Shown here in pieces: positions 1-64,000 of a DNA stretch of 64,000 nucleotides; position 1 is the first letter of the stretch, and each line of letters begins with the position of its first letter. The translations under genes and the position numbers were made by a program. Source of the stretch: Leptolyngbya sp. BL0902 (GTDB lineage: Bacteria; Cyanobacteriota; Cyanobacteriia; Phormidesmidales; Phormidesmidaceae); NCBI RefSeq assembly GCF_016403105.1, contig NZ_CP046155.1, positions 1,116,001 to 1,180,000 on the forward strand. Reading direction: 5' to 3'. Below the pieces are notes generated by a model. The model ran no database searches and was not told the origin of the DNA. It was given only the letters and a program-made list of their open reading frames with translations.

Positions 1-117
1 AACGTGGAGCCACTGCAAGGGGTGAGCGGCCTCAAGTTTGGCCGTGTGGAGGTGCTGCCTGCCCCGCCTCAGCAGGAGGAGGCATCACCCTCCGAGGGGG
101 CTGATGCCACGGCCTAG
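1..117 (+). CDS. C-terminal end of an unidentified protein (partial)
   Basis: The first reading frame is open from the window edge to a TAG at 115-117 and gives 38 residues, with an ordinary stretch (GLKFGRVEVLPAP) followed by an acidic, Ser/Ala-rich tail. The length and composition look like a disordered C-terminus, and no family can be named from it. Its stop overlaps the stop of the convergent cobalamin gene within a shared CTAG (114-117), a tight packing that supports it being a real gene end. The rest lies upstream of the window. Confidence 0.4.
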   Translation, partial: NVEPLQGVSGLKFGRVEVLPAPPQQEEASPSEGADATA

Positions 118-1970
118 GGCGTCTCAAACCCTAGATAGCCCCTGGGGGTAATCAGCCAATCTTGGTGCTGGCGGGTGCTGGCGTTGCCAATCAGCACCAC
201 CGTCAGCATATCAATGGGGGCGTGGGGCAGGTCGGCGAGGGTGGTGAGGTGGATGTCCTGATCGGGCCGATAGACGGACTTGACTACCGCTACCGGGGTT
301 TCGGGCGCACGATGGGCCATCAAAATCTGGTGGGCGGTGTCGATCTGATGGGTGCGGGTTTTAGACTTGGGGTTGTAGAGGGCGATGACAAAATCGGCCT
401 GGGCCGCCGCCTCCAGCCGTTTCACAATCATCTCCCAGGGGGTGAGCAGGTCGCTGAGGCTGATGGCGCAGAAGTCGTGCATCAGGGGTGCCCCCACCTG
501 GGCCGCTGCCGCCTGGAGGGCCGAAATACCCGGAAACACCTCCACCGCAGGACGTTTGCCGTCCCAGCCCGTGGCCTGCAACTGCTCGAACACCAGCCCC
601 GCCATGCCGTAGATGCCGCAATCTCCCGAAGACACCACCGCCACCGACAGCCCCCAGCGGGCCAAGTCGATGGCTCGCTCAGCCCGCTGTCGTTCCTGGG
701 TAATGGGCCAGGGCTCTACAATTTGGCCGGGACGACACAGGGCGCGAATTTGGTCGATGTACAGGCCGTAGCCAATCACCGCATCCGCCCGCCCAAGGGC
801 CTGCTTGGCGGCGGGGGTAATCTGGTCAAGCCGACCGGGGCCAATCCCCACCAGGAAAAGCTGCCCGGTTCGCCCGATAGATTCTCGCTCGGCCTGGGCC
901 ACCGCCACGGTCACAGCCCCCGGTTCTCCTTCCAGACGAATCACCTGTTTAGGCACTCGCAGCGTCCCCCGATCCGCCGCTACCATCGCCGCCGCCTCCG
1001 CCACGCTGGGGGTTTGCACCGCCGCATCCACCACCGCCGAGGGATTGGGCACAGGAATATCCTTCAGTTCTGCCGCCGCAAAGCACCGCAACGGCCAGCG
1101 CCGAGATTCGCACAGTTCCACCAGGCCCACCTCATCGGCCTTGAGATCTAGCGAGGCCACCCCCGCCACCGATTCCAACGCCAAGCCATGGGCCTGAAAT
1201 ACCTGCTCTAGGGCGGTTTCAATCACATGGCGAGGGGTGCCCCGTTCGCAGCCGATGCCCACCCACAGCACCCTAGGGTGCCACTGGGCAGTGGGGATAT
1301 CGTTGCTGGGGTCAACGGAATGCTGGTTAGCACTGATCCGCAGTCGGGCCGTGGGGAGGGGGGAGGCGGGAGGATCGAACCCAAAGGGGTGATCAGCAGG
1401 GAGATGATCGCGCCAGAGCGTTGTACCGCTATCTTGATCCACCGCGATGGGCTGCCCCTGGGCAAAGGCCGCACTCACCGCTGTCCAATCGCCGCTGCCT
1501 TTGACCCAGCCAAAGGGGGTGCCGAGTTGGTCGATGCCCTGGAAATGCTTGGCGTGGGAGGCTCCCGTAATCACCGGGTCAGCCTCGATGAGCTGGCTGA
1601 TTTGGCGGGTCAGTCCATCGGCCCCGCCCTGGTGTCCACCGCAGAGGCTAATCACCTGTCGGCCCGTTTCTTCCACCACCACCACCGCCGGATCGGTGGC
1701 TTTATCCTGCAAGAGAGGGGCAATCAGCCGTACTACAGCCCCCGTGGCCAGGGCAAACACCAGGCCAGTCTGGGTCGGCCAAAGCTGTTCGACCACGTCC
1801 CGCAGTGGCCCATCGTAGGGTTGAACCTGATGCTGCACAGGGGCCAAGTCCGCCGCCAGGGTAGCCGCGAGGGATTGAGACAACCACAGCTTGGCTGGGA
1901 GGGCGACACAGATGGGAATTAAGGTTTTGACGCCCGCAGGGGTGGTGGCAATGGCCGCAATGCTAGACAC
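114..1970 (-). CDS. cobJ: Fused CbiG-CobJ: cobalt-precorrin-5A hydrolase / precorrin-3B C17-methyltransferase
   Basis: A 618-residue bifunctional enzyme of the corrin-ring stage of cobalamin synthesis. Residues of about 50-140 resemble the CbiG N-terminal domain (VFALATGAVVRLIAPLL; ISLCGGHQGGADGLT). Residues of about 232-350 match the CbiG C-terminal domain (VLWVGIGCERGT, GVASLDLKADEVGL). Residues of about 370-612 are a complete SAM-dependent tetrapyrrole methyltransferase with the VGIGPG loop, the SSGDCGIYGMAG motif and the ALYNPKSKTR segment of CobJ/CbiH. CbiG-CobJ fusions are known in cyanobacteria. The fusion implies that ring contraction/C17 methylation and the later deacylation step are made by one chain. 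No other cob genes adjoin it; a CobD-like gene lies about 14 kb away. Its 3' end overlaps the convergent neighbour by 4 bp. No cobalamin riboswitch was recognised upstream. Confidence 0.93.
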   Translation of the reverse strand: MSSIAAIATTPAGVKTLIPICVALPAKLWLSQSLAATLAADLAPVQHQVQPYDGPLRDVVEQLWPTQTGLVFALATGAVVRLIAPLLQDKATDPAVVVVEETGRQVISLCGGHQGGADGLTRQISQLIEADPVITGASHAKHFQGIDQLGTPFGWVKGSGDWTAVSAAFAQGQPIAVDQDSGTTLWRDHLPADHPFGFDPPASPLPTARLRISANQHSVDPSNDIPTAQWHPRVLWVGIGCERGTPRHVIETALEQVFQAHGLALESVAGVASLDLKADEVGLVELCESRRWPLRCFAAAELKDIPVPNPSAVVDAAVQTPSVAEAAAMVAADRGTLRVPKQVIRLEGEPGAVTVAVAQAERESIGRTGQLFLVGIGPGRLDQITPAAKQALGRADAVIGYGLYIDQIRALCRPGQIVEPWPITQERQRAERAIDLARWGLSVAVVSSGDCGIYGMAGLVFEQLQATGWDGKRPAVEVFPGISALQAAAAQVGAPLMHDFCAISLSDLLTPWEMIVKRLEAAAQADFVIALYNPKSKTRTHQIDTAHQILMAHRAPETPVAVVKSVYRPDQDIHLTTLADLPHAPIDMLTVVLIGNASTRQHQDWLITPRGYLGFETP

Positions 1971-2273
1971 AGAAAGCCCTCTCCAAAGTTTTTGATCCTA
2001 TCATTACCGCTTCGGCTCCGTCTGCGCACCCTGGGCGGCCCAGCGACGGTAGTTGTCGGGTAGCCAATTGGTCATGGGAGCGGTTGACGACCTTATCCCC
2101 TTGCCTGCCCCCCTAGGTTTTGACCCACCCGTTGATGGGGGCTGGGCGGTTTGTAACGATTGTTGTAAGGCTAGGGCCTTGGTTGGAGGAGATGGGCACG
2201 TTGTAGGAAGTGCTGGGCCATCGGATCAATCCCAAGCCCAGGGCCTACCGATGCATTGCGAGGCACCATTGCC

Positions 2274-2549
2274 ATGACCTTCTCCCGCAACCCCGATCAG
2301 GACGACATTCGTAAGGATGCGCTGCTGGCCTTAACCAGCGAGTTTGTGCGCCAGGGCCACCCCATCCAATACGCCAAACACATGGCTACCGCCACCATTT
2401 TTCAGGCGGATCTAGATTTGCGGAATGCTCAGTTCACGCGTTTGTTGGCCTGGTTAAAGGAAAACCACGACGATATCTATCCCCAGGCCCTAGAGATTGC
2501 CGAAGGGGTGCGCCAGGAGTTTGAACGCCGCGTTACCGATGATTTTTAG
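2274..2549 (+). CDS. Small conserved-looking hypothetical protein, 91 aa
   Basis: A soluble, charged, mostly helical 91-residue protein (starts MTFSRNPDQDD, ends RRVTDDF) with no transmembrane segment or recognised motif. An upstream in-frame ATG at 2256 would add six residues, but the ATG at 2274 gives a more natural N-terminus. The roughly 300 bp before it (1971-2273) hold no convincing gene. It is convergent with the carboxypeptidase gene that ends at 2596. Function is unknown. The even, protein-like composition (QADLDLRNAQFTRLLAWL) argues that it is real. Confidence 0.65.
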   Translation: MTFSRNPDQDDIRKDALLALTSEFVRQGHPIQYAKHMATATIFQADLDLRNAQFTRLLAWLKENHDDIYPQALEIAEGVRQEFERRVTDDF

Positions 2550-2595
2550 GGTAAGGCGGACGTTACCAGGAATAGCCCCAAGGGGTTGCCATGGT

Positions 2596-4098
2596 CTAGC
2601 AATCCGGTGAAAGCTGGGCCAGCAGCAGCAGCCACTCGTCAATTTTGGCCCGCAGGACGCTGGCGTGTTGGTTGGAGTGGTTGATGGCGATGCTGACGAT
2701 CAGCGGCGGATGGTTGGGCGGCTGTACGTAGGCCGAAAGGGACACATGGCCCGTCAGCGCCCCGGTTTTGCCCATCACCCGTCCGCTGAGGGGCGTATTC
2801 ACCAGGCGATTGCGGAGGGTGCCGCTTTCTCCGGCCACCGCTAAGGAATTGCGAAACACCTGGGATTGGGGATGGATGGCCATGGCTTGCAGGGTATCCA
2901 CCACAGCGGCGGGGCTGATCAGGTTATGGCGAGAAAGGCCTGACCCATCGGCAATGCGTAGCGGTTCGGCATTCACCCCCAACTCTGTCAGCGCAGTTCG
3001 GATCGCGCCTGCTCCGGCTCGACTGGCATCGGCTGGAGGCTCTGTCACCCCTGCCACGCCCAAGGTTTTCAGCAGCACTTCGGCATAGATGTTGTCGCTG
3101 TCGCGGTTGGTGGGCACCAGCAACTCCGCCATGGGGGGCGACTCTATGGCTGCCAGTTCTGGCCCTAGGCTGGCGGCTGGAGTTTGGGCAATGTCTACCT
3201 GGGCGGTGGGGATGCCCTGCTGAGACAACGCTGTTTGCAAGGCAGCAGCGAACTGCTCCGCTGGGTTAAAGACGCCGAGAACCGGGCTGGCCGGATTGGC
3301 ATCCGCAGCCATCTGGCCCGTCAGGTACAGGTTGAGGGAATCGCCATGGCGCTGGAGGGACATGGGTTGAGCGGCGGTGCCGGGGGCCACGGTGCGGCTG
3401 TGGTTCACCAGGGGCCAAGGGCCAGCGGGAAGCGCCTCTAGCCCAGTCAGGGCAAGGGGTTCGCCCACCTGGGTTGGGGCTACCCGCACGGGCAGGGCGT
3501 TTTGGTTAAACATCAGTCCGTTCACGGGCACCGCAAAGTAAAACTGGGCATCCTCCCATTCCCAAGTTGGATTCGTAGCCCAGCCCGGAAAGTAGCTGTC
3601 ATCCATCACCAAGCGGTTGACCTGCGTTACCCCCGCATTTCGCAACTGGGTAGCGAGGGCGGTCATCTGATCGGCCCCCACGGTGGGATCGCCGCGCCCG
3701 ACCACCCGCAGCGTGGCCATGCCGCCCGGATTCACCGTGCCATGCACCGAGGTACGAATGCGGTAGCTTGGCCCCAGCCGATGCAGTGCCGCCGCCGAGG
3801 TCAGCACCTTCATATTCGAGGCCGGAACAAACAGAGCGTTGGGACGCTGGGCCAAAAGCGTGCGCCGCTGCTGAGGGTTCGCCGCCTGGGTTTGCGCCAA
3901 GAGTCCCACGTAGGCCGTATCCAGGGGGGCTTGGGCGAGGTCGGCCTCAATGCGCTGGTTCACCTGGGCCGGACAGAGGGCCGCCTGCACAGCATCGCCA
4001 ACGCCCACCAGCCCCAGGGCCATCACCGTTCCTGCTAAAGACGTTCGCCATCTCCGGCGCAAGGTCGTGGGTGCCATGGTTGGGTTGGTGTGGGTCAT
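2596..4098 (-). CDS. dacB: D-alanyl-D-alanine carboxypeptidase/endopeptidase, PBP4 type (peptidase S13)
   Basis: A periplasmic 500-residue low-molecular-weight penicillin-binding protein that trims or cleaves peptidoglycan peptide cross-links. All three active-site motifs of the S13 family are visible: SNMK (Ser94, Lys97), SDN (334-336) and KTG (444-446). The N-terminus has a basic stretch (LRRRWR), a hydrophobic core and an AQA-like cleavage region near residue 39, so it should be exported. The large insert between SxxK and SxN is normal for PBP4. Its 5' end lies close to the divergent alpha/beta hydrolase gene, and the two promoters must share about 130 bp. Confidence 0.95.
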   Translation of the reverse strand: MTHTNPTMAPTTLRRRWRTSLAGTVMALGLVGVGDAVQAALCPAQVNQRIEADLAQAPLDTAYVGLLAQTQAANPQQRRTLLAQRPNALFVPASNMKVLTSAAALHRLGPSYRIRTSVHGTVNPGGMATLRVVGRGDPTVGADQMTALATQLRNAGVTQVNRLVMDDSYFPGWATNPTWEWEDAQFYFAVPVNGLMFNQNALPVRVAPTQVGEPLALTGLEALPAGPWPLVNHSRTVAPGTAAQPMSLQRHGDSLNLYLTGQMAADANPASPVLGVFNPAEQFAAALQTALSQQGIPTAQVDIAQTPAASLGPELAAIESPPMAELLVPTNRDSDNIYAEVLLKTLGVAGVTEPPADASRAGAGAIRTALTELGVNAEPLRIADGSGLSRHNLISPAAVVDTLQAMAIHPQSQVFRNSLAVAGESGTLRNRLVNTPLSGRVMGKTGALTGHVSLSAYVQPPNHPPLIVSIAINHSNQHASVLRAKIDEWLLLLAQLSPDC

Positions 4099-4227
4099 CG
4101 CCCGAAAATCCTTGGGAGCGCATCGTCAATCGTTATCCTAGTCTGGCCCCTTGGCCACCGTCACCTCCTTCAGGGTTGCCGAGGGTTCCGTTGGGGCGGT
4201 AAGCTCAGTCCACCGAGTTGGGACGAT

Positions 4228-5079
4228 GTGGTGGGGATTTCAGAGCAAACCGTTGTGGTCAATGGGTTGACGTGGTTTTATCGGGAAGCGGCCCCGGTGG
4301 GCGAGAGCCCCAAACTTCCGGTGCTGTTGCTCCATGGGTTGGTGTCCCAGAGCTATAGCTGGCGGGGGGTGATGCCCACCCTGGCAGAACAGGGGTTCCG
4401 GGCCATTGCGCCGGATTGGATCGGCCACGGTTTTTCTGAAAAGCCCGACAAACGCGATTTTGCCTACACTCCCGCCGCCTTGGTAGAAGCCCTCGGTCAG
4501 TTTTTGGATGCCCTCGCCATTCCCAAGGTGCATTTGGTCGCGCAAGGGTTTTTGGGCCATGTGGGGATTCAGTTTGCCCTGCAAAACCCCGACCGGGTGG
4601 ATCGCCTCGCCATCATCAATGCCCCCCTCAGCCCCGCCGCCAAACTGCCCTGGAAGATGAGCCAGTTCGGCATTCCCCTGGCCGGAGACATGATTACCCA
4701 GGATCCGATTTTGGTGGATCGCACCCTAGAGGGCGGTGGCCCCTACCAGATCGACGATGAGGATTTGGATATTTACCGTCGGCCCTTTTTGCAAAGCTCT
4801 GACGTGGGCCGCGCCCTGCTGGTGACGGTGCGCCGCATGGACTTGCCCGCCACCACCGCCGCCATTGAAGCGGGCCTCAAAACCTGGGATCATCCCACCC
4901 TGCTGCTGTGGGGCATTAACGATCCGTGGCTTCCGGTCAGCCTCGCGGAAACCTGCCTAAAAGACCTCTCCAGCGGCCAACTCAAAACCCTAGAAGAAGT
5001 CGGTCACTATGCCCAGGAAGACTGGGCCGAAAAGGTGGCGGATGCCCTCAGCACCTTTCTGCGACAAATGGCGGTGTAA
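4228..5079 (+). CDS. Alpha/beta-fold hydrolase-like protein with glycine at the nucleophile position
   Basis: About 283 residues with a clear haloalkane-dehalogenase-like alpha/beta fold: LLLHGLVSQSYSW oxyanion region, APDWIGHGFSEKP, LLLWGINDPW acid loop (Asp) and EVGHYAQED (His). At the nucleophile elbow the sequence is VAQGFLG, so residue 107 (codon 4546-4548) is Gly where Ser or Asp is expected. The acid and His of the triad are kept. The frame is open further upstream to 4090, but that would overlap the divergent dacB start; two GTG codons at 4228 and 4231 give the usual N-terminus (VGISEQT), though no strong ribosome-binding site is visible. It is followed after 8 bp by the CocE-type hydrolase. 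Substrate and activity are unknown. Confidence 0.85.
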   Translation: MVGISEQTVVVNGLTWFYREAAPVGESPKLPVLLLHGLVSQSYSWRGVMPTLAEQGFRAIAPDWIGHGFSEKPDKRDFAYTPAALVEALGQFLDALAIPKVHLVAQGFLGHVGIQFALQNPDRVDRLAIINAPLSPAAKLPWKMSQFGIPLAGDMITQDPILVDRTLEGGGPYQIDDEDLDIYRRPFLQSSDVGRALLVTVRRMDLPATTAAIEAGLKTWDHPTLLLWGINDPWLPVSLAETCLKDLSSGQLKTLEEVGHYAQEDWAEKVADALSTFLRQMAV

Positions 5080-5087
5080 ACGACATC

Positions 5088-6836
5088 ATGGGGCCATACG
5101 CGGTTTGTCCAAAACAAGTCCTCACCCTCACCCTGCCAGGGCCGACTCCCCACGCCCCACTCCCCACTCCCCACTCCCCACTCCCCACTCCCCACTCCCC
5201 CATCACCCTCACCGCCGACGTCTACACCCCCGACGCCCCCGGCCCCTTCCCCGTCCTGCTGATGCGGCAACCCTACGGGCGAGCCATTGCCTCCACGGTG
5301 GTCTATGCCCATCCCACCTGGTACGCCAGCCACGGCTACATCGTGGTGATTCAGGATGTGCGGGGGCGGGGCAGTTCTGGCGGCGAGTTTCGGCTGTTTG
5401 AAGCCGAGGACGAGGACGGGGCCGCCACGGTGCAATGGGCGGCCAACCTGCCCAAAAGCAGCGGCGAGGTGGGGATGTATGGCTTTTCCTACCAGGGCAT
5501 GACCCAGCTCTATGCCGCCGCCCGCCGCCCAGAACCGCTGAAAGCCTTGGCCCCGGCCATGGTGGGCTACGACCTCTACGCCGACTGGGCCTACGAACAT
5601 GGGGCGCTGTTGCTTCAGGCTGGGCTGGGCTGGGCCTTCCAACTGGCGGCAGAAACCGCCCGCCGTGCCGGAGATGCCGCCGCCTATCACGCCCTCTACC
5701 AAGCCGGACACCAGTTGCCGCTGGATGGCCCCATTCCCGCCGACCCGGCCCTTTTACGCGACCTCGCCCCGGATTCGTTTTTCCACGACTGGCGCAACCA
5801 TCACCAGCCCGACGCCTACTGGCAGTCCCTCCAGCCCGACTTGACCGAGGTGGATTTGCCCATGCTGCACATCGGCGGCTGGTTTGACCCCTACCTGCGC
5901 GGCACCCTGCGCCTGTATCAGCAAATGCAGGCCCAAAGCCGCGCCCCCCAACACCTGTGGATTGGCCCCTGGGGGCACCTGCCCTGGAGTCGGCGGGTGG
6001 GGGCACGGGATTTTGGCCCAGCGGCAGAAAGCCCTGTGGATCGGCTGCAACTGCGCTGGTTTAACCAGTTTTTGAAAGGTCACGATGAGGGATTCGGCCA
6101 AGATTCCCCGGTACGCCTGTTTGACATGGGCACCAACCGCTGGCAAGACTGGCCTCAGTGGCCCCAGATCCTCCCTACGGCCTACGCGCTGACCAGCAGC
6201 GGGCTGGCCGGAATGCGCCTTGACGATGGCCTGCTGTTGCCCCCATCCGCCGAAGCCGCCGAAGCTGCCGAAGCCGACAACCCAGCACCGGGCTATGACG
6301 TGATCGTTCACGACCCCTGGCGTCCGGTACCTTCCCTGGGGGGCCACAGCGGCTTTCCCTCCGGCAGCTTTGATCGGGCCGCCATCGACGGTCGCAGCGA
6401 TGTGTTGACCTACAGCACCTCGCCTTTAACAACTCCTTTACAAGTGGTCGGTACCCCCACGCTTACCCTCTATCTCACGGTGGATGCCCCCAGTGTAGAC
6501 ATCAGTGCCGTGCTGTCGGAGGTCTACCCCGATGGCCGTGCCTTCAACTTTACCCAGGGCTACGGTCGTTTTTGCCTGCCCCAACCCGATGGCGTGGAGG
6601 GCGGTGTAAGTCCTCAACCCATTGCCCTAGCTCTACAAGCGACGAGCTTTACCGTGCCCCAGGGCCATGCCCTCCGGCTCAGCCTTGCCGCCGCTGCCTT
6701 TCCGGCCTACCCCGTCAACAGCGGTACTGGGGCCACCTTAGATGACGTGCCCCAACTTCAGCACCGTATCATCACCCTTGCGGTCTGGCACGGGCCAGAA
6801 TGGGCCTCCTGTTTGCATCTGCCAGTATCCCAATAA
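5088..6836 (+). CDS. CocE/NonD family hydrolase (X-Pro dipeptidyl-peptidase-like)
   Basis: A 582-residue serine hydrolase. The N-terminal alpha/beta domain has the family hallmarks: VLLMRQPYGR, IQDVRGRGSSGGEF and the nucleophile elbow GFSYQGM. The acid loop is near HIGGWFDPYLRG and the His near IGPWGHLPW. The C-terminal half is the jelly-roll domain of cocaine esterase and glutaryl acylase relatives (LTLYLTVDAPSVDISAVLSEVYPDG). Residues of about 20-38 are a proline-rich insert (LPTPHSPLPTPHSP) encoded by a heptanucleotide repeat, placed before the first conserved strand. The gene follows the upstream hydrolase by 8 bp and is probably co-transcribed. The start at 5088 is the only ATG that keeps the whole fold. 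Confidence 0.88.
   Translation: MGPYAVCPKQVLTLTLPGPTPHAPLPTPHSPLPTPHSPITLTADVYTPDAPGPFPVLLMRQPYGRAIASTVVYAHPTWYASHGYIVVIQDVRGRGSSGGEFRLFEAEDEDGAATVQWAANLPKSSGEVGMYGFSYQGMTQLYAAARRPEPLKALAPAMVGYDLYADWAYEHGALLLQAGLGWAFQLAAETARRAGDAAAYHALYQAGHQLPLDGPIPADPALLRDLAPDSFFHDWRNHHQPDAYWQSLQPDLTEVDLPMLHIGGWFDPYLRGTLRLYQQMQAQSRAPQHLWIGPWGHLPWSRRVGARDFGPAAESPVDRLQLRWFNQFLKGHDEGFGQDSPVRLFDMGTNRWQDWPQWPQILPTAYALTSSGLAGMRLDDGLLLPPSAEAAEAAEADNPAPGYDVIVHDPWRPVPSLGGHSGFPSGSFDRAAIDGRSDVLTYSTSPLTTPLQVVGTPTLTLYLTVDAPSVDISAVLSEVYPDGRAFNFTQGYGRFCLPQPDGVEGGVSPQPIALALQATSFTVPQGHALRLSLAAAAFPAYPVNSGTGATLDDVPQLQHRIITLAVWHGPEWASCLHLPVSQ
5144..5199 (+). repeat. Heptanucleotide tandem repeat (CACTCCC) inside a coding sequence
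   Basis: Eight consecutive 7-mers: two slightly divergent units (GACTCCC, CACGCCC) and then six perfect CACTCCC copies at 5158-5199. They lie within codons 19-38 of the CocE-type hydrolase. Seven is not a multiple of three, so gain or loss of one or two units would shift the reading frame, while a change of three would keep it. Such short tandemly repeated heptamers are known from cyanobacterial genomes. Confidence 0.95.
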
Positions 6837-6899
6837 CGGAGCAGAACCATCCCCAAGAGGGCGTTGGACAAGGGCGTAGGGGGTAGCCCAGTACGAGTT

Positions 6900-6967
6900 G
6901 TAGGGGCAGGAGACCGGGCCCCTACGTGAACCTAATGCTGTAGGGGCGCGGTTTGCGTGCCCGCCGC
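6900..6967. repeat. Intergenic GTAGGGGC hairpin and degenerate second copy
   Basis: Between the CocE hydrolase and ppk1, GTAGGGGC (6900-6907) pairs with GCCCCTAC (6918-6925) around a 10-nt loop. A second TGTAGGGGC at 6940-6948 follows with a GC-rich, partly palindromic tail. It looks like a small dispersed palindromic element, and could also act as a transcription barrier between the two convergent genes. No gene is seen in 6837-7037. Confidence 0.6.
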
Positions 6968-7037
6968 AGAATTTTTTGTCAGCCAGTCAGGTAAGAGGCT
7001 GGTGCAACCTCTCCGCTCAACAGACTAGGCCCCAGAC

Positions 7038-9236
7038 CTAGCGAGCCCGATCCCGCTTGAGGGTCAAGGCCATTAGGGTATTGTGGGTGCCGCGTTCGTC
7101 CTCACCTTCGGCGGGGCGTCGTTGGGTAAAGGTGCCATCGGCAGCCATATCCCAGGCTTGGCGGTTATCGGCCAGGGAAATCTCCAGAATCTTCTGCAAC
7201 TCTGCGACGAGAATTGGGTCTTCAATGGGGGTGATGGCTTCCACCCGTCGGTCTAGGTTGCGGGTCATCCAGTCGGCGCTGCCAATGTAGTATTCGGGCT
7301 GACCGTTGTTGTAGAAATAGAAAATGCGCGAGTGTTCTAAGAAACGTCCAATGACGCTGATAACTCGAATATTTTCGCTGACCCCAGGAACACCGGGACG
7401 TAGGCAGCAAATCCCGCGAATAATAAGATCAATTTCTACCCCAGCCTGAGAGGCTTCGTAGAGTAGCTTGATAATTCTACCGTCTACGAGGGAATTCATT
7501 TTGGCAATCATTTTGCCCGGTTTACCACTGCGGGCTAGGTCAATTTCTCGACGAATTAGCCCTTCCATCCGATCTCGTAGGGTAAGCGGTGCCACCAGCA
7601 ATTTGCGATAGGCTTGCTGTCGAGAATATCCCGTCAAGAAGTTAAATAGATCACTCAGATCGGCTCCCAATTCCTCTTGGCAGCTAAATAAGCCTAAGTC
7701 GGTATAGAGGCTCGATGTTTTGGGGTTGTAGTTGCCTGTGCCAATGTGGACATAGCGGCGGATTTCGTTGCCTTCTTCTCGCACAACCAGGGTTGTTTTC
7801 GTATGGGTTTTTAGCCCCACCACGCCATAGACCACATGGACTCCGGCATCTTCCAGGCGCTTGGCCCAGACAATGTTATTGGCTTCATCAAAGCGGGCTT
7901 TGAGCTCTACTAACGCCACTACCTGCTTACGGTTGGCCGCCGCATTGATCAGCGCCTTCACAATCGGGGAATCCCCAGAGGTGCGATAGAGGGTAATTTT
8001 GATGGCCAACACTTTGGGATCATTCGCGGCTTGGGTAATAAATTCCTGTACCGAAGCCTTAAAGGATTCGTAGGGGTGATGCACCAAAATATCGCCCTGG
8101 CGAATAGCCACAAAAATGTTGGGAGCTTGCTCGGCATAGCCATCCTCTTCGACCTCAATCACCGGTTTGAGGCGGGGCGGTGTGAGGGCCGCCCAGGGGG
8201 TTTCCTTCAATTCCGGCAAGGGTAAAGACGCAAAGAAAAAGAGATCCTTGAGGCTCAATATTCCATCAATGTCATAGACCCGATCATCGCTGACCTCAAG
8301 CTCTCGCATTAGCCCCTGACGCAGATCTTCAGGCATCTTATTCTCAATTTCTAGGCGACAAATAAAGCCCTCTAGTCGCCGTTTGCTAATTTCCTGCTCA
8401 ATGGCAATCAGTAGGTCATCGGCTTCTTCTTCTAAGACTGGAAAATCAGCATCGCGAGTAATGCGAAAGGCGTGATGTCCGGCGATGGTCATGCCTGGGA
8501 ATAGGGCGTCTAAGTTCTCAGAAATAATCTGCTCTAGGGGCACCCCTACCCACACGCAATCTTTCCCTTGGTAATGGCACAGCGCCTCCGGCATTCCCAC
8601 AAAGCGGGGCAAATTGCTGGGCACCTTGACCCTCGCGAACCGCTCTTGCCCATTCTCAGGATTCACCACCCGCACCGCCAGGTTTAGGCTCAGATTAGAC
8701 ATGCGCGGAAAGGGATGGGCCGGATCGACGCTAAGGGGAGTCAGCACCGGGAAAATGCGATTTTCAAAGTATTCTCGCAGGAATTGCTGCTGATCTATGC
8801 CGAGGTCGGCGTAGTTCAGTAAATACACCCCATGCTCAGTGAGGGCGGGGCGCAGTTCCTGTTCAAAGGTGCGGTGCTGGAGGGCAATTTTTTCTAATAA
8901 ATGTGCCCGCATGGCCACCAGTTGCTTCTTGGGCGAAAGGCCATCGGGGGTTTTGGGGTGCACGTCCGCATCGGCCTGCTCCATCACACCGGAGATCCGC
9001 ACCATAAAAAACTCATCGAGGTTGGAACTGAAGATGGCGAGGAACTTCAGCCGCTCGATCAGGGGCGTGCGCGGGTCAAGGGCTTCGTGGAGTACCCGCT
9101 CGTTAAAATCTAGCCAGCTTAACTCGCGGTTAACGTAGTACTGCGGATTATCCAGCCCTACATCGGCCTTTGGGGCTTTTTCTGCCGCACCCACCGCCAA
9201 ATCAGAGCCGTTTTCCTTCGCCTTTGCCTTTGCCAT
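7038..9236 (-). CDS. ppk1: Polyphosphate kinase 1
   Basis: A 732-residue enzyme that reversibly makes polyphosphate from ATP. The N-terminal region (NRELSWLDFNERVL) and the phospholipase-D-like kinase domains are complete. The autophosphorylated His lies in HIGTGNYNPKTSSLYTDLG at about residue 496, and a second conserved block RGICCLRPGVPG follows. Length and order match the family. The first ~28 residues are charged and Ala/Lys-rich and dispensable-looking. It stands alone with no exopolyphosphatase gene beside it. Confidence 0.97.
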   Translation of the reverse strand: MAKAKAKENGSDLAVGAAEKAPKADVGLDNPQYYVNRELSWLDFNERVLHEALDPRTPLIERLKFLAIFSSNLDEFFMVRISGVMEQADADVHPKTPDGLSPKKQLVAMRAHLLEKIALQHRTFEQELRPALTEHGVYLLNYADLGIDQQQFLREYFENRIFPVLTPLSVDPAHPFPRMSNLSLNLAVRVVNPENGQERFARVKVPSNLPRFVGMPEALCHYQGKDCVWVGVPLEQIISENLDALFPGMTIAGHHAFRITRDADFPVLEEEADDLLIAIEQEISKRRLEGFICRLEIENKMPEDLRQGLMRELEVSDDRVYDIDGILSLKDLFFFASLPLPELKETPWAALTPPRLKPVIEVEEDGYAEQAPNIFVAIRQGDILVHHPYESFKASVQEFITQAANDPKVLAIKITLYRTSGDSPIVKALINAAANRKQVVALVELKARFDEANNIVWAKRLEDAGVHVVYGVVGLKTHTKTTLVVREEGNEIRRYVHIGTGNYNPKTSSLYTDLGLFSCQEELGADLSDLFNFLTGYSRQQAYRKLLVAPLTLRDRMEGLIRREIDLARSGKPGKMIAKMNSLVDGRIIKLLYEASQAGVEIDLIIRGICCLRPGVPGVSENIRVISVIGRFLEHSRIFYFYNNGQPEYYIGSADWMTRNLDRRVEAITPIEDPILVAELQKILEISLADNRQAWDMAADGTFTQRRPAEGEDERGTHNTLMALTLKRDRAR

Positions 9237-9307
9237 CGCCTGCCCAATCGAACCAATGGCTGTATTCTATCCTCCCAACCTAAACCCTAGGTTAAGATCG
9301 AGACCCA

Positions 9308-10054
9308 TCAGGCTTTCCACTCAAAGTCGCCCTGGCTCTGTCCAGCTTGACCAGCGGCGGTTTGGTGAATGTCAATCTCACCACTGTTGGCCCGTTGAGC
9401 GAGGGAGAAGACATCCTCCATCAGGCTGGTATTGTGGCCTGCAATTTGGCGATCCTGTCGTCCGGCCATGATCAACCGGACACCTACCACAATCAGCACG
9501 ATGCTAACGCCCAGACTGACTAGGGAAAACACCATGACTAGGCCACCGATACCCACAAAAATCAGGTGAAAGTGGCCGTCCATGCCATCTAGGCGGCGGG
9601 CATTTTCCGGGGCCGATTCCGAGTAGCCGATGGTGACGGGATGGCCAATGCTGGGGCGATGGCTAGAGCGCACCGATGAGTTGAACTGATAATCTTGACC
9701 ATTAACGGTGTAGCCATAGACGGGACGGTAGAGGGTGTCGCCGTCGCTGTCGGTCACTCGATCTACCTGTACAATTTGCCCGGTGATGACGATTTCATCC
9801 TCGAAGGTTTGGGGCGCAGCGAGCAAGCCGATGCCCACAAAAAAGCCCCCTACCACTACGCCGATGGCACTACCAAATAGGCCACTGCCGCCGTTGCTGG
9901 GGCGTCGTCCCGAGATTAGGGATCGCCCCACGCCAAAGACCCCTTCGGCGATCAAAATTGCCCCAGCGGCCATTTTAGCGGTGCCACGGGTGCTGGAGTT
10001 GTAAGACCACTGGGTTTGCAACGTATTAGTTAAATGCTGAAGACGCTGAATCAT
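9308..10054 (-). CDS. DUF3592-like membrane protein
   Basis: About 248 residues with two hydrophobic hairpins: a glycine-rich pair at about 25-75 and another at about 165-205 (GGLVMVFSLVSLGVSIVLIV). Between them is an extramembrane beta-rich domain (GQIVQVDRVTDSDGD; YGYTVNGQDYQF; VTIGYSESAPENAR) typical of DUF3592 proteins. The C-terminal tail is hydrophilic. The ATG at 10054 is preferred over an upstream TTG at 10069. The molecular role of the family is not established. Confidence 0.8.
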   Translation of the reverse strand: MIQRLQHLTNTLQTQWSYNSSTRGTAKMAAGAILIAEGVFGVGRSLISGRRPSNGGSGLFGSAIGVVVGGFFVGIGLLAAPQTFEDEIVITGQIVQVDRVTDSDGDTLYRPVYGYTVNGQDYQFNSSVRSSHRPSIGHPVTIGYSESAPENARRLDGMDGHFHLIFVGIGGLVMVFSLVSLGVSIVLIVVGVRLIMAGRQDRQIAGHNTSLMEDVFSLAQRANSGEIDIHQTAAGQAGQSQGDFEWKA

Positions 10055-10304
10055 GGCGGGGTTGACCAAAACGACTTAGAAGACCCTACACAGCCCTGGG
10101 GACTGATTCCTGTAGCGTTCCCAAAATTTGTCCCCACTGCTTCATGCACTTTGTCACTTCACCGCTTCATTTTCATATTCCATCAGACCGCTAGGGCGGC
10201 ATGACGCTGGGATATGTTGAGGCCCCTAGGGTAAGGCGGTGATCACGATAGACTGAGTAAAGCTAACATTCGCCCATCATACCCCCAGAGCCGTCAGAGC
10301 AACC

Positions 10305-10928
10305 ATGGCACTTGCAAGGGATCGCTTCACCCCATCCACTTCCCTGAGCTTTGATGCGTTCCTGGCTCAGTATGGTGATGACCATCGCTACGAACTCATT
10401 GATGGAGAGTTGTTTGACTTGGAACCGACAGGGCCACACGAGCAAGTAGCGGCGACCATTGCCCGCTGGCTCAACGACGACATCATGCAGCAAGGGGCTG
10501 ATTATTTCATCCCCCATCGCTGCTTAATTCAACCCCTCGCTAACCAGACCGGGTTCCGTCCCGATGTGATTGTCCTCGACCGCGCCGCTCTGGCTCAAGA
10601 GCCGCTGTGGGCGAGCCAACCCGTCGTTACTCTCGGCAGCACCATCAAATTTGTGGCGGAGGTCGTCAGCAGCAATTGGCAAAACGACTATGCCCGTAAA
10701 CTCGAAGACTACGCCCTGCTGGGCATCCCAGAATACTGGATTGTCGACCATCAGGGGCTGGGCGGCGAATTCTTCATTGGGCGTCCGAAACAACCCACCT
10801 TAACCCTTTGCATTTTGAATTCAGAGGGGCGTTATGAGCGGCAACTGCTGCGCGGCGACCAACGCATTACGTCATCTATCTTTCCCAACTTGAACCTAAC
10901 GGCCCAAGCCATCCTTGGGGTGGGATGA
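10305..10928 (+). CDS. Uma2 family (DUF820) putative PD-(D/E)XK nuclease
   Basis: A 207-residue member of a family greatly expanded in cyanobacteria. The typical N-terminus (SFDAFLAQY, YELIDGELFDLEPTGPHEQ), the central GFRPDVIVLDR with its candidate catalytic Asp, the FVAEVVSSNWQNDYARKLEDY stretch with candidate Glu and Lys, and GIPEYWIVD are all present. The fold is that of restriction-endonuclease-like nucleases, but no biological role has been firmly assigned. It is a single gene between the DUF3592 gene and atpB. Confidence 0.92.
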   Translation: MALARDRFTPSTSLSFDAFLAQYGDDHRYELIDGELFDLEPTGPHEQVAATIARWLNDDIMQQGADYFIPHRCLIQPLANQTGFRPDVIVLDRAALAQEPLWASQPVVTLGSTIKFVAEVVSSNWQNDYARKLEDYALLGIPEYWIVDHQGLGGEFFIGRPKQPTLTLCILNSEGRYERQLLRGDQRITSSIFPNLNLTAQAILGVG

Positions 10929-11035
10929 GATCGACAAAGTCCGTAGAATCATCGTGGGTCGTTGCACTCTAGTGATAATCTGAATGATGGCGCTTTGGAA
11001 TGTAACAGTGACATAGAAGCCGCCAAACTAGCTGA

Positions 11036-12508
<1,473 letters not shown>

Positions 12509-12530
12509 CCCCTCTCTGTTAAGGCAGGCT

Positions 12531-12626
12531 GCCCTCTCCCTAAATCCCTCTCCCAAGGTGGGAGAGGGACTTTGAAGGACTTCCGGCTCCCCTCTCCCTC
12601 CTGGGAGAGAGGCTGGGGGTGAGGGC
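12531..12626. repeat. Dispersed palindromic repeat, copy A (between atpB and atpE)
   Basis: About 96 bp made of two GC-rich hairpins: CCCTCTCCC pairs with GGGAGAGGG, then CCCCTCTCCC pairs with GGGAGAGAGG-like sequence, ending in GGGGGTGAGGG. The same architecture recurs at 13164, 39639 (half), 42001 (half) and 54296. Here it lies inside the atpBE transcription unit, so the message must carry two stable stem-loops between the two reading frames. Confidence 0.9.
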
Positions 12627-12691
12627 CATCCTAGACTAGAGCGTCTTTGCCTTCCCCTTTTTCGACCATCCACCTCATTCGCAGTATTGCC

Positions 12692-13099
12692 ATGGCCTTA
12701 ACCGTTCGCGTGATTGCCCCAGATAAAACCGTCTGGGATTCCGAAGCTGAGGAGGTTATCCTGCCCAGCACCACGGGTCAGCTCGGTATTCTGGCTGGCC
12801 ACGCCCCCCTGATGACCGCCCTGGATATCGGCGTGATGCGGGTGCGTTCTGACAAAACCTGGGTGCCCATTGCCCTCATGGGTGGGTTCGCCGAGGTTGA
12901 TACCAACGAAGTCACCATCCTGGTGAACGGAGCCGAACGAGGCGAGAACATCGACCTCAACGCCGCCCGTACCGCCTATGAAGAAGCCGAAACCCGCCTG
13001 GGTCAAGTCAAGGAAGACGACAAGCAAGCCGTCATCCAAGCTCGCCAAGCCGTCAAGCGTGCTCGCGCCAAACTGCAAGCCGCCGAAGGGATTAAGTAA
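12692..13099 (+). CDS. atpE: F0F1 ATP synthase subunit epsilon
   Basis: A 135-residue central-stalk subunit (atpC in E. coli naming). The beta-sandwich domain ([39 protein letters not shown]) and the C-terminal helical hairpin ([15 protein letters not shown]) are complete. The ATG at 12692 is chosen over an upstream in-frame ATG because it gives the family N-terminus [10 protein letters not shown]. It lies 183 bp after atpB, an unusually large gap filled by a repeat element. Confidence 0.97.
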
Positions 13100-13163
13100 G
13101 CTCAGTTCGGGTTAAGCCAAAGACTGCAAGCGTGAAGATATCTGCTTCCAGCCTCGTCGTTGA

Positions 13164-13257
13164 CCCTCACCCTAAATCCCTCTCCCAAGCTGGGAGAGGG
13201 ACTTTCAAACCTATCCGGCTCCCCTCTCCCTCCTGGGAGAGGGGCTGGGGGTGAGGG
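13164..13257. repeat. Dispersed palindromic repeat, copy B (after atpE)
   Basis: A 94-bp element with inverted ends CCCTCACCC and GGGTGAGGG and two internal hairpins (TCTCCCAAGCTGGGAGA and TCTCCCTCCTGGGAGA). It is nearly identical to the copy between atpB and atpE, so atpE is flanked by two copies in the same orientation. Confidence 0.93.
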
Positions 13258-13342
13258 CTAAATCTCGGTACAAGAGCGTTTCGTCACTGACCAAAGCCGT
13301 ACCTTTTCTGGCTTCAAAACCAGTCCAATACCCAATAAAAAA

Positions 13343-13371
13343 GAACCCCATCCATGATGGGGTTCCTTTTT
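13343..13371. terminator. Intrinsic terminator after atpE (bidirectional)
   Basis: A perfect 10-bp stem, GAACCCCATC (13343-13352) and GATGGGGTTC (13356-13365), with a 3-nt loop is followed by CTTTTTT. On the other strand it is preceded by an A-run, so it can serve both atpBE and the convergent ycf65 gene. Confidence 0.92.
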
Positions 13372-13413
13372 AGAAATCTATGGGCATCAACGCTGGGCGC
13401 TAACGATCCCAAA

Positions 13414-13713
13414 TCACGAACTACCGGTGAAGGTAATTTCGGGGAAGCGGACTTGAGCATCGGTTAGGGATTTACCCTTGCCCTCTTCCTGCCAATAGTT
13501 GATGATTTCCGTGGCTTTGTTGAGGATTTCAACCCGTTCTTCTTCTTCGATCCAGGGCTTACTTTCCAGTTCGGTTTTCATTTGTTCCCAGGCATCGTTC
13601 CGTGGCCAGAAGAAATAGGACGTAAGCGGACTGGTGCCCTTGCCCACAACCTGATCCACCGCTAGCGCCACGTCATTTTCGAGCCAGAGTACTTTTAAGA
13701 CAAATCTGGACAA
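13414..13713 (-). CDS. ycf65: 30S ribosomal protein PSRP-3 / Ycf65
   Basis: A 99-residue cyanobacterial and plastid-specific small-subunit ribosomal protein. The hallmark block [17 protein letters not shown] and the following [14 protein letters not shown] are intact. The start is a TTG: the codon before it is TAG in frame, a strong GGAGGT Shine-Dalgarno lies four bases upstream, and the resulting N-terminus ([11 protein letters not shown]) matches the family. It is divergent from the HAD gene and convergent with atpBE across the shared terminator. Confidence 0.95.
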
Positions 13714-13798
13714 CTAGACCTCCGCCGCAACTCAGAAAATACTACAGTCTATAATCTTATCACTTCTAACGTGTTCCCTGGACAAATTGGCCTTTCCT

Positions 13799-14614
13799 AT
13801 GACCGCATTTCCTGACCCCATGGCTCTGCTGGTGTTTGATATCGATGGTGTACTGCGCGATGTGGGCAACTCCTACCGCCGCGCCTTGGCCGATACCGTG
13901 GAGCAGTTTACCCAGGGCGGCTACCGTCCCAGCCCGGAGGACATCGACGCCCTTAAGGGAGAAGGGATTTGGAACAACGATTGGGAAGGGTCGCAGGAAT
14001 TGATTTTGCGCTACTTTGAGGGCCAGGGAAAAGCCCGCGACACCGTGGCGATTACCTACGAGGAGGTGGTGGCCTTCTTCCAAAGCCGCTACCGTGGCCC
14101 CAAGCAGGGCGAAAATGACCAGTGGACGGGCTACATCACCCAGGAACCGCTGCTGGTGGACAAGACGTATTTTGACCAACTCACCACCGACGGCATTCCC
14201 TGGGGATTTTTCAGCGGGGCCACCCGTGGCTCGGCCCGCTATGTGCTGGAGCGTCGTCTAGGGTTGGCTTCCCCGGTGCTGATTGCCATGGAGGATGCCC
14301 CCGGCAAGCCCGATCCAACCGGGTTGTTCGAGGTGGTGGATCGCCTGACGGAACAGCATCAGCTTCCCCAAAACCTGCCCGTGCTCTATGCCGGGGATAC
14401 CGTAGCCGATATGCAAACCCTGGGCCATGCCCAAGCCCAGCGCCCCCAACGACGGTGGATTGGGGTGGGGGTGCTGCCTCCCCACGTTACGGCCCTGGGG
14501 CAGGATTACGGCCATGCCTACCGAGAAACGCTGATTCAGGCGGGGGCGGCGGTGGTGGTAGAGACGATCATGGGGTTCACCGCCCAGGGGATGGAGCCTG
14601 TACTGTCGGCTTAG
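13799..14614 (+). CDS. HAD-superfamily hydrolase, TIGR01548-like
   Basis: About 271 residues. Motif I is FDIDGVLRDVG with both catalytic Asp, motif II is in FFSGATRGSARYVL, and the C-terminal KPDP and YAGDTVADMQT supply the Lys and acidic motifs. The helical cap insert (EGIWNNDWEGSQELI) is of the kind seen in the cyanobacterial TIGR01548 group, whose substrate is not known. The ATG at 13799 is chosen over an upstream TTG. Its TAG stop overlaps the TAA of the convergent ABC gene by 3 bp. Confidence 0.88.
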   Translation: MTAFPDPMALLVFDIDGVLRDVGNSYRRALADTVEQFTQGGYRPSPEDIDALKGEGIWNNDWEGSQELILRYFEGQGKARDTVAITYEEVVAFFQSRYRGPKQGENDQWTGYITQEPLLVDKTYFDQLTTDGIPWGFFSGATRGSARYVLERRLGLASPVLIAMEDAPGKPDPTGLFEVVDRLTEQHQLPQNLPVLYAGDTVADMQTLGHAQAQRPQRRWIGVGVLPPHVTALGQDYGHAYRETLIQAGAAVVVETIMGFTAQGMEPVLSA

Positions 14615-16200
14615 TGGCCTGCCATGCGGTGGCCAATTTCCTTCACGTCGGCGGCTTCGATGGGGCTGTCGTAGACAAACTGGCCTTCGCTGATGACGAG
14701 GATGCGGTCGCTCAGCATCAGTAGTTCATCGAGGTCTTCGCTGACGAGCAGCACCGCCACCCCTCGGTTGCGGGCTTCGATGATGGCGCTATGGATAAAG
14801 TCTACCGCCGAGAAGTCGAGGCCAAAGCAGGGGTTGGCGGCAATCAGCAGTTTGATATCTGGAGACGACAGTTCGCGGGCCAGCACGGTGCGCTGCACGT
14901 TGCCGCCAGAAAGGTTTTGGATGGGGGTATCAGGGGAAGGGGTTTTGACGGAAAAGGCGGTAATTAACTCTTGGGCTGCCTGACGGATAGACTTCAGCAC
15001 CAGCCACAGGTTTCCTTTGGCATGGGGCGGGCGATCAAAATTTCGTAGGGCGAGGTTTTCCGCCACGCTCATCCCCGGTACGCAGGCATTGCGGAGGGGT
15101 TCCTCCGGCAGGGCAAACACGCCGAGGCGACTCATTTCAGCGCGGGTGGCTCCGTAGGGTTCGCCGTTGATGTGGATGTCTCCCTGGGTGGCGGGGCGCT
15201 GTCCGGCTAAGACTTCGACCAACTCGCGCTGACCGTTGCCCGAAACCCCGGCGATGCCGACAATCTCACCGCTGTGGACAGCCAAATCCAGCGGCCCAAA
15301 GGCATCTAGGCCATTGTCTCGGTGGGCAGCAAGGCCATGAACCTCCAGCCTGGGCACCGGGTCGGGATGGGCTACCTTGGCCATATCCTTGGTTTGGCGT
15401 TCTTCCCCCAGCATCATGTGAGCCATGTCGGCCACGGTCAGGTCTTTCACCTTGCCATGCCCCGCTAGGTGGCCCTTGCGCAGAACAGTAACTTCGTCGG
15501 TGAAGGCAGTCACTTCCCGGAATTTGTGGGTAATCAGCAGCACGCTCAGGTGCCCCGCTTGGACTTCCTCCCGCAACAGCCCCAGTACCTCGTCGGCCTC
15601 GTCGGGGGTGAGCACAGAGGTGGGTTCATCTAAAATTAAAATGCGGCTTTTGAGGTAGAGCTGCTTGAGGATTTCTAGCTTTTGCTTTTGTCCCGCCGCC
15701 AGTTGGGCCACGGGCAGGTCAAGATCGACCCGAAAGGGCGAGTCATCCATAAAGGCATGGAGCGCCTCGTATTCGGCTTTCCAGTGGATCACCTGACGAT
15801 GGTCGTAGCGGGAGAGCACCAGGTTTTCGGCCACGGTCATCGCAGGCACGGAGGTAAAGTGTTGGTAAACCATGCCAATGCCGAACTCGTGGGCATCCTT
15901 GGGGCTTTTGATGGCGTGGGGCTGGTCGTCCACTAGAATCTGGCCAGCGGTGGGGGTATAGAAGCCCATGATGCACTTCACCAGGGTGCTTTTGCCTGCC
16001 CCATTCTCCCCTAGCAGGCCGTGAACGGTGCCCGGTGTGAGGGTCAGGCTAACATCTTGCAGCGCTACCAGAGATCCAAAGTGCTTGGTCATGTTGACCA
16101 CCTTCAGCTCTGGGGGAGCCGTTTTGAGGCTGGGGGCAAGGGTGGAGGTTGTGGGGAGCATGGAACGCCGACGCTTGGGGAGAAAAGGTTCTCGCATCAT
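14611..16200 (-). CDS. ABC transporter ATP-binding protein with two ATPase domains (BMP/nucleoside-sugar type)
   Basis: A 529-residue duplicated ATPase like those of ribose and BmpA-type nucleoside importers. Domain 1 has Walker A GENGAGKST and a LAAGQKQKLEI signature. Domain 2 has a degenerate Walker A (GVSGNGQR, no Lys), as is usual in this subfamily, and signature LSGGNVQR. Its ATG (16200) overlaps the TGA of the upstream decarboxylase gene as ATGA, which suggests translational coupling. The first ~30 residues are basic and low complexity. No permease or substrate-binding protein gene is next to it, so its partners must be elsewhere. Confidence 0.92.
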   Translation of the reverse strand: MMREPFLPKRRRSMLPTTSTLAPSLKTAPPELKVVNMTKHFGSLVALQDVSLTLTPGTVHGLLGENGAGKSTLVKCIMGFYTPTAGQILVDDQPHAIKSPKDAHEFGIGMVYQHFTSVPAMTVAENLVLSRYDHRQVIHWKAEYEALHAFMDDSPFRVDLDLPVAQLAAGQKQKLEILKQLYLKSRILILDEPTSVLTPDEADEVLGLLREEVQAGHLSVLLITHKFREVTAFTDEVTVLRKGHLAGHGKVKDLTVADMAHMMLGEERQTKDMAKVAHPDPVPRLEVHGLAAHRDNGLDAFGPLDLAVHSGEIVGIAGVSGNGQRELVEVLAGQRPATQGDIHINGEPYGATRAEMSRLGVFALPEEPLRNACVPGMSVAENLALRNFDRPPHAKGNLWLVLKSIRQAAQELITAFSVKTPSPDTPIQNLSGGNVQRTVLARELSSPDIKLLIAANPCFGLDFSAVDFIHSAIIEARNRGVAVLLVSEDLDELLMLSDRILVISEGQFVYDSPIEAADVKEIGHRMAGH

Positions 16201-17396
16201 AGGCACTCTACCCCGGCCAAAGCTGTTAGCAAACGCTCATTTTCGGCCTTAGATCGCACCGCCACGCGAAAATAGTGATCGCCTAGTTCCGCAAAGCTGA
16301 GGCAGTCGCGGATCAGCACCTGGCTTTGCCGCAGTAAGGCCGTTTGCAGGGGGGGAACGGGAGCCTGGGTTTTCACCAGCAGATAGTTGGCGGCACTGGG
16401 CAGGGGCGACAAACCGGGTAGCGCCGCCAGTCCATCCATCAAGACTTGTCGCGTGGGGGGTAGCCAATGCCAAGTTTGTTGTTGAAAGGCGGTATCTTGC
16501 ACCGCTGCTATGGCTGCCGCCGCCGCTAGGGTATTCACAGGCCAAGGGTCGCGCCACTGCTGCCAACGACGCCAACGGTCGGGATGACCTACGGCATAGC
16601 CCAGCCGCAGCCCCGGCAAACTGTAGAACTTGGTTAGCGACCGCACTACCACCAGGTTAGGGTATGCCTCCACCCAGGGCACCAGGCTAGGAGCATCGTG
16701 GGTAGGCAGAAAGTCCATAAAAGCTTCATCCACCACCACCAGACTGAAGTGATCGAGCAGCGGGCGTAGGTTATCTAGGCAGAACAAATGCCCGGTGGGG
16801 TTGTGGGGGTTGTTAATCAGGCAACTGGCCCTAGGAGAACTGGCGGCAATCAGAGCTTCTGGTCGTAGGTCAACCCGCCTATCCGATAGCGGTGAGCCCA
16901 GCCTCTGCGAACCCGGCGTCCAGGAGTCTGATAGCCATGAACCCGATAGCGATGAGTCGAGGGTTAGCCAACCTGATGTTGACGAATCCGGTGTTAACAA
17001 TGGCCAAGGAACAACCGTGACCCCAAAACCGTGGCAGGCTCGCTGATAGTCGTTGAAGGCTGGGGCCGGAATATGGGCGGTTGCATCGGGCTGGGAGGCC
17101 ATGTCGCGGGCGACCCAGGTGATGAGTTCAGCCGCACCATTACCGGGCAGAATCCAGTCGGGGGAAAGCTGGTGGTGATCACCTAGGGCGTGGCGCAGAT
17201 CGCCATAGGCCGGGTCGGGGTAGTGGCCCAGGGTAGCCATTGCTCCCTGAAGCGCCGCCCGCACCGAATCCGGTGGCCCCAAGGGATTAATGCTGGCCGA
17301 AAAATCGACCAGCACATCAGGGGAACAGCCCGCGATCTCAGCCGCCCAGGCTAAATTGCCCCCATGTACTGGTCTTGGTGGAATACGCTGTGGCAA
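16197..17396 (-). CDS. cobD: L-threonine-O-3-phosphate decarboxylase-like PLP enzyme (CobD/CobC type) with a repetitive insert
   Basis: A 399-residue fold-type I aminotransferase relative. The N-terminus (VHGGNLAWAAEIAG, DFSASINPLGPP) is typical of the enzyme that makes aminopropanol phosphate for the cobalamin nucleotide loop. NNPHNPTG, VVVDEAFMDF and SLTKFYSLPGLRLGY with the PLP-binding Lys are intact, and the C-terminal FRVAVRS is present. Residues of about 143-184 are a Ser/Asp-rich insert encoded by imperfect repeats of a GATAGCGATGAG-like unit, absent from the usual fold. The start is a TTG seven bases after the hup gene stop region. It overlaps the ABC ATPase gene by 4 bp. Confidence 0.85.
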   Translation of the reverse strand: MPQRIPPRPVHGGNLAWAAEIAGCSPDVLVDFSASINPLGPPDSVRAALQGAMATLGHYPDPAYGDLRHALGDHHQLSPDWILPGNGAAELITWVARDMASQPDATAHIPAPAFNDYQRACHGFGVTVVPWPLLTPDSSTSGWLTLDSSLSGSWLSDSWTPGSQRLGSPLSDRRVDLRPEALIAASSPRASCLINNPHNPTGHLFCLDNLRPLLDHFSLVVVDEAFMDFLPTHDAPSLVPWVEAYPNLVVVRSLTKFYSLPGLRLGYAVGHPDRWRRWQQWRDPWPVNTLAAAAAIAAVQDTAFQQQTWHWLPPTRQVLMDGLAALPGLSPLPSAANYLLVKTQAPVPPLQTALLRQSQVLIRDCLSFAELGDHYFRVAVRSKAENERLLTALAGVECL

Positions 17397-17402
17397 AGCC
17401 CG

Positions 17403-17696
17403 TTACTTGGCCACTTTTTCTTTGAACAATTTGCCAGCGGAAAAGGCCGGAACGGTGGTGGCCGGAATCACCATGGTGTCTCCGGTTTTGGGGTTGCGAC
17501 CTTCCCGCTCCTTGCGCTCGCGGGGTTCAAAGGAACCAAAGCCCACCAGGGTCACTTTCTTGCCCTCGGCTACCGCTTCCATGATGGCGTCGATAGTGGC
17601 CGTAATCACAGAGTCCACATCTTTTTTGGTGATGGTTTTGTCCAGGTTTGCAGAGGCTTTCTCGGCCACCTTATCAATGAGTTCGCCTTTATTCAT
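17403..17696 (-). CDS. hupB: HU-family DNA-binding protein
   Basis: A 97-residue nucleoid protein. MNKGELIDKVAEKA, the VTLVGFGSFEPRERKEREG core and the GRNPKTGDTMVIPA arm that inserts into the minor groove are all present. It is the first clear gene of a minus-strand run hup-cobD-ABC ATPase with a spacing of only 6 bp to cobD, though hup is usually expressed strongly on its own. A GGAGACGACATG context supplies a good ribosome-binding site. Confidence 0.97.
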   Translation of the reverse strand: MNKGELIDKVAEKASANLDKTITKKDVDSVITATIDAIMEAVAEGKKVTLVGFGSFEPRERKEREGRNPKTGDTMVIPATTVPAFSAGKLFKEKVAK

Positions 17697-17814
17697 GTCG
17701 TCTCCTAGGGGAAAAGGAACATTGTTGGGATAGATCCCAGGGGCACAGCAAAACCCACCGATAGCCTATGGACTGACTCGGTAGAATGGCTGAAACCCCC
17801 ATAAACTCAGAATT

Positions 17815-18147
17815 TCACTGACCCATTCTAAGGGGAACTTTCCCAAAGTGGATCGCCAAAACCTTTAATTTATGTAGATTTCGGGCTTTTTTAAGAAAGT
17901 TAACGGCTTTTTTCCCAGGGCTAGATCCGTCGACGGCCTCCTTCAAAACCCCAAGACCCTTGTCCTGCTTGGCTTTGGTCAGTCTAAGGGCCTTTAGGGC
18001 GAATTTCGGATTGTCACTAAGCGTAAAGCGGCGAAAACCCCGTCTGTAGCCGTTTTCCACGGATGAGTAGAAGTGCTGACTACCACCCAGGGCCATGCCC
18101 GATTTCGGATAGCTACTAGCTGACGGGCTATCCAGTTGCCCAGTCAT
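17815..18147 (-). CDS. Possible small basic hypothetical protein
   Basis: A 110-codon open frame in the 480-bp gap between the FMN reductase and hup genes. The C-terminal half is Lys/Arg/Leu-rich (FALKALRLTKAKQDKG; KKAVNFLKKARNLHKLK). The N-terminal part is Ser-rich and unremarkable. No family is recognised and no strong ribosome-binding site is seen. It could be a real, lineage-specific DNA- or RNA-binding protein or a chance frame. Confidence 0.3.
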   Translation of the reverse strand: MTGQLDSPSASSYPKSGMALGGSQHFYSSVENGYRRGFRRFTLSDNPKFALKALRLTKAKQDKGLGVLKEAVDGSSPGKKAVNFLKKARNLHKLKVLAIHFGKVPLRMGQ

Positions 18148-18177
18148 CCTGGAGCCCCGGCGGATAAATCCAGCGCG

Positions 18178-18762
18178 TTAGATCAACTTGCCCGTGGTTT
18201 GGGCCAGGGTCGCCCCTAGGTCGAGGATGCTCTGCCGCTGGACGTCGTTGGTGAGGTGGCCGCTTTCGTTGAACACCTGGAAGGCACCGGGCACCGCCTG
18301 CTGAGCCGGAATTACTAGCACGCCTACCCCTTCCAAAATTTGGCGCAGGTGGTTTAGCCCCCGCAGGCCACCCAGCCCACCGGGGGAGGTGGCCATAATC
18401 GCCGCCGTTTTGCCCACGAAGCAGCTCAGGGCTAGGGGGGCTTCTCCTTCCTCGGCACGGGAGACCCAGTCAATCATGTTTTTTAGGGCTCCGGTGAGGG
18501 AGCCGTTGTACTCTGGCGAGGCAATTAAAAAGCCATCCGCCGCCTTCATCAGCCCCTTGAGCTTTAGGACGGATTCAGGAAAGCCGTGCTCATCAAACCA
18601 GTCTTGGTCGTAGAGGGGCATGGGGAAGTCTTTGAGGTGCAGGGTGGTGACTTCAGCCCCGGCCTGGGCAGCCCCGGCGGCAGTGACCTGGACTAGGAGA
18701 CTATTCAGGGAGTTTTTCCGCAAACTGCCCGAAAAAGCCAGTAATTTGGGTTGACGTGTCAT
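18178..18762 (-). CDS. NADPH-dependent FMN reductase family protein
   Basis: A 194-residue flavodoxin-like reductase. FSGSLRKNSLNS forms the FMN phosphate loop and ASPEYNGSLTGALKNMIDW is the family signature. Such enzymes reduce FMN, quinones, azo dyes or chromate. A strong AGGAGGT precedes the ATG. It is the third member of a minus-strand group with a pirin and a CDGSH protein, and the neighbourhood points to electrophile or quinone stress. Confidence 0.93.
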   Translation of the reverse strand: MTRQPKLLAFSGSLRKNSLNSLLVQVTAAGAAQAGAEVTTLHLKDFPMPLYDQDWFDEHGFPESVLKLKGLMKAADGFLIASPEYNGSLTGALKNMIDWVSRAEEGEAPLALSCFVGKTAAIMATSPGGLGGLRGLNHLRQILEGVGVLVIPAQQAVPGAFQVFNESGHLTNDVQRQSILDLGATLAQTTGKLI

Positions 18763-18840
18763 AGAAAAGACCTCCTAAAGCATGGTTGACATCCAGAACA
18801 GGGGGCGACCTGGCACCGCGAAGTCACCGCAGCCCTGTTG

Positions 18841-19077
18841 TTATAGTTTGGTGTGGGCACCATCACAGAAGGGTGGGTTGGCCGTGCCCTTGCAGGCGCA
18901 GAGTGCTACCTGCTTCTGGGTTTCTAGGGTGAACTTCATGGGGGTGAAGTCTGTGCCCTTGTGGCCCCCATCGCAGAAGGGCTGGTTGGCGGATTGGCCG
19001 CAGGTGCACCAGTAGTAGTCGCCTGCTTCGAGGGTGGTGACAACGGGTTTGGTATCGGCAATGACAGGTTCAGCCAT
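18841..19077 (-). CDS. CDGSH iron-sulfur domain protein (double domain)
   Basis: 78 residues with two consecutive CDGSH [2Fe-2S] motifs: CTCGQSANQPFCDGGH and CACKGTANPPFCDGAH. Each has the three Cys and one His cluster ligands. The ATG at 19077 gives MAEPVIADTK; the longer upstream extension is low-quality sequence. Double-CDGSH proteins are redox-active and pH-sensitive cluster carriers or sensors. It lies between pirin and FMN reductase genes. Confidence 0.93.
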   Translation of the reverse strand: MAEPVIADTKPVVTTLEAGDYYWCTCGQSANQPFCDGGHKGTDFTPMKFTLETQKQVALCACKGTANPPFCDGAHTKL

Positions 19078-19222
19078 GGTGGTTTTTGGGGATGAAATAA
19101 CTGGATTTAGCGCAATGGCCAGGTTTAAAAGCGCGGCTGGGCCGTGGGATGGAACCGCCGGACTTGGTCGCAGGATGGCCCACCTGGCGGCAGGCACATC
19201 CCATCTTCAGGCCCTCGTTCTG

Positions 19223-19927
19223 TTAGGCGACCATATCAAACAGCAGCAGCTCAGTTTCGGGGGCCGTGCTAGCTAAAGTGAGGTCTTGCAGGTCTTGAAT
19301 CGCGGCCCCATCGCCAGCGGTGAGGGTTTGGCCGTTGAGTTCTAGCGACCCCTGGGCCACCTGAAGCCAAGCAACGCGGCCCTCGGCGAGGGTGTGGCTG
19401 ACCTGATCGCCGTCGCCCAGCACCGCGCTATAGAGGCTGACATCCTGATGAATTGTCACCGATCCATCACGGCCATCCTGGGATCCAATCAGGCGCAGGT
19501 GGCCCTGCTTGTCGGCGGGGGCGATATAAATTTGCTCGTAGCCCGGTTCGATGCCGCTGGTGGCGGGCAGCAGCCAAATTTGCAGCAAATGCACCGGGTC
19601 GGTTTCCGATGCATTAAATTCGCTGTGCATGATGCCCGTCCCCGCCGACATCCGCTGCACGTCCCCAGGGCGAATGATGGATCCATTCCCCAGGCTATCT
19701 TTGTGCTCTAGGGCACCCTTCAGCACGTAGGTAACAATTTCCATATCCCGGTGGCCATGGGTACCAAAACCTTGGCTGGGGCTGATCTTATCTTCGTTGA
19801 TGACCCGCAGTGGCCCAAACCCCATATATCGAGGGTCGTAGTAGTTGCTGAAGGAAAAGGAATGGCGAGTATCTAACCAGCCAAAGTTGGCGGATCCTCG
19901 TTCGCTGGACGGACGGATCGTAATCAT
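19223..19927 (-). CDS. Pirin family protein (quercetinase-like bicupin)
   Basis: A 234-residue bicupin. The N-terminal cupin has the metal-site motif [19 protein letters not shown] and later MHSEFNAS. The C-terminal cupin is degenerate, as in YhhW-type pirins. Bacterial members can oxidise quercetin or act as redox-linked cofactors. A perfect AGGAGGT ribosome-binding site precedes the ATG. It is divergent from the LysR gene and probably under its control. Confidence 0.94.
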
Positions 19928-20017
19928 GACGACACCTCCTAAAGAAAGGTTGAGTCAAACCCTGGGGCACTTGCCTTGGGCTTTTACCCTATTCCTACCC
20001 TAGACTGAATCCCGAAT

Positions 20018-20067
20018 AAAGACAATAATCAATTTTATAGACATATTGTCTCCTTATCAAAGACAAT
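20018..20067. promoter_or_regulatory. Candidate LysR operator region between pirin and lysR
   Basis: AAAGACAAT occurs at 20018-20026 and again at 20059-20067. Between them is the perfect dyad AGACATATTGTCT (20039-20051). The two direct copies are 41 bp apart, close to four helical turns. The dyad fits the partly palindromic T-N11-A type of LysR sites. The region lies in the divergent intergenic space, where such regulators typically bind. Binding itself is inference. Confidence 0.6.
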
Positions 20068-20074
20068 CCTTCAC

Positions 20075-20109
20075 CTACTCTCCACTCCCTACTCCCCACT
20101 CCCTACTCC
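20075..20109 (+). repeat. Heptamer repeat in the lysR leader
   Basis: Five alternating 7-mers (CTACTCT, then CCACTCC and CTACTCC twice) end nine bases before the lysR ATG at 20118. They occupy the place of the ribosome-binding site, and no purine-rich Shine-Dalgarno is visible. The unit is closely related to the CACTCCC repeat at 5144-5199. Confidence 0.9.
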
Positions 20110-20117
20110 CCAGCCCC

Positions 20118-21044
20118 ATGGACAAATTCGAGAGCATCCGCGCCTTTACCCAAGTGGTGGAATCCGGCGGCTTTGCCGCTGCGGCCCGTCAGATGGGGCT
20201 ATCGCGGTCGGCGGTCAACAAACTGGTCATCAGTTTGGAGGAATCGCTGCAAACGCAACTGCTGCACCGCACCACGCGGCGAGTCTCCACCACGGCGGCG
20301 GGGCGAGCTTTCTATGAGCGTTGCCTGAATATCTTGGCGGATTTAGAAGAAGCGGAGCTAGCTCTATCGCGCTTGCAGGAAGAACCTAGGGGCAGCCTGC
20401 GGGTGAATGCGCCCATGACCTTTGGGATTTTGCACCTAGGGCCGCTATTGGCAGAATTTATCACGCAATATCCTGATTTACAGGTAGAGCTAAGCCTAAA
20501 CGACCGCTTTATTGACCCCATTGACGAAGGGTTTGATGTAACTGTCCGCATTGCCGCTGCCCCCGGTGCCGCCAGCCTCATTGCCCATCGTCTGGCCCCT
20601 TGTCCGATGGTGATTTGTGCGGCCCCCAGCTACCTACAGCGGCGCGGCACTCCCATCCAGCCCAGCGACCTAGAACACCACGCCTGCCTCCACTACGGCC
20701 ACCGCACCCAGGACAACACCTGGACACTGACCAGCACCGATCAAGCCCCGGTCACGATCTCCATCCACGGCCCCCTGTGCTGCAACAATGGCGAAGTGCT
20801 AAAGCAGGCTGCTCTGGCGGGGTTAGGCATTGTGCTAATGCCCCGGTTTATTGTGGAAGACGCCCTCCGTCGGGGGCAGCTTCAGCCCATTTTGACGAGC
20901 TTTTGCCCCCCAGAAAATCAGATTTTTGCGCTCTACCCCATCAACCGCCACCTGTCGGTAAAGGTGAAGGCGTTGGTTGAGTTCTTGCAGCAACGCCTGT
21001 CCCACAGGCCGGAGGAATCAGCGGCGAAGGGCGAGGTGCGATGA
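20118..21044 (+). CDS. LysR family transcriptional regulator
   Basis: 308 residues. The N-terminal winged helix-turn-helix (MDKFESIRAFTQVVESGGF, ARQMGLSRSAVNKLV) is complete and the effector-binding domain follows (GSLRVNAPMTFG, VELSLNDRFIDPIDEGFDV). It belongs to the CrgA/YafC-like branch (MDKFESIRAF start, HRTTRRVSTT). The start is ATG 20118; upstream in-frame codons are repeat sequence. It is divergent from the pirin gene and probably controls the pirin-CDGSH-FMN reductase group and itself. Confidence 0.95.
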   Translation: MDKFESIRAFTQVVESGGFAAAARQMGLSRSAVNKLVISLEESLQTQLLHRTTRRVSTTAAGRAFYERCLNILADLEEAELALSRLQEEPRGSLRVNAPMTFGILHLGPLLAEFITQYPDLQVELSLNDRFIDPIDEGFDVTVRIAAAPGAASLIAHRLAPCPMVICAAPSYLQRRGTPIQPSDLEHHACLHYGHRTQDNTWTLTSTDQAPVTISIHGPLCCNNGEVLKQAALAGLGIVLMPRFIVEDALRRGQLQPILTSFCPPENQIFALYPINRHLSVKVKALVEFLQQRLSHRPEESAAKGEVR

Positions 21045-21146
21045 GGATCTCCATCCCCACTCGCCCTGGTAAGCCTGCATCGGCGGCGCTGTCGATCTGG
21101 GTTAAGTTGAAGATCAATCCCAGATCCCTTCAACCCCAACGCGACG

Positions 21147-22736
21147 ATGACCTCTCCTCCCGAACTTCAATCTCCCTCCGTTCACCCGGCCCTAGCGCCC
21201 CTGGAGGGCTACAACCTCACCCTGCAAGCGGCGGTGCAGCCCCCCGATTGGCAAAACCCCACCCCAGCGGATCGCTATGACCTAGTGGTGGTTGGGGCCG
21301 GAACGGCAGGGCTGGTAACGGCGGCGGGGACGGCGGGGCTGGGCTTGGGGCTGAGGGTGGCCCTCGTGGAAAAAAATCTGATGGGGGGCGATTGTTTAAA
21401 CGTGGGCTGTGTGCCTTCTAAGGCGGTGCTGCGGTCGTCGCGGGCGGTGGCGGATATGCGGCAAGCGGCCTCCCTGGGGGTGCAGGCGACGGGGGTAAGG
21501 GTAGATTTTGCCGCCGTGATGGATCGCATGCGGCGGATTCGGGCCGACATTAGCCCCCACGATTCGGTGGAACGATTTAGCCAGCTCGGCATTGACGTGT
21601 TTTTAGGTGCAGGGCGGTTTGTGGATAGCCACACCCTTGAGGTTGCAGGCCAACGGCTGTCTTTTAAAAAAGCGGTCATTGCCACCGGGGCGAGGGCGCA
21701 CCATCCCGCTGTGCCCGGTCTGGGGGAGGCAGACTTTTTGACCCACGAAACCATCTTTTCCCTAACGGATTGCCCCCCTCGGTTGCTGGTGGTGGGCGGC
21801 GGCCCCATCGGCTGCGAACTGGCCCAGGCATTGCAGCGGTTGGGCAGCCAAGTAACGCTGATCCAACGCCAGGGACGACTGCTGCCCCGCGAGGATCCCG
21901 AAGCCAGTGCCGTTCTCCAGCGGCGCTTCCAGGCCGAGGGCATCACCCTAGCCCTGGGGGCTACCCTGGATCGGGTGGAGGTGACACCCACGGGCAAGCG
22001 GGCCTGGTGCCGACCAGTGGGTGCGGCAGAGTCGCCATCCCAGGAAGAAGCTGCCCTTCAGACTATCGAGGTGGATGAGATTTTGATTGCTGCCGGACGG
22101 GTGCCCAATGTAGACGATCTCAACCTGGCGGCGGCGGGGGTGCGATACGACCCTCGGCAGGGGCTAATCGTCAACGACTATCTACAAACTAGCCAGCCCC
22201 ACATTTTTGCCGCTGGCGATGTTTGTATGGACTGGAAATTTACCCACGCCGCCGATGCTGCCGCTCGCCTGGTCATTAAAAATGCCCTGTTTTCTCCCCT
22301 TGGTCTGGGGCGCAGCCGCCTCAGCCAATGGGTAATGCCCTGGGTGACGTACACCGATCCTGAAGTGGCCCACGTCGGTCTCTATGCCCACGAGGCCGAG
22401 GCCCAGGGCATTCCTCACCAAACCATTGCCATCCCGCTATCCACGGTGGATCGAGCGTTGACCGATGGTGAAACCGAGGGCTTTTTGCACCTCCTCCACA
22501 AAGCCGGAACTGACCAAATCCTCGGCGCAACCCTGGTGGCCCGCCATGCCGGAGATATCATCAGCGAACTCACCCTCGCCATCACCACCGGACAGGGACT
22601 CAATGCTCTCAGTGGCGTCATCCATGCCTACCCCACCCAGGCTGAGATCATCAAAAAAGCCGCCGATGCCTACCGCCGCACCCGCCTTACCCCGCGTACC
22701 CAGGGGCTGTTGCGGTTCCTGACCCGCCTGAGCTAG
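21147..22736 (+). CDS. MerA-like pyridine nucleotide-disulfide oxidoreductase
   Basis: A 529-residue FAD flavoprotein of the dihydrolipoamide dehydrogenase/mercuric reductase family. GAGTAGL binds FAD, CLNVGC is the redox-active disulfide, GGGPIGCELAQ binds NAD(P)H, and IFAAGDVC is the second FAD motif. The dimer interface domain (YTDPEVAHVGL, HAYPTQAEI) is complete. A ~40-residue N-terminal extension (LAPLEGYN, PTPADRYDLVVVG) is shared by cyanobacterial relatives annotated as mercuric reductase. The paired Cys at the C-terminus of true MerA is absent (it ends RFLTRLS), so Hg(II) reduction is not supported. It follows lysR by about 100 bp in the same direction. Confidence 0.92.
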   Translation: MTSPPELQSPSVHPALAPLEGYNLTLQAAVQPPDWQNPTPADRYDLVVVGAGTAGLVTAAGTAGLGLGLRVALVEKNLMGGDCLNVGCVPSKAVLRSSRAVADMRQAASLGVQATGVRVDFAAVMDRMRRIRADISPHDSVERFSQLGIDVFLGAGRFVDSHTLEVAGQRLSFKKAVIATGARAHHPAVPGLGEADFLTHETIFSLTDCPPRLLVVGGGPIGCELAQALQRLGSQVTLIQRQGRLLPREDPEASAVLQRRFQAEGITLALGATLDRVEVTPTGKRAWCRPVGAAESPSQEEAALQTIEVDEILIAAGRVPNVDDLNLAAAGVRYDPRQGLIVNDYLQTSQPHIFAAGDVCMDWKFTHAADAAARLVIKNALFSPLGLGRSRLSQWVMPWVTYTDPEVAHVGLYAHEAEAQGIPHQTIAIPLSTVDRALTDGETEGFLHLLHKAGTDQILGATLVARHAGDIISELTLAITTGQGLNALSGVIHAYPTQAEIIKKAADAYRRTRLTPRTQGLLRFLTRLS

Positions 22737-22845
22737 GCAGGAAGAAACATAATCCTGAATGGAGCGCTTCCCAATCAAGATTTGAGGCTGGCAGCCTGAT
22801 AAAAACCTCGCTGACTGACACAACGCCGAAAAGTATTGACCTCTC

Positions 22846-22929
22846 GTAGGTTGGGTGGCACGGCAGCAGAACCCAACAAGCCCAAATTCTCCGTAAGTGT
22901 TGGGTTCTGCTTTGCTGCACCCAACCTAC
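22846..22929. repeat. Long imperfect inverted repeat (84 bp)
   Basis: A 33-nt left arm beginning GTAGGTTGGGTG (22846-22878) pairs almost perfectly with the 32-nt right arm ending CACCCAACCTAC (22898-22929), with a loop of about 19 nt. TGTTGGGTT/AACCCAACA forms the inner stem. This kind of GTAGGTTGGGT palindrome is dispersed in many cyanobacterial genomes and behaves like a small non-coding mobile element. Confidence 0.9.
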
Positions 22930-23551
22930 TTTGGAGATGTGTCAGACAATCAGGGCTAGATGAGGGCAGGGAATCCAGTTTTAGGTTAAGCAATGGGTGA
23001 GAAATATCCTTGAATTTGAACCCAGCAGGCGATGGGCCTACTGTGCCTTAATAGACCGGGGATTTCTCATCGTTCTCTGGATGGAAGCACTGATTGGCAG
23101 GGGCATTCTTTCCCCTGGCTGACCTTGGTTTACCTGAGACTTTATCCTAAATCCGAACGGAAAGGCCCGATAGGAACTGAGGTTTGCCTCGCTGAGAAGG
23201 CGGTATCAAGAAGTGTTCAGCCTAGATGAGATCGTTTTTTACCGAGGGTATACAATCAGGATTTAGTATTAGAGAATGACGGAAAATCAGTCTTGAGACT
23301 GCCATGAAGGAATCAAGGGCATGCTTTGTTGCAGATTATCCACAATCCTTGTAGGGATCTTGTAGAGGCGAGTAATATGGTGGGGAGATAGCTATATTTT
23401 GCAAAAGTTCGCTATAAAAGTTTCCTATAATTGAACGAATATAACTATTCGCTTCAATAATAACTTCTATAGAGTTATTTAGGTGACTTTTAAGCAGATC
23501 AATGGGTGCGAAAAGTTATTTTGTTAACCCTGAAGATCGGACACCCTGATA
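22930..23551. other. Gene-poor intergenic region upstream of the split kinase
   Basis: No convincing gene is seen. The last 200 bp are markedly AT-rich compared with the surroundings (several TATAAA/TATAAC-like boxes around 23410-23470), which fits a promoter region for the kinase gene at 23552. No clear terminator was found after the flavoprotein gene other than the inverted repeat. Confidence 0.5.
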
Positions 23552-24808
23552 ATGAAAAACCCTTGTCATCCTCGCGGCCCTTGGGTTTTGCGGTGGGGAT
23601 CCCTATGTTTAGATTCTAGTCAGCCCCAGGCCTATTACGGAACCACTCGGCTGTCGCTCCCACCAATGCAGTATCGGCTGCTGGAGATTTTACTGCGCTG
23701 GACCACGACCACGCTGAGTGCCCGCACGCTGGCGGAGCGAGGTTGGCCCGATGGCCCTTCCCCCAGCCAGGATAAGATTCGTCAGCAGATGCAGCAACTC
23801 CGGCAGAGGCTGAAGGAGGTTGGTGCCCCGGCAGATTTTATTACCATGGTGCCTCGACAGGGGTATCAACTGAACCCGCGCTATGGCGATGGGGCTGCTG
23901 GTTTTCTGGGCGAACCACCAACAATAGGAGCGTTAGAAGGTGCGGCAGGGAAGCCAGAACTTCACCACTCCGAGGCTCATAGGGCGTTTTTGGCGGAGAT
24001 GGCGAAGGACTTTTCTTGGCTGTCTACGGCCCCAGAGATTATGCAGCGCGTGGGCGAAAAGGTGGGCCATTATCTGGCGATTACCAACTGCGTCTTTGTT
24101 GAAATTGATGAGGCCCAAAATCAGGCGGTTGTCCAATACACCTGGCATACCGATGAGATGCCAGATGTGACAGGTACCTATCGGATATCTGACTTTATTA
24201 CCGAAGACTTTCGGCGAACGGCGCGGGAGGGGCATCCTGTGGTCATTCACGACACCCAGAATGATGGTCGCATCGACGGCCAGCGCTACGCGGCCTTCAA
24301 TATCCACACTTCTGTCACGGTGCCGTTTCACCGTCAGGGGGTTTGGAAGTATCTCTTTATGGTGAATGCGGCCCTTGCTCGTTACTGGCACAGCGACGAA
24401 GTTCAGCTTATTCAGGAGGTGGCAAACCTCACCTTTCTTCGCCTAGAACGGGCCTATGCCGAACAGGCGCTTCAGGCTTCGGAGGCCAAGTACCGGACTC
24501 TATTCAACGAAATGGATGAAGGCTACTGCATTGCCGAAATCCTATTCAATGGCGAGGGCAAACCGATAGATTACCGCATGGTAGAAGCCAACCCCCGGTT
24601 CGAGCAGTTGACGGCGCTATCGCTGGAAGTGGCCCTGAGTGGCCGTACCATGCGCGACATTGCCCCAGAGCTGGAGGAATACTGGTATGAGATCTATGGC
24701 CATGTGGCCCTTACCGGAGAATCGACCCGCTTTGAGCAGCAGGTGCGCCACTGGGGCCGCTGGTACGATGTCTACGCCTTTCGCATTGGTGCGCCGGAAA
24801 ACCGCTAG
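23552..24808 (+). CDS. N-terminal part of a winged-helix hybrid histidine kinase, ended by an in-frame amber codon
   Basis: 418 codons. Residues of about 12-108 form an OmpR/PhoB-type winged helix (QYRLLEILLRW, SARTLAERGW, TMVPRQGYQLNPRYG). Residues of about 140-312 are a GAF-like domain, and from about 315 a PAS domain starts (KYRTLFNEMDEGYCIAEILF). The PAS domain is cut: the frame reads GAPENR, then TAG (24806-24808), then [12 protein letters not shown], which is exactly the expected last strand and linker of a PAS domain, in the same frame with no base missing. The piece lacks the kinase core. It is either a broken gene, a readthrough product or a sequencing error. Confidence 0.88.
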   Translation: MKNPCHPRGPWVLRWGSLCLDSSQPQAYYGTTRLSLPPMQYRLLEILLRWTTTTLSARTLAERGWPDGPSPSQDKIRQQMQQLRQRLKEVGAPADFITMVPRQGYQLNPRYGDGAAGFLGEPPTIGALEGAAGKPELHHSEAHRAFLAEMAKDFSWLSTAPEIMQRVGEKVGHYLAITNCVFVEIDEAQNQAVVQYTWHTDEMPDVTGTYRISDFITEDFRRTAREGHPVVIHDTQNDGRIDGQRYAAFNIHTSVTVPFHRQGVWKYLFMVNAALARYWHSDEVQLIQEVANLTFLRLERAYAEQALQASEAKYRTLFNEMDEGYCIAEILFNGEGKPIDYRMVEANPRFEQLTALSLEVALSGRTMRDIAPELEEYWYEIYGHVALTGESTRFEQQVRHWGRWYDVYAFRIGAPENR

Positions 24809-27331
24809 GTGGCGATTCTGTTTAATGACATTACAGAGCGCAAGGCTGGCGAACTCACCCTAGAGCAGCAGATTCGCCAGGAGTATCTGCTGGGCGACAT
24901 TGCCCAGGAAATCCGCGAATCCCTGGAACTGCACCAGGTGCTGCGTACGGCGGTAAATCGGGTGAGGGATTGGCTCGCCTGCGACCGGGCCATTATTTTT
25001 CGCTTCCAGCCTACCTGGCAGGGGGAGGTGGTGATGGAGTCTGTGGGGGTCGGGTGGTTGGCAATTCAGTCCACCAACATCACCGATCCCTGCCTGGAAG
25101 ATCGCTTCATTGAGCCCTTTCGCCGGGGGTATGTGTCGGTCTTGAACGACATTTGCCAGCCCGATCTAGATCCTTGCTACGTTGAAATGTTGCAGGCATT
25201 CCAGGTGCAGGCCAGCCTCGCCGTACCAATTTTGAGGGGCAAAACCCTGTGGGGCTTGTTCATCGTCCATCAGTGCGATACGCCGCGCCAGTGGCAGGCC
25301 CCAGAAATTGCCATGCTGAAGCGCCTCACCACCCAGTTAGGCATCGCCATTCACCAGTCCGAACTCTATGCTCAAACCCGCAGCGAACTGTTGGCGCGGC
25401 AGGAGATGCAGGCGGTGATCGAAGCCAGTGAAGCCCGTTTTCGATCCCTCAGTACCGCTGCCCCGATTGGCATTTGCCAAACCACTGCCGAGGGGCTTTG
25501 TCTCTATGCCAATCCCCGCTGGTGTGAACTTTCGGGCCTATGCCCAGAGGATTGCCTGGGGGACGGCTGGCGGCAGGGGGTGCATCCTGAGGATAAGAAG
25601 GCCCTCACCACCGCCTGGGCCAACTACCTAGATGACCCTCGCCAGCCCATCCCAGACTTTCGCCTGCAAACTCCCACCGGAGTGATTCACTGGATTTCGA
25701 TGCGCGTGGCCCCAATTTTATCCCCCAGCGGCGACACCATCGGCCATGTCAGCACCGCCATCGACATCACCCAGCAAACCCACGCCCAACAAGCTTTGTT
25801 GGCCAGCGAACAGCGGCTTCAGGGGATTTTAGACAACGCCCCCGCCGCTGTCTATATGCTAGACCCCGACAACCGCCACGTTTTGGTCAACCAGAGTTAT
25901 GCCGACCTGCTGGCCTCCACACCAGCGGCCCTGGTGGGCCAGACCCTGCACGATCTGTGGCCCGCTGAGGTGGCCGATGCTTTGGTGGCCCAAAACCGCG
26001 CGGTGCTAGCGTCGGGCCAACGGCTGCAATTTGAGGACACGGTGTCCCTCGCCGACGGTCTCCACTACTACATCACCGCCAAATTTCCCCTCTACGATGG
26101 TGCAGGCAATCCCTACGCCCTCTGCGGCATCTCCACCGATATCACTGAACGCAAGCGGCTGGAGGCCCAGTTTTACCATGCCCAATGGCTAGAGAACCTG
26201 GGCACCCTATCCAGCGGCATCGCCCATGACCTGAACAACGTCCTGACTCCCATTCTGACCATGGCCCAAATCCTCCGGCTTACCCAGCCTGGAATGGATG
26301 CCAAGGGTCAAGAAAAACTGGATTTAATCGAGCGCAGCGCCAGGCGGGGGGCCAGCCTGGTGAAGCAGATTTTGGCCGTCACCCGTACCCCCAACGGCCA
26401 CCCTATCCCCATCGACCCGGTGGCGCTGCTGTGGGAGGAAATTGCCCTGATGCAGCAGAGCTTTCCCAAAACCATCCAGATTTACCCAGATCTACCGCCC
26501 TCGAAGTCCCAAACTCCACCCCTCGGCACCATTAGGATAGACCCCACCTACCTGCATCAAATTATCCTCAACCTGGGGGTCAATGCTCGCGACGCCATGC
26601 CCCAGGGCGGTCTGCTCACCCTGGCAGCGGCCCTGGTTGAGGTGGATGAGGCCATGGCCCGCCGCTTTCCCGAAGCCCAGCCGGGAGCCTACCTGATGAT
26701 TACCGTGGCTGATACGGGGGTTGGCATTCCCCCCGATGTGCAGCGGCAGATGTTTGATCCATTTTTTACGACCAAGGCCCCAGGCCAAGGCACCGGGCTG
26801 GGCTTGGCCACGGTGCGCGACCTGGTGAAGGCCAGCCAGGGCTTTATTCAGGTTTTGAGTCAGGTGGGCCAGGGCACCCAGTTCCAGATCTATTTCCCCT
26901 GCATCACCGAGCCGCTGCCGGAGCCTCGACCTCAGTTGAGCCCGGGAACGGGGCAACCCCAGCCGAGCGGGGCCACGGTACTGCTGGTGGAGGACGAAGC
27001 CCTGGGGCGCGATATGCTGCAAGCCCTCCTAGAAAGCCACCACTATCGCCTACTGCTCGCCCAGGATGGAGCAGCGGCTCTGGCCAAATACCACCAGCAC
27101 CGCCACAGAATTCAGTTGGTGATCACCGATATTATGATGCCCGTCCTAGACGGTCTCACCTTAATTGAAAGCCTGCGAAGCCAAGACCCCCAGGTGCCTA
27201 TCATCGCCTTCAGCGGTATTCCCAGCCACGCCAACTTTGCCCTCGCCGCCGGGGCCAATGTCTTCCTCGACAAGCCCTTTGATGCCGAAGCCCTGCTAAA
27301 CCAGGTGGCCCTGGCCCTGGATCCAGCCTAA
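24809..27331 (+). CDS. C-terminal part of the same hybrid histidine kinase (GAF-PAS-PAS-kinase-receiver)
   Basis: 840 codons that continue the frame of the preceding piece directly after its TAG; the first codon is GTG. Domains in order: the last PAS strand (1-12), a GAF domain of phytochrome type (about 20-195), two PAS domains (about 210-325 and 335-450), a dimerisation/phosphoacceptor domain with His in [14 protein letters not shown], an HATPase domain ([24 protein letters not shown]), and a receiver domain ([13 protein letters not shown]; Asp in [12 protein letters not shown]; conserved Lys in FLDKPFD). GTG could serve as a restart, but no ribosome-binding site is obvious before it. Restored, the protein would have about 1259 residues. 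Confidence 0.88.
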
Positions 27332-27399
27332 ACCCTCCGCCCTACGGTGATGCCCTGGGCTATACCCGTGAGCAACCTCCGCCCCCAAGACTTGCCTCC

Positions 27400-29394
27400 T
27401 TACCAGGTGAAGCGCAGCCCTTGGGAGACGAGAAAGGCTTGCAGGGCAGGCATTTGGCCTGTGACGACAATCTGGGCAGGGGTGAGGTCAGCGGGTTTGC
27501 CTTCTCGCAGTAGCCAGCCAGCGGTGGCCCCAGCCGCTCCGCCCACGCTCCATTCACCATAATGAACGCGAGTAACGCCGTTGACGATGTGGCTGACGGC
27601 CATGCTTTTGCCGCCAATCAGCACGTTATCGACGCCCTGGGGCACGATGGCCTCTAGGGGAATTTGCAAGGGCCGCACCACAAATTCCTTGATGCTAGCC
27701 GAGGCGGCTTCGTAGGTGGGACGTCCGTCGCGGTAGCGACAGCCGTGGATGTCGATGTCGTAGTGGGCGAGGGCAACGGCGGTAGCGCTGAAGTCTCGGC
27801 CTCCGGTCATGTCTTCGCGCAGGTCGGCTTCCACGGCCATGAAGCTGTCTTGGCCGTAGGCAGGACGGCCCAAAATGCGGCGACCTTCGCGGATGTAGGG
27901 CACCATACTGAGGCCAGACTGGGTGCCGAGGGGCGCATCTTTGCCCGTCAGCAGGGTGAGGGGGAGTTTGTCGGTGGCTTCCCGGTCAATCAGCCATTCT
28001 GCGAACATCAGGGCGTGAATTTCGCCATAATTCAAGGATTCCACCGACAGTCCGCCCAGCCAGTCTTGCTTTTGTCCGGTGAGGCGAAGATCCTCTTCGG
28101 TCAGCACTAGGGGGGGATCCATAAAGTGCCAATCGTTGCCCTTGTTCCAGTTCATCAGCGTCATTTCCCCTGGTCGGGTGACGTTGACGTTGCCGCTGTC
28201 GGTGCTGTGGCTGACGATGCGGCGGTAGTTAAACACGCTGCTGCTATTGAAGAAGGGGAACCCCTCTAGGTCAAACACCTTCCAGTGTTCTTCGCGGGTG
28301 AAGGCGGGCTCGATCTTTTGCAGTTCCTTGAGGCTGGCGTTGCCGTCGTCTAGGGTGGCCAGCACAAAGGGATAGGTGTAAGCCTGGGTGCAGTCGGGGT
28401 TTTCGCGGGGGGCGGCGTTCACCTCCCCGGTGAAGGATTGGGCATCGGAGCCGACCCGATGGGGCAGGTTGGCCCAGCCCACCAGTTCTCCGGTGTCGGT
28501 GGCGTCAATCACCACCATGCGGCCACCGGGGGGCGGCTGCAATCGCACAGGAATTTTGTTGTAAATATCGCTGTCTGACCAGCTATACCATTCCTCCAGT
28601 TCGCGGGAGAGCCGCCCCGTGGGCACATAGTTGGGGTCGAGGGGAATCCGTCGCACGCCGTAGACCGCTGTGACGATACGGCCCGTGGGGTCAAAGGCCG
28701 CTCCTTTAAAGGCCGTCGAGGTGGCCCAGCGACTGTCTGGGGCACTCTGCACCGCTTGGCGCATCCACATTTCTGCCGCCGTGGCCCCGGCCCTAGGCGA
28801 GAAGCACAGTTCCCCCACCCAGCAGCTATTCACCGACGCCACCGACTGCGGACTACCCAATCCCGTCCAGGTGGGTAAATGTACAGGTTGCCGCCGAATC
28901 AGTGCCTTGAATGCCTCCCAACTGGGGGAAAAATTCCGCCGCCAGCGCATTGCCCGCGATTCATCAATGGCGGAAACGCCCTGGGAGCTAATCTGCCCGC
29001 CCAGCCAGGGGGTGAGTTCCATGACGCAGGTGGTGGCCCCGGTTTTCATGGCGTGGGCGGCGGCGGCAACCCCGCCTAGGGTGCCGCCAATCACCACCAC
29101 TTCGCAGGTCCACACTTCCTCGGCGATGGGCAGTGGGTTCAGCACCGGACGCCCGTTGGCGGTCTGAATTTGGCGAATCCCCTGAGCCACCTCCGCCCGA
29201 TTCACCACCTGCCCCACCGGACGCTGGGCCATCACCACTGGCCCCCGCCAGGGGCCGCTCACCGTGCGAAAGGCCGCCAGCAGCACACTACTGCCCAATA
29301 CCGTCCCCATCACCAGCCCCGATAATCGGGTCATGCGGCGCTGGGTACGTCTGCGCTTGAGGGGAAGAGAACGATACCGACGACGTTCCAGCAT
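27400..29394 (-). CDS. FAD-dependent oxidoreductase, membrane-anchored or exported
   Basis: A 664-residue protein of the FAD_oxidored (PF12831-like) group. A very basic N-terminus (RRRYRSLPLKRRRTQRR) and a hydrophobic segment at about 23-42 suggest a signal anchor or secretion signal. The dinucleotide fold is CEVVVIGGTLGGVAAAAHA. MVVIDATDTGELVGWANL and NVLIGGKSMAVSHIVNG are family motifs close to the flavin. Relatives include putative xanthan-lyase-type oxidoreductases; the substrate is unknown. It is a single gene, convergent with the kinase. Confidence 0.87.
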   Translation of the reverse strand: MLERRRYRSLPLKRRRTQRRMTRLSGLVMGTVLGSSVLLAAFRTVSGPWRGPVVMAQRPVGQVVNRAEVAQGIRQIQTANGRPVLNPLPIAEEVWTCEVVVIGGTLGGVAAAAHAMKTGATTCVMELTPWLGGQISSQGVSAIDESRAMRWRRNFSPSWEAFKALIRRQPVHLPTWTGLGSPQSVASVNSCWVGELCFSPRAGATAAEMWMRQAVQSAPDSRWATSTAFKGAAFDPTGRIVTAVYGVRRIPLDPNYVPTGRLSRELEEWYSWSDSDIYNKIPVRLQPPPGGRMVVIDATDTGELVGWANLPHRVGSDAQSFTGEVNAAPRENPDCTQAYTYPFVLATLDDGNASLKELQKIEPAFTREEHWKVFDLEGFPFFNSSSVFNYRRIVSHSTDSGNVNVTRPGEMTLMNWNKGNDWHFMDPPLVLTEEDLRLTGQKQDWLGGLSVESLNYGEIHALMFAEWLIDREATDKLPLTLLTGKDAPLGTQSGLSMVPYIREGRRILGRPAYGQDSFMAVEADLREDMTGGRDFSATAVALAHYDIDIHGCRYRDGRPTYEAASASIKEFVVRPLQIPLEAIVPQGVDNVLIGGKSMAVSHIVNGVTRVHYGEWSVGGAAGATAGWLLREGKPADLTPAQIVVTGQMPALQAFLVSQGLRFTW

Positions 29395-29559
29395 GGACTA
29401 AGACGCAATACAACTTAGGATCTCGTCTGTGAAGTGTAGCAACGAAATCCAAAGACGACGCAGAATCTCCAAGCCCACCTTCGGAGTCCATCCGGTGCGC
29501 TTGACCCAGTAGCGACGTTGTCCCAGATATGGGTTGCCTTAGATATGGGTTGTTTTAAC

Positions 29560-29631
29560 GAGCATGGCAGGATTCGAACCTGCGACACCTAGAACCGGAA
29601 TCTAGTGCTCTATCCACTGAGCTACATGCCC
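29560..29631 (-). tRNA. tRNA-Arg (anticodon CCG)
   Basis: On the minus strand a full cloverleaf can be drawn: acceptor GGGCATG with CATGCTC (one G-U pair), D-arm GCTC...GAGC, anticodon stem CTAGA/TCTAG around loop TTCCGGT, and T-arm GCAGG-TTCGAAT-CCTGC. The anticodon CCG reads CGG arginine codons. The 72-nt gene does not encode the CCA end. Confidence 0.97.
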
Positions 29632-29751
29632 TTAGGCTGAACAATCATAGCATCTCTGGTTTGGTCATGGCACAGTTGCACGGAAAATCCTTCTGAGGCG
29701 GTCGGGCTATCCTGGAGGGTGGAAAGGCGTCATCGGCAGGGAAGGGATGGC

Positions 29752-30618
29752 ATGGATCGGTATGCAACGCTGCGCCACATTGAGCAGTTGAATCCAAAGC
29801 AGGATCACCAGCGCATTGCTCATTTGCTGGTGGGCTACGAGTTCCCTTGGGATATGACGCGGGCGCTGGAGGTGGCGCTGTTGCGGACGTTCTGTATTCC
29901 CAGCATTGCCCAACTGTTGGACAGAACGGGCGAGTTTCAGCACCATGCCCAAAAGCGCTACGACGACACGGGCATTGTGGTATCTGAGGTGTTCAAGCAG
30001 GGCTACGACAGCCCCAGGGGTGCGGCCTTCATTCAGCGGATGAACGCTATCCACGGCCACTACGCCATCGCCAATGAGGACTTTCTCTACGTGCTGTCTA
30101 CCTTTATCTATGAGCCGATTCGCTGGGTCAATCGCTTTGGCTGGCGGCCCCTGGGTGAAGCAGAACAGTGGGCTTGCTACTACTTTTGGGTGGCGGTGGG
30201 AGAACGCATGGGTCTGCGAGACATTCCCCCTAGCTACGCCGACTTTGAGCGCTTTAACCGCGATTATGAAGCCCAGCGGTTTGCCTATGATCCCAGCAAC
30301 CAGCGGGTGGCCAACGCCACGCGGCGCATGATGCTGTCCTGGTTTCCGGTTCCGCTGCGGCCCCTGGTGCAGGCTGGCATTCCGGCCTTACTGGATGAGG
30401 CGTTGTTGACCGCCCTAGGTTGGGAACCCGCCCCGGTTTGGCTTCAGCGCACCGCCGTCATGGCCCTCACGAGCCGGAGTCGCCTGCTCCAACGCCTGCC
30501 GCCAAGCACCAAATCCGATTTTTTCATCGATCAACCCATCCGCACCTACCCCAATGGCTACACCCTAGAGGACATCGGCCCCGATGCCCTGCGGGATCGC
30601 CTTTCGCCACCCACCTAG
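29752..30618 (+). CDS. MpaB-type oxygenase (DUF2236 family)
   Basis: A 288-residue, mostly helical protein related to the ER-bound oxygenase MpaB and rubber oxygenases. RTFCIPSIAQLLDRTGEF, the His-containing AIHGHYAIANEDFLYVLSTF and EPIRWVNRFGWRPL are the conserved blocks. Such proteins are heme- or metal-dependent oxygenases, but most have no known substrate. The ATG at 29752 follows a GGAAGGGATGGC context, and a more upstream ATG at 29719 is less likely. Confidence 0.85.
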   Translation: MDRYATLRHIEQLNPKQDHQRIAHLLVGYEFPWDMTRALEVALLRTFCIPSIAQLLDRTGEFQHHAQKRYDDTGIVVSEVFKQGYDSPRGAAFIQRMNAIHGHYAIANEDFLYVLSTFIYEPIRWVNRFGWRPLGEAEQWACYYFWVAVGERMGLRDIPPSYADFERFNRDYEAQRFAYDPSNQRVANATRRMMLSWFPVPLRPLVQAGIPALLDEALLTALGWEPAPVWLQRTAVMALTSRSRLLQRLPPSTKSDFFIDQPIRTYPNGYTLEDIGPDALRDRLSPPT

Positions 30619-30632
30619 TGCCGGAGGCTTGT

Positions 30633-30664
30633 AGGTCAGGAGGCTTTCAGGTCAGGGGGCTTTC
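30633..30664 (+). repeat. 16-mer tandem repeat after the MpaB gene
   Basis: Two near-identical 16-mers (AGGTCAGGAGGCTTTC and AGGTCAGGGGGCTTTC) stand head to tail, with partial copies on both sides. They start 15 bases after the stop codon. Confidence 0.8.
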
Positions 30665-30760
30665 AGGTGTCGATGAATTGTGTACCCAGGCTGACTGAGG
30701 GCGAGTGAGGGATTCGGTTCGCCGCAAGTGTTAACTTAAATGAAGCAATGAGAGGGCGCG

Positions 30761-31759
30761 ATGGTAACTGCGGCACTGGCCAATCCCCAAATCAAAACCT
30801 GGCAATGGCAGGGGTTTTCCATTCGCTATCAGCAGGTGGGCGAGGAGGGCGTACCGATCCTCTGTATTCACGGTTTTGGGGCCTCCAGCGACCACTGGCG
30901 CAAGAATTTACCCGTCTATGGCCAACGGCATCAAGGCCAAGTCTATCGGGCCTACGCCATCGACCTGATTGGCTTTGGCTTGTCCGACAAACCCACCCCC
31001 GGTCAGCCGCTCCCCTACCGTTTTGAAACCTGGGGCCAGCAAGTTCTCGACTTTTGCCGCGAGGTGATCGGTCAGCCCGCCTACCTGGTGGCCAACTCCA
31101 TCGGTTGTGTTGTGGCGATGCAGGCGGCGGTGGATGCCCCAGAATGGGTACGGGGCCTGGTGATGATGGACTGCTCCCTGCGGCTGTTGCACGAACGGCG
31201 GCGGGATCAAATTCCTTGGCACCAGCGGGTGAGCACGCCGATCATTCAACAACTGCTGGGCTATCCAGCGGTGGGGCGCTTTTTCTTTAGCCGCATTGCC
31301 CGCCCCCAGGTGGTTCGCAACCTGCTGAAGCAGGCGTATCACGATCACACAGCCGTCACCGATGAGTTGGTCAACGCCATCCTCACCCCGGCCCAAACCC
31401 CCGGAGCCGCCGAGGTCTTTTTGGCCTTCGTGCGCTACTCCCAGGGGCCGCTGCCGGAGGATTTGCTGCCGCACCTGTCCTGTCCGGCTTGGCTGATTTG
31501 GGGACAGGCCGACCCCTGGGAACCCGTCGCCCTGGGTCGTACCCTGGCCCACTATCCCGCCGTAAAGGCCATGGTAGAACTGCCCAACGTGGGCCACTGC
31601 CCCCAAGATGAGGCCCCCGACCAGGTGAACCCCCTGGTGATGGACTGGATTACGGCGGACTGGGCCAAGCAACAGGCTGGGCCGGATACTGAGTCGAGCG
31701 ATCAGCCAGACGCTGGGCCGAACGCTGGGCCGAACGCTGAGCCAGACGACCAGCCGTGA
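30761..31759 (+). CDS. Alpha/beta-fold hydrolase (pheophytinase/chlorophyll dephytylase-like)
   Basis: 332 residues. The oxyanion block LCIHGFGASSDHWRKN, IDLIGFGLSDKP, the nucleophile elbow VANSIGCVVAM with Ser, the acid in IWGQADPWEP and the His in PNVGHCPQDEAP are all intact, so a working catalytic triad is likely. The pattern resembles chloroplast and cyanobacterial hydrolases that act on chlorophyll or pheophytin, but the substrate is not proven. The C-terminal ~25 residues are a low-complexity tail made by a 12-mer DNA repeat. The stop overlaps a GTG of prmC, so the genes are tightly coupled. Confidence 0.9.
   Translation: MVTAALANPQIKTWQWQGFSIRYQQVGEEGVPILCIHGFGASSDHWRKNLPVYGQRHQGQVYRAYAIDLIGFGLSDKPTPGQPLPYRFETWGQQVLDFCREVIGQPAYLVANSIGCVVAMQAAVDAPEWVRGLVMMDCSLRLLHERRRDQIPWHQRVSTPIIQQLLGYPAVGRFFFSRIARPQVVRNLLKQAYHDHTAVTDELVNAILTPAQTPGAAEVFLAFVRYSQGPLPEDLLPHLSCPAWLIWGQADPWEPVALGRTLAHYPAVKAMVELPNVGHCPQDEAPDQVNPLVMDWITADWAKQQAGPDTESSDQPDAGPNAGPNAEPDDQP
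31712..31747 (+). repeat. 12-mer tandem repeat at the end of the hydrolase gene
   Basis: Three 12-mers (GCTGGGCCGAAC twice, then GCTGAGCCAGAC) encode AGPN-AGPN-AEPD. The period keeps the frame, so copy-number change would only lengthen or shorten the tail. Confidence 0.9.
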
Positions 31760-31761
31760 CC

Positions 31762-32724
31762 ATGGCAGAAGAACCCTCGCATGCCGCCACTCCAGCCCGC
31801 CCGGTATCGTCGCCACCGACAACGGGCGAGCAGATTTCCGGCACCGTTTTGGCCCAGTGGCGCGAGCGGGCCATGGCTGAAGCCCAGGCCGCAGGGATCG
31901 ACCCCCTAGAGGTGGACTGGTTCCTGCGGGCCATCAGCGACCTAGATGGCCTGACCCTGCGGTTGGGGACGCTCGCCCAGCGGCCCAGTGTCGGGCTCAG
32001 CCTCTCCCTGGCCGACCTAGAACAGCGTTGGCAGCAGCGGATTCAGCAACGGGTTCCCGTGCAGTACCTCGTTGGTGAAACGCCTTGGCGGCAGTTTTCT
32101 TTGCGGGTGTCTCCAGCGGTGCTGATTCCCCGGCCCGAAACGGAATTGATCATTGATCTGGCGATGGATGCGGTGAAGCGCAGCCCCCAGCAGGACGACC
32201 TCGCTACAGGGCTGTGGGCCGATCTGGGTACGGGCAGCGGGGCCATCGCCATCGGGTTAGCCGACGCCTTTCCCCGGGCGCACATTCTGGCGGTTGATCA
32301 TAGTGCCGAGGCCCTTGCCATCGCCGAGGAGAATATTCAGCGCTATGGCCTCACTGACCGCATCACCCTCTGCCACGGGTCTTGGTTCCAGCCCTTGGCA
32401 CAGTACCGAGGCCAACTCAGCGCCCTGGTGTCTAATCCGCCCTACATTCCTTCGGGGCTGCTGCCCAGCCTTCAGCCAGAGGTGATTGGCCACGAACCTA
32501 AAGCTGCTCTCGATGGCGGCGACGATGGCCTTGATGATCTGCGTACCCTGGCTACCCAGGCCCCGGATTACCTGATCTCCGGTGGATTGTGGCTGGCGGA
32601 AATGATGGCAGGACAGGGGCAGGCAGTTGCCGACTTACTCGCCCAAGGAGGGGCCTATCGGGATATTCAGGTCATTGAAGACCTAGCCGGACGGGATCGC
32701 TTTACGGTGGCATGGCGGCGATGA
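31762..32724 (+). CDS. prmC: Peptide chain release factor N5-glutamine methyltransferase
   Basis: About 320 residues. It methylates the Gln of the GGQ loop of release factors RF1/RF2 using SAM. VLIPRPETELIIDLAMD, the SAM loop WADLGTGSGAIAIGLA and the substrate motif SNPPYIPSG are all present. The ATG at 31762 lies three bases after the preceding stop. A GTG at 31756 overlapping that stop is the alternative start. The first ~35 residues are a weakly conserved Pro/Thr-rich extension. Confidence 0.95.
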   Translation: MAEEPSHAATPARPVSSPPTTGEQISGTVLAQWRERAMAEAQAAGIDPLEVDWFLRAISDLDGLTLRLGTLAQRPSVGLSLSLADLEQRWQQRIQQRVPVQYLVGETPWRQFSLRVSPAVLIPRPETELIIDLAMDAVKRSPQQDDLATGLWADLGTGSGAIAIGLADAFPRAHILAVDHSAEALAIAEENIQRYGLTDRITLCHGSWFQPLAQYRGQLSALVSNPPYIPSGLLPSLQPEVIGHEPKAALDGGDDGLDDLRTLATQAPDYLISGGLWLAEMMAGQGQAVADLLAQGGAYRDIQVIEDLAGRDRFTVAWRR

Positions 32725-32906
32725 GCAAAAGAACGGCGACGGGGACGAAGGCCCGTGGGGGCGCAGTTGTGACGTTCCCGTGGAACTGAGGACCCCTGCC
32801 TTGTTAGAGGGGAGAATAGCAAGGCCAGGTATTCGGTATCCAACGTCACAATTAGCCCTGGCTAAGCCGCTAAGCTGGCTATGGTTTTGCTGGTGGAACT
32901 GCCTCA

Positions 32907-33587
32907 ATGACGCGCTTTATTTCCGCTGATCCCTACCCCTATCCCTACGATGGCGACCTGCGCCCCGACAATACAGCCCTGATTATCATCGACATGCAGA
33001 CGGACTTCTGCGGCAAGGGGGGCTATGTAGACAAAATGGGCTACGACCTCGCCCTCACCCGCGCCCCCATCGCACCGATCCAGACCGTGCTGGGGGTGAT
33101 GCGAGACCAGGGATTCACGATCCTCCACACTCGCGAAGGCCATCGGCCCGACCTGTCTGACCTTCCTGCCAATAAGCGATGGCGATCCCAGCAAATTGGC
33201 GCAGGCATTGGCGACCCCGGCCCCTGCGGACGCATTTTGGTGCGGGGAGAACCGGGCTGGGAGATCATTCCCGAATTGACCCCCAGGGACGGCGAAATTA
33301 TCATCGACAAACCGGGCAAGGGATCGTTCTACGCCACGGATTTAGACTTGATTCTCACCGTCAGGGGCATTCGCAACCTCATCCTGACGGGCATCACCAC
33401 CGATGTGTGTGTTCACACCACCATGCGCGACGCCAACGACCGAGGCTATGAATGTCTGCTGCTGTCAGACTGCACCGGAGCCACCGACTACGGCAACTAC
33501 CTCGCGGCCCTCAAGATGATCAAAATGCAGGGGGGGGTGTTTGGCTCGGTGGCCACCTCTGCCGATCTCCTGCAAGGCTTGGCCTAG
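32907..33587 (+). CDS. Isochorismatase-family cysteine hydrolase (biuret/ureidoacrylate amidohydrolase-like)
   Basis: 226 residues. The catalytic triad of the family is visible: Asp in [11 protein letters not shown], Lys in [10 protein letters not shown] and Cys in [17 protein letters not shown]. The long N-terminus ([11 protein letters not shown]) and the [13 protein letters not shown] block are seen in enzymes hydrolysing biuret or ureidoacrylate-type amides, so a role in nitrogen salvage is plausible. The exact substrate cannot be read from sequence. It stands alone between prmC and the antiporter gene. Confidence 0.9.
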
Positions 33588-33719
33588 GACTGGGCTGACG
33601 TTGACAATCTCCTCCCTGGAGACTTGCTGAATCCCCTAACCGTGGTCTATCGTGCCTGTGCCTGCCTTTAGTGCAGGTTAATAGTTCGGTTTGGCCGTTT
33701 ATCCCAGGACGCTGCCCCT

Positions 33720-35333
33720 ATGATGCTCCCCCTTCTTCCCCTCCCTCCCTTCCCCTTGGCGGTTGAGTCAATGCTGGAGGATCCCAGCATTGAGGCCCAT
33801 CTGCGCCAGTTTTGCCTGGTGTTGTCGGTATCCTTGGGGGTGGCCACCCTGTCGCGGGTGTTTAGCGTGCTGCGGAATATTCCCTACACCCTGCTGCTGC
33901 TGCTAGTGGGGCTGGGGTTGGCCCTGGTGGATGTGCGGCTGATCAACCTGTCGCCCCAGTTGATTTTGTTTATTTTTTTGCCGCCCCTGCTGTTTGAGGC
34001 CGCCTGGAACCTGAACTGGAAAAGTCTGAAGCAGTACGCGGTGCCCGTGGTGCTCTACGCCATCTTTGGGGTGGTGATCTGCGTGGGCAGTTTGGTGTGG
34101 GGGCTGCAAGCCTTTGCCGGAGCCTCCCTCGCCACGGCGCTGCTGGTGGGGGCCAGTCTGTCGGCCACGGATCCGGTGTCGGTGGTGGCGCTGTTTCGGG
34201 AGTTGGGGGTGGATAAAAAACTAACGACCATCATGGAGGGGGAGAGTCTCTTCAACGACGGCGTGGCGGTGGTCGCCTTCAACCTACTGCTGGGGCTGGC
34301 CCTGGGGCTAGAGCAACTGGATGCAGCGGTGACGGTGGCCCGATTTTTGGTGTTTGTGGGCGTGGGCGTCAGCATTGGTGGGCTGATTGGCTTTGGCCTT
34401 TCCTTCCTCACCCAGCGCTTTGACATTCCCCTTGTGGAGCAGTCCCTCACCCTGGTGTCGGCCTACGGCACCTACCTGGTGGCGGAGGAGTTGGGCGGGT
34501 CTGGAGTCATCGCCGTGGTGACAACGGGGCTGATTTTGGGCAACTTTGGTTCCCGCATTGGCATGAACCCCCGCACCCGCCTGGTGGTGTCAGAATTTTG
34601 GGAGTTTGTGTCGTTTTTTATCAACTCCATTGTCTTTTTGCTGATTGGTGATCAGGTCGAATTCGCCGGACTGATGGCCAACCTAGACAAAATTTTTATC
34701 GCCATCGTGATTATGCTGACGGCCCGCGCCATCAGTGTCTACGGCCTCGGAGCCCTCAGCAATGCCGTTACCGGGCCGAATATGGATCTGCCGCTGGCGG
34801 GGCAAACGGTGCTGTGGTGGGGCGGGCTGCGGGGGTCGGTCTCTGTTGCCCTGGCCCTCAGCGTGCCCGCTGTCCTGGGTGATCGGCAGGAGGTGATCGG
34901 CATTGTGTTCGGGGTCATGCTGTTTACGCTGCTGGTGCAGGGATTGACCACCAAGCCCCTGCTAGAGGCCCTCAATCTCCTGGGCGACCAACCGCTGCGG
35001 GTGGAGTATCAGCAAATGAGTGCCCATCGGGTGGCCCTCACGCGGGTGCTGAAGCGCCTGGATGAGGCCGACGACAATCAGGAGTTTGACTCAGAGTTTG
35101 TGGCCTATCAGCGGGCTTTGGTGGAGGGCCAGCTCAAGGACGTGCAAGAAAAACTGGCCAAGCTAGAGCGTCAGCATCCCGAAATTCAGCACTATGCCTT
35201 TGAACAACTGCGGGAGGAGCTGCTGGCCATCGAATCTGACACCTACGCCGAATTTATCCGGGCCGGACAACTCAAACAAGACCTTGCTCCGCTGCTGGAG
35301 GAACTGCCAGATCGGGGCGCGGAAACAGCCTAA
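33720..35333 (+). CDS. Na+/H+ antiporter, CPA1 (NhaP/NHE) family
   Basis: A 537-residue membrane protein with about 12 hydrophobic segments. The ion-site region SATDPVSVVALFRELG and EGESLFNDGVAVV (Asn-Asp pair) are diagnostic, as is WWGGLRGSVSVALALSVP near the last helices. A ~110-residue charged helical C-terminal domain (LKRLDEADDNQEFDSE to LEELPDRGAETA) faces the cytoplasm and is probably regulatory. It handles sodium and pH balance. Confidence 0.95.
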   Translation: MMLPLLPLPPFPLAVESMLEDPSIEAHLRQFCLVLSVSLGVATLSRVFSVLRNIPYTLLLLLVGLGLALVDVRLINLSPQLILFIFLPPLLFEAAWNLNWKSLKQYAVPVVLYAIFGVVICVGSLVWGLQAFAGASLATALLVGASLSATDPVSVVALFRELGVDKKLTTIMEGESLFNDGVAVVAFNLLLGLALGLEQLDAAVTVARFLVFVGVGVSIGGLIGFGLSFLTQRFDIPLVEQSLTLVSAYGTYLVAEELGGSGVIAVVTTGLILGNFGSRIGMNPRTRLVVSEFWEFVSFFINSIVFLLIGDQVEFAGLMANLDKIFIAIVIMLTARAISVYGLGALSNAVTGPNMDLPLAGQTVLWWGGLRGSVSVALALSVPAVLGDRQEVIGIVFGVMLFTLLVQGLTTKPLLEALNLLGDQPLRVEYQQMSAHRVALTRVLKRLDEADDNQEFDSEFVAYQRALVEGQLKDVQEKLAKLERQHPEIQHYAFEQLREELLAIESDTYAEFIRAGQLKQDLAPLLEELPDRGAETA

Positions 35334-35453
35334 CCCAGAAATTCTGTGCGGTTTCGCGGTTCCTCGGCTATACTGACCCTGAAAATTTGGCCCGTCCATT
35401 CCGCTCGGCCCATTCCATCCAGCCCGTTCAGCTCACCATGGAGGGACAATCCG

Positions 35454-36659
35454 TTGAAACTCACCCACGTCATCCCCTGGTTTGATGCCACGGTGCCTGA
35501 ATGGTCGGCGGAGGCGCGTTGGCTGCGTTGGCTCACCTTTTTGTGGCTGGGCTTTGGGCTGCTGATTCTGTTCTCGGCCTCCTACGCCGTCTCGATGACC
35601 GAGCAAGGCCATGGGCTGCACTATGTGCTGGTGCAGGGGATGTGGATGACGGTGGGCCTCGTTATCTTTAACCGCATTGTCCACACGCCCCTAGATCGGC
35701 TGCTGCGGGGGGCGGGCATGGTGCTGTTGGTGATGTTTGGCCTGGTGCTGCTCACCCTGGTTCCGGCCCTGGGGGTGACGGTGAACGGCGCTACCCGCTG
35801 GCTACCCTTGGGGCCATTCATGATTCAGCCGTCGGAGTTGCTCAAACCCTGCCTGGTGCTGCAAGGGGCACGACTATTCGGGCGGTGGGATCAACTCACC
35901 TGGCGCAACCGCCTGACCTGGCTGGGTATCTTTGTGGCCATTGTGGCGGCGATCTTGCTCCAGCCCAACCTCAGTACCGCTGCCATCTGCGGCATCATGC
36001 TCTGGCTGATTGCCCTAGCGGCGGGGTTGCCCTATTCCTACATTGGCCTCGCGGCTGTCAGCGGATTAGCCACCGCCACCCTCAGTGTCAGCCTCAAAAC
36101 CTACCAGCGTCAGCGCATTGTTTCCTTCCTCAACCCCTGGGCCGACCCCGGCGATCAGGGCTACCAGCTCATTCAAAGCCTTCTGGCCATCGGATCGGGC
36201 GGGCTTTGGGGCCAAGGCTTCGGGCTCTCCCACCAAAAGCTCTACTCCCTCCCCATTCAATACACCGACTTCATTTTTGCGGTCTATGCCGAGGAATTTG
36301 GCTTCATCGGCAGCTTGGCCTTGCTCGGATTCCTCTCAATCTATGCCACTGTGGGCCTGGTGGTGACGCTGCGTCTTACCCATCCTCTCCACAAACTGGT
36401 GGCAGTGGGGGCCATGGTGGTGCTGGTGGGGCAAGCCCTCCTCAACATTGGCGTGGCTAGTGGGGTGCTGCCGACCACAGGGTTGCCCTTTCCCATGGTG
36501 AGCTATGGGGGGAGTTCCATGGTGGCTAGTTTGGCCACAGCGGCGCTGTTGGTGCGGGCCGCCCGCGAAATCCATGCCGATGATCCCCTGACGCTGCCCC
36601 TGCCCCGCCAGTCGCGTCTACGGCTGATGAACCAGCCCAAATCTTCGTCCCAAGGATGA
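35454..36659 (+). CDS. ftsW: Septal lipid II polymerase / cell-division protein FtsW
   Basis: A 401-residue SEDS-family peptidoglycan polymerase with about ten transmembrane helices. GATRWLPLGPFMIQPSELLKP, NLSTAAICG, DFIFAVYAEEFGF and the C-terminal PFPMVSYGGSSM signature are intact. The best start is TTG at 35454, nine bases after GGAGGG; the ATG at 35438 is out of frame, and the upstream frame extension is poor. It is a single gene following the antiporter. Confidence 0.94.
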   Translation: MKLTHVIPWFDATVPEWSAEARWLRWLTFLWLGFGLLILFSASYAVSMTEQGHGLHYVLVQGMWMTVGLVIFNRIVHTPLDRLLRGAGMVLLVMFGLVLLTLVPALGVTVNGATRWLPLGPFMIQPSELLKPCLVLQGARLFGRWDQLTWRNRLTWLGIFVAIVAAILLQPNLSTAAICGIMLWLIALAAGLPYSYIGLAAVSGLATATLSVSLKTYQRQRIVSFLNPWADPGDQGYQLIQSLLAIGSGGLWGQGFGLSHQKLYSLPIQYTDFIFAVYAEEFGFIGSLALLGFLSIYATVGLVVTLRLTHPLHKLVAVGAMVVLVGQALLNIGVASGVLPTTGLPFPMVSYGGSSMVASLATAALLVRAAREIHADDPLTLPLPRQSRLRLMNQPKSSSQG

Positions 36660-36782
36660 TTCCGAACAATCCATACAATCCATCCCCCGATGAATCTTGG
36701 GCGGCCCCGATCCATCCATCACCATCGTCTAGGGCTGGGTCTCATCGTCAAAGCACTTGCCGTGACGTCATGGGGCATAGTT

Positions 36783-36980
36783 CTAATTCTGCCCCTGACC
36801 TAGCCACTGTTGCAGTTGATTCCATAGCTCCGCAGGCCCAACGCCCCAAAGGACGTAGAGGGCGGTAAACAAAAAAGCCACCAGCAGAATGGTTTTGACG
36901 GTATTTTTAATCAGCTTAAACACCCAGCCCACAATCAGCAGGGCCAGGATGATGGCTCCCAAAACAATGGCCCATTCCAT
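36783..36980 (-). CDS. Small membrane protein, 65 aa
   Basis: Two hydrophobic segments (AIVLGAIILALLIVGWVF and TVKTILLVAFLFTALYVLWG) are joined by a short Lys-containing turn, with a Gln-rich C-terminus. It reads as a genuine small integral membrane protein and lies just downstream of dxr on the same strand. Function is unknown. Confidence 0.7.
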   Translation of the reverse strand: MEWAIVLGAIILALLIVGWVFKLIKNTVKTILLVAFLFTALYVLWGVGPAELWNQLQQWLGQGQN

Positions 36981-37006
36981 CGGAACCCTCCCTAGCGCAA
37001 TGGATG

Positions 37007-38197
<1,191 letters not shown>

Positions 38198-38284
38198 AGG
38201 CGTCCTCAGGGCTAGGTGGGCAATGACTCTAGAATCTCATGTTCCGGGATCAGGGATCACCACCCCGGAGCTTTCCCTAGGACG

Positions 38285-39556
38285 TTAATCGTCGTCGTCG
38301 AAAATGCCCCGGAAAAATTCCAGGGTGTCCTTGAGGGCGGCGATGAACTTATCCACCTCGGCCTTGGTGTTGTAGAAATAGAGGCTGGCACGGGCGGTAG
38401 AATCGACCCCCAACAGACGGTGTAGGGGCTGGGTGCAGTGGTGGCCAGAACGAATGGCGATACCCGACTGATCCAGCAATGTCGCTAGATCCTGGGCGTG
38501 AACGCCGTCAATCGTAAACGTGGCCAGGGCCGCCCGACCGCTGCCGTCAGCCTTGGGATCGGGGCCGTAGAGCTTTACCTCAGGGATGGCCCGGATTTGC
38601 TGATACAGGTAAGCAGTCAGTTCGTGCTCATAGGCGGCAATGTTGTCCATGCCTACGGAAGCCAGGTAATCCACCGCTGCACCGAGGGCAATGGCTTCGG
38701 CAATGGCCGGGGTGCCGGCCTCAAACTTGTGGGGCAGGTCGGCGTAGGTGGAGTGATCGAAGTACACGTCGGCAATCATTTCCCCACCGCCCAAAAAGGG
38801 AGGCATTTCCTGGAGCAGAGCCAGCTTGCCGTACAAAAAGCCGATACCCGTGGGGCCACACATTTTATGCCCAGAGGCCACAAACCAATCACAATCCATC
38901 GCCTGCATGTTCAAGGGCAGATGGGGCGCACTCTGGCACCCGTCAATCAGCACCTTGGCCCCGTGGTGATGGGCGAGGGCGATAATCTCTTCTACCGGGT
39001 TGATGCAGCCTAGGGCGTTGGAAACATGACCCACCGCCACTAGGCGGGTTTTGTTGCTGACCAGGGAGCGGTACTGTTCCAGGTCAAATTCCTGGGTGTC
39101 CGTCAGCCCTACAAACTTCAGCACCGCTCCGGTGCGCTGGGCCACAAACTGCCAGGGCACGAGGTTGCTGTGGTGCTCCATCACCGAAAGGATGATTTCA
39201 TCCCCCGCATTCAGGGCGCTCATCCCCCAGGCGTAGGCCACTAGGTTAATGGCCTCGCTGGCGTTGCGGGTAAAGACAATCTCATCCCGGCTGGCGGCGT
39301 TGACAAAGGCCGCGACCTTATCCCGCGATCCCTCGTAGGCATCCGTGGCCCGCGCACTGAGGGCATGGATCCCCCGGTGGACGTTGGCGTTGTCCAGTTG
39401 GTAGTAGTGGTTCAGCGCCTCCAGCACCGCCCTCGGCTTTTGGGAGGTGGCCGCATTGTCCAGATACACCAGCGGGTGATCGTTCACCTCCTGATGCAGA
39501 ATCGGGAAGTCGGCACGAACCTTAGCAGCCAGGGAAAGTTCTTGGGCGACGGTCAT
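38285..39556 (-). CDS. sufS: Cysteine desulfurase SufS
   Basis: 423 residues. It takes sulfur from cysteine for cluster assembly. The PLP Lys is in [12 protein letters not shown], the sulfur-carrying Cys in [14 protein letters not shown], and [14 protein letters not shown] is the class II desulfurase N-terminus. ATG at 39556 (MTVAQEL) is chosen over an upstream start that adds a Pro-rich stretch. It is the last suf gene of the run; a half-repeat lies between it and sufD. Confidence 0.97.
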
Positions 39557-39638
39557 AGGAGGGCAGGGGGTAGTGGGTAGGGTGGGCACCGCCCACCGGG
39601 ATCAGCATTCAGAGGGATAGCTTGAGGGTTGTTGTCCG

Positions 39639-39674
39639 ACTCCCCTCTCCCACGGGGAGAGGGGCTGGGGGTGT
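39639..39674. repeat. Dispersed palindromic repeat, half copy C (between sufD and sufS)
   Basis: One hairpin of the family, CCCCTCTCCC-ACG-GGGAGAGGGG, is followed by CTGGGGGTG. The outer CCCTCACCC end is absent. It lies within the suf transcription unit. Confidence 0.85.
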
Positions 39675-39700
39675 AGCTTGCTTCCCGCAGGGTGGGCAAC

Positions 39701-41047
39701 CTACGCCCATTGAGTAATCCGTTCGGCCAAGGTGGCACGAAGCGATTCTAACGGGATCCGCTCTAACATTTCCATGGCAAAGGCGTAGATCAGCAACCGC
39801 TGGGCCTGGTTGGCGCTGATGCCGCGACTTTGCAGATAGAAAATCTCATCGGCCTGGAGTTGGCTGATGGTGGCTCCGTGGGCGCATTTCACGTCATCGG
39901 CCACGATTTCAAGCTGGGGCTTGGTGTCCACCCTGGCCTTGTCCGACAGCAGCAGGTTGCGGTTAAGCTGACTGGCGCTGGTTTGTTGGGCCTTTTGGGA
40001 CACCACCATGCGCCCGTTAAAGACACTGCGGGCCTTGCCGTCCACGATGGCCTTGTGTTGCTGCTCCACGGTGCCGTGGGGATGGCTGAGGGCCACCAGG
40101 CTGTGGGTATCGGCGTGCTGGGTGTCGGTGATGGCTCCTAGGCCATAGAGTTTGGTGGTGGTTTGTTCCCCGGTTTGGTAGGTTTCCCAGTGGTGACGGG
40201 CTAGCTTCGCGCCAAAATCTACCGCCGTACCGAGATACTGGCTGTCGCGGGCTTGGGTGACAACCGTTTTGCCGATGTGGTAGGTGCCTGTTCCCTCCCG
40301 CTGAATGCGGCTGTGGGTGATCTGGGCGTTGGCCTCTAGCCACAGTTCGGTCACGGCATTGGTGAATCGGACTGCCTCACCTGTGCCCCAAAAGTCTTCT
40401 ACCAGGGTCAGCGCACTGCTCGTTTCCGCCACCACCAGACAGCGGGGCTGGGTCAGGGTGTCTTGGCCTTGGTGGACGTAGAGAATCTGCACCGGGGTAT
40501 CCAAGACCACGTTGCGGGGCAGGTAAATCACCACGGCATCCTGAAAACCGACGGTGTTGAGGGCGGTGAAGACCTCGTGACTGCCGCTGGCTTGGCCCAG
40601 GCGTTCCTGAAGTTTGGCCATCAGGTCAGCATCCTGGCTGAGTTGACGCAGGCTACCCAGCGTTGCGCCTTCCGGCAGTTGCTCTAGTTGGGACAGTTCA
40701 GCATTAAAAACGCCGTTGACCACCACGATTTGTGCCCCGGTGGTTTCGGGCAGACGCAGGGCATTGATGGCCGTTTCCGTGATGGTGGAGGACTCCGCCA
40801 CGGCAAAATTCACCGACAGCAGGGCCGACAGGTCGGTAAAACGCCAGTCTTCTTGGCGGGTGGAGGGGAAGGTTTCTTCCTTCAGCAGAGCTTCGGCGCG
40901 GGTGCGGAGATCGGCGAGGGCCAAGTCGGCGGGGACAGCGGCTTTGGCAGTGGCGATCAGCGCCTTCAGGTAGGCATCCCGTTGTTCGGTAAGGCTAGTT
41001 GAAGTGGGAATATCTAGGGTTGCATTCATCTCAGAAGAGTTTGCCAT
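39701..41047 (-). CDS. sufD: Fe-S cluster assembly scaffold subunit SufD
   Basis: 448 residues of the SufBCD complex, a beta-helix protein paired with SufB. The C-terminal signature (KCAHGATISQLQADEIFYLQSRG) with its conserved Cys and His is intact. Its ATG overlaps the sufC stop as TAATG, pointing to translational coupling. A second ATG 18 bases later is also possible. Confidence 0.97.
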   Translation of the reverse strand: MANSSEMNATLDIPTSTSLTEQRDAYLKALIATAKAAVPADLALADLRTRAEALLKEETFPSTRQEDWRFTDLSALLSVNFAVAESSTITETAINALRLPETTGAQIVVVNGVFNAELSQLEQLPEGATLGSLRQLSQDADLMAKLQERLGQASGSHEVFTALNTVGFQDAVVIYLPRNVVLDTPVQILYVHQGQDTLTQPRCLVVAETSSALTLVEDFWGTGEAVRFTNAVTELWLEANAQITHSRIQREGTGTYHIGKTVVTQARDSQYLGTAVDFGAKLARHHWETYQTGEQTTTKLYGLGAITDTQHADTHSLVALSHPHGTVEQQHKAIVDGKARSVFNGRMVVSQKAQQTSASQLNRNLLLSDKARVDTKPQLEIVADDVKCAHGATISQLQADEIFYLQSRGISANQAQRLLIYAFAMEMLERIPLESLRATLAERITQWA

Positions 41048-41835
41048 TACGCCACAGCCTCCGCACGGTGTTCGGCCAAAATCCACTCGTAGCCGCGAGA
41101 TTCTAGTTCCAGGGCCAATTCTTTGTCGCCCGTGGTGATGATGCGGCCCTCGGCCATGACGTGAACGTAGTCGGGCACGATGTAGTCCAGCAGCCGCTGA
41201 TAGTGGGTGATCAGCACCACGGCGTTATCGGGGGTGGTGAGTTGATTCACGCCGTTGGCGACGATTTTGAGGGCGTCAATGTCCAGGCCGGAATCGGTTT
41301 CGTCTAGGATGGCGAGGGCGGGTTCTAGCAGCGCCATTTGCAGAATTTCGTTGCGCTTTTTCTCGCCACCGGAGAAGCCTTCGTTCACGCTGCGGTCGAG
41401 GAAGGAGGCATCCATTTTCACTACGGACAACCGTTCGTCCAGCAGGTCGTCGAAGTCGAACACGTCGATTTCCTCTTCGCCCCTGGCCTTGCGGTGGGCA
41501 TTGTAGGCCACGCGCAAAAAGTCGCGGTTGCTGACCCCAGGAATTTCGAGGGGGTATTGAAAGGCCAGAAATACCCCAGCGGTGGCGCGTTCGTGGGGTT
41601 CCAGTTCCAGGATATTTTCACCCTTGAAAATCACTTCCCCAGCGGTCACTTCGTAATCGGGATGACCCGCCAGAACTTTAGAAAAGGTGCTCTTGCCAGA
41701 CCCGTTCAGGCCCATGATGGCATGGATTTCTCCAGCCCGTACCTCTAGGTTTAGCCCCTTGAGAATTTCGGTACCGTCCACGTTGGCACGGAGGTTTTTG
41801 ACGGAAAGAATAATGTCGCTGTTTTCGTTAATCAT
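41047..41835 (-). CDS. sufC: Fe-S cluster assembly ATPase SufC
   Basis: 262 residues; the ABC-type ATPase of SufBCD. Walker [10 protein letters not shown], signature [11 protein letters not shown], Walker [16 protein letters not shown] and the switch His in [12 protein letters not shown] are present. It follows sufB after a 208-bp gap holding two repeat elements, which is unusual for this operon. Confidence 0.98.
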
Positions 41836-41913
41836 GGTGGTTCAATGGGTGGGCCTGGTTGGCAATGTCCGGTAGGCTTCAGGGCAAAAAATAATCGGAA
41901 ATATCCTTCATTC

Positions 41914-41993
41914 GTAGGGTGCATTCGCGAAGCAATGCACCATCTTCGAGGGATTCGGCGGGGTGGTGCATTGCTGGCGCGAATGCACCCTAC
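41914..41993. repeat. Long inverted repeat (80 bp) between sufB and sufC
   Basis: The left arm beginning GTAGGGTGCATTCGCG (41914-41942) pairs with the right arm ending CGCGAATGCACCCTAC (41964-41993), with an inner TGCATTGC/GCAATGCA stem and a loop of about 21 nt. It resembles the non-coding palindromic elements dispersed in cyanobacterial genomes. The suf message would fold strongly here. Confidence 0.9.
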
Positions 41994-42000
41994 GGTCTTT

Positions 42001-42041
42001 TCGGCTCCCCTCTCCTCCCTGGGAGAGGGGCTGGGGGTGAG
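42001..42041. repeat. Dispersed palindromic repeat, half copy D (just after sufB)
   Basis: CGGCTCCCCTCTCCTCCCTG and GGGAGAGGGG form the second hairpin of the family, ending GGGGGTGAGGG three bases before the sufB stop codon. Together with the 80-bp inverted repeat, it fills the sufB-sufC gap. Confidence 0.88.
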
Positions 42042-42043
42042 GG

Positions 42044-43480
42044 CTACCCCACGGAGTTCTCCAGCTTGAGGGCCAGCAGCTTGTCGGCTTCGGCGGCAAA
42101 TTCCATGGGCAGTTTGTTGAACACATCACGACAGAAGCCGCTGATGATCATCGACACCGCATCTTCGGGGGAAATGCCGCGCTGGGCGAAGTAGAAGAGT
42201 TGGTCTTCCCCAATCTTGGAGGTGGAGGCTTCGTGCTCGACCTGGGCGGTGCTGTTTTGCACTTGGATGTAGGGGAAGGTGTTGGCGCTGGAGGTGTCGC
42301 CGATTAGCATGGAGTCGCACTGGGAGTAGTTGCGGGCACCTTCGGCTTTGGGGCCAATTTTCACCAGGCCTCGGTAGCTGTTTTTGGACTTAGCCGCCGA
42401 AATACCCTTAGAAATAATGGTGCTGCGGGTGTTTTTGCCCACATGCACCATCTTGGTTCCGGTATCGGCCTGTTGCAGGTTGTTGGTTAGCGCCACGGAG
42501 TAGAACTCACCGACGGAACCTTCGCCCACCAGCACGCAACTGGGGTACTTCCAGGTGATGGCGGAACCCGTTTCTACCTGAGTCCAGGAAATCTTGGAGT
42601 TCTTCCCGGCACAGAGGCCGCGCTTGGTGACGAAGTTGTAGATGCCGCCCTTCCCGGTTTCGTCTCCGGCGTACCAGTTTTGCACCGTCGAATAGTTGAT
42701 GGTGGCATCGTCCAGGGCGACCAGTTCCACAATGGCGGCATGGAGCTGGTTGCTGTCGTACATGGGGGCGGTGCAGCCTTCCAGGTACGTCACCGAACTG
42801 CCGGATTCCGCCACAATTAGCGTGCGCTCGAACTGGCCAGAGTCGCCGTTGTTGATGCGGAAGTAGGTGGACAAATCCATCGGACAAACCGTGTCCTTGG
42901 GAATGTACACAAACGATCCGTCGCTAAACACCGCCGAATTCAGGGCCGCAAAGTAGTTATCGCCGATGGGCACCACGCTACCCAGGTACTTTTCCACCAG
43001 TTCCGGGTGTTCCTGAATGGCTTCGGAAATGGAGCAGAAAATCACTCCGACTTCCGCCAGCTTTTCCTTAAAGGTCGTCGCCACAGAAACGCTGTCGAAG
43101 ATGGCATCCACCGCCACGTTGGCCAAGCGCTTTTGCTCGGAGAGGGGAATGCCCAGCTTCTCGAAGGTTTCTAGTAGGGTGGGGTCAACCTCATCTAGGC
43201 TGCCCTTTTTCTCTTTAACCTTGGGAGCCGAGTAGTAAATGATGTTCTGGTAGTCGATGGGCGGATAGCTGACGTTGGGCCATTCCGGCTCCTGCATGGT
43301 CAGCCATTTGCGGTAGGCCTTGAGGCGAAACTCCAGCATGAATTCCGGCTCGTTTTTCTTGGCCGAAATCAGCCGCACCACGTCCTCACTGAGGCCACGG
43401 GGGATAACATCGGCCTCAATGTCGGTGGTGAACCCGTACTTGTAGGGCTGGCTAACGAGGGACTGAACAGAAGCACTCAT
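42044..43480 (-). CDS. sufB: Fe-S cluster assembly protein SufB
   Basis: 478 residues; the scaffold subunit where the nascent cluster forms. [56 protein letters not shown] and [14 protein letters not shown] are the typical blocks, and the C-terminal [12 protein letters not shown] is complete. It follows ftrC by 75 bp on the same strand and belongs to the SufR-controlled unit. Confidence 0.98.
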
Positions 43481-43555
43481 AGACTCGACTCTCTAGGACT
43501 GGCCGGGAACGGTGGATGGATGGCACTGGAGACGTTCCGCCAGCGCCACCGGGAT

Positions 43556-43918
43556 CTATTGATACTTGTTGGTCTCGGTACGAATGGTCTCGAAGGCAAT
43601 CTCTTGCTGATCTCCCGCAAAGGGGTTATCGGGCGTGAGGAAGAGCATACAGTGACACTCTTTGCGCTCCTGCATGGGCACACAGGGGCAGTTCCAGTAG
43701 ATGGACTTCACCTCGGCCTCTTTGTCCTCGTAGTGGCGGCAAGGACACAGGGGGGAACCCAGGTCATCCTTGTGCTTGGCCAACCCTTCCAGCACCACCG
43801 CCGTCACGCCGGGATCCGCACAGAAATAGGTACCCGTGCGCTTGGCGTAGCTTTGGGCAAAGCTGCGCATCATTTCGAGGTTTTTGTCGGAGGCTTGGGT
43901 GGGAGGGGTGACAGTCAT
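43556..43918 (-). CDS. ftrC: Ferredoxin-thioredoxin reductase, catalytic chain
   Basis: 120 residues. It carries the [4Fe-4S] cluster and redox disulfide that pass electrons from ferredoxin to thioredoxin for light regulation. The three Cys clusters CPCRHYEDKEAEVKSIYW, NCPCVPMQERK and ECHCMLFL are complete. Unusually, it sits as the first gene of the suf operon, directly downstream of the SufR operators, so its supply would rise with Fe-S cluster demand. Confidence 0.97.
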   Translation of the reverse strand: MTVTPPTQASDKNLEMMRSFAQSYAKRTGTYFCADPGVTAVVLEGLAKHKDDLGSPLCPCRHYEDKEAEVKSIYWNCPCVPMQERKECHCMLFLTPDNPFAGDQQEIAFETIRTETNKYQ

Positions 43919-43953
43919 CGCAGGACAAAGATATGGCTACACAGCCCATTAAT

Positions 43954-43959
43954 TCTATA
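43954..43959 (-). promoter_or_regulatory. Candidate -10 box of the ftrC-suf operon
   Basis: TATAGA(AT) on the minus strand lies 36 bases upstream of the ftrC ATG. SufR site 1 lies ten bases upstream of it, in the -35/-10 spacer, so a bound repressor would block the polymerase. Confidence 0.55.
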
Positions 43960-43968
43960 CAATTAAAG

Positions 43969-43982
43969 CAACATTTAGGTTG
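43969..43982. promoter_or_regulatory. SufR operator 1 (CAAC-N6-GTTG)
   Basis: CAACATTTAGGTTG exactly fits the SufR recognition pattern CAAC-N6-GTTG known from Synechocystis. It lies just upstream of the predicted -10 box of the ftrC-sufB operon. Confidence 0.9.
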
Positions 43983-44008
43983 TCTAACTCAATCTTAGGG
44001 TAGTTTAG

Positions 44009-44022
44009 CAACATTGATGTTG
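44009..44022. promoter_or_regulatory. SufR operator 2 (CAAC-N6-GTTG)
   Basis: CAACATTGATGTTG is a second perfect match, 40 bp from the first. It sits seven bases before a candidate -10 box (TATAGG, 44029-44034) for sufR, so SufR binding here would repress its own gene. Confidence 0.9.
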
Positions 44023-44072
44023 TCAAAGTATAGGCTGTTAATGTTTGCAAGTCCTTCACGTTGGCCGATGCC

Positions 44073-44747
44073 ATGACCTTTGTGCAGCAACCCTCCTCTA
44101 CCAAGGACGACATCCTGATCTACCTGCTAAAACGGGGCGAGGCCACCGCCCAAGCCTTGGCAGAACATTTCGAGGTCAGCGCCCAGGCCATCCGTCGTCA
44201 TCTCAAGGATTTGGAGGCTGAGGGGTTGATCGAACACCGGGCCGTCCACGAGGGTATGGGTCGCCCCAACCATCTCTATCGCCTCAGTGCCAAGGGCCGC
44301 GACCGTTTCCCCGCCCAGTACGACGAGTTTGCCATTTCCCTGTTGGATACCCTGGCGGAAACCGTGGGCCGAGATCAGGTGGGCACCATCCTCCGTAAAC
44401 AGTGGGAGCGCAAAGCTTTGGAATATCGAGCCCAGGTGGGGACGGGCACCGTGGCGGAACGGGTGGCGAAATTGGTGAACCTGCGGCAGGCCGAGGGCTA
44501 CATGGCCGAATGGCACGAGGTTGATCCTGCCGAAATGCAGCCCCACATCGCCGTAGATCATCCCGGCCCCTGCTACATCATTACGGAATATAACTGCGCC
44601 ATTTCCCACATCGCCGAGTCCTTCCCCAGTGTCTGTGGCCACGAGCTAGAGATGTTTCAAATCGCCCTGTCGGACTGTGCCGTGCAGCGCACCCACTGGA
44701 TTGTCCAGGGAGAACACCGCTGCGGCTACCTCATCTCCCAACGCTGA
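44073..44747 (+). CDS. sufR: Fe-S cluster-sensing repressor SufR
   Basis: 224 residues. The DeoR-type helix-turn-helix (ATAQALAEHFEVSAQAIRRH) is at the N-terminus. The C-terminal half has the cluster-ligand Cys pattern of SufR (EYNCAISHIAESFPSVCGHE, LSDCAVQ, HRCGYL). It represses sufBCDS when Fe-S clusters are sufficient. ATG 44073 is preferred over an in-frame TTG at 44061. Divergent placement and two operators in between match the known arrangement. Confidence 0.96.
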   Translation: MTFVQQPSSTKDDILIYLLKRGEATAQALAEHFEVSAQAIRRHLKDLEAEGLIEHRAVHEGMGRPNHLYRLSAKGRDRFPAQYDEFAISLLDTLAETVGRDQVGTILRKQWERKALEYRAQVGTGTVAERVAKLVNLRQAEGYMAEWHEVDPAEMQPHIAVDHPGPCYIITEYNCAISHIAESFPSVCGHELEMFQIALSDCAVQRTHWIVQGEHRCGYLISQR

Positions 44748-44815
44748 ATCTCAATCCTCGTCTCCCCAAGCACAGCCGCTCCCCACGGTTATTCATAGAT
44801 GCTTTACAGATCACC

Positions 44816-45787
44816 CTACGGCGGAGAAGGTTGCTCCGTGTCAGTAGGAATCGGTCGCCGAGGCCGCATTCGGTAGCCGCCGTAGATTAGCAGCGCTAGG
44901 GCAACCCAGTAAGGACTGTAGGCCAGCAGCCAGAGGCCGATTTTCAGTCCGCCCACGGTGAACGCCTGCACCGATTGGGTGGCCGTTTGCCAGGTATTGC
45001 CCAGGGTTTCCCGGACGGGGCGTAGGGGGGGCACCGCTGTCATCGGGCTTTGCAGGGTGAGGTCGATGGTGGAGTAGGCCACTTGGCGCTTCAGGTTTTG
45101 CTCCTGGGCCGACAGCCGCTCGATGGAGTCGCGCACGGTGCTGAGTTCTCGCGCCACCTCTAGCACATGGGAAATTTCCCCCGACCGCTCCATGATGCCT
45201 TGCAGGGCGACTTCGGACTGACGCAGATTTTTAATTCGGGCGGATAAATCCACCAACTGCGACGACACATCCTCAGCGCTGAGGGCCTGGGATTGCACCG
45301 TGCCGAGCTGCCGCAGAGCTGTGAGGGTGGGCTCAAGCTGGGCCTGGGGCACCCGCAGGGTCATGTACACCTGGTGGGCGGTGCCTTCAGGGTTACGGAT
45401 ATCCTCCATGCTGAGCAGATCCCCCTGGGCCTGACGCACCACGGTTTGCACCTGGGCTATGGCTCCATCAATATCCGTAAGAGTCAGCACCAGAGTGGCC
45501 CGTTTGACCAGTTGGGGGGCAGCTTGGCCAATTTCGGTTCCTGGCATCGGGGGAGACTCTATTCCCCGCTGGGACTCCATCATCATGTCCGCCGCCGGAG
45601 CCGCCATCTCTGGGCTAGGAGCCTCCATCGCTGCTATGCCCGATTCGTCGGCCTTGCCCCCGTCGCTGGTGGTTTCCATCACCGAGGCCCCGGCACAGCC
45701 ACCCATCAGCACTAGCCCCGCCAGCCCCAAGCCCAAGGTCAAGGGCCGAAAGTCTTGCAATCTACAACGCCATATCCAACTTGCCAT
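44816..45787 (-). CDS. DUF4349 lipoprotein
   Basis: A 323-residue envelope protein. A signal peptide with lipobox LMGGC at about 27-31 predicts lipid attachment, followed by an acidic low-complexity linker. The DUF4349 region (KRATLVLTLTDIDGAI; QLVDLSARIKNLRQSE) contains a coiled-coil (RDSIERLSAQEQNLKRQ). It ends with a C-terminal transmembrane segment (LLAYSPYWVALALLIYGG) and a basic cytoplasmic end. The role is unknown; family members are thought to span the periplasm. It is convergent with sufR. Confidence 0.88.
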   Translation of the reverse strand: MASWIWRCRLQDFRPLTLGLGLAGLVLMGGCAGASVMETTSDGGKADESGIAAMEAPSPEMAAPAADMMMESQRGIESPPMPGTEIGQAAPQLVKRATLVLTLTDIDGAIAQVQTVVRQAQGDLLSMEDIRNPEGTAHQVYMTLRVPQAQLEPTLTALRQLGTVQSQALSAEDVSSQLVDLSARIKNLRQSEVALQGIMERSGEISHVLEVARELSTVRDSIERLSAQEQNLKRQVAYSTIDLTLQSPMTAVPPLRPVRETLGNTWQTATQSVQAFTVGGLKIGLWLLAYSPYWVALALLIYGGYRMRPRRPIPTDTEQPSPP

Positions 45788-45890
45788 GGCCCGTCTACTA
45801 ACGCGATACCTTTACTATCGCCAATCCCTATGGTCGTTGGGGGCTGGTTACACAATGTGCAACGAGGGGGCCGAGGCAACGGGCAAAACA

Positions 45891-46358
45891 TTAGAGGCCG
45901 TCGCTAAAGGCCTGAATCATTTGATCAAGGTAGCCGTTGATCATCAGGGCTCCTTCGGCGGGAAAGGTGGCCAGAACTTCCTGCTGCAAGGTGCGATAGG
46001 CGTCAATGGCAGAGGTTTCCTTGTGCAGAGCGCGGGTGATGTTCTGCATCCACAGCACATACTCTTCCATGAAGCCCTTGGGGTTATCCATCAAAATAGC
46101 CTGGGCAATGCACTGTAGGGTGTAGGTCATGTCTCGCTGACATTTTGAGCCATGCTCGGTAATGACTTTGCGGTGGGACGTTTGCATCAGGCGTCGCAGA
46201 CTATTCAACACCAGACTCTTGCCCTTTTCCTTGAGGATGGCGTAGGTGGTAAAGCGGGTTTCATAGGAGGCCACAAACTGAGCAAAGGGACGTAACTCAA
46301 TGTCGCTCAGGTAGCGACCGTCGGACTCTTTAATGGATTCGAGCAGAACTTTGTTCAT
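45891..46358 (-). CDS. Divergent phycobiliprotein-like (phycobilisome superfamily) protein
   Basis: 155 residues with the length and helical pattern of a globin-like phycobiliprotein. The block KCQRDMTYTLQCIAQAIL (from residue 72) aligns with the chromophore region of alpha subunits (Cys73, Arg75, Asp76 in the CxRD pattern), and the following EEYVLWMQN matches the next helix. The rest is too divergent for allophycocyanin or phycocyanin. There are no cpc or apc genes nearby. It could be a bilin-binding accessory, a degradation factor or a chaperone-like paralogue. Confidence 0.75.
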   Translation of the reverse strand: MNKVLLESIKESDGRYLSDIELRPFAQFVASYETRFTTYAILKEKGKSLVLNSLRRLMQTSHRKVITEHGSKCQRDMTYTLQCIAQAILMDNPKGFMEEYVLWMQNITRALHKETSAIDAYRTLQQEVLATFPAEGALMINGYLDQMIQAFSDGL

Positions 46359-46772
46359 AGGTAGGTGGTGAGAGTGAGAAAAGAGAGTGTTGACGGTGAG
46401 TCCCGGACGATTACAGTAAACTTTTCTAACCTTCTCAAATTTTCCAGAAAATAGAACCGTAAATCTACCTTTTGGAGGATGCAGTAGACTACCGACAATA
46501 GGGGACGTTGGTAGATGATCTCCCGGAGTTGTGTCCCCTCACCCCATCGGACTCCACGGACTCAAGGTTCCCTTGGGGGGCTTCTGAAGCGCCATAGGTG
46601 GAAGTCTAACGTAGCTAGTTTCCCTTCAACACCGGGGCAAAATTGGCTGCGCCCCCAAGCGATCACCCAGACGCCAATCCTAGACCGTGCAGGGGAACCG
46701 CAGGGCATTGGCGCTATCCTAGGCAAAGAGGCCGCCGGGGTCTGCGGCGATATGACATTAGAGGAGCCCGCC
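46359..46772. other. Intergenic region before split dnaE
   Basis: It contains a possible promoter, TTGACG (46390-46395), 16 nt, TACAGT (46412-46417), reading toward dnaE-C. The dnaE-C frame stays open upstream to 46515, but the 86 extra codons match nothing recognisable and begin far before the natural intein start. No other gene is seen. Confidence 0.45.
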
Positions 46773-46880
46773 ATGGTAAAAATCGTTAGCCGTCAATCTT
46801 TGGGGGTGCAGCCCGTCTACGATATTGGCGTCGCCCAGGATCACAACTTTTTGCTGGCTGATGGCATGGTAGCCTCCAAC
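46773..46880 (+). other. C-intein of the DnaE split intein
   Basis: Encodes 36 residues with the C-intein blocks YDIGVAQDHNFLLADG and terminal VASN. The splice junction is Asn36/Cys+1 (TGC at 46881-46883), followed by Phe-Asn as in the Nostoc and Synechocystis DnaE-C proteins. The catalytic Asp-His pair and terminal Asn are intact, so splicing should work. The penultimate residue is Ser rather than His, as is normal for this intein family. Confidence 0.96.
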
Positions 46881-48122
46881 TGCTTTAACAAGTCTCACTC
46901 CACCGCCTACGGGTTTGTCACCTTCCAAACCGCCTACCTCAAGGCCAACTACCCCGTGGAGTACATGGCGGCGCTACTGACCTCCAACAGCGGCGACCAA
47001 GACAAGGTGCAGATGCACATTGCCAACTGTATCTCCATGGGTATTGAGGTGCTGCCGCCGGATATCAACCGTTCCCTGGTGGACTTTACTCCAGAGGATC
47101 GCAATATTCTGTTTGGTCTGTCGGCGGTGCGCAATGTTGGCCTAGGGGCGATTGAGTGCCTCATTAAAGAGCGCGATCAAGACGGCCCCTTCCAATCCCT
47201 GGCTGATTTGTGTGACCGCATTGACCTCCATGCCGTCAACCGCCGAGCGTTGGAGTCTCTGATCTTGGCGGGAGCCCTGGATAAAATTAACCCCAATCGC
47301 AACCAACTCATTCAACACCTGCCCCTGATGATCGACTGGGCGCAGGGGCGAGCCAAGGATCGGGCCATTGGCCAGGGTAGCCTGTTCGATATGATGGGTG
47401 GCGGCGCAGCTTCTTCAGCTTCGGTGCCTGGTAGCCATGAGGGGTCTCCCGACGCCCCCAAGGTCGCAGACTTTGATGACCAAGAAAAACTTCGCCAGGA
47501 AAAAGAAATCCTTGGGTTCTATATCTCCAACCATCCCCTCAAGTCTGTGCAGCGTCCGGCCCGCATTTTGGCCCCCATCAGCCTCTCAGAATTGGGGGAA
47601 CAGCCCGATAACGTGACCCTCAGCGCCATTGTGCTGCTGTCGTCCGTCAAGCCTGTGATCACCAAAAAGGGCGACCGCATGGCCATCGTGCAGATCGAAG
47701 ACCTGACAGGACAGTCGGAAGCTGTCGTCTTTCCCAAGTCCTTTGAGCGCATTGGCCAACACATCGTGGCCGACAAGCGCCTGATGATCTGGGGCAAGGT
47801 AGACCGTCGAGACGACCGGGTACAGTTCATCATCGACGACGCCGAACCCATCGAAGACGTGCGGATGGTCATCGTCGAACTCGATCCCAAATGCGCCGAT
47901 GACATTACCCAACAACACCGCCTAAGAACCGTCCTCCGCGATCATCAAGGGGAGGATGCCCGATCAGCTCACGTCCCCGTTATTGCCAACATCAAAACCG
48001 CCCATCAGTCCAAGCTCGTTTGCCTGGGGGCTCAGTTTCGGGTCAGCGACCCAGAAGCCGCCGTCAACGCCCTTGTCAAAGCTAACTTCAATGCCAAAGC
48101 CACTCCCCTTGTCTCTACCTAG
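46773..48122 (+). CDS. dnaE: DNA polymerase III alpha, C-terminal half with split intein (DnaE-C)
   Basis: 449 residues. The first 36 are the C-terminal half of the cyanobacterial DnaE split intein; the rest is the C-terminal third of the replicative polymerase. The polymerase tail starts CFNKSHSTAYGFVTFQTAYL, includes the helix-hairpin-helix region (GLGAIECLIKERDQDGPF) and ends with the OB-fold (VTLSAIVLLSSVKPV; DLTGQSEAVVFP). DnaE-N must be encoded elsewhere, and the two halves are joined by protein trans-splicing. GAGGAG upstream of the ATG fixes the start. Confidence 0.97.
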   Translation: MVKIVSRQSLGVQPVYDIGVAQDHNFLLADGMVASNCFNKSHSTAYGFVTFQTAYLKANYPVEYMAALLTSNSGDQDKVQMHIANCISMGIEVLPPDINRSLVDFTPEDRNILFGLSAVRNVGLGAIECLIKERDQDGPFQSLADLCDRIDLHAVNRRALESLILAGALDKINPNRNQLIQHLPLMIDWAQGRAKDRAIGQGSLFDMMGGGAASSASVPGSHEGSPDAPKVADFDDQEKLRQEKEILGFYISNHPLKSVQRPARILAPISLSELGEQPDNVTLSAIVLLSSVKPVITKKGDRMAIVQIEDLTGQSEAVVFPKSFERIGQHIVADKRLMIWGKVDRRDDRVQFIIDDAEPIEDVRMVIVELDPKCADDITQQHRLRTVLRDHQGEDARSAHVPVIANIKTAHQSKLVCLGAQFRVSDPEAAVNALVKANFNAKATPLVST

Positions 48123-48343
48123 ACCTGGCTATGGATAGCCTAAAATCCCCGTCACAGTGATGGATAGGAGCTTGAGTAACACCCTTGACAGGCCCACCAG
48201 GGGCACAAATGGCTTCATTGGTGTAACGAAATGTAAAGAAAATGACGTCATAACGTTAAGCTGGCTTGACAGCATCGGGAGGCCGTCGCTAAGGTAGCTA
48301 CATACCTGGGTCATCCCTACCTAGACCTCACTAAAAGCGCGTT

Positions 48344-48709
48344 ATGGAAGAGCAAAAAGCGACCAAAGTTACCCTCTATCTACCGCCAGAACTGCATCGT
48401 CAACTGCGGATTCGCTCCGCCGTTGAGGGAGAAGCAATGTCTTCCATTGCCAAACGCGCCCTTGATTTCTACCTCGCCCATTCTGAATTGGTGGATGAAG
48501 GTCTTGAGGTAGCCCACGGACATTCTCACCAGGTCTACGACTGCCCTAGTTGTTCAACGGCGGTGGTCGTGCGAGAAGGGGAACTGGTGGAGTTAGCTCG
48601 CATGGCCGCTTTGTCGGCATCCAGCAGCGCAACCCTCGACGATGCTGATCTCCCTGAAATGGTGGGTGCCCCAGGGCAGCGAGGTGAAGGCGAACTAGTC
48701 GTTTGCTAA
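48344..48709 (+). CDS. Ribbon-helix-helix-like protein with a CPSC motif
   Basis: 121 residues. The N-terminus KVTLYLPPELHRQLRIRSAVEGEAMS has the strand-helix-helix pattern of CopG/Arc-type DNA-binding proteins. The middle has YDCPSCSTAVVVREGEL, a possible half zinc ribbon, and the tail is acidic and disordered, ending in Cys. There is no toxin gene next to it, so an antitoxin role is unlikely. It may regulate itself or the adjacent ycf46 gene; that is inference. Confidence 0.72.
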   Translation: MEEQKATKVTLYLPPELHRQLRIRSAVEGEAMSSIAKRALDFYLAHSELVDEGLEVAHGHSHQVYDCPSCSTAVVVREGELVELARMAALSASSSATLDDADLPEMVGAPGQRGEGELVVC

Positions 48710-49000
48710 AGCCAACTCTTTTTTGCTTGGATTGTTGTTTGGAACTCTCTCGAAAAGTGGCCTAATGCTTTGGCTGCTTAGCTTCTAGCAACCCTGCTGC
48801 TGTTTAAAGAAAAAGAGGTTAAGGTTAAGAAAACTAACAAGTAATTGAAAATAGTGTTGTCTTAAAAACAGAATCAAAAAACGGATTCGGTTACTTCTAA
48901 GAGACGGATTATTCCACCAGAAAAGCTGACGTCGTTAATGATTCGTTAACTGCCCCCTAGGGTAGCTGTTGCGTCCCTCACCCTCAAACAGGTATCGGCC
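48710..49000. other. AT-rich intergenic region before ycf46
   Basis: 290 bp with no gene. It is much more AT-rich than its surroundings around 48800-48900 (runs of AAAGAAAAAG and AAAACTAAC). It probably holds the promoter and leader of ycf46. No riboswitch or terminator was recognised. Confidence 0.45.
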
Positions 49001-50533
49001 ATGAAAGAGGATTTAAATGTACTTATACAAGCCCAATATCCTCTGATCTACTTGGTCACGTTTGAGGAAGAGCGGGCAGAACAAACCATCGCCACCGTGG
49101 CTCGCCGCTTGGCCCATGAGCAGAATATCAAGAATCCCCTCAAGCTCTACACCTGGACGATGACCCGTGGCATGGTGGAGTATGGTAACTCTGGCTCTGG
49201 TAGTCAGCACAACAACACCGTTTCTCCCGAAGCTGCTGTGGAATGGGTGATTCGTCAGCGGGAACCGGGCATCTTCATCTTCAAAGATTTACATCCCTTC
49301 AAGGACTCTCCAGCGGTGACGCGCTGTTTGCGGGATGCCATCATCGCCCTGAAAGGAACCTCTAAAACCATCGTGCTGATGTCTCCGGTTCAGGAAGTCC
49401 CCATCGAACTGGAAAAAGAAGTGGTGGTTCTAGATTTCCCCATGCCCGACATGGTGGAACTGGATGAAGTGCTTTCTACCGAACTAAATCGGGCCAGAAA
49501 TGGCAGCATCACCACCGAAGACCGAGAAAAGCTGCTTAAAGCGGCCCTAGGATTAACCCGCGATGAGGCCGAAAAGGTCTACCGCAAAGCGCGGGTGATG
49601 GCGAAGAAACTCACGGCAGAGGAAGTGGAAATTGTCCTCTCCGAAAAGAAGCAGCTCATCCGTCGCAACGGCATCCTAGAATTTATGGATGTGGATGAAA
49701 CCATTGACTCTGTGGGTGGCTTAGAAGAGCTAAAGCATTGGCTGTATCAGCGTTCCGATGCCTTCACCGAACGGGCGCGGGAATACGGTTTGCCTCAGCC
49801 CAAGGGGATGCTGATTTTGGGGGTTCCTGGTTGTGGTAAATCCCTAATTGCCAAAACCACTTCCCGACTCTGGGGTTTGCCCCTGCTGCGATTGGATTTG
49901 GGCCGGGTTTACGATGGCTCCACCGTAGGCCGTTCGGAAGCCAATTTACGCAACGCTCTGCGTACCGCTGAATCCATTTCTCCCGCGATTTTGTTCATCG
50001 ATGAAATCGACAAAGCCTTTGCCGGAGCGGGTGGTTCTTCAGATTCTGATGGTGGTACCTCTAGCCGGATCTTTGGCACTTTCTTAACCTGGATGCAGGA
50101 GAAAACCTCTCCGGTATTTGTGATGGCTACGGCCAACCGAGTGGAGCGTTTACCTGGGGAATTCCTACGGAAAGGGCGCTTCGATGAAATCTTCTTCGTA
50201 GACCTACCCAACGCCGAAGAACGCAAAGATATTTTCCAAATCCATCTGCAAAAGCGGCGGCGCGACATTGACCGCTTTGACCTCGATCAACTTACCAAGG
50301 TCTGTGATGGATTTTCGGGCGCAGAAATTGAGCAGGGCTTGATTTCTGCTATGTATGAAGCCTTTGCCCAAGGACGAGAGTTCACTCAGCTCGATATCAT
50401 TGCCGCCATTCGAGCCACGTTACCGCTGTCAAAAACCATGAGTGAACAAGTGACCGCCCTGCGCGATTGGGCGCGTCAACGAGCTCGTCCGGCAGCAGCC
50501 TCCGTCGCTGAATATCAGCGGATGGAGTTCTAA
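49001..50533 (+). CDS. ycf46: AAA ATPase Ycf46
   Basis: 510 residues. An N-terminal domain of about 220 residues (YPLIYLVTFEEERAEQTI; EPGIFIFKDLHPF) precedes a full AAA module: GLEELKHWL, Walker A GVPGCGKS, Walker B LFIDEIDKAFAG and sensor region MATANRVERLPGEFLRKGRFD with the Arg finger. Ycf46 is conserved in cyanobacteria and some plastids, and the Synechocystis homologue has been linked to inorganic carbon use. Its client is unknown. Ycf35 follows 150 bp downstream. Confidence 0.96.
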   Translation: MKEDLNVLIQAQYPLIYLVTFEEERAEQTIATVARRLAHEQNIKNPLKLYTWTMTRGMVEYGNSGSGSQHNNTVSPEAAVEWVIRQREPGIFIFKDLHPFKDSPAVTRCLRDAIIALKGTSKTIVLMSPVQEVPIELEKEVVVLDFPMPDMVELDEVLSTELNRARNGSITTEDREKLLKAALGLTRDEAEKVYRKARVMAKKLTAEEVEIVLSEKKQLIRRNGILEFMDVDETIDSVGGLEELKHWLYQRSDAFTERAREYGLPQPKGMLILGVPGCGKSLIAKTTSRLWGLPLLRLDLGRVYDGSTVGRSEANLRNALRTAESISPAILFIDEIDKAFAGAGGSSDSDGGTSSRIFGTFLTWMQEKTSPVFVMATANRVERLPGEFLRKGRFDEIFFVDLPNAEERKDIFQIHLQKRRRDIDRFDLDQLTKVCDGFSGAEIEQGLISAMYEAFAQGREFTQLDIIAAIRATLPLSKTMSEQVTALRDWARQRARPAAASVAEYQRMEF

Positions 50534-50681
50534 AAGCTTTCCTCCCGGCTGCGGCTGGGGGAAGGGCTAGCGGTTTTTCGCTAGCAGTCCGTAGCCAGAA
50601 AACCTGCCTAGGCGATCTGGTGTCGTTACCTCTCAAAACCTCGTTGTTGTCTCTCTCAATTCCCCTACAGGAGGAAATCCT

Positions 50682-51032
50682 ATGTCTCACTTCAGCACCC
50701 TTCGCACCAAAGTGACCGATGCTGAAATCCTCAAGCAGTCTCTCTCTGACTTGGGTATTGCTACCAAAACCGAGGCTGATGTTCGCGGTTACAATGGCCA
50801 GCGCGTCCGCGCCGACCTTGTCGCCGTTCTCGATGGTGAATACGATCTGGGCTGGTCTCGCAATGCCGATGGCTCCTTCGATCTGATCGCGGATCTGTGG
50901 GGTGTGGCCAAAAAGCACAACCAAACCGAACTAATCAACGCCATCAACCAAAAGTACGCTGTCAACAAAACCCTGGCTGAGGTGAAGCGCCCTGGCCTGC
51001 AAAACGCCAACGTGAAGCTGGTACTTCAGTAA
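50682..51032 (+). CDS. ycf35: Ycf35 (DUF1257) protein
   Basis: 116 residues matching the cyanobacterial and plastid Ycf35 family (MSHFSTLRTKVTDAEIL; NGQRVRADLVAVLDGEYDLGW; NAINQKYAVNKTL). An AGGAGG lies seven bases before the ATG. Codon use is optimised, suggesting good expression. The function is unknown; linkage to ycf46 suggests a common pathway. Confidence 0.95.
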   Translation: MSHFSTLRTKVTDAEILKQSLSDLGIATKTEADVRGYNGQRVRADLVAVLDGEYDLGWSRNADGSFDLIADLWGVAKKHNQTELINAINQKYAVNKTLAEVKRPGLQNANVKLVLQ

Positions 51033-51065
51033 GCACCAGTCTACCGTCTACGCGTTCCCTAAGAG

Positions 51066-51100
51066 TGGGTGGGCTAGCCAGTCTAGTCCACCCATTTTTT
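51066..51100 (+). terminator. Intrinsic terminator of the ycf46-ycf35 unit
   Basis: A 12-bp stem, TGGGTGGGCTAG (51066-51077) with CTAGTCCACCCA (51083-51094, one G-U pair), has a 5-nt loop and is followed by six T. It begins 33 bases after the ycf35 stop. Confidence 0.9.
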
Positions 51101-51201
51101 ACGGACAGAGTGCCCTGGTGCAGCTAAATATCTAGAACAATTAGGATCAACTTTGGCACAGAACAGGAAACCAATCAGGCCCTAGTCCAAGAGCCCAATG
51201 G

Positions 51202-52514
51202 CTGACTGCCTGACACATCTTTATGCGGCCTCCCAAGGGGGTAGCTGACAGCGCATGGACTGGATCCTAGAGAACCAGATGCGGTCATAATATCGGGCTT
51301 CTGCCTTTTTAGATGCAAAACAGGGATCTGGGTCAACGGTCAATAGGGGGATGGGGTTGAGCAACGGACGCCCTTTGTTGACCACCCCTCTAAGCCAGCG
51401 GAGGCCGATTTTGAGATAGCTGATGCCCCGTGTCCAATGAGGGTCAACCTGAGAGCGGAGACCGTCGAGTTGAGCGGCCATGCCCTGGGTGGTGCCATAG
51501 AGGATGGCGACTGCCGCGACGAGGTAGAGACGTTCGAGGGCTTGGGCGGAGCGGATGCCGGAAGATTCGAGGGCAAAGGCCCCGGATTTTGAATCGAGGA
51601 ACAGTTCCTCAACTCGGAACCTGAGGGCATATTGCCACAGGGTATTGAGGGTCGGCGGCTCATCGGTGATGACCGCCCAGGGCTCCTTAACGCCTTTGAC
51701 GTTAGCCAGAACCAGGTTGCAGCGCCAGCGCCCATCGGCCCACAGGCCAATGCCCTCATAGAAACGAACTTCGCCCTTGGGGGGCCACAGAACACCTACC
51801 TCAATCGGCTGACGGCGGGGGCCATGCACCACCACATCACTGGGCAAGCGTAAAGCATAGTGCCATCGACTGTCGCTGAGCCACGCCAGCAGGTCATGGT
51901 TGGCAAACCCTCGGTCGGCTAACAGCATCACATCGGGATAAGCCTGCAACAGTCGATGGGCTAAGCGCAGCATCGGCAAATACCGTTGGGCACTGACCGT
52001 GGCACTAGGATGCTCTAACACCCGCCACAGCAGGGGCACCGCCCGCCCACAACAGGTCACGGACAGGTGAATCATGCAATACCGATTCCACAGCACCGTC
52101 GTATCGAGGGCTAGGTAGAGTCGCCGTCCTTTCCACCGATGAATCGCCGCTAACGCCAAGGGCACGTACAGACTTTTAATCCGCACCCGGTGATTGCTCA
52201 TAAACCGTTGCCATCGTCGTTCGGTGCTTTGCGCTTGGCGGGCGCGACTGGGAACATAGGCCTCCCACTCCGGCAGGCTCAACCGACCACTGCACACCAG
52301 CGCCGTCACCATCCACGCCAGCGCTTTGAGGTGCCGTAAATCCCGACGATGGCTATATTGACGCAGCAAGGACAGCACTTGATCATAGAGACAGGTGGTG
52401 GATGACATGGCAAAGACCCTGAAATACGCAAATTCCAGCGTCTCATGTCACCTCACCTTTTCCCCTCCCACCACGAGGTTTCAAGCCTTTCACCCACTTC
52501 TGTCAGGCAGTCAG
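51202..52514. mobile_element. Intact IS4-family insertion sequence (1313 bp)
   Basis: Both ends carry the perfect 14-bp inverted repeat CTGACTGCCTGACA (51202-51215 and 52501-52514). The flanks are the 9-bp direct repeat GCCCAATGG (51193-51201 and 52515-52523), a target-site duplication. The inside is one transposase gene on the minus strand. A CTGACT end and a 9-bp duplication are typical of the IS10/IS50 side of the IS4 family. Unbroken gene, perfect ends and perfect duplication indicate a recent insertion, in the gap between the ycf35 terminator and the semialdehyde dehydrogenase gene. Confidence 0.95.
51221..52408 (-). CDS. IS4-family DDE transposase
   Basis: 395 residues. The DDE triad is visible: Asp in YLALDTTVLW, Asp in MLLADRGFANHD, and the family motif YALRFRVEELFLDSK, which fits Y-2-R-3-E-6-K exactly. 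The N-terminal part (RRWQRFMSNHRV) is the DNA-binding region of this family. The stop lies 19 bases inside the left end of the element. The gene is full length with no frameshift, so it is probably active. Confidence 0.95.
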   Translation of the reverse strand: MSSTTCLYDQVLSLLRQYSHRRDLRHLKALAWMVTALVCSGRLSLPEWEAYVPSRARQAQSTERRWQRFMSNHRVRIKSLYVPLALAAIHRWKGRRLYLALDTTVLWNRYCMIHLSVTCCGRAVPLLWRVLEHPSATVSAQRYLPMLRLAHRLLQAYPDVMLLADRGFANHDLLAWLSDSRWHYALRLPSDVVVHGPRRQPIEVGVLWPPKGEVRFYEGIGLWADGRWRCNLVLANVKGVKEPWAVITDEPPTLNTLWQYALRFRVEELFLDSKSGAFALESSGIRSAQALERLYLVAAVAILYGTTQGMAAQLDGLRSQVDPHWTRGISYLKIGLRWLRGVVNKGRPLLNPIPLLTVDPDPCFASKKAEARYYDRIWFSRIQSMRCQLPPWEAA

Positions 52515-52897
52515 GCCCAATGGTCGCTAGGGCAATAGATCTGAAGTTGTATACAAAATATCAATAGGTCGAAAAATCGTAAATTCTCTGTAATTTTCGT
52601 CATCATTGCTTAACACGAGTTGGTAAAGTCCCGATCTACGATGGACAGGAGGAAACGGTGTTTTTAGACACAATTTTCTCAGGCATCGTTTTTTTGTAAG
52701 ACACACGAGAGGTTGACGGCTAAACATTGAACGAACCAGGCAGAACCCGCCAACGGTGGCGCTGCCGGGGCCAAGTCTTGGGGAATTTCCCCTGTTGTCT
52801 GTTGGGTCTGGATGTGCTGCGGTGGGTCGTCGATGGTCGGGGAATCGTTCCATGCCGGGTTGCCGACTTCACCACGCACTACTTCAGAGGTCGAAGT
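52515..52897. other. Leader region of the semialdehyde dehydrogenase gene
   Basis: It starts with the second copy of the IS target duplication. No established gene is seen. An AGGAGG at 52647 is followed by a GTG (52658) that opens only 13 codons before TAA, so a tiny leader peptide is possible but unsupported. The promoter of the dehydrogenase gene is probably here, now close to the IS end. Confidence 0.4.
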
Positions 52898-54289
52898 ATG
52901 GGAATTGCCAGCATTAATCCAACCACCGGAGTCACCATTCAAGTTTTTGACGAGATTAGCGAGGCTGACCTGGAGGCCAAGTTGGCCCAGGCGGCGGAAA
53001 CGTTTTTGACCTACCGTCACACATCCTTTGACCAGCGGGCCGAATGGATGCAGGCAGCGGCTACGGTCTTGGAAAGAAACAAGCAGGCTTACGCCAAGCT
53101 GATGACCCTGGAAATGGGTAAGCCATTGGCCTCAGCGGTGGCCGAGGTGGAAAAAAGCGCCTGGGTCTGTCGGTTCTATGCCGATCACGCCGAGGACTTT
53201 TTGGCCGACGTGCCCGCCAGCACCGATGCCAGCCGCAGCCTGGTGCGCTATCAGCCCTTGGGGGCCATTTTGGCGGTGATGCCGTGGAATTTCCCCTTTT
53301 GGCAGGTGTTTCGCTTTGCGGCTCCGGCCTTGATGGCGGGGAATGTGGGCCTGTTGAAGCACGCCTCCAATGTGCCCCAGTGCGCCCTGGCCATTGAGGA
53401 GGTGTTCCAAAAGGCGGGATTCCCCACCGGGGCGTTCCAAACCTTGCTGATGGGGGCATCTCGGATTGCGGACTTAGTGGCCGATGACCGGATTAAAGCC
53501 GCTGCCTTGACTGGGAGTGAACCTGCTGGAGCGAGTCTCGCCTCGGCCTGTGGTCGCCAGATTAAAAAGACCGTCCTGGAATTGGGGGGCACCGATCCCT
53601 TTGTGGTGATGCCCAGCGCCGATTTGGATGAAGCCATTGCCGCCGCTGCCACCGCCCGGATGTTGAACAATGGCCAGTCCTGCATTGCGGCTAAGCGGTT
53701 CCTGGTTCACGAAGCCATTGCCGATGCCTTTGAAGCGGGCCTGCGGGATAAATTTGCGGCCCTGACCGTGGGCGACCCGATGGCGGAGGGCGTCACCGTG
53801 GGGCCATTGGCGACCCCCTCGATTTGCGAGGAACTGGAGCAACAGGTGAACGCTTGTCTAGACCAGGGGGCCACGGCGTTGATTGGCGGCGATGTGGCGG
53901 CGTTGAAAGCCACCTTACCCGCCGAGTTTCAAACAGGCAACTGGTTTCCGCCCACGATTTTGACCCAAATCCCCCCCGGTACCCCCGCTGACCAGGAGGA
54001 ATTCTTTGGCCCCGTGGCCCTGGTGTTTCGGGTATCCAGCTTGGACGAGGCCATCCAGATCGCCAACTCCACTCCCTTGGGGTTGGGGGCCAGCGGATGG
54101 AGCCAGGCTCCTGCCGAGCAGGAGCGGATGATCAACGAACTAGAGGCGGGGGCGGTGTTTATCAACAGCTTTGTCAAATCCGACCCCCGTTTGCCCTTTG
54201 GCGGCATCAAACGATCCGGCTATGGGCGTGAACTGGGGCGGGAGGGCATCCTGGAATTCGTCAATACCAAAACGGTTTGGGTGAAGTGA
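52898..54289 (+). CDS. gabD: Succinate-semialdehyde dehydrogenase (NAD(P)+)
   Basis: 463 residues of the aldehyde dehydrogenase superfamily. MPWNFPFWQ, the catalytic Glu in VLELGGTDPF (about 228) and the nucleophile Cys in NNGQSCIAAKRF (262) are intact. It oxidises succinic semialdehyde to succinate. The next gene encodes the matching 2-oxoglutarate decarboxylase, the same gene pair as in Synechococcus 7002, which fixes the assignment. ATG 52898 gives the family N-terminus; the longer upstream frame does not. Confidence 0.95.
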   Translation: MGIASINPTTGVTIQVFDEISEADLEAKLAQAAETFLTYRHTSFDQRAEWMQAAATVLERNKQAYAKLMTLEMGKPLASAVAEVEKSAWVCRFYADHAEDFLADVPASTDASRSLVRYQPLGAILAVMPWNFPFWQVFRFAAPALMAGNVGLLKHASNVPQCALAIEEVFQKAGFPTGAFQTLLMGASRIADLVADDRIKAAALTGSEPAGASLASACGRQIKKTVLELGGTDPFVVMPSADLDEAIAAAATARMLNNGQSCIAAKRFLVHEAIADAFEAGLRDKFAALTVGDPMAEGVTVGPLATPSICEELEQQVNACLDQGATALIGGDVAALKATLPAEFQTGNWFPPTILTQIPPGTPADQEEFFGPVALVFRVSSLDEAIQIANSTPLGLGASGWSQAPAEQERMINELEAGAVFINSFVKSDPRLPFGGIKRSGYGRELGREGILEFVNTKTVWVK

Positions 54290-54295
54290 GTTTGG

Positions 54296-54386
54296 CCCTC
54301 ACCCTAGCCCTCTCCCCGTGGGAGAGGGAACCGGAAGGATGGATCGGCCCCCCTCTCCCCCCTGGGAGAGGGGCGGGGGGTGAGGG
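54296..54386. repeat. Dispersed palindromic repeat, copy E (between the TCA-bypass genes)
   Basis: A 91-bp full copy with CCCTCACCC and GGGTGAGGG ends and two hairpins (CTCTCCCCGTGGGAGAG and CCTCTCCCCCCTGGGAGAGG). It begins six bases after the dehydrogenase stop codon. Confidence 0.93.
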
Positions 54387-54431
54387 CTTCCGAAATCAGC
54401 GCAATTGTCCGAAAACAAAACATGAGGGGCT

Positions 54432-56069
54432 ATGAATACTGCGGAATTGTTGGTTCAGTGTTTGGAAAATGAGGGTGTGGAGTACATTTTTGGCCTGCCG
54501 GGGGAGGAAAATCTCCAGCTTTTGCAAGCCCTGCGGCGGTCGTCGATTCAGTTCATTACCACCCGCCACGAGCAGGGGGCAGCGTTTATGGCCGATGTCT
54601 ACGGACGGCTGACCGGGAAGGCGGGGGTGTGCCTGTCTACCCTGGGGCCTGGGGCGACGAACCTGATGACCGGGGTGGCCGATGCCACGCTGGATCGGGC
54701 TCCGCTGGTGGCGATTACGGGCCAGGTGGGTACTGACCGGATGCACATTGAGTCGCACCAGTACCTCGACCTCGTGGCGATGTTTGCCCCGGTGACGAAG
54801 TGGAACGCCCAAATTGTGCGGCCCAGCAACACGCCGGAGATCGTCCGCAAAGCTTTCAAACTGGCCCAGACCGAAAAGCCCGGTGCCGTCCACATTGACC
54901 TACCGGAAAACATCGCCGAAATGGATGTGGAAGGCTTGCCTCTGCGGAAGGACAGCCAAGAGAAAACCTACGCCTCCCTCCAGAGCATTCAGCAGGCGGC
55001 GGTGGCGATTTCCCAGGCCAGCAACCCGATGATTTTGGTGGGCAATGGGGCGATCCGGTCTCGCTCCAGCGAAGCCCTGACGGAGTTTGCCACCCAGCTC
55101 AATATTCCTGTGGCCAACACCTTCATGGGCAAGGGCGTGATTCCCTACACCCATCCCCTGGCCCTGTGGACCTTTGGTCTCCAACAGCGGGACTTTATCG
55201 CCTGCGCCATGGAAGCGGCGGACTTAATCATCGCCGTGGGCTACGACCTGGTGGAATATTCCCCCAAACGCTGGAACCCCGATGGCAAGCTGCCGATTCT
55301 GCACATCAACCTCACCCACGCCGAGGTAGACAGCAGCTACATCCCCAAGGTGGAGGTGATTGGCGATATTTCTGATTCTCTGCACGAAATTTTGCAGCGG
55401 GTGAAGCGGCAGGATCATCCTGAACCTGCGGCCCTCAAAGTCCGCGACGAAATCCGGGCCGATTACGAGCAGTACGCCGACGACTACGGCTTTCCGGTCA
55501 AGCCCCAAAAGCTGATCTACGACCTGCGCCAAGTCCTCGGCCCCGACGACATCGTGATCTCCGATGTGGGTGCCCACAAAATGTGGATGGCCCGCAACTA
55601 CCACTGCCTGCGGCCCAACACCTGCCTGATTTCCAACGGGTTCGCGGCCATGGGCATCGCTATTCCCGGTGGGCTGGCGGCCAAGCTGGTGCATCCCAAC
55701 CGCAAGGTGGTGGCGGTGACGGGGGACGGCGGTTTTATGATGAACTGCCAAGAACTGGAAACGGCCCTGCGGATTGGCACCGCCTTTGTCACCATCATCT
55801 TCAACGACGGCGGCTACGGCCTGATCGAGTGGAAGCAGATGAACTACTATGGCGAGTCAGCCTATATCCACTTCAGCAACCCTGATTTCGTCAAGCTGGC
55901 GGAAAGCATGGGGCTGAAGGGCTATCGGGTGGAATCCACCGAAGACCTGATTCCCACCCTGAAGATGGCCCTGGAAGACAATGTCCCCGCCGTGATCGAC
56001 TGTCCGGTGGACTATCGGGAAAACCTGCTATTTAGCCAAAAAACTAAGGATCTGAGCTGTCTAATCTAA
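54432..56069 (+). CDS. ThDP-dependent 2-oxoglutarate decarboxylase (acetolactate synthase-like)
   Basis: 545 residues. It converts 2-oxoglutarate to succinic semialdehyde and CO2, replacing 2-oxoglutarate dehydrogenase in cyanobacteria. The ThDP-activating Glu is in TTRHEQGAAFMADVYGR (Glu47), the central domain follows (PMILVGNGAIRS), and the ThDP/Mg motif is GDGGFMMNCQELETALR with NDGGYGLIEW. Such proteins are often annotated as acetolactate synthase. The adjacent dehydrogenase and the absence of a small regulatory subunit gene favour the decarboxylase. A strong start context (GAGGGGCTATG) is visible. Confidence 0.93.
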   Translation: MNTAELLVQCLENEGVEYIFGLPGEENLQLLQALRRSSIQFITTRHEQGAAFMADVYGRLTGKAGVCLSTLGPGATNLMTGVADATLDRAPLVAITGQVGTDRMHIESHQYLDLVAMFAPVTKWNAQIVRPSNTPEIVRKAFKLAQTEKPGAVHIDLPENIAEMDVEGLPLRKDSQEKTYASLQSIQQAAVAISQASNPMILVGNGAIRSRSSEALTEFATQLNIPVANTFMGKGVIPYTHPLALWTFGLQQRDFIACAMEAADLIIAVGYDLVEYSPKRWNPDGKLPILHINLTHAEVDSSYIPKVEVIGDISDSLHEILQRVKRQDHPEPAALKVRDEIRADYEQYADDYGFPVKPQKLIYDLRQVLGPDDIVISDVGAHKMWMARNYHCLRPNTCLISNGFAAMGIAIPGGLAAKLVHPNRKVVAVTGDGGFMMNCQELETALRIGTAFVTIIFNDGGYGLIEWKQMNYYGESAYIHFSNPDFVKLAESMGLKGYRVESTEDLIPTLKMALEDNVPAVIDCPVDYRENLLFSQKTKDLSCLI

Positions 56070-56100
56070 CCTAGAAGATGTCAAACCTAGGTCAAGATCG

Positions 56101-57099
56101 ATGGCCATGATCACCCACGGCACCCAATCCGGCCTAAACCAAGGCTGGACATACCGAGACCGAATTACGGTGGCCCAGGCTGGGGTTTCCGTTGTGGCCT
56201 ACTATGCCGACCGCTATCGCCATTCCAGCCGGGAGGAATGGGCACAACGGTTGGCGGCGGGGCAGCTTTACCGCAATGGGCAGGCTCTTCAACGGGATGC
56301 GGTACTGGCTCCTGGGGATCACCTGGAGTACCACCGCCCTCCCTGGGTGGAGCCCTCGGTGCCGCTGGATTTCGACGTAATCTACGAAGATGCCGACCTG
56401 CTGGTCATTGTAAAACCCGCCGGGTTGCCCGTGCTGCCCGGTGGGCCATTTCTCACCCATACCCTGCTGCATCAACTGCGCCACCGCTATCCCGATGAGA
56501 CGCCCTACCCGGTTCATCGTTTGGGGCGGGGAACGTCTGGGCTGATGCTGCTGGCCCGGTCGCCCCTGGCTCGGTCGGTGCTAAGCCAACAACTACGGCA
56601 GGACACCGCCACTGCCGAGGATCCCCAAGCACCCCACCACATTGTCAAAACCTATCGTGCCCTAGCGGAACCCGGAGACTTGCCGAATCGCTTCACCCTG
56701 ACCACCCCCATCGGCCCGGTGGATCATCCCTGGCTGGGCCAAGTCTATGCCGCTAGCCCCGATGGACGCTTTGCCCTCAGCCATGGCCAGGTGATTCAGC
56801 GATCTCCCACCGCCAACCTGGTTGAGGTCACAATCCGCACGGGACGCCCCCACCAAATCCGCATTCACCTAGCGGCGGCGGGCTATCCGCTCTTGGGCGA
56901 TCCCCTCTACGGCGTAGGCGGACACCCAAAAATCCGTAGCGTTCCCGACCAGAGAATTCCCGTCCCTGGGGATTTGGGCTACTGGCTCCAGGCCCATCAC
57001 CTCACCTTGGCCCATCCCCGCACCCAAGCTCCCATGGCGTTCACCTGTCCGCTGCCTATGCCGGAGCCGGAAGCCGTCGTTGTTAGGCCATTGCCCTAG
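56101..57099 (+). CDS. RluA-family pseudouridine synthase-like protein lacking the catalytic Asp
   Basis: 332 residues. An S4-like N-terminus (SREEWAQRLAAGQLYRNGQAL) precedes the RluA catalytic fold (VIYEDADLLVIVKPAGLPV; EVTIRTGRPHQIRIHLAAAGYPLLGDPLYG). In the active-site motif it reads HRLGRGTSGL, so the Asp of HRLD is Gly142 (codon 56524-56526). A similar HRLGRGTSG form occurs, as far as I recall, in some plant members, so this may be a real subfamily. Modification activity is therefore uncertain. Confidence 0.87.
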   Translation: MAMITHGTQSGLNQGWTYRDRITVAQAGVSVVAYYADRYRHSSREEWAQRLAAGQLYRNGQALQRDAVLAPGDHLEYHRPPWVEPSVPLDFDVIYEDADLLVIVKPAGLPVLPGGPFLTHTLLHQLRHRYPDETPYPVHRLGRGTSGLMLLARSPLARSVLSQQLRQDTATAEDPQAPHHIVKTYRALAEPGDLPNRFTLTTPIGPVDHPWLGQVYAASPDGRFALSHGQVIQRSPTANLVEVTIRTGRPHQIRIHLAAAGYPLLGDPLYGVGGHPKIRSVPDQRIPVPGDLGYWLQAHHLTLAHPRTQAPMAFTCPLPMPEPEAVVVRPLP

Positions 57100-57110
57100 A
57101 AAAAAGAGGG

Positions 57111-57152
57111 TGACTAGGAGGGAGTTTAGGGAGACTGATGACTAGGAGGGAG
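57111..57152. repeat. Short direct repeat TGACTAGGAGGGAG
   Basis: Two 14-bp copies at 57111-57124 and 57139-57152 are separated by a similar GGGAGACTGA stretch. The second copy overlaps the last codons and stop of the small minus-strand gene. Confidence 0.8.
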
Positions 57153-57483
57153 ACTGTCGCCAACGCCAGCGCTGATCAAGCAGGGTTTGGCTAAGCACCC
57201 GCAGCGGCTCGTTGGTTTCTCCAGAAAACAGGGCGAAATCTACTGGCCCCCAGGTTTGTTCGGCCTGTTCGGCCAAATCTAGCAGGGCGGGGTCATCCAA
57301 AGAAATGCGGTGATTCAGCCGTAGGGTGACGAGCGGGAGACCGTTGTGGCCCGCCCCAGAAACCAGCCCCCAATCGTACTGATCGAGCAGAGACTGAAGG
57401 ACTTCACCGGAAGCCGACCGAAAGGACTCTAGTTGTTGCTGCTTCTGCTGAAGCTCTTGCAGGAGTTGGTGATCGGTTAGCAT
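57142..57483 (-). CDS. Conserved-looking hypothetical protein, 113 aa
   Basis: The N-terminus is a Gln-rich coiled-coil (DHQLLQELQQKQQQLESFR), followed by an alpha/beta region (YDWGLVSGAGHNGLPLVTLRL) and an amphipathic end. It is soluble, with no known motif. GAGGAGT lies seven bases before the ATG, which supports translation. Convergent with the RluA-like gene. Function is unknown. Confidence 0.7.
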   Translation of the reverse strand: MLTDHQLLQELQQKQQQLESFRSASGEVLQSLLDQYDWGLVSGAGHNGLPLVTLRLNHRISLDDPALLDLAEQAEQTWGPVDFALFSGETNEPLRVLSQTLLDQRWRWRQSPS

Positions 57484-57686
57484 CGTACTCCTCTGCCCAA
57501 TGACTATGTTGACCCTACCATGAGTGTAAAGGGCGGCTGGAGGTCTAGAGATAAAGACTTTCTGTTGCTATTGTGCCCTAGCCCATTGGAATCTGCCATG
57601 ATCAGCAGCATCGTGCTGAGCCCATTGCCGCGAGAATGCGGATAACTTTGTAGACTTAGCGATTGTTCGTGATTCCCCATCAGCCT

Positions 57687-57896
57687 ATGTCTTCCTTTGA
57701 CCACATCAAGCTCGATCAGTTCCTCAAGCAAATGCAGGTGGTAGCCAGTGGTGGCCAAGCCAAGGTCATGGTGCAGGGGGGAGAAGTCCAGGTCAACGGC
57801 GAGGTGGAGATCCGCCGGGGCCGTAAGTTGGTTAACGGCGACCGGGTGGAGGTGGCCGGGGAGGTTTTTACAGTAGATCTACAAGGGTTACTTTAG
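57687..57896 (+). CDS. S4-domain RNA-binding protein (YbcJ/YaaA-like)
   Basis: 69 residues, almost entirely one S4 domain (IKLDQFLKQMQVVASGGQAK, VQVNGEVEIRRGRKLVNGD, VEVAGEVFTV). Small stand-alone S4 proteins bind structured RNA, probably in ribosome assembly or rescue. ATG 57687 is chosen over an upstream TTG. The last four codons plus stop are the first unit of a 12-mer repeat. Confidence 0.9.
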   Translation: MSSFDHIKLDQFLKQMQVVASGGQAKVMVQGGEVQVNGEVEIRRGRKLVNGDRVEVAGEVFTVDLQGLL

Positions 57897-57920
57897 GGAT
57901 TACTTTAGGGGTTACTTTAA
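57885..57920 (+). repeat. 12-mer triplication of the S4 gene's last codons and stop
   Basis: GGGTTACTTTAG, GGATTACTTTAG and GGGTTACTTTAA follow each other in frame, each reading Gly-Leu-Leu-stop. The gene thus ends in three tandem copies of its own terminus. Confidence 0.93.
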
Positions 57921-58062
57921 GGCGACCTCCAGGTTGCATGGGGGCGAATCGGGAAAGCTTTGGGGGGAAATCCAGCGCTGCACCGTACCCTCATGCGTCC
58001 ATGGATCCGCGAATCCAATGCTGAATCTAGATACGCTCTAGACACTATGAGGAAAGCAAGCA

Positions 58063-58680
58063 ATGGCCGACTGTGGATGTCACGTGGAGGCGCAAACCGC
58101 TGCCCAGCGACGGGTGCTGGTGTGGCTGTTGCTGATTAACGCCACCATGTTTGTAGCCGAGGGCCTGGTGGGCTGGTGGGCACAATCCACCGCCCTAACT
58201 GCGGATGCGCTGGATATGCTAGCCGATGCCACCGTCTACGGCATTTCACTCTATGCGGTGGGGCGGAACCAGAGCCACAAACGGCGGGCAGCAAGGCTGA
58301 GCGGCTATTTCCAGATCGCCCTCGCAGCGGTGGTGCTAGGGGATGTTCTGCGTCGATTTTGGGTGGGCAGCGATCCTCAGTCGGTGCTGATGGCGGTTGC
58401 GGGGGCAGTGGCCTTGGTGGCCAATGTGGTTTGCCTGGTGCTGATTGCCCGTCACCGCCAAGGGGAAATTCACATGCGGGCCAGCTGGATCTTCTCGCGC
58501 AACGATGTGTTGGCCAACCTGGGGGTTATCCTCGCAGCGGGGCTGGTGGCTTGGTGGCAATCCCCTTGGCCCGACTTAGTCATTGGGCTGGCAATTACTC
58601 TGCTGGTGCTGTGGGGGGGCTTCACCATCCTCAAAGAGACGACCCTAGCCCCTGATGCCAAGTCCCCCAAGTCTCCCTAG
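58063..58680 (+). CDS. Short cation-diffusion-facilitator-type transporter
   Basis: 205 residues with about six hydrophobic helices of the CDF membrane domain (LLLINATMFVAEGLVGWWA; ALTADALDMLADATVYGIS with the Asp-containing metal site; IFSRNDVLANLGVILAAG). The usual ~90-residue cytoplasmic domain is absent, and the protein ends shortly after the last helix. The N-terminus has a Cys/His pair (CGCH) that could bind metal. GAGGAAAGCAAGCA gives a good start context. The substrate is unknown; Zn, Co or Ni are usual in the family. Confidence 0.85.
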   Translation: MADCGCHVEAQTAAQRRVLVWLLLINATMFVAEGLVGWWAQSTALTADALDMLADATVYGISLYAVGRNQSHKRRAARLSGYFQIALAAVVLGDVLRRFWVGSDPQSVLMAVAGAVALVANVVCLVLIARHRQGEIHMRASWIFSRNDVLANLGVILAAGLVAWWQSPWPDLVIGLAITLLVLWGGFTILKETTLAPDAKSPKSP

Positions 58681-58822
58681 TCCCCCTATCCTGGGCTGTC
58701 CATAGCCATGGTTCTACACAGCATTCTTAAATTGCTGCTGGAATTTACCGAAGAATTTACCCAAACGTCCGGCCTTAACCGGAACAATGGGGACGAGAGT
58801 TTTACCATCACGGAGTATCGCC

Positions 58823-59272
58823 ATGGGCCTGCCCAATTTGCTACAGAACGACGCTACCCGCATCAGCCTGATCCACGCCTGTGCTGACTTGATTGATACC
58901 CAGGTCTCCAGCAAGGGAGGTCTGGGTGGCATGGCCCTCAAGGCGGCCTATGGGGTGGTGAAGGGAATCGGGCCAGACTATGTACCGGGGGCCGTCGAGC
59001 GATTGTTGCCATCGGTTTTGACCGCATTGGATCCCCTCTGGAGTGAGGGGGTATCCACCGGAGACCCTGCCGCCTACCTCCAGGAACAAAGCACCCGTAC
59101 CGCCGATAGTCTGCTCAGCGTCACTGATGCCCGCATTGCCAACAGCAGCAATGGCCTGATCAAAACCACCTACCAACGGCTGCGCCAGTCCGTAAAGGGC
59201 GATGTGGAGGCAGCGGTACCCGGTTTGGCCAAAATTTTGGCCACCCATGCTGTCCAAGCCTTGCCCCAGTAA
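58823..59272 (+). CDS. Conserved hypothetical protein (DUF6918-like)
   Basis: 149 residues, helical, with ADLIDTQVSSKGGLGGMALKAAYGVVKGI and VPGAVERLLPSVLTALDPLW. The pattern resembles the uncharacterised DUF6918 group found in actinobacteria and cyanobacteria, but the match is from memory of the pattern only. ATG 58823 follows GGAG at nine bases. Function is unknown. Confidence 0.7.
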   Translation: MGLPNLLQNDATRISLIHACADLIDTQVSSKGGLGGMALKAAYGVVKGIGPDYVPGAVERLLPSVLTALDPLWSEGVSTGDPAAYLQEQSTRTADSLLSVTDARIANSSNGLIKTTYQRLRQSVKGDVEAAVPGLAKILATHAVQALPQ

Positions 59273-59349
59273 GAGCGCAGCAAATCTCAAGTCCACGCTT
59301 TGAGTTCTCCAGCTCTCGCCCCCGACCCCTCTCCCATCAGGGAAAGGCT

Positions 59350-61074
59350 TTACAGTCCCAAATCGGCCCTGGCTTGGGCGGCAGCAGGCAGCACTAAATC
59401 ATCGGGTAAGTCTTCCCAGGCGGTTTGCCCCACTTGGGCATAAAAGGTGCTGTCGTAGGGACGGGTACGAACCACGACGGGCATGGGCACCGCATGGCCA
59501 AGGATCAGCGCCTGTTGTTTAGAGTCCAACTTAGCGAGAACAGAGCGCAAATTTTGACCGCCAGAAACCCCGGTAAAGATAGCGTCAATGTCCTTTTCGT
59601 CGTTGAGCAGGGCAGTGATGCGGGTGCCAATTTGGGACATCACTTCGTTGTCAATGCCGGAGGGCCGCTGATCCACCACTAATAGGGTAACAAAGTACTT
59701 CCGCATCTCCCGCGCAATGGTGCCAAAAATGGTTTGTTTGGCGGTGGCAGGGTCGAGGAAACGATGGGCTTCTTCGATGGTAATCATCAGTTGACGAGGA
59801 CGATCTACCGGGTTTTTGGTCTGCAAAAATCGGTCGGCCTTATGGACATAGCTGGCATGGATTCGCCGCGCAATCACATTAGTCGCCAGCATATAGGCCA
59901 GCATTGTAGACTGGGAGCCAAATTCTACAACGACATGCTGCCCTTCGTCTAATGCGGCCAGAATCTTGTTGACATAATTCGTTGTGCTGGTATTTCGTAA
60001 ATACTTCAAATCTGCTAGACGAGTTAGTTTTCGTTGCAGGGCCATAATGGAAGACTTGCTGCCCATTTTGGTTTCGCAAAACTCCTGGATTTCCTCATTC
60101 GTCATCATCAATAGACGGTTAATCCAAGACTTGCCAAACTCGTTACGGAGGATAATCGCGTTTTCTAAACTCGCCTCAGAAAGGTTGAGTTCTCCTCGCA
60201 CCAAGGCTAAATCTTCTACATCAATTTGGTCAAAGCCGATAAATAATTCCTGGGCATCGTTTACTCCTCGGCGCTGGGTAGAGTCTGGATCGAGGGTAAA
60301 GATTTGCACTTGTCCAGGAAACAGTTGTCGTAGCCCTTTGACTGTACTAAAGTGCTTGCCCTCGCTAACGGCCTCCCAACCGTATTCTGAGTGCATGTCA
60401 AAAATGAGGTTAACCGCCGCTCCCCGCTGGATGGTACCCGCTAAGAGCAGCCTGGTCAGAAAGGACTTTCCAGTACCCGATTTACCAAAAATACCGTTGC
60501 TGCGCTCCACAAATCGATCTAAATCTAAACAAACAGGCACCTCCATATCAATCGGCTGACCAATGGCAAAATTACGCCGATGGGGATCATCCTCCCAACC
60601 AAAAATGATCCGAAAATCCCGCTTGCTGGCTTCGTAGACCTGGCTAAAGTGGGCTGGAATGGTCTTCACCGGGAGCAGATCGACCTCTGCACTGCTCTGC
60701 GCCACATAGCTGCCCCCGCCATCCTGGACAGCATTATTTCGGCCTCTGCTTCCTGATCCCTGTTCCCTAGTTCGTGTGTCCTCCGTAAACATCAGCATAG
60801 GAATTAAGCTCAAGGTTCCGTAGGTACCCGTACCCGCCAACACCTCCTGCAAAAAGAGATTTTCCGGTTCTGGGGGATGGGCCAAGATTCGCTGACTTCC
60901 TGTCCCCAAGGCCACGTCGGTCAGCATACAAAAGAACTGAGATCGCCGTCCCCGCACCACCAAAAACTTACCCACCCGCATCTCCTCCACCGAAATATCA
61001 GGATGCAGGCGGATTTCAAGCCCTTGACTAAGGGAGCCTTGAATGACCGAACCGAGGGGATGGGGTGTCGTCAT
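59350..61074 (-). CDS. HerA-like ATPase (DUF87)
   Basis: 574 residues. An N-terminal HAS-barrel-like domain (GSVIQGSLSQGLEIRL; VGKFLVVRG) precedes a FtsK/HerA-type ATPase with Walker A GIFGKSGTGKSFLTRLL, Walker B QLMITIEEAHRFLD and an arginine-rich end (VVVRTRPYDSTF). HerA acts with the nuclease NurA in DNA end processing in archaea; cyanobacterial members are uncharacterised. No NurA gene is adjacent in the window. An unusual low-complexity insert (TREQGSGSRGRNN) lies at about 101-115. It is divergent from the second kinase gene. Confidence 0.88.
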   Translation of the reverse strand: MTTPHPLGSVIQGSLSQGLEIRLHPDISVEEMRVGKFLVVRGRRSQFFCMLTDVALGTGSQRILAHPPEPENLFLQEVLAGTGTYGTLSLIPMLMFTEDTRTREQGSGSRGRNNAVQDGGGSYVAQSSAEVDLLPVKTIPAHFSQVYEASKRDFRIIFGWEDDPHRRNFAIGQPIDMEVPVCLDLDRFVERSNGIFGKSGTGKSFLTRLLLAGTIQRGAAVNLIFDMHSEYGWEAVSEGKHFSTVKGLRQLFPGQVQIFTLDPDSTQRRGVNDAQELFIGFDQIDVEDLALVRGELNLSEASLENAIILRNEFGKSWINRLLMMTNEEIQEFCETKMGSKSSIMALQRKLTRLADLKYLRNTSTTNYVNKILAALDEGQHVVVEFGSQSTMLAYMLATNVIARRIHASYVHKADRFLQTKNPVDRPRQLMITIEEAHRFLDPATAKQTIFGTIAREMRKYFVTLLVVDQRPSGIDNEVMSQIGTRITALLNDEKDIDAIFTGVSGGQNLRSVLAKLDSKQQALILGHAVPMPVVVRTRPYDSTFYAQVGQTAWEDLPDDLVLPAAAQARADLGL

Positions 61075-61300
61075 AACAGATTTTGTTTAGTACAAGAATA
61101 CCTCAGTTCACGAAACTTGCCTAGTCCGTGGTTCTAAACTCGTAGAATAACGGACTCAGTCTGCCCAGCCTATATGTCTCAATAGGTACAATAAAGATAC
61201 AATCCTTAGCTGCATCTCAAACAGGTATTTTTTCAATCAAAATGCCTGTATAACTACCCCAAAGTTACTCAAAGCTGAAATCTTAGTTCAAAGGTCAACG

Positions 61301-64000
61301 ATGTCAGACCCCACTACAGCAGAGCTTCAGAGCCTTGAAAGCCGTTGGTTAGAAGAACTGCCTTCGAATCAGTCAATCCTCCAGCGGATTTTTGATGCTC
61401 TGCCCATTGCGACGGGTCTTTATCAGATTTTTCCCGAAGGGAGAATGCTGCACCTTAACCGAAGATTTACGGATCTCTTCGGCTATACTATCCGTGATCT
61501 CCCGCCCTTAGCGGAGTGGATTTCCCCAGCTCATCATGAGCCCGATCATTGTCAGCAACTGCAAAGCCAGTGGTCAGCCATGGTTCATCACATGCAGCAG
61601 ACTCAGAAGCAGGTTGAACCCAAAGAATTTAAGGTTCTTTGCCAGGATGGTTATGCCAAAAATGTCTTGATTAGCCTTGCTCCTATCTACGACCTTGCCT
61701 TAATATCTTTTGTTGATATTACAGACTTTAAAGATCAGGAGAGGCAGCTAAATCTCGTTCAAGACGAATATCTTAAAATTCTTGAAAATGCTCCCATTGC
61801 CATTGCCAGTTACCTTGACTTAGAACCTGATCCTACGATCACGTTTATGAATAAGCGATTTCAAGAACTGTTTTCCTTCAATCAAAGCGAAATTTCTACC
61901 GTATCTAAATGGTTTGAACAAGCTTATCCTGATTCACAGTATCGCCATGAGGTATTTGTGAAATGGCATGATCTAATTGATCGACAACAAACTACTGGTA
62001 AAGTAGAGTATCTGCAATGCAAGGTCACGAATAAACGTAGTGAAGAATTAGAAATTCTATTTGGTGCGATCATCTCTGATGATCAAGTAATCGTGACGAT
62101 GCAGGACTTGACGGAACTTAAAACCGTTGAGTCAGAACTAGATCAAGCTCGTGAAGCATTAGCTAAAACGGCTCTAGCCATTACTGAGGCGATCCCGGTA
62201 GGGACGTACACCATGGTAAAGCAGCCCGATCAACCTTTAGCGTACTTTTCCTTTATGAGTGAGCGGTTCCTTCAACTCACGGGATTAGAGCGTCAAGAAG
62301 CCGAGTCTGATCCGCTCAAGGGGTTTGCCTGCGTTCATCCAGAGGACTACGAGGCTTGGGTCGCCCTCAATGCAGAAGCATTTGCCCAAAAGAGACCTTT
62401 CTATGGTGAAACCCGAGTAGTCTTGGATGATGAAATTCGCTGGATTACGGCTGAGTCTATCCCTCGCGATCTACCCGATGGCACAACTGTATGGGAGGGC
62501 GTTTTAACAGATATTACTAAAACCAAACGCTATGAGGAAGAATTAAAGCAAGTTCACAACGAGCTTTCAAAGGCTAATCAACATTTAGAGGAGAAAGTCA
62601 ACAAGCGTACGGCAGAGTTAGAGGCTAGTCGTTCTAAATTTCAGAGGCTTCTGGATGATATCGGAGATAAGTTTGTCGTGTTTAGTCACACAGACTCCAT
62701 CATCACCTATGTGAGTAATGGTATTAGTCATATTTTTGGTATTAGTCCTGATGACATTATTGGAGAATCTTGGATAACTGCTATTCATTGGCATCCTGAA
62801 AGTCTCAAAATAGCCGAAATTGAATTAGCTAGGATGATTGCTCGCCGTAGTGATCTTCAGTTAGAGCTCTCCTTTACTCGACCGGATGGAGTACCAAAAA
62901 CAGTTAGCGTTTTACAACATGGAGTTTGGGATCAATCTGGTAATTTAGTTGCGGTTGATGGCTTAGTTGAAGATATCACTGAACGAAAGAAGGCACTATC
63001 GGCCTTAGAAGCTAGCGAAGCTAAATATCGCAGCTTTATCGAAACAGCCAATGATATTATCTATAGTATTAATCCAGAAGGATATTTTATCTATCTGTCT
63101 CCCAACGTGGAAGACATTCTTGGGTTTTACCCAGAGGAATTACAAGGACTTCCTTTTGTAGAAGTCTTACATCCCGATGATGCCGATCACTGTCAGCAGT
63201 TTTTCAATGCTGTCATTAGCGGTGAGAGGAAACGAGGCTTAGAATATCGTGTGAAGCATAAGGATGGCTCTTGGCGCTGGCATACTAGCAGTGCTTTCCC
63301 TCAGGTAAATGAGCAGGGGGAGGTCGTGGCCTTCATGGGTTTTGGTTACGATACAACAGAACGAAAAATTGCGGACTTAAAACAGCAGGAACTCAACCAA
63401 GCGCTCATTAAAGCTAATCGCCTCAAGGATGAGTTTTTGGCCATGATGAGTCATGAACTACGGACACCCCTCAACGCTATTTTAGGTATGGCAGAAAGTC
63501 TTCAAGAGAATGTTTTTGGCGACATCAACTCACGGCAAGAGCAGGCCATTAGAATTATCGAAAAAAGTGGCGATCATCTACTCTCACTGATTAACGATAT
63601 TCTTGATATGGCCAAGATTGAAGCGGGGAAAATCGAGCTAGACCTACAGCCTGTGGCGGTTCATGCTCTCTGCGACTCTAGCTTGGCCCTAGTAGATTCC
63701 CAGGCTCAGAAAAAACAAATTCAGCTTAAGGTTACTCTTCCTTTTCACCTGCCTAAAATTTACGTCGATGAAGGTCGAATCCGTCAGGTATTATTAAACC
63801 TTCTCAATAATGCCGTGAAGTTCACCCCTGACCATGGCCAAGTTATCCTAGAGGTGATTTATCCTGCTACCAGTGAGGATCAGGATTCTAGTCAACTTCG
63901 CCTTGCCGTGAAGGATACGGGCATTGGCATCTCTGCTGAAGATATGGCGCGACTCTTTCAGCCCTTTGTACAAATTGACAGTACCCTTAGTCGTCAACAT
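61301..64000 (+). CDS. Multi-PAS sensor histidine kinase (partial, runs off the window)
   Basis: 900 codons open from ATG 61301 to the window edge. Four to five PAS domains follow one another (IFDALPIATGLYQIFPEG; ENAPIAIASY; AITEAIPVGTYT; LLDDIGDKFVVFSH; FIETANDIIYSINPEGYF), with a coiled-coil (VNKRTAELEASRSKFQ) between. Then come the phosphoacceptor domain (His in MMSHELRTPLNAILGM) and most of the ATPase domain (LNNAVKFTPD; VKDTGIGI). The end is missing; a receiver domain may follow. The gene is clearly more AT-rich than its neighbours. It is divergent from the HerA-like gene. Confidence 0.95.
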   Translation, partial: MSDPTTAELQSLESRWLEELPSNQSILQRIFDALPIATGLYQIFPEGRMLHLNRRFTDLFGYTIRDLPPLAEWISPAHHEPDHCQQLQSQWSAMVHHMQQTQKQVEPKEFKVLCQDGYAKNVLISLAPIYDLALISFVDITDFKDQERQLNLVQDEYLKILENAPIAIASYLDLEPDPTITFMNKRFQELFSFNQSEISTVSKWFEQAYPDSQYRHEVFVKWHDLIDRQQTTGKVEYLQCKVTNKRSEELEILFGAIISDDQVIVTMQDLTELKTVESELDQAREALAKTALAITEAIPVGTYTMVKQPDQPLAYFSFMSERFLQLTGLERQEAESDPLKGFACVHPEDYEAWVALNAEAFAQKRPFYGETRVVLDDEIRWITAESIPRDLPDGTTVWEGVLTDITKTKRYEEELKQVHNELSKANQHLEEKVNKRTAELEASRSKFQRLLDDIGDKFVVFSHTDSIITYVSNGISHIFGISPDDIIGESWITAIHWHPESLKIAEIELARMIARRSDLQLELSFTRPDGVPKTVSVLQHGVWDQSGNLVAVDGLVEDITERKKALSALEASEAKYRSFIETANDIIYSINPEGYFIYLSPNVEDILGFYPEELQGLPFVEVLHPDDADHCQQFFNAVISGERKRGLEYRVKHKDGSWRWHTSSAFPQVNEQGEVVAFMGFGYDTTERKIADLKQQELNQALIKANRLKDEFLAMMSHELRTPLNAILGMAESLQENVFGDINSRQEQAIRIIEKSGDHLLSLINDILDMAKIEAGKIELDLQPVAVHALCDSSLALVDSQAQKKQIQLKVTLPFHLPKIYVDEGRIRQVLLNLLNNAVKFTPDHGQVILEVIYPATSEDQDSSQLRLAVKDTGIGISAEDMARLFQPFVQIDSTLSRQH

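Follow-up and report, generated by a model that had tools for sequence, protein, structure and literature searches.

Among the closest described counterparts of the locus studied here are in-frame stop codons held under purifying selection. In the cases treated in the available part of PMC7918605, TAG replaces CAG in an otherwise conserved gene, and the interruption is common to two or more species. A second point of reference is the loss of regulators in culture: the available part of PMC4632739 describes a Synechocystis substrain in which, among others, spkA carries an insertion and a hybrid sensor gene a deletion, which indicates that regulators do get broken in cultured cyanobacteria. Here we describe a sensor kinase gene of Leptolyngbya sp. 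BL0902, within a 64,000-nt stretch of its 4.71 Mb genome (hereafter the window). It resembles the former cases in that TAG has taken the position of CAG while the gene is otherwise conserved, and differs from them in that the stop is found in one genome only. The TAG is most likely a nonsense mutation of an ordinary kind, private to this genome, or else an error at a single base, with no new decoding trick involved.

Domain architecture of the interrupted kinase

The gene appears as two abutting open reading frames (ORFs) in the same frame, separated by a single TAG (Table 1), and apart from this codon it holds no stop or frameshift. When the frame is read through, Pfam annotates its 1259 residues in the order wHTH-GAF-PAS-GAF-PAS-PAS-HisKA-HATPase-REC: the Trans_reg_C match lies where it does in the 5' part alone, two GAF and three PAS_4 stretches follow, and the chain ends with HisKA (884-946), HATPase_c (997-1116) and Response_reg (1143-1252). 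The 5' part comprises the wHTH, GAF1 and a PAS1 that lacks its last strand. Its Trans_reg_C match reaches 39.9 bits, against a Pfam cut-off of 26.2, which identifies an OmpR/PhoB-type domain with predicted DNA binding. The 3' part has the features of a hybrid histidine kinase, namely the HisKA phospho-acceptor His, an HATPase_c domain, and the receiver Asp and Lys (Pfam and motif search). As judged from its sequence, this is a gene for a hybrid sensor kinase whose N-terminus carries a DNA-binding domain of the OmpR type. A preliminary description of this DNA had read it as two adjoining same-frame ORFs split by a single amber codon, and had reconstructed a chain of about 1259 codons with an OmpR-type domain, two GAF and three PAS domains, a kinase core and a receiver. 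The ORF coordinates and the open homologues described below bear out the split, and Pfam recovers every domain of the reconstruction.

Table 1. Features of the kinase gene (window positions).
Feature	Position	Strand	Description
5' part	23552..24808	+	418 aa, ATG start, TAG stop; Trans_reg_C 33-107, GAF 162-293, PAS_8 312-378 (Pfam)
3' part	24809..27331	+	840 aa, open to its own TAA; last PAS1 strand, GAF2, PAS2, PAS3, HisKA, HATPase_c, receiver
In-frame TAG	24806..24808	+	CAG in the three closest homologues
PAS1 stretch	24446..24868	+	interrupted by the TAG just ahead of its last beta strand
GTG behind the TAG	24809..24811	+	codes for a conserved Val in the PAS strand; restart there only theoretical

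The kinase of Phormidium sp. FACHB-1136 (G002; L068/L087) has the same domain set, likewise with the wHTH at the N-terminus and no receiver before it, and is 66% identical to the 5' part and 78% to the 3' part. The homologue from Nodosilinea sp. BSH.14 (G021; L069/L088) shares 71% identity with the 5' part over the 283 residues present on its contig, and 79% with the 3' part. Unlike the window gene, both have CAG at the site and no stop. Three further proteins (G013/L089, G025/L101 and G038/L102) also join a wHTH and a hybrid kinase in one chain. These differ from the window and Phormidium genes in carrying a receiver before the wHTH, giving the order REC-wHTH-(PAS/GAF)n-HisKA-HATPase with a second receiver; they too lack the stop. 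Among five long wHTH frames scanned, two were such kinases, and the remaining three had Hpt and receiver parts, accompanied in two of them by GGDEF. The wHTH-hybrid kinase fusion is thus not exceptional, and the missing N-terminal receiver is a modest variant. The preliminary description had proposed that sensing, phosphorelay and possibly DNA binding are fused in one protein; this holds as a reading of the domains, but not as an exceptional fusion, since comparable fusions, with a receiver added at the N-terminus, occur in at least three genomes.

In both the window gene (23552-23900) and its Phormidium homologue (L087 6729-7080) the wHTH lies at the very N-terminus without a preceding receiver; in such an arrangement the domain would escape its usual phosphorylation control. 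When the 815 bases ahead of the window gene were searched with the G013 receiver at a threshold of E 10, nothing matched, and hence no remnant of an upstream receiver was detected there. The same 815-base gap contains an imperfect inverted repeat (window 22846-22929; arms of 33 and 32 bases, 85%), whose ends resemble GTAGGTTGGGT...ACCCAACCTAC and which we take to be of a repeat type common in cyanobacteria.

One gene across the stop

Abutment of two ORFs means little by itself, because the 51 window ORFs include three other same-frame abutting pairs. Two of these are pairs of different genes (a Na/H exchanger and FtsW; an aminotransferase and HU), and the third comprises an FMN reductase beside an ORF with no Pfam match. 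It is the homologue that decides. A search of 26 genomes of the same genus, the window's own included, returned those of Phormidium, Nodosilinea and G013 as the closest. In Phormidium, a single open frame of 1284 codons aligns to the 5' part (66% over 418 aa) and directly thereafter to the 3' part (78% over 838 aa), and the window pair is therefore more than a chance adjacency. Open frames also span the site in Nodosilinea (1146 codons, the 5' end being lost at a contig edge) and in G013 (1798 codons). All three encode Gln at the codon aligned to the TAG, and Val at the codon aligned to the following GTG (GTG in Phormidium and Nodosilinea, GTT in G013).

Comparison of this codon with close relatives had been proposed in the preliminary description, and was extended to 12 distinct relatives, the more distant of which are PAS modules of other proteins and not orthologues; none has a stop at the site (Gln in six, Lys in three, Arg in three). 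Seven of these relatives, drawn from 53 other PAS1 matches within the genus, show six Gln and one Lys in an alignment across the site, the nine rows of which are the window, the seven, and L095, which repeats L089. In the five others, taken from named records (L070-L074), the codon reads Arg, Arg, Lys, Lys and Arg, respectively. The stop is carried by the window's genome only and, with a sense codon in the homologues and the rest of the frame open, the gene qualifies as nonsense-interrupted.

No shared gene neighbourhood was seen when four stretches (8-14 kb each) were searched with the 51 window ORFs at a threshold of E 1e-10; the matches obtained were the two gene halves and one further match of 36% (window 10257-10928, in L087). 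A distant plasmid search with 901 bases over the stop returned five records with PAS-like pieces, at a coverage of at most 23%. The literature yielded no paper about the gene, judged by titles and the starts of abstracts.

To place the stop within the fold, PAS1 was modeled with AlphaFold2 from the nine aligned rows (mean pLDDT 84). The model assigns residues 121-128 to the last strand and puts the stop at residue 121. On this model, a product ending at the TAG would lack the last PAS1 strand and the helix after it, a product starting from the GTG would begin inside that strand, and the stop would not fall at a domain border. A location inside PAS1 argues against selected gene fission, in which termination at the TAG and restart at the adjoining GTG would yield two proteins, a sensor fragment with the DNA-binding domain and a hybrid kinase of 840 residues. 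Such a split is favored by the GTG directly abutting the stop, by the presence of the kinase core and receiver within the 840-residue part, and by similar lengths among other HATPase_c frames of the same genome. However, the GTG is an inherited Val codon, a cut just ahead of the last strand would leave a broken domain in both products, and no promoter-like site was found on the + strand near 24809. We consider fission the least probable of the readings discussed here. Restart at the GTG had been among the options of the preliminary description and gained no specific support, the codon being that of a conserved Val in the PAS strand.

Selection on the two halves and decoding of the stop

We estimated dN/dS separately on either side of the stop. 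In the 5' part (296 codons) it is 0.244 between the window and Phormidium genes and 0.239 between those of the window and Nodosilinea, against 0.223 between the two relatives; the corresponding values for the 3' part (836 codons) are 0.203, 0.205 and 0.174, all of them rough, because the window is strongly diverged at synonymous sites (0.68-0.93). YN00 supports the same conclusion, with 0.27, 0.19 and 0.29 for the 5' part and 0.14, 0.16 and 0.19 for the 3' part. Both halves are under purifying selection. If dN/dS is assumed to be 1 after loss of function, the neutral share of the path between the window and Phormidium genes is at most 16% (5' part) or 10% (3' part), these being 97.5% bootstrap bounds. 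Values of approximately 0.2 on both halves suggest that the stop is recent or an error, and would likewise result from a functional split or from leaky readthrough.

Counts of individual changes refine this picture. In PAS1, across the 122 columns where Phormidium, Nodosilinea and G013 agree, nine changes are the window's own, versus none on the Phormidium/Nodosilinea stem; over 836 columns of the 3' part the counts are 43 versus 27. Some excess is expected, because the window branch is longer than the stem. A slight loosening of selection in PAS1 is possible, and the stop would then be older than dN/dS suggests. The marks of a decayed pseudogene were not seen: dN/dS is 0.20-0.24, which apart from the possible slight relaxation in PAS1 gives no sign of relaxed selection, and further lesions are absent. 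The gene is at most a very young pseudogene. The preliminary description was right to report no visible decay after the stop, where the frame is open, the motifs are kept and dN/dS is close to 0.2.

This genome uses TAG as a normal stop codon: the triplet terminates 18 of the 51 window ORFs (non-overlapping stop-to-stop ORFs of at least 100 codons), the 5' part of the kinase included. A search of the genome gave 41 tRNA genes; every anticodon was read and none is CTA, although an intron-bearing or very divergent tRNA could escape the search. Indeed, tRNA-Leu(UAA), which is often intron-bearing in cyanobacteria, is also absent among the 41, which indicates that the search can miss intron-bearing tRNAs. 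A suppressor tRNA, the search for which had been suggested in the preliminary description, was rejected on these anticodons, and neither amber suppression nor reassignment of TAG is indicated. Matches of the 5' part elsewhere in its own genome were flagged as containing one TAG in two of 12 cases (C1:3957711 and C1:812987); both were rejected, as the alignments overrun the ordinary end of a response regulator.

The amber readthrough envisaged in the preliminary description thus finds no support in the form of a dedicated suppressor. Nor does the stop show the conservation among relatives expected of programmed readthrough (0/12), and the 90 nt from the stop onward, examined as one fixed stretch, fold no better than shuffled sequences (z -0.01), which gives no indication of a stimulating RNA structure. 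Leaky readthrough would need no such device: near-cognate tRNAs would decode the TAG, and the resulting low level of full-length kinase would be selected. The low dN/dS on either side of the stop is consistent with this, as is the argument, in the available part of PMC7918605, that many in-frame bacterial stops, e.g. those of the TAG/CAG family, keep dN/dS below 1. Against it stand the lack of the stop in all 12 relatives, of a CTA tRNA among the 41 and of a stimulating fold, together with the tendency, also given in that part of PMC7918605, of in-frame stops to persist for short evolutionary times only. We regard selected leaky readthrough as quite improbable. Low-level readthrough or restart as such is possible, without specific support for either.

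Origin of the stop and its consequences

The reading we prefer, at a probability of roughly 75%, is that the TAG is a private and recent nonsense mutation that truncates the sensor kinase, real and not a base-call error. A single C-to-T transition would have converted the Gln codon CAG to TAG in the window's genome, either late on its lineage or in the culture or clone that was sequenced. Translation would normally terminate at this codon and release a wHTH-GAF-PAS fragment of 418 residues that lacks the kinase and has an incomplete PAS1. Of the kinase half, trace amounts at most would be made, and the signalling route through the protein would be broken or nearly so. A truncated protein without a kinase is thus the likely outcome. 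A very recent mutation had been one option of the preliminary description and a sequence error another; the Gln codon of the three closest homologues and the dN/dS values support this pair, the members of which are inseparable here because one genome alone carries the stop.

If the TAG were a base-call or assembly error, the organism would have a sense codon and an intact 1259-residue kinase. Such an error would leave one private base change in a gene otherwise free of lesions, with selection hardly relaxed or not at all, and this is what is seen (by dN/dS, and with the PAS1 counts noted). The rest of the assembly suggests otherwise. A count of internal stops, which is blind to frameshifts, gave 0/54 for HATPase_c, 1/79 for the receiver, 0/43 for GAF and 0/68 for ABC matches in the same genome, i.e. 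one in 244, found in a receiver without a start; the assembly is therefore not visibly error-rich. Moreover, long-read assemblies, of which this genome may be one, contain fewer substitution errors than indels. We judge an error to be unlikely. The same count also implies that such lesions are rare here, which weighs against the mutation we prefer. By a very rough estimate, from one event in roughly 30,000 domain codons, the genome could hold some dozens of them.

The receiver match in question (C1:332833-333096; L100, G000 C1:331000-336000) contains an in-frame TAA, covers profile positions 27-110 only, with its start missing, and directly precedes another receiver-containing reading frame. 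It is likely a second broken regulator in the same genome. A further HATPase_c match (G000 C1:2743713-2743958) spans profile positions 29-110, its open frame being only 90 codons long, and is possibly another broken or frameshifted kinase.

The CCAGG context of the site in the homologues led us to consider deamination as the source of the C-to-T change. CCAGG is a Dcm-like target, and the genome possesses two cytosine-5 methylases of the 'dcm' superfamily. Observed versus expected counts in the window are 153 versus 154.5 for CCAGG, 199 versus 168.3 for CCTGG, 71 versus 58.9 for CTAGG and 78 versus 60.7 for CCTAG. With CCAGG and CCTGG not depleted, and CTAGG and CCTAG somewhat above expectation, these data are mixed, and a methylation hotspot was not used as evidence.

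There is a slight chance that the TAG is a young switch in use. A selected split, or leaky readthrough, would then decouple the kinase half from the half with the DNA-binding and GAF input, and the cell would produce the truncated wHTH-GAF-PAS regulator in quantity but full-length kinase in small amounts only. Were the stop shown to be translated, the locus would serve as a clean natural experiment on how leaky an amber codon is in a cyanobacterium. Beyond annotation the finding signifies little: the locus should be recorded as one interrupted kinase and not as two genes, and its function should not be assumed in this strain.
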